Source of the DNA: a virus
Strand: one strand, 5' to 3'
Length of the DNA: 22,955 bases
IMG/VR virus record: IMGVR_UViG_3300009512_000085
Location: 1-22,955 of that record
How positions within the stretch are numbered: the first letter of the stretch is position 1; each line of letters opens with the position of its first letter. The notes under the pieces were generated by a model, which saw only the letters and a list, made by a program, of their open reading frames with translations, was not told the DNA's origin and made no database searches. Both the position numbers and the translations under genes were made by a program. Of this stretch, positions 1 through 22,955 are shown piece by piece.

Positions 1-1428
1 AGTACTCAAAACATTACGCTTGATTTCGAAATACCTACAGGTAATATGTATGTAGCCGGCTTAGGCTCTCATGCAATTGCTTTAGCAAACATACCTCATG
101 GTATAAAAGTTACTGTAGAATACAAAGCGTCGACCTCCTCTACTTGGAGTGCTTTTGGTTCTCAGCAGTTCACTGCCATCGCCAACTCAGACGCTAACCC
201 TCCTAGCTTAAATTCTTCTCAATACTGGATACAATCAGAAGGTTACTATACTCGAAGCGACAACACCCAGTATAGGTCAGAAGTAGTACAAGGGTATGGT
301 TGTATTACTTCTACAGGTAACTTGAAAGGCGTCATACAGAAGACCAACTTAGCGGCAGGTACTTATGACATACGGATTTCTAGTTCGACCGCAGGGAGCA
401 CCAGAGGTATTATTTATACCCCTAGAACCACTACTAGTTATACAGGTTCTGCTGGAAATGATAATGGATACGGCTACTATGGTGGAGGCGCACAAACTGC
501 TGCTAATGGACACTTACGTAATGCAAATCGAAGTATTACAATTAGTAGTGCGGCTGGAAGCAGTGGTACAGTAGGGCCAGGCTTTAATATAAACACAACC
601 GTAATACCTGCAGAAGTAAAAGATGCTTCTTATTCTATCACCTTCTTACCTCTGGCTGGAGGTACACTGACTGGTAACACATCTATTCACTCACTATCAA
701 ACCCTACACTAACACTTAAGAATACTGATACTACTATAAACGCAAATCAAGTTATAAGTACTGTAGAGTTTAGAGGTGCTGATGACGCGGGTAATATATT
801 AGCTGGTAACATTCAACAAGTTGCTTCAGGTACTTGGGGGCAAGGCACTTATGACTCTGACATGGTTTTCTCTACTAAGACAGGTGGCACTGGTGGCCCC
901 TTCACTGAAAAACTGCGCTTAGGTGCCACTGGGATTACAATACCTAATAAAATTATGCATAGTGGTGATACTGATACGCACATTGAGTTTGTAACTGACC
1001 GAATTAACTTTATAGCCGGCAATGCAACAATGATGAGTCTTGTAGAAGAGGCCACTGGATATGATTACGTAAAGATGGGTACAGGTAGTAATACTGTTAC
1101 AGTAAACCTTGCAGATGGCTCTTTAACTGCGTCAGGTAACATTACGGCATACTCTGACATTACACTAAAAGAAAATATTGAAGTAATAGATAATGCTCTC
1201 GATAAAGTTTGCGCTATCAGAGGAGTGACTTATAATAGGAAAGATAAAGATATCTCTGATAGACAAGCGGGAGTAATTGCTCAAGAGATAGAAAAAGTGT
1301 TACCAGAAGTAGTAATTACAGATGAAAATGGAATAAAGGCAGTAGCTTACGGAAACGTAGTAGGTCTTTTAGTAGAAGCAATCAAAGAACTCAAAGATGA
1401 GATAGAAGAATTAAAGAGGTCTAAGTAA
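1..1428 (+). CDS. Tail fibre protein with C-terminal S74 intramolecular chaperone (5' partial)
   Basis: The reading frame is open from base 1. The first ATG is at 46, but 15 sense codons precede it with no stop, so the gene very probably begins upstream of the window. Residue numbers here count from that ATG (460 aa). The body is rich in Gly, Ser and Thr with beta-type stretches, as in phage fibres. The end matches the intramolecular chaperone of endosialidase family (Peptidase S74). It has the self-cleavage motif SDITLKENI with Ser370, Asp371 and Lys375 (about nt 1153), then GVIAQEIEKVLPEVV and a final Glu/Lys-rich helix EAIKELKDEIEELKRSK. In this family the domain helps a trimeric fibre fold and then cuts itself off before the Ser. 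The next gene starts in a TAATG overlap. The role as a host-recognition fibre is an inference from the family; the S74 domain itself is clear. Confidence 0.85.
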   Translation, partial: STQNITLDFEIPTGNMYVAGLGSHAIALANIPHGIKVTVEYKASTSSTWSAFGSQQFTAIANSDANPPSLNSSQYWIQSEGYYTRSDNTQYRSEVVQGYGCITSTGNLKGVIQKTNLAAGTYDIRISSSTAGSTRGIIYTPRTTTSYTGSAGNDNGYGYYGGGAQTAANGHLRNANRSITISSAAGSSGTVGPGFNINTTVIPAEVKDASYSITFLPLAGGTLTGNTSIHSLSNPTLTLKNTDTTINANQVISTVEFRGADDAGNILAGNIQQVASGTWGQGTYDSDMVFSTKTGGTGGPFTEKLRLGATGITIPNKIMHSGDTDTHIEFVTDRINFIAGNATMMSLVEEATGYDYVKMGTGSNTVTVNLADGSLTASGNITAYSDITLKENIEVIDNALDKVCAIRGVTYNRKDKDISDRQAGVIAQEIEKVLPEVVITDENGIKAVAYGNVVGLLVEAIKELKDEIEELKRSK

Positions 1429-2051
1429 TGGCACTACAAACAAGCGGCAGTATTAGCCTTAACCAGATACATGTTGAAGCCTCCAATAGCGGTTACGCAA
1501 GCGGCAATGTTGTGTCTCTGAATGATACAGATGTTCGAGGACTAACTGCGGGTGCGGGGAAAACTATTGATAATACTGCTGGTTCTGCTATTGACTTTTC
1601 GGATTTTTATGGTGCATCTTATCCTATTCAAAATCTTGATCAGCAAACAGTCACAGCAGGCTTTAAGCAGCTTACCTATGGAACTCGAACTAACCCTTAC
1701 CAAACCTATACTAATTACTATGGTTGGTCACCATCGGGTTATGAAAATATAGGAAGTATTGCAGACGGTACTTTTAATGTAAAGGGTGGCTATGCTATTA
1801 GGACTCTATTTTTAAACAAGTCTACTGCTAACACAACTCTTCATAATAAATTATCGTTCGAGGTTAGTGGAACCCATGCAAACAGTCAGTGGACTACATT
1901 GACTATAACTAAAGGTAGTACGACCTGGACTTTTTCAAGAGCGAGTGCTACTTTCAATCAATACACTGGTTTTGTACGATGGAGATGGACAGACAGCACA
2001 GGTACAGTTTTAACTGTCAACGGAGGTACATATGTTTGTACCTTTACATAG
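1428..2051 (+). CDS. Small virion/tail protein of the MALQTSG...DFYGAS type
   Basis: This 207-aa protein starts with ATG in a one-base TAATG overlap with the fibre gene before it, so translation is probably coupled. Residues 1-62 form a module seen at the start of many marine phage structural proteins: MALQTSGSISLNQIHVE, then SLNDTDVRGLT, then a SDFYGAS end. The remainder (about 65-207) is Gln/Tyr/Thr-rich with alternating beta-type stretches and several Trp residues, including a final strand with VNGGTYVCTFT. There is no signal peptide or membrane segment. I read it as a tail or fibre-associated virion protein from the module and from its place between fibre genes. No enzymatic motif is visible, and the exact place in the particle is unknown. 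Confidence 0.6.
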   Translation: MALQTSGSISLNQIHVEASNSGYASGNVVSLNDTDVRGLTAGAGKTIDNTAGSAIDFSDFYGASYPIQNLDQQTVTAGFKQLTYGTRTNPYQTYTNYYGWSPSGYENIGSIADGTFNVKGGYAIRTLFLNKSTANTTLHNKLSFEVSGTHANSQWTTLTITKGSTTWTFSRASATFNQYTGFVRWRWTDSTGTVLTVNGGTYVCTFT

Positions 2052-2060
2052 GAATTTATT

Positions 2061-2312
2061 ATGATTACATATGAAACAACTAGAGCAGACTCCGAAACGT
2101 ATGCTCACTTTACAAAGGATGGGTACACGTTACAAGTCCCTATTACTAATATTGACGAAGCAGATATACAATCTCTGCTAGAGTCCGAGCTAGAATGCTC
2201 CAAAGACCAAGACGCAGAGCGCCATATGACTTTAGAGGAAAATATGAACCTAGACCAAAATATACCTGAAAACACTTGGTGGGCTAAGCCTGAGGACGTA
2301 ACAGACCTATGA
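2061..2312 (+). CDS. Hypothetical acidic protein, 83 aa
   Basis: This short acidic protein starts at ATG 2061, nine bases after the previous stop, with an AGGA ribosome-binding site at about 2050. It contains YTLQVPITNIDEADIQSLLESE followed by an Asp/Glu-rich stretch and ends near WWAKPEDVTDL. I do not recognise a family. Its size, acidic nature and place among tail genes resemble small phage proteins that accompany fibres, but no function can be assigned. It is the last gene before the promoter at 2323-2362, so it is probably the end of the upstream transcription group unless transcription reads through. No terminator hairpin was seen after it. Confidence 0.6.
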   Translation: MITYETTRADSETYAHFTKDGYTLQVPITNIDEADIQSLLESELECSKDQDAERHMTLEENMNLDQNIPENTWWAKPEDVTDL

Positions 2313-2322
2313 TAACCATGAA

Positions 2323-2362
2323 AAAAATAACTCTTGACATAACACCTCAATTTAGCTATAAT
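2323..2362 (+). promoter_or_regulatory. Consensus sigma70-type promoter with phage-specific upstream box
   Basis: TTGACA lies at 2334-2339 and TATAAT at 2357-2362, separated by exactly 17 bp, a perfect match to the bacterial housekeeping promoter. The expected transcript start is near 2369. A strong Shine-Dalgarno GGAGGA (2371-2376) and the ATG at 2383 follow, which gives a very short leader. The bases leading into and including the -35 (2323-2339, AAAAATAACTCTTGACA) are identical to those of the minus-strand promoter at 18343-18382. The gene after it begins a run of co-directional virion genes, so this promoter probably drives 2383 to 10857. Confidence 0.85.
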
Positions 2363-2382
2363 TCTGTAATGGAGGAAATCAT

Positions 2383-2721
2383 ATGAGCGCAGCCCGCTAC
2401 AACCTAGTTATCGACCAAGGTTCCGACTTTGCCGTAAACTTTACAGTCAACGACGATGGATCAGCTAAAAACCTGACAGGTTACTCTGCGCGTGCTCAAA
2501 TGAGGACAACAAAGTCCGCTACGTCAGTTGCTGCAACATTCGTCTGTACTATACCGACTCCAGCTAATGGAACAATTACATTGGCTTTACCAAATGCTAC
2601 AAGCACTAGTATGGCCGCAGGTAACTATGTATATGACTTAGAAATATTTACAGCAAGCAATGCGATAGTTACTAGACTGTTGCAGGGCTCCGTGACCTTG
2701 ACACAAGAGGTAACTCGATAA
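2383..2721 (+). CDS. Small virion-associated beta-sandwich-type protein, 112 aa
   Basis: The gene starts at ATG 2383, six bases after GGAGGA and about 14 bases after the predicted transcript start. The protein follows a pattern common among small tail-region proteins of tailed phages. It opens with a strand carrying IDQGSDFAVNFTV, then LTGYSARAQMRTT, then a GTITLALPNATS segment, then AAGNYVYDLEIF and the closing VTRLLQGSVTLTQEVTR. This looks like a single Ig-like or baseplate-adaptor fold of about 110 residues. No catalytic motif is visible. It ends in a TAATG overlap with the next gene. I am fairly sure it is a virion or tail-assembly protein; its exact position in the tail is not known. Confidence 0.6.
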   Translation: MSAARYNLVIDQGSDFAVNFTVNDDGSAKNLTGYSARAQMRTTKSATSVAATFVCTIPTPANGTITLALPNATSTSMAAGNYVYDLEIFTASNAIVTRLLQGSVTLTQEVTR

Positions 2722-3083
2722 TGGCAATTAGTATTACAGCAACCCCTGTACAAAATGGCATAGCAATTACAGAGTCTACTACTACTATTGCAAGTAGTAC
2801 GCTTGCGGTTGCGGCCATCGCAGCAGCAGGGCTTGAAGTCAGTATTAGTGGCTTAGCTGCAACTAATGTTGCATCAGCTCTGCAAGAACTAGCAGGCAAT
2901 GATTTTAGGCAGGATACCGCGCCTACAGGTTCACAAGTCTCGGAAGGAGACACATGGTATGACACAGATGACAATCAACTTAAAGTATATCGCGAAACAA
3001 GTACCGGAGTTTTTCAGTGGTCCCCTATAATGGTAGGAGGAGCTGGAGGTGATTCCGACACACTTGATGCAGGGTCCTTCTAG
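2721..3083 (+). CDS. Putative virion protein with C-terminal DAGSF end, 120 aa
   Basis: This 120-aa protein overlaps the previous stop by one base. The first half is rich in Ala, Ile, Ser and Thr (AISITATPVQNGIAITEST, then an Ala-rich stretch). The second half has the collagen-like or fibre-tip style segment DTAPTGSQVSEGDTWYDTDD followed by LKVYRE and FQWSPIMVGG. It closes with DSDTLDAGSF, which resembles the DGGTFS end of the next fibre. The phrase GDTWYDT...LKVY is common in phage fibre domains that bridge to receptor-binding parts. I infer a structural role; no enzyme motif is present. The gene lies 15 bases before the 412-aa fibre and is probably cotranscribed with it. Confidence 0.55.
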   Translation: MAISITATPVQNGIAITESTTTIASSTLAVAAIAAAGLEVSISGLAATNVASALQELAGNDFRQDTAPTGSQVSEGDTWYDTDDNQLKVYRETSTGVFQWSPIMVGGAGGDSDTLDAGSF

Positions 3084-3098
3084 GATTTGGAGTAAATA

Positions 3099-4337
3099 AT
3101 GGCACAAACAATTAAAATTAAAAGAAGTACTGGAAATGGTAAGCCCTCATCAGTTGCACAAGGTGAGTTATTTTACTCGTATGGTACTGGAGGTACTTAC
3201 GGCAAAAAGCTCGCTATTGGTAACTCATCGGGCGGAACAGATACTCCCGAGATTATAGGTGGTTCTTACTATACGGGAATAGTAGATGGAGCAACTAACG
3301 CGAATACCGCAAGTAAGCTTGTTTTACGAGATGGCTCTGGTAACTTTAGCGCAGGAACTATTACAGCAACTTTATCGGGTAATGCTTCTACGGCTACGCT
3401 TTTGCAAAATGCTCGTAGTATTGGTGGTGTATCCTTTAACGGATCTGCATCTATTGACCTACCTGGTGTAAACGAAGCAGGTACTCAGAATACTACAGGT
3501 AATGCAGCTACTGCTACAATTCTTTCTACGGCTCGAGCCATTAACGGTGTAGCTTTTAATGGTTCTGCTCCTATTAGTATTGATACGGATGCAACCTCAG
3601 AAGGTTCTAGTAACTTATACTATACAGATGCGCGTACCTCTACTAGAGCGGATACTATTCTTAATCATAGTAACCACGGTAATATTACAGTAAGTAAAGT
3701 AGGTACTGAATTAAGATTTAGTGCAGCTAGTCAGTACGGTAACTCAGATGCTCGTACAGCTATTTCGGTAACTGACAGCGGAGGCGACGGTGCTTTAAGT
3801 TATAATAACAGCACTGGTGTAATTACATATACAGGCCCAAATGCTGCTCAAACTCGAGCACATTTGTCTGCCGGTACAGGTGTTGCATTCTCTGGTGGAG
3901 CATTCTCTATTGGACAGGCAGTTGCAACAACCTCTAATGTAACGTTCAATAACCTACAAGTAGATGGTACTCTTACTTCTGATGATATTACTTCTACGAA
4001 TATTTCGGTAGCAGGTAATGCTACAATCACAGGTAATCTTACGGTTCAAGGCACGACCACCACTGTAGACTCAACTACAGTAGCAATCGGCGATAACATC
4101 ATAACTCTGAATAATCAGTTAGCAGATGCTACTGCCCCTAGCTTAAATGCTGGTTTCACTGTCTATAGAGGAACAGGTACTAACTCAAAACCTTCGGCAT
4201 CCTTTCTTTGGGATGAGACCAATCACTATTGGACTGCGCAGGAAGGCGACACTGCCAACGTTACCTCCAAGGTACTAACTGCTAGCAACTTTGCGGCATC
4301 TTTCACAGGCATCATTGATGGCGGAACATTCAGCTAA
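3099..4337 (+). CDS. Tail fibre protein with anchor domain and repeated shaft modules, 412 aa
   Basis: The protein starts MAQTIKIKRSTG and continues with QGELFYSYG and KKLAIGN, the pattern of fibre N-terminal anchor domains that attach to the virion. The shaft follows. Residues 95-134 and 135-163 are two copies of a module with NA[SA]TAT, then AR[SA]I[GN]GV[SA]FNGSA, spaced by 40 residues. The motif SNLYYTDAR at 171-179 is frequent in phage long fibres. The C-terminal part has GNLTVQGTTTTVDSTTV, a fibre-type segment, then a domain with FTVYRGTGTNSKPSASFLWDE. It ends IIDGGTFS. A GGAG ribosome-binding site lies before the ATG at 3099. A role in host binding or tail decoration is inferred from these modules. 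No S74 chaperone end is present. Confidence 0.8.
   Translation: MAQTIKIKRSTGNGKPSSVAQGELFYSYGTGGTYGKKLAIGNSSGGTDTPEIIGGSYYTGIVDGATNANTASKLVLRDGSGNFSAGTITATLSGNASTATLLQNARSIGGVSFNGSASIDLPGVNEAGTQNTTGNAATATILSTARAINGVAFNGSAPISIDTDATSEGSSNLYYTDARTSTRADTILNHSNHGNITVSKVGTELRFSAASQYGNSDARTAISVTDSGGDGALSYNNSTGVITYTGPNAAQTRAHLSAGTGVAFSGGAFSIGQAVATTSNVTFNNLQVDGTLTSDDITSTNISVAGNATITGNLTVQGTTTTVDSTTVAIGDNIITLNNQLADATAPSLNAGFTVYRGTGTNSKPSASFLWDETNHYWTAQEGDTANVTSKVLTASNFAASFTGIIDGGTFS
3381..3587 (+). repeat. Two diverged copies of a 40-residue fibre shaft module
   Basis: Within the 412-aa fibre, residues 95-134 and 135-163 align with a spacing of 40 residues (120 bp). Shared positions include GNA-TAT, AR-I-GV-FNGSA and a following Ile/Asp pair; the second copy is shorter before the LYYTDAR segment. 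The DNA has diverged at third positions, so this is an old protein-level duplication rather than a fresh one. Confidence 0.6.
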
Positions 4338-4354
4338 ATAACTATAAACCTCTA

Positions 4355-4366
4355 GCGTATATACGC
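4355..4366. promoter_or_regulatory. Perfect 12-bp palindrome in a short intergenic gap
   Basis: GCGTATATACGC is a perfect inverted repeat in the 47-base gap between the 412-aa fibre and the 76-aa gene. No T-run follows, so it does not look like an intrinsic terminator. A TATAAA lies just upstream at 4343-4348, and an AGGAG ribosome-binding site at 4374-4378 serves the next ATG. It could be a protein-binding site, an mRNA hairpin or chance. Confidence 0.3.
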
Positions 4367-4384
4367 AAGTAACAGGAGAGCCAT

Positions 4385-4615
4385 ATGGCACAGACAATTA
4401 AATTAAAGCGCTCGTCTTCGGCGGGCGCTATCCCTGGCACAGGTGATTTAGCGTTAGGCGAAGTTGCTATCAATACTGCGGATGGACGTATGTATATGAA
4501 AGACGGAGCTAACGCTATCGTGTGGATCAACAGAACGTCAGAAATTACAGGAACCACTCCGCAAGCATCGGACGGAACAAATAAGCCCGTAGGGTATGTT
4601 TGGTATGTAGTCTAG
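4385..4615 (+). CDS. Stand-alone fibre-anchor-like domain, 76 aa
   Basis: This 76-aa protein is almost only an N-terminal fibre-anchor domain. It starts MAQTIKLKRSSSAGAIPGTG, then GDLALGEVAINTADGRMYMKD, a pattern found at the start of many phage fibres and of tropism-determinant proteins. It shares MAQTIK[IL]KRS with the 412-aa fibre upstream. After that it has only about 30 more residues, ending in GYVWYVV. It has a clear AGGAG ribosome-binding site. One base separates its stop from the ATG of the 1521-aa repeat protein. I infer that it is a small virion adaptor that helps attach or cap the next fibre. It could also be a remnant of a longer fibre whose shaft has moved to the next gene. Confidence 0.65.
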   Translation: MAQTIKLKRSSSAGAIPGTGDLALGEVAINTADGRMYMKDGANAIVWINRTSEITGTTPQASDGTNKPVGYVWYVV

Positions 4616-4616
4616 A

Positions 4617-7600
4617 ATGACTATTAAGGTTTGGAACGGGTCTGCAGTACAAGAACCTGAGCAAATAGTAGTTAAAGCTGTAGCGGGAACGATGCGGTTT
4701 GTAAACTATGTCGTCCAGAAAGTCACAGATGGCAGTCTGAATACTGTATGGAATGCTATTTATAATACTTCTAGAAGCACACAGACTTCTAACTCTACTG
4801 TCGGTTCTCAGAACACGTCTTTTGCTACAAGTAGAAGTACTGATGTATCGACAACAACGGGATATGATACTACCAAGGCCACAAGTAGAAACACTGCTAG
4901 TACTTATGTTACCACCTATAACACTACAGGAGGTACAAGTCGAAGTACTAGTACTACATATACTACTACGTTTGGCACTACTGCTTCTACCACTACCACG
5001 TATGTTAGTACTTATGATACTACCCGAACGACTACGATAGATACGTCTACTGCATTCACTACTACTTTTGGTACTTCTAACGCTACTACAACTGCATATA
5101 CTACTGCGTTTAATACTGCTACTACAAAAAGCACAACTACTGCGTTTACTACTACATACGCTACAAGTAGGAGCACTAACGTAGCTACTTCTACAGCATT
5201 TACTACTACCTACGCTACTACGCGTACTACAAATACTGTATTTACAACTACGTTCAACACTACTACTACAAAGTCAACTTCTACTTTGTATACTACTACT
5301 TTCAATACTTCAAAAAGTACTTTACGAAATACCACTACTACTTATACTACCTCTTTCAATACTAGTAAAAGTACTGTTACTACGTTTAACACAGAATTTG
5401 CAACAGGAACAAGTAGAGCTACGACTACTACTTATACCACTAATTATAACACAAGTCGAGTGACAACCTTAGCCACTACGACCACTTACACGACTTCGTA
5501 CAATACTAGCAGAAGTACTACTATTGATACTACTACTACTTTTAATACTACGACTACTCGTAGTACCACTACTACTTACACTACCTCTTATAATACCTCA
5601 AGAGCAACTTCTCGAACCACAACGAAAAGTACGACTACTACTTTTAATACCTCTAAGCTTACTTCTAAGGCGACTACTACTGTGTACAATACTCAGACAA
5701 GTAGAGGAACTAGTAAAAGCACTACAACCGTATATAATACTTCCAGAAGCACTAACAGAGGTACTAGCAGGTCGACGACTACAACATTTGCTACTGGCAC
5801 AACAAGAAGCACAACTACTGCGTTTATAACACAGACTAGTAAAAGTACTTCCAAAGCAACTACTTCCGTATACAACACTACTAGAGGTACGAGTAGAACT
5901 ACTAGTAAGTCTACTACTACTGCTTTTGCTACTGCTACAAATAGAAGTACGACTACTACGTTTAATACTAGTAGAGCCACCAGCAGAGCATCAAGCCGGT
6001 CTACAACTACTACTTTTGGAACAGCAACAAGTAGAAGCAGTACAACGAGTTTTAATACTACTACTACGTATACCACTACTAGAGCTTCTAATACTGTATT
6101 TACTACGAGTAGAGCTACGGGTACAAGTAGAGCTACTACTACTACGTTTACTACAGCCACGAATAGGGGCACTACCACTACGTACGTTACCAATACTGTA
6201 TATAACACTAGTAAAGCGACTACTACCACATTTGGTACTACTACTACGTTTGTTACCAGTAAGTCCAGTACTACTACATACAGCACAACTACTGCGTTTC
6301 TTACAAGTAAAGGTACTACTACCACATTCGGTACTACGACTACATTTGCGACTAGTAAAAGTACAACTACTACGTTTAATACTACTACTACGTTTAATAC
6401 TACTAAGAGTACTTCTACAGTCTATGTAACTACTACAACGAGAGGTACTACTACTTCTCGTACCACCACATTTGGTACTACTACATCAAGAGCCACTGCA
6501 GAAAGCAGAAGCACAACTACTTCTTTTAATACTAGTCGTACTACTACGTTTAATACTACTACTACGTTTACTACAGCTACATCTAAAAGCACCGCAGAGT
6601 CTAGAGCTACTTGGACAGCTTATAATACTAGTCGTACTACTACCTTTGGGACAAGCACTACTTTTGGCACAGCTACTTCTAAGACGACGGCAGAAAGCAG
6701 AAGCACAACTACTTCGTACAATACTAGTCGTGGTACTACGTTTAATACTACTACTACGTTTTATACTGGTACAGGTGCCTCTGCGAACAGGGTTACAAGT
6801 AGAACTACTACGTTTACTACAGCGACTAATTTTATTACTAGTCACAACACTGTATTTGGTAGGTTAACAAGTGCAAGCACAACTACTTCTTTTAGTACAC
6901 AATATACGACTTATTATTATTCTCGAAGCAATACTAGTAATGTAACAAGTAGGGCTACAAGTAGAGCTACGACTACTAGTTACTATACTGACGTACGAAA
7001 CCACTATACTAACAGAAGTACTGGTAGGGCCACCGCTACTAGTCGTAGTACTACTTATAGCACTTACTTCAGTACCTCATGGAATACTCTTACTAATAAG
7101 TCCACCGCTACTAGTCGTACTACTGTATTTGGTACCAGTAAGTCTACTACCACTCTTTATGGTACCACTACAGTCTATGCAACTAATACTGGAAGAACTA
7201 CAAATACTTCTCGTACTACTACGTATGGTACCAACAGGCTTACTACTACTGCTTATAGTACAACTACTACATTTGGTACTGCTACAAGCAGAGTAAGTGC
7301 AACCAGTCGTACTACTACATTCGGTACTAATAGGTCTACTACCACTGCTTATACTACTACTACTGCTTTTGTGACTGCGACTAGTCGTACTACCACATTC
7401 GGCACAACTACTGCTTTTGGAACAAATACTTCCAGAAGCACAACCTGTACCTATAGCACTAACAGAGCTACGTCTACGAGCAGAAGTACTACTAGTACCT
7501 ATGCCACGAATAGAGCTACTGCTACCAGCAGAGGCACCACCACTACGTACACCACTTCCAAAGGTACTATAGAGACTCGATCTACGACTACAGCTTATAA

Positions 7601-9182
7601 TACTAATAGAGCTACTTCTACCAGCAGAAGTACTACTAGTACCTATGCCACTAATAAAAATACTACTGAAACACGTAGTACTACTACTACCTTTGGCACA
7701 CTAACTAATAGGTCTACTAGCACTGCTTTTAATACTACTACTGCTTTTCTCACTAACAGAAGTACAACTACTACTTATAATACTAATAGAGCTACAGGCA
7801 CAAGCAGGGCTACAACTACTACTTTTGTAACTGCTACAAGTAAGGCAACGACTACGGCCTTTACTACTACCTTTACTACTACGTTCGCTACGAGTAAGGC
7901 TACTACTACGACGTTTAATACTACCACTACTCGCGCTACAACGACTACCTATACCACTGCGTTTAGTACTATATACAATACGTCTTTAAGTACAACGACT
8001 ACGTTTACTACCACCTTTGGTACAACAACTACTCGTGCTACTACTACTGCTTTCAATACTAATACTACGTTAGCAACCACTACTGCCTTTACTACCACCT
8101 TTACTACTACATTCGCCACGAGTAAAGCTACTAGCACTGCATACACTACTACTTTTGCAACTGCCACAAGCAAGTCAACTAGTACTACTTTTACTACTAC
8201 TTATAATACTAGTAAAAGCACTGTATCAACGTATACTACTGCGTTTAGTACTACCTTTGGCACAAGTAATGTTACTACAAAAGCAACTACTACTGCGTTT
8301 GCTACTGCAACAAGTCGTACTACTACAAGTACCTTTACTACTACTTTTGGTACGAGTAATATTACTGCCAAGTCGACAACTACTGCGTTTAGTACTACTT
8401 TTGGTACAAGTAATATTACTACTAAATCAACTACTACTAACTTTAATACTACTACTTCTCGTAGTACTACAAAAAATACTACTACGACCTTTGTGACAAG
8501 TAGGACTACTACTAACTCAACGGGTTGTACTTTTACTACTACTTACAGTACAAGTAATATTACTGCAAAAGCAACTACTACTGCGTTTTCAACTGCAACT
8601 TCGCGCTCAACTAATTATGATACTGCTACAACTTTTAATACTAGTAACATAACGACTAAGAGTACTTCAAGTGTATACAATACTGTTTTTAACACTAGCA
8701 AGGGTACAAGTAGAGCTACAACTTCGGTTTTCAATACAGGTACTAGCAGAGGTACTACTAAGTCGACAACTACTGCATACGATACCAGTAAAGGTACTAA
8801 TAGAGTCACCTCCTCAGCTTTTGTAACAGTATTTAATACAAATATTACCACTCAAAAAGCTACTACAACAGCTTTTGATACTAGTAATGTAACCGCTAAG
8901 GACACGACTACTGCTTTTAATACTACCTTTACAACCACAAAGAGTACACAGGTTACTACTAGCACTGCGTTTAGTACTATATACAATACTACTAACAGCA
9001 CTACCACTACTCGTACTACTACTTTTGACACAACTAGAGCTACGAATAAAACTACTACTACCACGTTTGGGACCAACACAGTTGTCTTTGAACGTGTCAC
9101 AAGTACTGGAGCAGAAACAGAAGTTTCTTCTGCTTCTGCACATAACTCACGATATTGGGATGGATCACAATGGACGGAATAA
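4617..9182 (+). CDS. Giant Thr/Ser-rich dipeptide-register repeat fibre, 1521 aa
   Basis: The start at ATG 4617 is one base after the previous stop. Three parts are visible. Residues 1-48 form an ordinary domain (VWNGSAVQEPEQIVVKAVAG, then NYVVQKVTDGSLNTVWN). Residues from about 49 to 1488 are low-complexity repeats built from short blocks such as TSRSTTTTFNT and YTTSYNTS. Residues about 1489-1521 form a distinct end (VVFERVTSTGAETEVSS and YWDGSQWTE). Phe, Tyr, Arg and Lys fall almost only on one parity of position, while small residues (Asn, Ser, Gly, Ala, Thr) fill the other, as expected for a two-faced beta strand. Basic residues far outnumber acidic ones in the repeat. Threonine codons vary freely among ACT, ACA, ACG and ACC, so the protein pattern is under selection. 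I infer an extended beta-rich fibre, possibly O-glycosylated; no known family is claimed. Confidence 0.8.
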   Translation: MTIKVWNGSAVQEPEQIVVKAVAGTMRFVNYVVQKVTDGSLNTVWNAIYNTSRSTQTSNSTVGSQNTSFATSRSTDVSTTTGYDTTKATSRNTASTYVTTYNTTGGTSRSTSTTYTTTFGTTASTTTTYVSTYDTTRTTTIDTSTAFTTTFGTSNATTTAYTTAFNTATTKSTTTAFTTTYATSRSTNVATSTAFTTTYATTRTTNTVFTTTFNTTTTKSTSTLYTTTFNTSKSTLRNTTTTYTTSFNTSKSTVTTFNTEFATGTSRATTTTYTTNYNTSRVTTLATTTTYTTSYNTSRSTTIDTTTTFNTTTTRSTTTTYTTSYNTSRATSRTTTKSTTTTFNTSKLTSKATTTVYNTQTSRGTSKSTTTVYNTSRSTNRGTSRSTTTTFATGTTRSTTTAFITQTSKSTSKATTSVYNTTRGTSRTTSKSTTTAFATATNRSTTTTFNTSRATSRASSRSTTTTFGTATSRSSTTSFNTTTTYTTTRASNTVFTTSRATGTSRATTTTFTTATNRGTTTTYVTNTVYNTSKATTTTFGTTTTFVTSKSSTTTYSTTTAFLTSKGTTTTFGTTTTFATSKSTTTTFNTTTTFNTTKSTSTVYVTTTTRGTTTSRTTTFGTTTSRATAESRSTTTSFNTSRTTTFNTTTTFTTATSKSTAESRATWTAYNTSRTTTFGTSTTFGTATSKTTAESRSTTTSYNTSRGTTFNTTTTFYTGTGASANRVTSRTTTFTTATNFITSHNTVFGRLTSASTTTSFSTQYTTYYYSRSNTSNVTSRATSRATTTSYYTDVRNHYTNRSTGRATATSRSTTYSTYFSTSWNTLTNKSTATSRTTVFGTSKSTTTLYGTTTVYATNTGRTTNTSRTTTYGTNRLTTTAYSTTTTFGTATSRVSATSRTTTFGTNRSTTTAYTTTTAFVTATSRTTTFGTTTAFGTNTSRSTTCTYSTNRATSTSRSTTSTYATNRATATSRGTTTTYTTSKGTIETRSTTTAYNTNRATSTSRSTTSTYATNKNTTETRSTTTTFGTLTNRSTSTAFNTTTAFLTNRSTTTTYNTNRATGTSRATTTTFVTATSKATTTAFTTTFTTTFATSKATTTTFNTTTTRATTTTYTTAFSTIYNTSLSTTTTFTTTFGTTTTRATTTAFNTNTTLATTTAFTTTFTTTFATSKATSTAYTTTFATATSKSTSTTFTTTYNTSKSTVSTYTTAFSTTFGTSNVTTKATTTAFATATSRTTTSTFTTTFGTSNITAKSTTTAFSTTFGTSNITTKSTTTNFNTTTSRSTTKNTTTTFVTSRTTTNSTGCTFTTTYSTSNITAKATTTAFSTATSRSTNYDTATTFNTSNITTKSTSSVYNTVFNTSKGTSRATTSVFNTGTSRGTTKSTTTAYDTSKGTNRVTSSAFVTVFNTNITTQKATTTAFDTSNVTAKDTTTAFNTTFTTTKSTQVTTSTAFSTIYNTTNSTTTTRTTTFDTTRATNKTTTTTFGTNTVVFERVTSTGAETEVSSASAHNSRYWDGSQWTE
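6498..6785 (+). repeat. Three tandem copies of a 96-bp (32-residue) unit
   Basis: Copies lie at 6498-6593, 6594-6689 and 6690-6785. At protein level they read AESRSTTTSFNTSRTTTF..., AESRATWTAYNTSRTTTF... and AESRSTTTSYNTSRGTTF..., each exactly 32 residues. The first and third are nearly identical in DNA over the first half. They are the clearest recent duplication in the gene and carry most of its rare Glu residues. The third copy decays near its end. Confidence 0.85.
7479..7651 (+). repeat. 29-bp identical direct repeats 144 bp apart
   Basis: Positions 7479-7507 and 7623-7651 are identical over 29 bases (starting AGCAGAAGTACTACTAG) and are spaced exactly 144 bp, or 48 residues. Both encode SRSTTSTYAT. 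The intervening DNA is similar but not identical, which suggests an older segmental duplication inside the Thr-rich gene. Confidence 0.7.
8346..8453 (+). repeat. Two tandem 54-bp (18-residue) units
   Basis: Units 8346-8399 and 8400-8453 encode FGTSNITAKSTTTAFSTT and FGTSNITTKSTTTNFNTT. Related single copies with SNVT or SNIT occur nearby. The 18-residue spacing is also the commonest distance between aromatic blocks in the first third of the same protein. Confidence 0.7.
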
Positions 9183-9310
9183 CCGTTGAACAATTAAATC
9201 ATAAACTAGAAACCACTTTAGAAATAGTCATGGAGCACTTCGTAGAAATGGAAGAGCGCATGGAAGACCTTGAAACTGATATTGAGGACTTAAGAAATGG
9301 CACTAACTAG
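9170..9310 (+). CDS. Small acidic coiled-coil protein, 46 aa
   Basis: This short frame starts at ATG 9170 inside the last codons of the 1521-aa gene (13-bp overlap) and ends at TAG 9308-9310, overlapping the next gene by 14 bp. It fills the only gap between the two long genes. The protein begins MDGITVEQLNHKLE and continues as one amphipathic helix with Leu, Ile, Val and Met at heptad spacing and many Glu and Asp residues, as in MEERMEDLETDIEDL. This looks like a coiled coil of about 35 residues. The ribosome-binding site is weak (GGGATGGA), and expression may depend on coupling to the fibre gene. Plausible roles are a fibre trimerisation or attachment helper. I cannot assign one. Confidence 0.6.
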   Translation: MDGITVEQLNHKLETTLEIVMEHFVEMEERMEDLETDIEDLRNGTN

Positions 9311-10175
9311 ACTCGCTGATAAAGACGAACTAGGTAATAAAGCTGCTCATTTTTTCAAGTCTGGTAATATAATGCGTACTAATGAAAATGATCACGTTGC
9401 GCTACTAAAAGATCTACTTCCTGCAACTGGCAACTGGCACCTCCCTTTAGAGTATGATGTATGGTACGATATGGCAGAAGAACAAATCTTTGGCTATACC
9501 TACACAGATGCTTTTTCTAAGTGTTTACTGATTCGTGTTGCTTCCTTTGAGAAAACGATGCGCACCATGGCACTAGCTGCTAGAGAGCCCGTTACTGATG
9601 AAGGTATAGCTTTCTTTAACGAGCTAAAGAATAATAGTACGGATAAGTATAAACTAAGTAAAAGAAGACAAAAGGAACACAAGTTTGTAATCTTCCTACC
9701 AGGTACTAATATTATTGACAAAGTCCTAGATGTTGAAAAAACAAAAAGAGCAATAGCACAAGGAGCAGTAATTAAGTGTCATCCACTAACAGCGCCTGGT
9801 ATGGTAGCTTTCCTAAAATCAGAGTATGGAAGAGACAAAGTCTTAGACAAGAAAATTTCAGGCCATAAGCTATTAGAAGAGGCCAGCATAGTTGGGTGTT
9901 GCAGTAACTCAGAAATGGGTATTATTGCATTAACAAAAGATAAGTCTGTTTATTTGTTCGATAAAACGGAAGATCAGCAGACTACTTATAGAGCCATATA
10001 CTCGGCTGTAACGAATCAAAACGGAGCACTTTGTCCTATAAAGCTTCAAAGGCTTTTCTCTGCAAAGTACTCAGGACTCATTCCTTATTTTATAGACAAC
10101 CCTCAAGAACGTATAGACTACTTTTTTAACTTTTGGAAATCAAACCCTCATGCGTTACCTCGTCCTAGAAAATAA
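9297..10175 (+). CDS. Putative GT-B-fold glycosyltransferase, 292 aa
   Basis: The ATG at 9297 follows a good GAGGA site at 9284-9288. The C-terminal half resembles the donor-binding lobe of GT-B enzymes of the capsule/CDP-glycerol glycerophosphotransferase type. A strand KFVIFLPGT comes near residue 130, then a strand and loop AVIKCHPLT with the typical His-Pro. Next come LLEEASIVGCCSNSEMGIIAL, which fits the SxxxGxxAL donor loop, and a strand SVYLFD. The N-terminal half is less typical and has no signal peptide. The family match is by pattern only, so the donor and acceptor are unknown. Its position directly after a giant Thr/Ser protein makes the fibre a natural candidate acceptor, as an inference. 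It overlaps the next gene by 26 bp. Confidence 0.5.
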   Translation: MALTRLADKDELGNKAAHFFKSGNIMRTNENDHVALLKDLLPATGNWHLPLEYDVWYDMAEEQIFGYTYTDAFSKCLLIRVASFEKTMRTMALAAREPVTDEGIAFFNELKNNSTDKYKLSKRRQKEHKFVIFLPGTNIIDKVLDVEKTKRAIAQGAVIKCHPLTAPGMVAFLKSEYGRDKVLDKKISGHKLLEEASIVGCCSNSEMGIIALTKDKSVYLFDKTEDQQTTYRAIYSAVTNQNGALCPIKLQRLFSAKYSGLIPYFIDNPQERIDYFFNFWKSNPHALPRPRK

Positions 10176-10857
10176 ATTTGCTCAACTAACTATTAACTCT
10201 ATCAAGCAGAATATGCCTGATGCAGAGTATAAAGTAGTTCCCGTAGTAGGAGGTAGAATAGCCACAGCTTTAAAAAATTCTACTGACTTAACAATGGTTG
10301 TAATGGGAGGAATAGTTTTAAATATAAAAGAAGGCGATCTGCCTCCTGAAGAAAGCCTAAGGAAGCATCATCTTGCTATGAGTAGGCAGGCAGTCTTCTC
10401 AGACCACCCTAAGTGGAAACATAATTACAAATTAATACGCAGTCATTTGACAGACGGTACGGTTGATATGTCTATTTTTATTATTAACCCTAAGAAATGG
10501 AGGAGTGTGCCAGAAACCGACTCTAATTTCTTACTAGGAAGAAAGATTCTATATATGCCTCGGTATATGAACCATAGAGACGACCCTACTTTAGGAACCT
10601 GTATGGGAGCTAATAATATAATTGAATATGCTGCTTTAGGTCAAGATTCTTCTGTACTTAACTACCTTACGCACTTGTACTCGGGCAAGGCAGAAGTGCG
10701 AGAAACTTTCGGATGTTGTTTTGATTTGCTACTTCCCTATGTCGAAGGTCTGGGAGAGCCTGAGCGTAAGATTGTAGAAAAGCTAGGAAATACTACGAAG
10801 CTCAGAATAGGAAGATTAAGACAGATGTTGGTAGACATAAAAAAAGCCCCAGATTAA
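10150..10857 (+). CDS. Glycosyltransferase-like protein lacking a clear DxD, 235 aa
   Basis: The ATG at 10150 lies inside the preceding gene (26-bp overlap), which suggests coupled expression. The protein opens with a strand MRYLVLENKF, then a helix and a strand YKVVPVV. Residues 45-58 read STDLTMVVMGGIVLN, which sits where GT-A enzymes carry the metal-binding DxD, but here the acidic pair is replaced by Gly-Gly. Later comes DMSIFIINPKKW, like the acceptor-side strand of small GT-A enzymes, and a C-terminal half with YMPRYMNHRDDPTLGTCMG. No signal peptide or membrane segment is visible. The similarity is at the level of fold pattern and I would not rely on it alone. If it is not a transferase, it is simply an unknown cytoplasmic protein paired with the gene before it. 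Confidence 0.4.
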   Translation: MRYLVLENKFAQLTINSIKQNMPDAEYKVVPVVGGRIATALKNSTDLTMVVMGGIVLNIKEGDLPPEESLRKHHLAMSRQAVFSDHPKWKHNYKLIRSHLTDGTVDMSIFIINPKKWRSVPETDSNFLLGRKILYMPRYMNHRDDPTLGTCMGANNIIEYAALGQDSSVLNYLTHLYSGKAEVRETFGCCFDLLLPYVEGLGEPERKIVEKLGNTTKLRIGRLRQMLVDIKKAPD

Positions 10858-10866
10858 AGGGGCTTT
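10843..10866. terminator. Bidirectional intrinsic terminator between convergent blocks
   Basis: An 8-bp stem AAAGCCCC (10843-10850) pairs with GGGGCTTT (10859-10866) across an 8-base loop. On the plus strand a short T-rich tail (CTTTGTTT) follows. On the minus strand the stem is followed by a run of seven T, a stronger signal. The TAA of the plus-strand gene (10855-10857) lies in the loop, and the minus-strand gene ends at 10877, only 11 bases away. It separates structural from replication transcripts. Confidence 0.85.
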
Positions 10867-10876
10867 CTTTGTTTAG

Positions 10877-11353
10877 CTATGGATGAGAGGGGAACTCAAT
10901 AGATTGTTGCAGAATATCTGCAATTTGCTCTACTTGGTCTAGAGTTACCCAAGTGACACCTATATTGAACTGTATTACTCCCGTTTTAACAGCATTTCTA
11001 GTACACATATTTTCAAACGCTAATGTATACTTACATACCATTTCTGGAAACTCATCTATTAGGTTCGTCTCAGGAACATTAATTCTTAAGTCACCTACCT
11101 TACCTCTAACAAAGAACTGAACTCCCGCAGTGTCCTCGTTAATATATAATGAATCATCTTTAGCAGTAGATCTGTCAAACTCTGAATTACCAAAGTTAGG
11201 AAAAGACTGACCAATATCAGGGAACCAGATGTTACTACCAAAACTTTCTACTCTTTCATTTTGTTCCACATTGTTTCTTGCAAGGTCATCAAGCATACCT
11301 AAGTAACTTAATTCGCTGCTGAATCGTGGGTCTTGTTGTTGTTCTTCACTCAT
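10877..11353 (-). CDS. Hypothetical protein, 158 aa
   Basis: This is the last gene of the minus-strand block. It starts at ATG 11353, with AAGGA before it and 11 bases after the reductase stop, and ends next to the shared terminator. The sequence begins with a Gln/Glu-rich stretch (MSEEQQQDPRFSSELSYLG), then a region with DIGQSFPNFGNSEFD. It ends with strands such as GVQFFVRGKVGDLRINVPE and VIQFNIGVTWVTLDQ. No motif that I recognise is visible and no signal peptide or membrane segment is seen. Its place after the ribonucleotide reductase suggests cotranscription but not a shared function. Confidence 0.65.
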   Translation of the reverse strand: MSEEQQQDPRFSSELSYLGMLDDLARNNVEQNERVESFGSNIWFPDIGQSFPNFGNSEFDRSTAKDDSLYINEDTAGVQFFVRGKVGDLRINVPETNLIDEFPEMVCKYTLAFENMCTRNAVKTGVIQFNIGVTWVTLDQVEQIADILQQSIEFPSHP

Positions 11354-11364
11354 TTTATTTATCC

Positions 11365-13245
11365 TTATATGATCTCACAAGCACCGCCAACACAGGCAAG
11401 TTCTTGAGATCCAGTTGTATTATCCTCTTTCTCAAATTGAGCGAGGTCTTCCCACTTTACATCTTGTGGCATTGCTGCCAATAGTTCTTCATATTTCTCA
11501 GCAGTAATATCTTCGTATGGAGCTTGCTGATAAATATGATCGCTTGTTGGAAGTAAACTAATACCCGAACATAGATCAAAATTATCCCAAATCCATTGAG
11601 CTACCTGTAGATACTCACTGTCCGTATAGTATACAGTTACACTAGGCTTATGTTCACACCAGTGGTTTTGGTACATCTTCCATAGAGCTAACTGCTCCAT
11701 AGCTCCTACTTCTTTCACACAAGTACTGTCTTCTGGCGCTTTAACCGGAAAGCTAAAGACTACCGAAGAGGGCGACATAACATCGTTCTCTACTGGGAAT
11801 CCTGCTTGCTCCATATAGAGTGCAAGTGGGTCTTTCTTGTCTGAACGTACTCTCCGAATGTAATGCTTAGAGAAGCGAGGATGAATCCCGGAAGCACTAT
11901 CAACAAGCTGAGAAACAGTGCCAGATGGCTTAACACAAGTAATAGCAACAGACTGATTAACACCAAGCTTTGCAGACCATTCTTTATTTGTTGCAATACT
12001 AACATCTCTCATCTCCTCTAGCCAGCCAGCTAGTTCTGTATTGTTAGGATCTCCGAGTACTGCGTGATCCATAATACCTGTTAAACTTACGCCCAATAGT
12101 GCTTCTTCTTCAGTGTTACGCTTCCAGCGCACCCGCAGATACCTAAAGTCCGTAAGAGTAGACTGCAAAGTACCAATAATGGTTGCCTTGCGTACTTTCT
12201 CTAGCAATGTTTCGAGCGTATCGTGTGCCCGTACTACTACTTCTGATAAGTTACAAAACTCATTACTACGGAGAATAATCTCAGAACAAGGGTTAGTACC
12301 GAAGTCATGAGTTGCGTCTCTACGACCATTACGTGCTGCAATCTTCTGAGCTGCTACTCGGCTAAACAAGCCACGCTCGCCAGCTTTAGACTCGTACAAG
12401 TTCTTCATCTCATTGAGATAGGCTTCAAAGTCTGGCTTCTCAGTATATGCTACAGAGTTGTTTGCTAGACGACGTTGGCCTTCATTTTCCCACCAAGCAC
12501 CGGACTTAGCTTTAGACATACGCTGATCAGAAAGATTTGACAGACTGATAAGAGCAGAACGACGTACACCGCCTACTACTACAATATCTGCAATCTTACA
12601 TACAACATCATGGCACTCAATACTTGTTAGCTTACGACCTGCTGCTTTCTGGAATATATTTACACAGAAGCGGAATAGGTCTTCTAAAGGCTCGGGGCCA
12701 GAGGCACGACCGCCAAATGTCTTAAGTCTAGCACCTGCTGGACGTACACGGCTCATGTCCCACTGAGGTAATTTACCTGCATAAAGCATGGCAATCAACT
12801 CACGGAAGGCACTTGCCCAGCCTAGCTTACTATCACTTACTACAATAGTGGAGCTTGTCTTGTGGAAAGTTTCGGCTACTTCTGGTAGCTTAGTAATAAA
12901 ATTACGTTCTACACTAAAGCCTACTCCAGTTCCGCACATCAACACATACATAAGCTCATCAAAAGCTCGTGGATGATCAATGTGTAAGTAACTACAGTTA
13001 AAGCCTGCTACGTTATCACGTTTAAGTGCTTCACCTGCTGTCATCATACAACGCATAGAAGGCATAACTTCTAAAGCTTGAATAGCGTTCCAAATTTCTT
13101 GACCTTCTTCATCGTTCAACTGTTCTCTTTCTTTAAAGAAATCAACATAACGACTGCAAGTCTCTTCCCACGTCTCACGACGACCTTCTTCTTCTAGCCA
13201 TCGTGCATATCGGCTCTTGTGTATAAAACTTTGATACTGATCCAT
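11365..13245 (-). CDS. nrdJ: Class II (adenosylcobalamin-dependent) ribonucleotide reductase, 626 aa
   Basis: This enzyme reduces ribonucleotides to deoxyribonucleotides with coenzyme B12, in one chain without a separate radical subunit. The active-site spacing matches the monomeric Lactobacillus leichmannii type. Cys84 (FNCSY) and Cys331 form the redox pair, and Asn318, Cys320 and Glu322 (NPCSE) are the radical site, with 11 residues between Cys320 and Cys331. The C-terminus has the CVGGAC pair (Cys618 and Cys623) used for re-reduction by thioredoxin-like proteins. The nucleotide loop PSGTVSQL is present. At 626 aa it is shorter than the roughly 740 aa of the bacterial enzyme, and it lacks an obvious N-terminal ATP cone. 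ATG 13245 overlaps the exonuclease stop by one base (TAATG), with GGAG ahead. It probably feeds phage DNA synthesis; a B12-making or B12-importing host is implied. Confidence 0.95.
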   Translation of the reverse strand: MDQYQSFIHKSRYARWLEEEGRRETWEETCSRYVDFFKEREQLNDEEGQEIWNAIQALEVMPSMRCMMTAGEALKRDNVAGFNCSYLHIDHPRAFDELMYVLMCGTGVGFSVERNFITKLPEVAETFHKTSSTIVVSDSKLGWASAFRELIAMLYAGKLPQWDMSRVRPAGARLKTFGGRASGPEPLEDLFRFCVNIFQKAAGRKLTSIECHDVVCKIADIVVVGGVRRSALISLSNLSDQRMSKAKSGAWWENEGQRRLANNSVAYTEKPDFEAYLNEMKNLYESKAGERGLFSRVAAQKIAARNGRRDATHDFGTNPCSEIILRSNEFCNLSEVVVRAHDTLETLLEKVRKATIIGTLQSTLTDFRYLRVRWKRNTEEEALLGVSLTGIMDHAVLGDPNNTELAGWLEEMRDVSIATNKEWSAKLGVNQSVAITCVKPSGTVSQLVDSASGIHPRFSKHYIRRVRSDKKDPLALYMEQAGFPVENDVMSPSSVVFSFPVKAPEDSTCVKEVGAMEQLALWKMYQNHWCEHKPSVTVYYTDSEYLQVAQWIWDNFDLCSGISLLPTSDHIYQQAPYEDITAEKYEELLAAMPQDVKWEDLAQFEKEDNTTGSQELACVGGACEII

Positions 13246-14066
13246 TAGACCATCTTCTCCTGTATATCAGACACATTGTCTGTTCCTATTGCATCGTCGC
13301 AATATGTTACTAAATCCATCAACTCATAGTTCTTTAGTAGTACTTCAGCGTTTTCATTCAATTCTTGTATGTACTTGTATTTTCCCTCGATGGGTATACA
13401 ATCATAGATTGACATGGCATCTCCGTACTGTTCTATAAGTTGTTGTGCTCTTTTCGGCCCTATGCCGTTAATACCTGGGACATTATCACCTTTATCTCCT
13501 GTTAAACACTTAAAAGAGATATACTCTTCGGGCTTTACTTCGTAGTGTTCATGCCAATTACCTGCCGTGACTTCTTTACGAGTAACATAAGAAAACCTAC
13601 TTACGCCTTCTTGTATTAATAAGTCCCAATCTCGGTCACTAGATACTAGCCAAATATTATCTAGTTTGTATTGCTTTCTTTCTTTTACAAGGTGGGCAGC
13701 AAGATCATCTGCCTCTACACCTTTATAACGAAGAACTGTATAGCTTTCTGCTAGTAGTTCTAGTGTTGCTTCATACTCGTCAAAGAAATCAATAAATGCT
13801 TGCTTTTCTGCTTCTGTTTGTGTGGCGTACTTATCTTTTCGATTCTGTTTGTACTCAGGCAATAGCGCCTTACGGTAGCTCGAAGAGCCCCAATCTGCAG
13901 TAATAATAATTGTACCGCAGTGGTAAGAATGTGCTAGAGATTTTACTGTTTCTACATACTGGTCTCGAAAGTCTGTTCTACCTTGATGTTTCCACCGAAA
14001 AGCTAAGTTTAGTGCGTCTACTATGAGTACGCCATCCTGGTTGCGCTCGTTAAAATTAAAAGCCAC
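13245..14066 (-). CDS. FEN-type 5'-3' exonuclease, 273 aa
   Basis: This is a flap/5'-nuclease family protein that removes RNA primers or flaps and may degrade DNA during replication and recombination. The metal-binding residues are visible: Asp17 (VDALNLAF), Asp58 (TADWG), Glu118, Asp120 and Asp121 (GVEADDLA), Asp144 and Asp146 (SSDRDWD), and Asp191 and Asp194 (TGDKGDNVPG). A helix-three-turn-helix follows (GINGIGPKRAQQLI, near 198-211). The arch residues YRKALLPEYKQNRK at about 64-77 bind the 5' end. The start is GTG at 14066, with GGAG before it; it overlaps the upstream nuclease gene by 11 bp. It matches the stand-alone 5' nuclease that phages often keep beside a separate polymerase gene. 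Its partner polymerase here is the family A gene at the right edge. Confidence 0.93.
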   Translation of the reverse strand: MAFNFNERNQDGVLIVDALNLAFRWKHQGRTDFRDQYVETVKSLAHSYHCGTIIITADWGSSSYRKALLPEYKQNRKDKYATQTEAEKQAFIDFFDEYEATLELLAESYTVLRYKGVEADDLAAHLVKERKQYKLDNIWLVSSDRDWDLLIQEGVSRFSYVTRKEVTAGNWHEHYEVKPEEYISFKCLTGDKGDNVPGINGIGPKRAQQLIEQYGDAMSIYDCIPIEGKYKYIQELNENAEVLLKNYELMDLVTYCDDAIGTDNVSDIQEKMV

Positions 14067-14502
14067 CTATCCACTCCGTCTCTTCTGATTTCAACCAATC
14101 TTCTGTTAGTAGTACGTAACAATTTAAAAACTTTATATACATATATTCGTTTGTATTTTCTGGTTTATTCTCTGTTACTACAAAAACCTTTGATCGGTCA
14201 TATTTAAAAAATAGCAAAGGCTTTTGATCGCCCCCTGCCGCTTGTACTACAACTTTCTTCCACCATCTGATAAGATTATTTGTCTTAGGTTGTGTAAACA
14301 TTTTATCAGAGAGGGCAGAGTCCTTGTAGTTTTTTACCTCTATACAATAATGATTTCTCTGATTAGGGACATATAAGTCCCCTTTCAGATATTCAAGAGC
14401 GCCCGAGGCAGGCACTCTTTCAAATTTCAGTCCGGTCGCTTCTCTCAGCATGTCCCTTACTAGGTACTCGCCTCTCGCTCCCTTCGCTCTCGAATCTACC
14501 AT
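14056..14502 (-). CDS. Hjc-like PD-(D/E)XK nuclease, putative Holliday junction resolvase, 148 aa
   Basis: The fold signature is clear: Glu12 in KGARGEYLVRDML, then Asp42 in LKGDLYVP, then Glu55 and Lys57 in CIEVKNYKD. This order fits the small Hjc-type resolvases and related restriction-fold nucleases that cut four-way junctions or other branched DNA. After the core the protein has WWKKVVVQAAG and LLFFKYDRSKVFVV, typical of this group. Its length is also typical (about 120-150 aa). The ATG at 14502 has a GAGGAAG site. It lies in the replication and recombination series beside FEN nuclease and gp46/47. It could instead be a VRR-NUC-like nuclease; the nuclease call is firm and the junction specificity is inferred. 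Confidence 0.8.
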   Translation of the reverse strand: MVDSRAKGARGEYLVRDMLREATGLKFERVPASGALEYLKGDLYVPNQRNHYCIEVKNYKDSALSDKMFTQPKTNNLIRWWKKVVVQAAGGDQKPLLFFKYDRSKVFVVTENKPENTNEYMYIKFLNCYVLLTEDWLKSEETEWIGGF

Positions 14503-14596
14503 CTTCTTCCTCTTTATCTTCTTTAGGCTCTACGCCTACTCGGTCTTCAGCTGCTTTGTGCTCTGTCCACCACATCCTACGTCTTCCTGCTGACAT
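14420..14596 (-). CDS. Putative small charged overlapping ORF, 58 aa
   Basis: This frame starts at ATG 14596, just after the gp46-like stop (14599), with a GGAG site at the right distance. It ends at TGA 14420, overlapping the nuclease gene by 83 bp in another frame. The protein begins MSAGRRRMWWTEHKAAED, then is rich in Glu, Lys and Arg. Without it there would be a gap of 96 bases in an otherwise gapless series, and its start signal is strong. The long out-of-frame overlap and low-complexity charged tail argue against it. If real, only the first 30 or so residues lie in DNA not shared with another gene. No function can be named. Confidence 0.45.
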   Translation of the reverse strand: MSAGRRRMWWTEHKAAEDRVGVEPKEDKEEEDGRFESEGSERRVPSKGHAERSDRTEI

Positions 14597-14598
14597 CT

Positions 14599-16389
14599 TT
14601 ACTCCAGTATGCTGATGTTGCCATCCTTAACTACTTCGATCTTTTCGAGGAGAGGATGAGACCAACCATGTGATACTATATAAGTATTAAGATCTTCTCT
14701 GAGTAGAACCTCTACTAGCTTCTCCCTACCTTGGTCATCGAGTACGTTAGTAACTTCGTCTAAGAACAGTATATTGATTTTAGACTTTGAAATACTACTC
14801 ATTAGCTTTCTAATTGCTATCAAAGTAGCAGTGTTTACTCTTGCCAATTCACCAGAAGAAAGGGCTAGAATATCTACTACATTACCGTTATCAGTAATTT
14901 GTACATTTAACTTATCGTTTGAAACAACAAACTCCAGTGTAAACCTACCATCAGAGAGTTCAGCCAAGTACTCATTTGCTAACTCTTCAAGTTCTCCAAC
15001 TAAGTTTTCGATCTTGTATGCAAGTAATCCGTTTGTGCTAAAGGACTTCTTTAATACTTCTAAGTCAGACTCTAGCTTCTGCGTTCCTGCGAGTTTACCA
15101 TCGTACTCTTCTTGCTGCTCTACAAACTCTGCTGTCTGTTCCTGTATTACTTGAATACGGGTATTGAGCTTTGTTCTTCTTTCGTTCTCTTCTGCAGTTT
15201 CTGCCAGTTTGGTTCTGGCCTCTTTCAACTTCTTTGAACAATGCGCTATACTTGCATCAATTTCTGCTTCTTCCAGTAAGAAAGTTTGCAAACCCTGGTC
15301 GTGTAGGCGGAATAGTTCTTCCCAGTCTTTTTTCTGCTTTTCGTTCTTTTCAAAAGTAGTATTGTTTGCTTTAATTGTTTGAATCTGTGGGCGAACTATC
15401 ATAGCTTTAGCGTGAGCATTGTCTTTCTTAGCTCGCTGTACTTCAATCATTGCCTTCTCTTCAGAAACATCAATAGATTGCCCACAAGTAGGACACTCAT
15501 CAGAAATTTTCTCTAATTTATCCAAAGTTCGTTGAGCACCCGTAGCGACTGCTTGTAAAGAACCTAACTCTTCTTGCAAATCATCATAAGAAGTACGTTT
15601 CACAGTGCTAGAAGAGACTTCAGCAATGTTTATCTTGTCTAGCAGGTCTTTATACTGATTATTCTTTTCAATTTTTTTATTTATTTCGGAGATATTTTGC
15701 TTTTCTGTCATCCAGTAACGGAGACCTTCTTCGTACTTAGATGTGTCAATTTCTAAATCCAACATGGGTAGTATGTTGGTATCCTTCAATTTATTTGTTT
15801 CTAACCATTTTTCTACTGTTGCTAACTTCCCTGCTATGGTAGCAGACGTATTCGATACTTCCCTAGATGCAGCTTTAAATACTTCGAATAACTCAACGTA
15901 CTTTTCAAGGTGTAACAAATCAATAAGAAACTTCTTACGATTTGCATCTGTGGCGGTTAAAAATTGTAAACTCGCATTAGTATTTTGATACACTAGTTGC
16001 GAAAAGGTTTTAAAGTCTACTCCAAGAACTTCCTGTAACGTTTTGTACGTGTTCGTAGCCGTATGACTAGATATGTCAGTGCCATTCTTTTCGAGTTTTA
16101 CTTTTATTGTTGACTTACGATTAACTGTAATTACATAGCTGTCTCCATCCTTAGTGAAATCTAGGGAGATGTTGTAACCATCATTAACGTAGCGATTAGG
16201 TATATCTGCTTTTTTGATGCCTTTTGAGTTTTTATTATACAGTGCTTCTTCTATGATTAACGGTATAGAAGATTTTCCCATACCGTTAGTCCCTAGAATC
16301 TGTGTAACTGTATTATCGTCTAACTGTAACTCATTACCCGCACCATAGCTAAAGCAGTTATCCCATCTCAATGTTTGTAGTGTAATCAT
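14599..16389 (-). CDS. gp46/SbcC/Rad50-like recombination ATPase, 596 aa
   Basis: This is the SMC-type ATPase subunit of the end-processing nuclease (T4 gp46, bacterial SbcC, Rad50). The parts are in order: Walker A GTNGMGKSS at 33-41, Q-loop Gln135, first coiled-coil arm, zinc-hook Cys299 and Cys302 (CPTCGQ), second arm, ABC signature ALSSGEL at 509-515, Walker B ILFLDE with Asp544 and Glu545, and His574 (IVSHGW). At 596 aa it is close to the T4 protein and much shorter than bacterial SbcC, so the arms are short. It overlaps the gp47-like gene by 32 bp, which fits a two-subunit complex. Together they would resect DNA ends for recombination-dependent replication. Confidence 0.95.
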   Translation of the reverse strand: MITLQTLRWDNCFSYGAGNELQLDDNTVTQILGTNGMGKSSIPLIIEEALYNKNSKGIKKADIPNRYVNDGYNISLDFTKDGDSYVITVNRKSTIKVKLEKNGTDISSHTATNTYKTLQEVLGVDFKTFSQLVYQNTNASLQFLTATDANRKKFLIDLLHLEKYVELFEVFKAASREVSNTSATIAGKLATVEKWLETNKLKDTNILPMLDLEIDTSKYEEGLRYWMTEKQNISEINKKIEKNNQYKDLLDKINIAEVSSSTVKRTSYDDLQEELGSLQAVATGAQRTLDKLEKISDECPTCGQSIDVSEEKAMIEVQRAKKDNAHAKAMIVRPQIQTIKANNTTFEKNEKQKKDWEELFRLHDQGLQTFLLEEAEIDASIAHCSKKLKEARTKLAETAEENERRTKLNTRIQVIQEQTAEFVEQQEEYDGKLAGTQKLESDLEVLKKSFSTNGLLAYKIENLVGELEELANEYLAELSDGRFTLEFVVSNDKLNVQITDNGNVVDILALSSGELARVNTATLIAIRKLMSSISKSKINILFLDEVTNVLDDQGREKLVEVLLREDLNTYIVSHGWSHPLLEKIEVVKDGNISILE

Positions 16390-17317
16390 TGTAGGTTCCT
16401 ATGATGTTTGGTATTTTGTCAGGGTGTATTTCTAGAATATATGTTAGATACTCTACTAACTCTTGCTGTATACTCATCTCTTTATCCATGATAAGAGATG
16501 CTTCAGACTTTCGTTTTACTACTTTTTTGTCTAACAGTTCCGAGTTCTTTACACCTGCTAAATCTTGTATATCTCCCTCTACTTCATAGATCGTATGATC
16601 AAACTTAGTAGCTAACATCTCTTTGTCACTTGTTACTGTTTTACGAATTAGCTGTGGAAGTTTAAACTCTTCCCACATCCAACTCCAGTCTACTTCGTTA
16701 ATAAGCAGGTATCCAGTTTTTACTTTACTTCTATGAAAAGATGTAGTCATAGGACTACCGGGGTATACTATATTTCTTTGTGTGTTGCTGTGGGCGTGTA
16801 AATCACCTGCAAACACAACAGGAAAGTCTTCAAACAAATCTAAATCAACTTCTGGTTTTACGTGTGGCGGTATCTCTCCTCGGACATGAGTGAACAAAGG
16901 CTGAGTCGTATCAAAATGACTTATACTACCCTTACGGTGTAAATCCGCATAAGGTAATATGCCGAAACCTAAATCGTTGTCTATATAAGACATATCTACT
17001 ATATGAATAAGAGGGTTAATATCTCTACTTACTTGCTTTAGTTGAGTAAAGAAAGTCTTATTCTTCTTAGTAGCTTCATGGTTTCCATCATAAATAATAG
17101 TTGGAATCTTTACTCCACGAATAAACTTGAAGTAAAGCTCTAACTCTTCCATATTCGGAAGACGATCAAAGAGATCGCCTCCGATTATGTGCATATTACA
17201 TTCTTTTTCTAGTTCGGAAACTTGGTCAAAGAACATTTGATAACGGTTTGTAGCCCACTTAACTGGGACATTCTTCTGCCCCAGTTTGATGTGCCAGTCT
17301 GCCGTGAATAATATCAT
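16358..17317 (-). CDS. gp47/SbcD/Mre11-like nuclease, 319 aa
   Basis: This is the metallophosphoesterase subunit that cuts DNA in complex with the gp46-like ATPase. All family motifs are visible: Asp7 and His9 (TADWH), Asp48 (GGDLFD), Asn79 and His80 (DGNHEA), His144 (FTHVRGE), and His174 and His176 (GDLHAHS). These would hold two metal ions. The C-terminal third is less conserved and would contact the ATPase. The ATG at 17317 overlaps the SSB stop in an ATGA, and the end overlaps the next gene by 32 bp, so the subunits are probably made in step. Confidence 0.95.
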   Translation of the reverse strand: MILFTADWHIKLGQKNVPVKWATNRYQMFFDQVSELEKECNMHIIGGDLFDRLPNMEELELYFKFIRGVKIPTIIYDGNHEATKKNKTFFTQLKQVSRDINPLIHIVDMSYIDNDLGFGILPYADLHRKGSISHFDTTQPLFTHVRGEIPPHVKPEVDLDLFEDFPVVFAGDLHAHSNTQRNIVYPGSPMTTSFHRSKVKTGYLLINEVDWSWMWEEFKLPQLIRKTVTSDKEMLATKFDHTIYEVEGDIQDLAGVKNSELLDKKVVKRKSEASLIMDKEMSIQQELVEYLTYILEIHPDKIPNIIGTYNDYTTNIEMG

Positions 17318-17940
17318 CCTACGTTAAACTCAGCGTCTAATGCTTCGTCATCAGTTTCGTTACCGTGATTACGGACACGATCTAATAACTCTTTCTGTGC
17401 GTCGGCAGTAGGACGTGCCATTACATCGTCCATAGACTTCAGATCAGCAATAGCTGTACGCTCTTCGTCTGTAAGAGGACGAGGCTTACACTTCAATGCT
17501 TGGAGTTGGTACTCTACATTGTAGGGTAATGGGCCAGTCTTTACTCGCTTGAAACAAATGTCCCAGCCAGTATCAGGGTCTGTAGGATCGCCTAAGTCTT
17601 CTGCTGCGGTAATGATTTGCTCCCACAGCTTCTTCTTGAGGTTTGCTACTTTTACTTCGCCATTGTCAATTACTTGAGTAGCGTAGCTCCAGCCACATTT
17701 AAGATCAGGATAGTACTCGCGTACCCAGTCTTGTTCTTTGTTGTTGAATCGCTCAGAGTTTCTGTCGAAAGACAGGCACTCCATAGGAATGTTTTTGTCG
17801 TTCTCACCTTTGATCCAGTAGACATAGCGAGCTAGGATGTCGCCAACTACGCGCATCTTGTTGTCACCGTCTTTATACTGAAAGGTTGAGATTGAGGATT
17901 TTTGGGCTCCGCCCGTTTGCTTGTTAAATGATAATGCCAT
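17314..17940 (-). CDS. gp32-like single-stranded DNA-binding protein, 208 aa
   Basis: The protein has the layout of phage T4-type SSB. A short basic N-terminus is followed by an OB-type core with FQYKDGDNKMRVVGDILARY and a segment KKKLWEQIITAAEDLGDPTDPDTGWDICFKRVKTG that matches the gp32 core (LW..I....GDPTD...G.D...+..KTG). An acidic tail ends ETDDEALDAEF, used in this class to contact partners. At 208 aa it is shorter than T4 gp32 (301 aa). Its four Cys (55, 82, 129, 151) are not in the CxxC arrangement that would hold zinc. The ATG at 17940 has GGAG upstream and overlaps the preceding stop by one base (TAATG). It is grouped with gp47, gp46 and the nucleases. Confidence 0.85.
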   Translation of the reverse strand: MALSFNKQTGGAQKSSISTFQYKDGDNKMRVVGDILARYVYWIKGENDKNIPMECLSFDRNSERFNNKEQDWVREYYPDLKCGWSYATQVIDNGEVKVANLKKKLWEQIITAAEDLGDPTDPDTGWDICFKRVKTGPLPYNVEYQLQALKCKPRPLTDEERTAIADLKSMDDVMARPTADAQKELLDRVRNHGNETDDEALDAEFNVG

Positions 17941-18341
17941 TAGTGTATAGTCTCCAGTGTGACTTCTTCATAGATCAACGTTATTTCGTTGGGTTCTACT
18001 ATGAGTAGCCTGTTGTCTTTAATTTCATCTAGAGGCACAGGACAATGTAGTGCGTCTAGCGTGGTTTTGTTTGTCGCAATGTACTCACCCGGACTTCTAA
18101 GAGAAGCCAAAGCATAGTATACTGCTATTTCTTTTTGCGTGTACTTATAAGAGTGGTAGAGAAGCATATCCCCATGAAGGAGAAAACTATCACCAGTAAA
18201 ATTTTTGTACGAATATTTATAGATAGGATCGTACTTGTTACGAGGAATTTGCTGTTTTATGAGCATTTCCATTATAGTAATACAAGTGGGAATATTCCCC
18301 TGAGCCGTATCAAAAACCTTCTTCCAATCAAATAAGAGCAT
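17940..18341 (-). CDS. Hypothetical protein, 133 aa
   Basis: I choose the ATG at 18341 (MLLFDWKKVFD) as the start. A longer frame exists from a TTG at 18371, but that TTG is itself part of the -35 hexamer of the promoter at 18343-18382. The ATG lies only two bases after the -10 element, so the predicted transcript start falls inside the coding region. Translation from this ATG would then need a transcript from further upstream. Visible segments include QQIPRNKYDPIYKYSYKNF and DSFLLHGDMLLYHSYKYTQ, and the end has an acidic NEITLIYEEVTLETIH. I do not recognise the family. Its place before the SSB suggests a replication-linked role, but no motif supports it. Confidence 0.7.
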   Translation of the reverse strand: MLLFDWKKVFDTAQGNIPTCITIMEMLIKQQIPRNKYDPIYKYSYKNFTGDSFLLHGDMLLYHSYKYTQKEIAVYYALASLRSPGEYIATNKTTLDALHCPVPLDEIKDNRLLIVEPNEITLIYEEVTLETIH

Positions 18342-18342
18342 A

Positions 18343-18382
18343 ATTATACCAAGATTTAACCATGTTGTCAAGAGTTATTTTT
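18343..18382 (-). promoter_or_regulatory. Consensus extended -10 sigma70-type promoter, shared upstream box
   Basis: On the minus strand, TTGACA is at 18371-18366 and TATAAT at 18348-18343, spaced by exactly 17 bp. The bases before the -10 read TGG, giving an extended -10 (TGnTATAAT). The 17 bases 18382-18366 (AAAAATAACTCTTGACA) are identical to those of the plus-strand promoter at 2323. It lies at the only gap in the minus-strand series and would drive the SSB, gp47, gp46, nuclease and reductase genes. Confidence 0.85.
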
Positions 18383-18770
18383 ATTTAGGTACAAAATTAA
18401 ATACCCGTCGTTTGAGAGCACTGCTGCTAAAGCGGTGTTCTCTTCTATTGAAGTATAGTTTTATACCTCGTATATCCTTGCCGGTAAACTCTTTAGACTT
18501 ATACTCTTCGCCTAGTATACGGATGTCTATCGGGTACATCTTTAGTATGTCTTCAAGGTCTTCCTCAGTCTCGTAAGGAATAATTTCGTCAACATACTTT
18601 ACGGCTTGCAACTGAGTATATCTTTCTACCAGCGTTTGTACGGGGTTCTTAACCCCCGATACTTGCAGTCCGCATATTAGCCAGTCACATTGCTCAGAAG
18701 CTTCTCGAAGCATTGCAACATGGCCTGCATGGAGTAAATCAAAAGTAGAACAAGTGAACCCAGTTATCAT
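18381..18770 (-). CDS. TagD-type cytidylyltransferase (glycerol-3-phosphate cytidylyltransferase-like), 129 aa
   Basis: This small nucleotidyltransferase joins CTP to a phosphorylated alcohol, classically glycerol 3-phosphate to give CDP-glycerol. It has the family motifs in order: GFTCSTFDLLHAGHVAML with the HxGH pair (His14 and His17), ERYTQLQAV at 49-57, RILGEEYK at 84-91 and the closing RREHRFSSSALKRRV that replaces the usual RTxGISTT loop. The ATG at 18770 overlaps the helicase stop in ATGA. A longer frame from TTG 18788 is less likely. At 129 aa it fits the TagD length. The exact substrate cannot be read from sequence and could be another phosphorylated polyol. It is the only nucleotidyltransferase in the replication series and hints at glycan or lipid modification. 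Confidence 0.85.
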   Translation of the reverse strand: MITGFTCSTFDLLHAGHVAMLREASEQCDWLICGLQVSGVKNPVQTLVERYTQLQAVKYVDEIIPYETEEDLEDILKMYPIDIRILGEEYKSKEFTGKDIRGIKLYFNRREHRFSSSALKRRVFNFVPK

Positions 18771-20050
18771 AGGTACTTCATATCCCAACCCTGTTTCATA
18801 TAGAACCCCACACGATTGGAAGCTTGTCTTCTAGCTGTGTTACCTTTCAGGTGAATATCTATTATAACAGGGTCTATCTTGCCTTCTTTCTTACGAATTA
18901 CTCTACCACAAAGCTGTGTAAGCAGTGGCTCATTGTTTACAGGTGTTGCGAGTATAAGACAGCTTAACGTATCTACTGATATACCCTCTGAGAAAATAGC
19001 TTGTGTTCCGTAAAGCACATTCTTATTTCCAGTAAGTATTTCTTCTATAAGCTTTTCTCTGTCTTCATGGGCAACTTCCCCTGTTACACATATTGACCTG
19101 TCTCCTGTTAGCTCAGAGCACGCTTTTAGAAAGCTAACTCTATCACTTACTACTAAAACTCTGTGACCTTTAGCCGCATAAGCTGCTGCTAACATTGCTA
19201 CTGTATGTCTGTACTCTTCATCGTTGGCTAACTTTGTTACTCTGTTAGCCCAAGGTATTTTTGCTCCGTCCATAAATCGTATTTCAGACGCTACAAGATG
19301 GACTGTAGGGGTCATATAGTTTTCTTTTGGTGGCTGAAATAGAGTATTACCAAAGTAATCTCTGAACACAACGTGTTTACCATCCTTTCTTTCTATAGTC
19401 CCTGATAGCCCTATCTTATATCTACAGTAATTTGTATCTAGTATCTTACTAAAGGTCGGACTACTAACATGATGCATCTCGTCTAGTATGATAGTGCCAA
19501 ACTCTTTTTGAATCTTGTCTACGTTTCGGTACAAAGTCTGAGTGTTCCCAATCACGATAGGAGCATCAAGTTCAAACTTTCCACTGCCTATGATGCCAGG
19601 TTTAAAACCGAAGACTTTCTCCACCTCTTTTGCCCATTGATTACGCAGAGATACAGTATGGGTAACAACAAGTGTTTTCTGTCCAAGCTTACCTGCAATA
19701 GCTAAACCTGTAAAAGTCTTTCCCCAACTGACCCATGCGTTGATTATGGCGTTATCTTCGATCTCGTCATAAACCTTCTGCTGGCTCTCCCGAAGAGGGA
19801 ACCTAAACTCGGGAAATTCTACAGGCTTGTTTACTCGCCTATCGACTATTTCGTAATTTGATGGTATCAAATCCGTACGCCCGATAGGTAACGAGACTAA
19901 CCCGTTACGAATAATGCCCATGTTCTTAATCATCTCTGGTGGATCTAATGGATTGTGCGTGGGAATAGCATAGGTAAGCTCTTTGTCGATCTTATCTTGC
20001 AATTCAGCAGTGCAATCCATGTAGATTCTATGACTTATGACTGCTTTCAT
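18767..20050 (-). CDS. SF2 DNA/RNA helicase, UvsW-like, 427 aa
   Basis: This is a superfamily 2 helicase that probably remodels branched DNA during recombination or resolves R-loops, as UvsW does in T4. Motifs are visible in the recA-like domains: motif I WGKT ending near residue 112, motif II DEMH at 190-193, motif III SGT at 216-218 and motif VI QLCGRVIRKK from 379. The motif I is unusual: where most members have a Gly-rich loop this one reads AWVSWGKT. I choose the ATG at 20050, which overlaps the SDR-like stop by one base; a TTG two codons earlier also exists. The protein follows the modification-type genes and precedes the cytidylyltransferase, so it sits in the middle of a mixed series. 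Confidence 0.88.
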   Translation of the reverse strand: MKAVISHRIYMDCTAELQDKIDKELTYAIPTHNPLDPPEMIKNMGIIRNGLVSLPIGRTDLIPSNYEIVDRRVNKPVEFPEFRFPLRESQQKVYDEIEDNAIINAWVSWGKTFTGLAIAGKLGQKTLVVTHTVSLRNQWAKEVEKVFGFKPGIIGSGKFELDAPIVIGNTQTLYRNVDKIQKEFGTIILDEMHHVSSPTFSKILDTNYCRYKIGLSGTIERKDGKHVVFRDYFGNTLFQPPKENYMTPTVHLVASEIRFMDGAKIPWANRVTKLANDEEYRHTVAMLAAAYAAKGHRVLVVSDRVSFLKACSELTGDRSICVTGEVAHEDREKLIEEILTGNKNVLYGTQAIFSEGISVDTLSCLILATPVNNEPLLTQLCGRVIRKKEGKIDPVIIDIHLKGNTARRQASNRVGFYMKQGWDMKYL

Positions 20051-20574
20051 TAGCAAGACGCTCTCATTGCTGCCTTAGCCGCCTGTACTTTCATATAATT
20101 TTCAGGTACTTGCATAGTAATATGCGGTATTTCCATTTCCTGTATCATAATGCTAACAATAGTATCAGCTATGGTCGTCCAGCGAAGACTTGCTATAGAA
20201 CGTAGAGCTACCGCGCCTAGATCTATAGTCGTTAGCTTACATCTTTTTTCTATGCAATTCCAGTGTAAGTTATTGGCATAATGGTTTAAAGCTGCTTTCT
20301 GAGCGGCATACATATACCCTTTTGAAATATTAGGTTGCACTGCACGAGAGGAGATGTTAAAAATTATCTTAGTGTTATCTCCTTTCCACTCGTTAAATAC
20401 ATACTCTAGTAATTCTACTTGCTTAAACCCAACGTGTGCATAGTTGATGAAGGCTCCGTACTGGCTGAGGTCTATCTTACCTTCGAGTACATCTTCAATA
20501 CGACAGGTATCACAAGGTAAAAGCATTGCTAGTGCCGAAAAAAGCGTACTCTTACCTGTTATTAGTGTTTTCAT
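20050..20574 (-). CDS. Short SDR-like NAD(P)-binding protein, 174 aa
   Basis: The protein resembles short-chain dehydrogenases/reductases. It starts MKTLITGKSTLF, like the first strand and cofactor loop. It then has NYAHVGF, a catalytic-type segment NISSRAVQP (Ser75/Ser76) and the YxxxK motif YAAQK (Tyr89, Lys93), all in the expected order. It is short: typical members have about 240 residues. The first loop lacks the usual TGxxxGxG glycines, and the C-terminal substrate lobe is reduced. A perfect AAGGAG ribosome-binding site lies four bases before the ATG, and the gene overlaps the radical SAM gene by 23 bp. It could be a working mini-SDR for a nucleotide sugar or polyol, or a degenerate binder. 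The substrate is unknown. Confidence 0.65.
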   Translation of the reverse strand: MKTLITGKSTLFSALAMLLPCDTCRIEDVLEGKIDLSQYGAFINYAHVGFKQVELLEYVFNEWKGDNTKIIFNISSRAVQPNISKGYMYAAQKAALNHYANNLHWNCIEKRCKLTTIDLGAVALRSIASLRWTTIADTIVSIMIQEMEIPHITMQVPENYMKVQAAKAAMRASC

Positions 20575-21466
20575 AATGCTCCTTTACTAGGTCGAACGAT
20601 GGTTTTCCAAAGAGTGAACCATCTACGCTACATTTATTGCAGGGAGACATTGAGCGGTCTCCTCTCATTAGTTTTTTACGAATTCGGGTCATAGGCTTAC
20701 TGAACCAAACGTCATAAAGAGAATCCTGTAGTAAGTTACCTACAACGTGCTCCCTGCCCCAATCGTTACTGCAAAACAGAACATCTCCATTCCAATCAAC
20801 AAACATTTTATAGAAAGGGTAGTGACAAGGTTTTCCCTGTAGGGCAGTTACACTGCTTTCCTCTACTCCTACCCAATCCATAACTCCGCTTCGATTGTTC
20901 AAAATTAATCCGTGTTTCTCAAAGTCTCCCCAGTGCATACGGTACTTGTAATGCTCTTGAGGAATATCTTTCATAATCACATCAAAGTGTTCCATCTGCT
21001 CGATACCATCATAAAGATTAATGTACAGTAAATCGAGACCCCGTAGCGAGATCAAATCTCTAGCATACTTAGCGGTTAATCTATCCCCGTTAGTATTACA
21101 CTCTATAGTAGCTTCAGGTAGATTCTCTCTGAAGACTTGTACTATTTCGGGAAACACTGGGTTAAGTAGATTCTCTCCAAAACCACTAAGAGATATCTTG
21201 CCCTTGAAGTCGTTAGCCGCAAGCTCTTTAGCAATAGTAGCAGCACCTTTTACAGTCATGTGAAGATTTCTGTTAGAAAATACTTCTGGATCGTGTCGAG
21301 GGCAAAATACACAGGTTCTATTACACAGCTCAGTAGTATTTAGCTCTACTGTTAGGATAGACCTTAGTGGAGAATCTTTTGTATTCTTTGACCAATGCAG
21401 GGCTTCTTGGTTTCTTCTGTGTTCCAAAAAGTCATGCTGGTCTACTGCTACTATTGGTATTTTCAT
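20552..21466 (-). CDS. Radical SAM/SPASM protein, 304 aa
   Basis: The radical SAM core has CxxxCxxC at Cys48, Cys52 and Cys55 (CNRTCVFC), which binds a 4Fe-4S cluster and cleaves S-adenosylmethionine to start radical chemistry. Supporting motifs are a strand ISLSGFGENLLNP (the GGE-type segment) and IECNTNG. The C-terminal region is a SPASM-type domain with Cys214, Cys232, Cys276 and Cys279 (CHYPF, DWNGDVLFCSNDW, CNKCSVDG) for extra clusters. Such enzymes modify peptides, sugars or alcohols. The ATG at 21466 overlaps the PhoH stop (ATGA) and the gene overlaps the SDR by 23 bp. The domain call is firm. The substrate is unknown, but the neighbours (SDR, cytidylyltransferase) hint at a small molecule or glycan. 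Confidence 0.88.
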   Translation of the reverse strand: MKIPIVAVDQHDFLEHRRNQEALHWSKNTKDSPLRSILTVELNTTELCNRTCVFCPRHDPEVFSNRNLHMTVKGAATIAKELAANDFKGKISLSGFGENLLNPVFPEIVQVFRENLPEATIECNTNGDRLTAKYARDLISLRGLDLLYINLYDGIEQMEHFDVIMKDIPQEHYKYRMHWGDFEKHGLILNNRSGVMDWVGVEESSVTALQGKPCHYPFYKMFVDWNGDVLFCSNDWGREHVVGNLLQDSLYDVWFSKPMTRIRKKLMRGDRSMSPCNKCSVDGSLFGKPSFDLVKEHYENTNNR

Positions 21467-22122
21467 AGTTCTAGTTTATTCTTTGCAATGATATATGATT
21501 TGACGAAGTCCGATCTTACAATATCTTCTACTTGAAATTCAACGAAAGTAAAGCAGTCCATACTCTTAAGTATTCGGATAAAGTCTTTTAAGCCGTTACC
21601 TTTTAAATCTGCCTGTTTAAAGTCTCCACAAAACATTACTCTACAATTCTCACCCATACGGGTAATAATTGAGTCTAGCTCATGGAAAGACATATTCTGA
21701 CATTCATCAATAAGAATAACTGCATCTCTGAGTGTAATCCCTCTAATAAACGAAGTAGTCATAAACTCTACTAAATTCTTCTGTTTCAGTATTTCATAGG
21801 CATCGCCTCTACCAAACAGATCATTAGCAATATCTTTATAAGGCTCTTCATATACAGAGGCTTTTTCTTTCTCTGTACCTGGCAAGAACCCAATGTCTCT
21901 CGTTGGTACAGCACTTCGTATAATTACTAGCTTTTGATAGTCTCCTTTAGTCATATCATCATATGCTAGATAAGATGAAATGAAGGTTTTACCAGTCCCT
22001 GCCAGTCCGTGTAGTAGCAGGTGGTTAGTTGATTCAAAAGCTGTTAGTTGGTTACGTGTTAAAGGTTCTATCTCTCTCAGGTCAAAATTAACACCTGATA
22101 AAGTTTTTCTTTTCTTAGCCAT
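21463..22122 (-). CDS. phoH: PhoH-like ATPase, 219 aa
   Basis: This is a P-loop ATPase of the PhoH family, common in marine phage genomes. The motifs are Walker A GLAGTGKT at 39-46, GFLPGT at 78-83, Walker B VILIDECQN with Asp139 and Glu140, and sensor-type CGDFKQ at 165-170. I choose the ATG at 22122, one base after the previous stop; a longer frame from 22191 would overlap the preceding gene by 68 bp. In bacteria PhoH was named from phosphate starvation, but its biochemical role is still not settled, and in phages it may act in RNA handling. The length covers the ATPase core without added domains. Confidence 0.9.
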   Translation of the reverse strand: MAKKRKTLSGVNFDLREIEPLTRNQLTAFESTNHLLLHGLAGTGKTFISSYLAYDDMTKGDYQKLVIIRSAVPTRDIGFLPGTEKEKASVYEEPYKDIANDLFGRGDAYEILKQKNLVEFMTTSFIRGITLRDAVILIDECQNMSFHELDSIITRMGENCRVMFCGDFKQADLKGNGLKDFIRILKSMDCFTFVEFQVEDIVRSDFVKSYIIAKNKLEL

Positions 22123-22123
22123 A

Positions 22124-22621
22124 TTATACTTTCTTTTTTGTATCTTTGAGTTTCGTTTCCGAATACTCGTAAAGCACCCACGGTATACCATGTAAGTGCA
22201 GAATCCCCGCCCAAAGCATTCCTTCTTCGGGTGGGCGTGGTACGGTAAAAGGATTATTAGATTCCTTAAACCAGATTAAAGAAGCTACTCCTTTCTTTTC
22301 TACTCTTTTGATACGCAAGTATTTAAGGGCAGCAAAGCGAGTCTTTTCGTACATAAAGGGTTTCCCAGTATTATCTATAAAGTACTTTGTCTTTTGTTTG
22401 AGTATTCCGTTATATGACGTTAGCATCTTCTTTAGTGGTAGCACATCCTTATGTGGTGTTTGCATACGCCTAGCACCTAAAGTTTGTCCTGCCATGTTTG
22501 TATCATCGACTACCTTATCATCAATAAGAAGGAGACCGTCCTTAGTCTCCCATGTACCCGAGGGTAACAAAAATATTGGATATTGGATAGTGGAAGCTGT
22601 CTTACGATATGTGATCACCAT
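22124..22621 (-). CDS. Hypothetical protein beside DNA polymerase, 165 aa
   Basis: I choose the ATG at 22621 (MVITYRKTASTIQYPIF). A longer frame begins at 22675 but would overlap the DNA polymerase by 74 bp; this start overlaps it by 20 bp. Segments include LLPSGTWETKDGLLLIDDK, YFIDNTGKPFMYEKTRFA and a C-terminal WAGILHLHGIPWVLYEY with many aromatics and a Lys-rich end. I do not recognise a domain. Its position directly after the polymerase and before PhoH suggests a replication-linked phage protein. There is no signal peptide or membrane segment. Confidence 0.65.
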   Translation of the reverse strand: MVITYRKTASTIQYPIFLLPSGTWETKDGLLLIDDKVVDDTNMAGQTLGARRMQTPHKDVLPLKKMLTSYNGILKQKTKYFIDNTGKPFMYEKTRFAALKYLRIKRVEKKGVASLIWFKESNNPFTVPRPPEEGMLWAGILHLHGIPWVLYEYSETKLKDTKKKV

Positions 22622-22955
22622 ACATTTTCTCGAACTTACCGCCTGAATAGTCTTGGTGAATAATCTCAAAGTCACAGCCTACGGGAGTACCAGGAATAGA
22701 CAAGCCTCTGTCTAGCTGTACATACTCTGCAAGTTTAACCATGTACTCATCAACTTCATCATCTGGTACTTCTGCTAGAATGGAATCGTGTACAAGTGCA
22801 AAGATACGAGCTTTCTTACCTTTTGCTTTTATCCACGAGTTCATGTCTATAGCTCCTAGAAGGTTAATATCAGAAGCAGCAGACTGCACCAGAAAATTAA
22901 GACCAGACCTAACGCTATGACTCTGGATGCCTTTGTCTGTCGATGCGACATTTGG
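22602..22955 (-). CDS. polA: Family A DNA polymerase, C-terminal part (5' partial)
   Basis: The frame is open to the right edge on the minus strand, so only the last 117 or so residues are in the window. They include NVASTDKGIQSHSVRSGLNF, then LVQSAASDINLLGAID, and the motif C segment LVHDSILAEVPDDE, where Asp binds catalytic metal. The end reads GSGGKFEKMYGDHIS-like with a SGGKFEKMYG segment. These are the palm and C-terminal parts of a polymerase I-type replicase. The sequence after His-Asp carries Ser where many members have Glu. Since a separate FEN nuclease is encoded further down, this polymerase probably lacks its own 5' nuclease. Upstream domains lie outside the window. Confidence 0.88.
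   Translation of the reverse strand, partial: PNVASTDKGIQSHSVRSGLNFLVQSAASDINLLGAIDMNSWIKAKGKKARIFALVHDSILAEVPDDEVDEYMVKLAEYVQLDRGLSIPGTPVGCDFEIIHQDYSGGKFEKMYGDHIS

Follow-up and report, generated by a model that had tools for sequence, protein, structure and literature searches.

A gene that occupies positions 4617..9182 (+) of the window (the whole stretch of DNA analysed, 22,955 bases, which is an entire IMG/VR record) encodes a protein of 1521 amino acids organized as a complementary palindrome about residue 771.5. Its two arms are mirror images of each other and complementary, with aromatic residues opposite basic ones and threonine opposite threonine. We consider it likely that this protein serves a lambda-like marine siphophage as a side tail fibre and that it consists of one very long antiparallel β hairpin.

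The open reading frame is the largest of the window, as the preliminary description of this DNA had stated. Threonine accounts for 648 of the 1521 residues (43%), histidine for only three, and the sequence is of low complexity. Five parts can be distinguished, all on the plus strand. The N-cap (residues 1-48, MTIKVWNGSAVQEPEQ...VWNAI; 4617..4760) is conserved, with 49-96% identity in alignments of relatives, and lies outside the pairing. It is followed by arm 1 (residues 49-748; 4761..6860), which keeps a strict two-residue register, and by a tip (residues 749-794; 6861..6998) where pairing stops and which holds the mirror axis and the motif TYYYSRS. Arm 2 (residues 795-1488; 6999..9080) is the mirror complement of arm 1. 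The C-cap (residues 1489-1521, VVFERVTSTG...AHNSRYWDGSQWTE; 9081..9179) is also conserved and outside the pairing. Long antisense open reading frames are present within the gene, for example at 5693-6325 (-); its Thr/Phe/Arg codon composition seems to produce them incidentally.

Two arms of complementary residues

The preliminary description had reported that the large residues of the repeat keep to one parity of position. This alternation is real. For the big residues (F, Y, W, R and K) of the region 49-1488, autocorrelation reaches 2.24 and 2.42 times expectation at lags 4 and 6 and falls to 0.06-0.16 of the expected value at each of the odd lags through 23. Lag 2, where the signal had been predicted, is the wrong place to look: it is itself depleted (0.06 times) because a Thr nearly always separates the big residues on their own face. 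A two-state fit yields just two long in-phase blocks, of 745 and 700 residues, and assigns 265 big residues to face A versus 7 to face B. Successive big residues are spaced by 6 residues (123 times) or 4 residues (114 times), the intervening positions of that face being occupied by Thr, and the even distances noted earlier between aromatic blocks follow from these steps. The parity claim is correct, with the qualification that the register is not the same from end to end: parity changes once, close to the middle (mirror axis 771.5). This single phase change near the midpoint, found in the window protein and in its relatives, suggested a fold-back.

Face A carries almost all of the Arg and Lys and few acids, and face B consists of small, uncharged residues. 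Selection at the protein level, also proposed earlier, is supported by the divergence of the two faces: in comparisons with three relatives, 16-21% of the sites differ on face A versus 40-48% on face B, and conserved Thr residues use a different codon in 54-66% of cases on both faces alike. Class autocorrelation in the arms of the giant proteins peaks at 16, 32 and 48 residues (60, 120 and 180 in the relative L038), and indels in these arms are often 16 residues long. The peaks may reflect module duplication or a helical repeat.

The protein was scanned for mirror relationships by scoring every register i+j = const. In the window protein, a gapless single register places residue i opposite residue 1543-i (1-based numbering). 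Among the 712 mirror pairs, 117 of the 136 big residues in arm 1 stand opposite another big residue. When the order of the 4/6-residue units in arm 2 is shuffled, the count drops to 28.2 +/- 9.7, and the highest value in 5,000 shuffles is 58. The encounters are complementary, with 113 aromatic:basic pairs, one aromatic:aromatic and one basic:basic. Outside the tip, 114 of the 116 Arg and Lys residues face an aromatic; the proportion is similar in five further giants (106-136 of 110-138) and weaker in L038 (130/154). About a fifth of the big residues have no aromatic:basic partner, and the unpaired aromatics of the window protein mostly face Asn, Val, Ile or Leu. Thr:Thr mirror pairs number 229, versus 142 expected.

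The aromatic:basic pairs are divided into F:R (61), Y:K (25), F:K (15) and Y:R (12). The preference for F-R and Y-K goes beyond local composition in the six window-type giants (0/2,000 shuffles in five of them and 1/2,000 as extreme in the sixth), and does not in the distant L038. The side that carries the aromatic partner varies, being arm 1 in 54 pairs and arm 2 in 59. The register stands out with 111 pairs (net), no other register in a range of 200 having more than 46; secondary peaks at +/-48 are due to the autocorrelation at 48. A search for a second register, which would mark a neighbouring strand in a bundle, found none. The four other proteins of the window that were scanned have no dominating mirror register (z 2.6-2.7).

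A DNA inverted repeat or an RNA hairpin was considered as the cause of the protein pattern and rejected, as the arms are not reverse-complementary. Reverse complementarity of the DNA at mirror positions is 0.405 versus 0.368 for random pairs, a trace to be expected from Phe TTT standing against Lys AAA. The parity flips at the midpoint because the halves are mirror-image and residue-complementary, and the alternation is a by-product of this stronger feature, the complementary palindrome. The preliminary description had overlooked this feature, which would provide the strand with a partner in the other half of its own chain.

Relatives and compensatory evolution

The whole protein, the N-cap and the C-cap served as queries to gather relatives from contigs of uncultured viruses. 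Over a size range of 230-2,084 amino acids, these relatives have a single dominant mirror register. The register n+20 (0-based) is shared by all eight complete giants of the window type (n=1408-1781), and the motif TYYYSRS near the axis is common to the window protein and its giant relatives. The z-score of the best register is at least 4.9 in 49 of the 51 putatively complete proteins, many of which are close relatives and do not represent 49 independent cases. No clear mirror register was found in L014 and L086. Copies truncated by the contig end serve as a natural negative control, and in general none of their registers dominates.

Short relatives (230-322 amino acids) have loop-like sequences at the axis, such as NLPGKGGGS, ADENTQGN or DGK. 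Subfamilies differ in their caps, and along with the caps the register offset changes (13, 14-15 or 18-21). One subfamily (L108, L109, L102, L121 and L119) combines the N-cap MA(I/L)Y(V/I)NDSGTLRQI with strongly acidic tips, for example EEENEDSEGE. At L015, L026 and L046, two paralogous genes for short putative hairpins stand within a few kilobases of each other and differ in their tip loops.

The arms evolve together. Between L003 and L006, indels of 32, 14, 12 and 76 residues occur in both arms; those of arm 2 have the same lengths as those of arm 1 and lie at the mirror places or no more than a few residues away. Comparison of L005 with L008 revealed 86 aromatic:basic pairs kept and six reversed, with none in which one partner was lost; other pairwise comparisons gave 0-5 reversals and 0-10 single losses. 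Compensation between paired residues is thus strong but not absolute. In a panel of ten proteins, the best fit of each arm 1 is with its own arm 2 (58-135), and between subfamilies the arms match only at noise level (9-26).

Some relatives have two registers. The 1525-residue proteins of L096 and L098 (gene from 1537) have registers 6 apart (21 and 15), which suggests a 6-residue bulge in one arm. In a short relative, L024:375-1148, the arms are unequal and two registers 16 apart compete (n+14 at the base and n-2 at the tip). Small mismatches are therefore tolerated, and the unequal arms of L024 may be useful for learning how much.

The proposed hairpin and its alternatives

A periodicity of two residues combined with i+j = const is the signature of antiparallel β strands, and it is for this reason that a giant hairpin is proposed. 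The two arms, of about 700 residues each, would pair as antiparallel strands. Face A would be formed by F:R and Y:K cross-strand pairs, of the cation-π type, together with Thr:Thr pairs. This face probably points outward, burial being unlikely since it holds nearly all the Arg and Lys and few acids; the small uncharged residues of face B would pack inward into a tight core. The irregular order of the 4/6 steps and the side that carries the aromatic may together serve as an address that specifies one good register: as the steps are irregular and the aromatic side varies, a slipped register loses most pairs. A unique register would let a 700-residue arm zip without slipping.

Both termini would form the base on the virion, with the N-cap as the attachment end and the C-cap beside it, and the 46-residue central tip would meet the host. 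The tip would stand about 230 nm from the base (700 residues x 0.33 nm), so that the fibre would be longer than the tail. Hairpins of several chains may bundle; by analogy with T4 gp37 and lambda Stf we would guess three, with six strands, a number to which the sequence itself lends no support. In a wider sense, the protein is probably a 'duplex', the amino-acid analogue of a self-complementary nucleic-acid hairpin: its halves would recognize each other by an F:R, Y:K, T:T code set to an irregular rhythm of 4 and 6 residues. It would evolve through mirrored indels and substitutions that compensate each other, and the length of each arm would be tuned between about 90 and about 1,000 residues.

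Structure prediction by AlphaFold2 gave mean pLDDT values of 34.9 for residues 600-943 and 36.4 for the 290-residue relative L050. In the first model, pLDDT exceeds 50 only in a hairpin (152-168/175-193) whose turn matches the axis (172.5 in the segment numbering); in the second, only in the strands 41-61 and 244-261, which fit the register i+j = 307. Both models agree with a hairpin, at a confidence too weak for them to count as evidence.

From the mirror register by itself one cannot tell whether the pairing takes place within one chain, in an antiparallel dimer or in a domain-swapped bundle. An antiparallel homodimer, in which two chains pair head to tail over their full length and the centre is a dimer axis and not a tip, satisfies it equally by pairing between chains. 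We nevertheless regard this arrangement as improbable: the centre is loop-like in the short forms (PGKGGG, ADENTQG, DGK), pairing in the window protein stops there for 46 residues, and the conserved N- and C-caps suit one base better than two distant ends. Tail fibres normally show rotational symmetry, and the two-ended symmetry of such a dimer would be unusual among them.

The remaining alternatives treat the pattern as secondary or as a by-product. The preliminary description had suggested, among other forms, a solenoid. For a monomeric three-sided β solenoid with coils of 14, 16 or 18 residues one may cite the identity of the aromatic, which recurs every third unit (r 0.29-0.45 in the giants), and the class autocorrelation peaks at 16, 32 and 48 residues; yet stacked sides would need unit lengths that repeat at lag 3, where no correlation is seen (r about 0). 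As such a fold leaves the complementary mirror register unexplained and gives no reason for aromatic:basic complementarity, mirrored indels or arm-specific matching, we hold it to be very improbable. We give even less credit to an unstructured or mucin-like Thr-rich spacer whose pattern is a by-product of DNA repeat expansion. The low complexity of the protein, with its 43% Thr, the low AlphaFold confidence and the 16-residue indel modules would all suit a spacer, but repeat expansion copies sequence in the forward direction, which cannot yield a protein that is reversed and class-complementary; the mirror positions do not form an inverted repeat in the DNA, face A changes at far fewer sites than face B (see above), and paired residues reverse together. 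The one-chain hairpin remains our preferred reading, and the part of the preliminary description that pointed to an extended two-faced β strand without a named fold is supported, as the fibre has no PHROG match, no Pfam match above the cut-off and no sequence match in the PDB.

Genome context, novelty and comparison with known fibres

The fibre gene lies downstream of tail-fibre genes and upstream of replication and metabolism genes. The gene at 1..1428 (+) is truncated by the edge of the window and encodes the C-terminal portion of a tail fibre, whose best matches are distal long tail fibre families (phrog_11011, E=2e-39). It is followed by a relative of the L-shaped tail fibre assembly family (2383..2721, +; phrog_3304, E=7e-20, and phrog_1084) and by a tail-fibre-like structural protein of the same module (3099..4337, +; phrog_6722 and others). 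A gene of 76 amino acids (4385..4615, +; phrog_32294, phrog_17885 and others) ends just upstream of the fibre gene; its matches are confined to the extreme N-termini (first 40-65 residues) of several large tail-fibre and baseplate families. It looks like a free-standing fibre N-terminus and may be an adaptor. Further downstream, 11365-13245 encodes a B12-dependent ribonucleotide reductase that shares about 60% identity with its counterparts in cultured phages, e.g. Roseobacter phages. Among the replication genes are also an RfaE-like nucleotidyltransferase (18381-18788, PHROG match) and a protein that appears radical-SAM-like by eye (20552-21466).

The related 72.9-kb contig of L008 carries genes for the terminase, portal, capsid, major tail protein, a 1081-residue tape measure, minor tail proteins and J. 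No sheath gene was found in it, and it encodes a lambda-like siphophage tail. Its giant gene is located downstream of J and other fibre genes, and a Peptidase_S74 match is found in the module that corresponds to the tail-fibre module of the window. The giant gene is thus placed within the tail-fibre module of a tailed phage, and it is this gene order that suggests its location on the virion.

The fibre has no match in PHROGs at E<=0.1 and none in Pfam above the cut-off, the only trace being a 13-residue sub-threshold match to DUF2510 at the C-terminus. Searches of the PDB with phmmer and with a profile were empty at E<=1. No relative was found in GTDB genomes with the N-cap, or in cultured phages with the whole protein, the N-cap or the C-cap; as BLAST masks low-complexity sequence (and misses the window's own record when queried with its own protein), the result for cultured phages holds for the non-repetitive caps and not for the repeat region. 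Weak N-cap-like matches in Pectobacterium phage ZF40, a Burkholderia phage and pelagiphage HTVC023P proved to be short tail-associated proteins without Thr repeats and were discarded.

A role as phage tail fibre is ordinary and not new. The sequence organization has no known counterpart as far as the open-access literature shows: no family with a self-complementary residue code was found there, nor any precedent among palindromic proteins, Thr-rich fibres or self-complementary hairpins, and an earlier report elsewhere is possible. 'Tentaclins', returned by the β-hairpin search, are C-lectin/Ig proteins and unrelated. If the proposed reading is true, these fibres hold a natural residue-pairing code for β strands, and show how a very long strand finds a single register without slipping. 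The code would be readable from sequence and testable, because each protein offers more than 100 independent pairs and the relatives provide natural compensatory changes. It would also supply protein design with a rule for addressable β ribbons of chosen length, and would explain widespread, unannotated marine phage fibres that are missed by current profiles and by AlphaFold.

Designed model β hairpins are short peptides with cross-strand aromatic:cationic pairs. They share the pair chemistry proposed for the window protein, in which the pairs would run over about 700 residues. The triple-stranded β-helix of T4 gp5 has an octapeptide repeat (PMC3004832), and there, as in the window protein, an even-length repeat holds residue parity along a long fibrous stretch; gp5, however, is a three-start intertwined helix with no mirror axis, whereas the steps of the window protein are irregular, of 4/6 residues. 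The C-terminus of lambda Stf is related to the gp37 needle by HHpred (PMC7291167). The likeness to Stf lies in the tail module, since the L008 contig has a lambda-like module that ends in J and is followed by fibre genes; the sequence of the window fibre itself matches no PHROG.

The tip of T4 gp37 (domains D10-D11) offers a closer parallel. Its base domain D10 is made of residues 811-881 and 1010-1026, the chain running out to the tip and back, and the needle carries iron sites (PMC6957217); the needle is elongated, six-stranded and antiparallel (PMC7291167). The tip of the T4 fibre binds the receptor. The window protein, with its mirror axis at the middle and conserved caps at its two ends, may likewise send its chain out to a tip and back. 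No sequence relation between the two was found. They differ in that T4 gp37 has seven HxH motifs in residues 881-1010 and the window protein none, and in that the needle, with eight aromatic and five basic residues, shows no pairing code (best 2 pairs, z 3.1). The window protein also has arms roughly ten times as long as those of the T4 needle. Without claiming membership, we regard the gp37 needle as the nearest thing to how this fibre may work.
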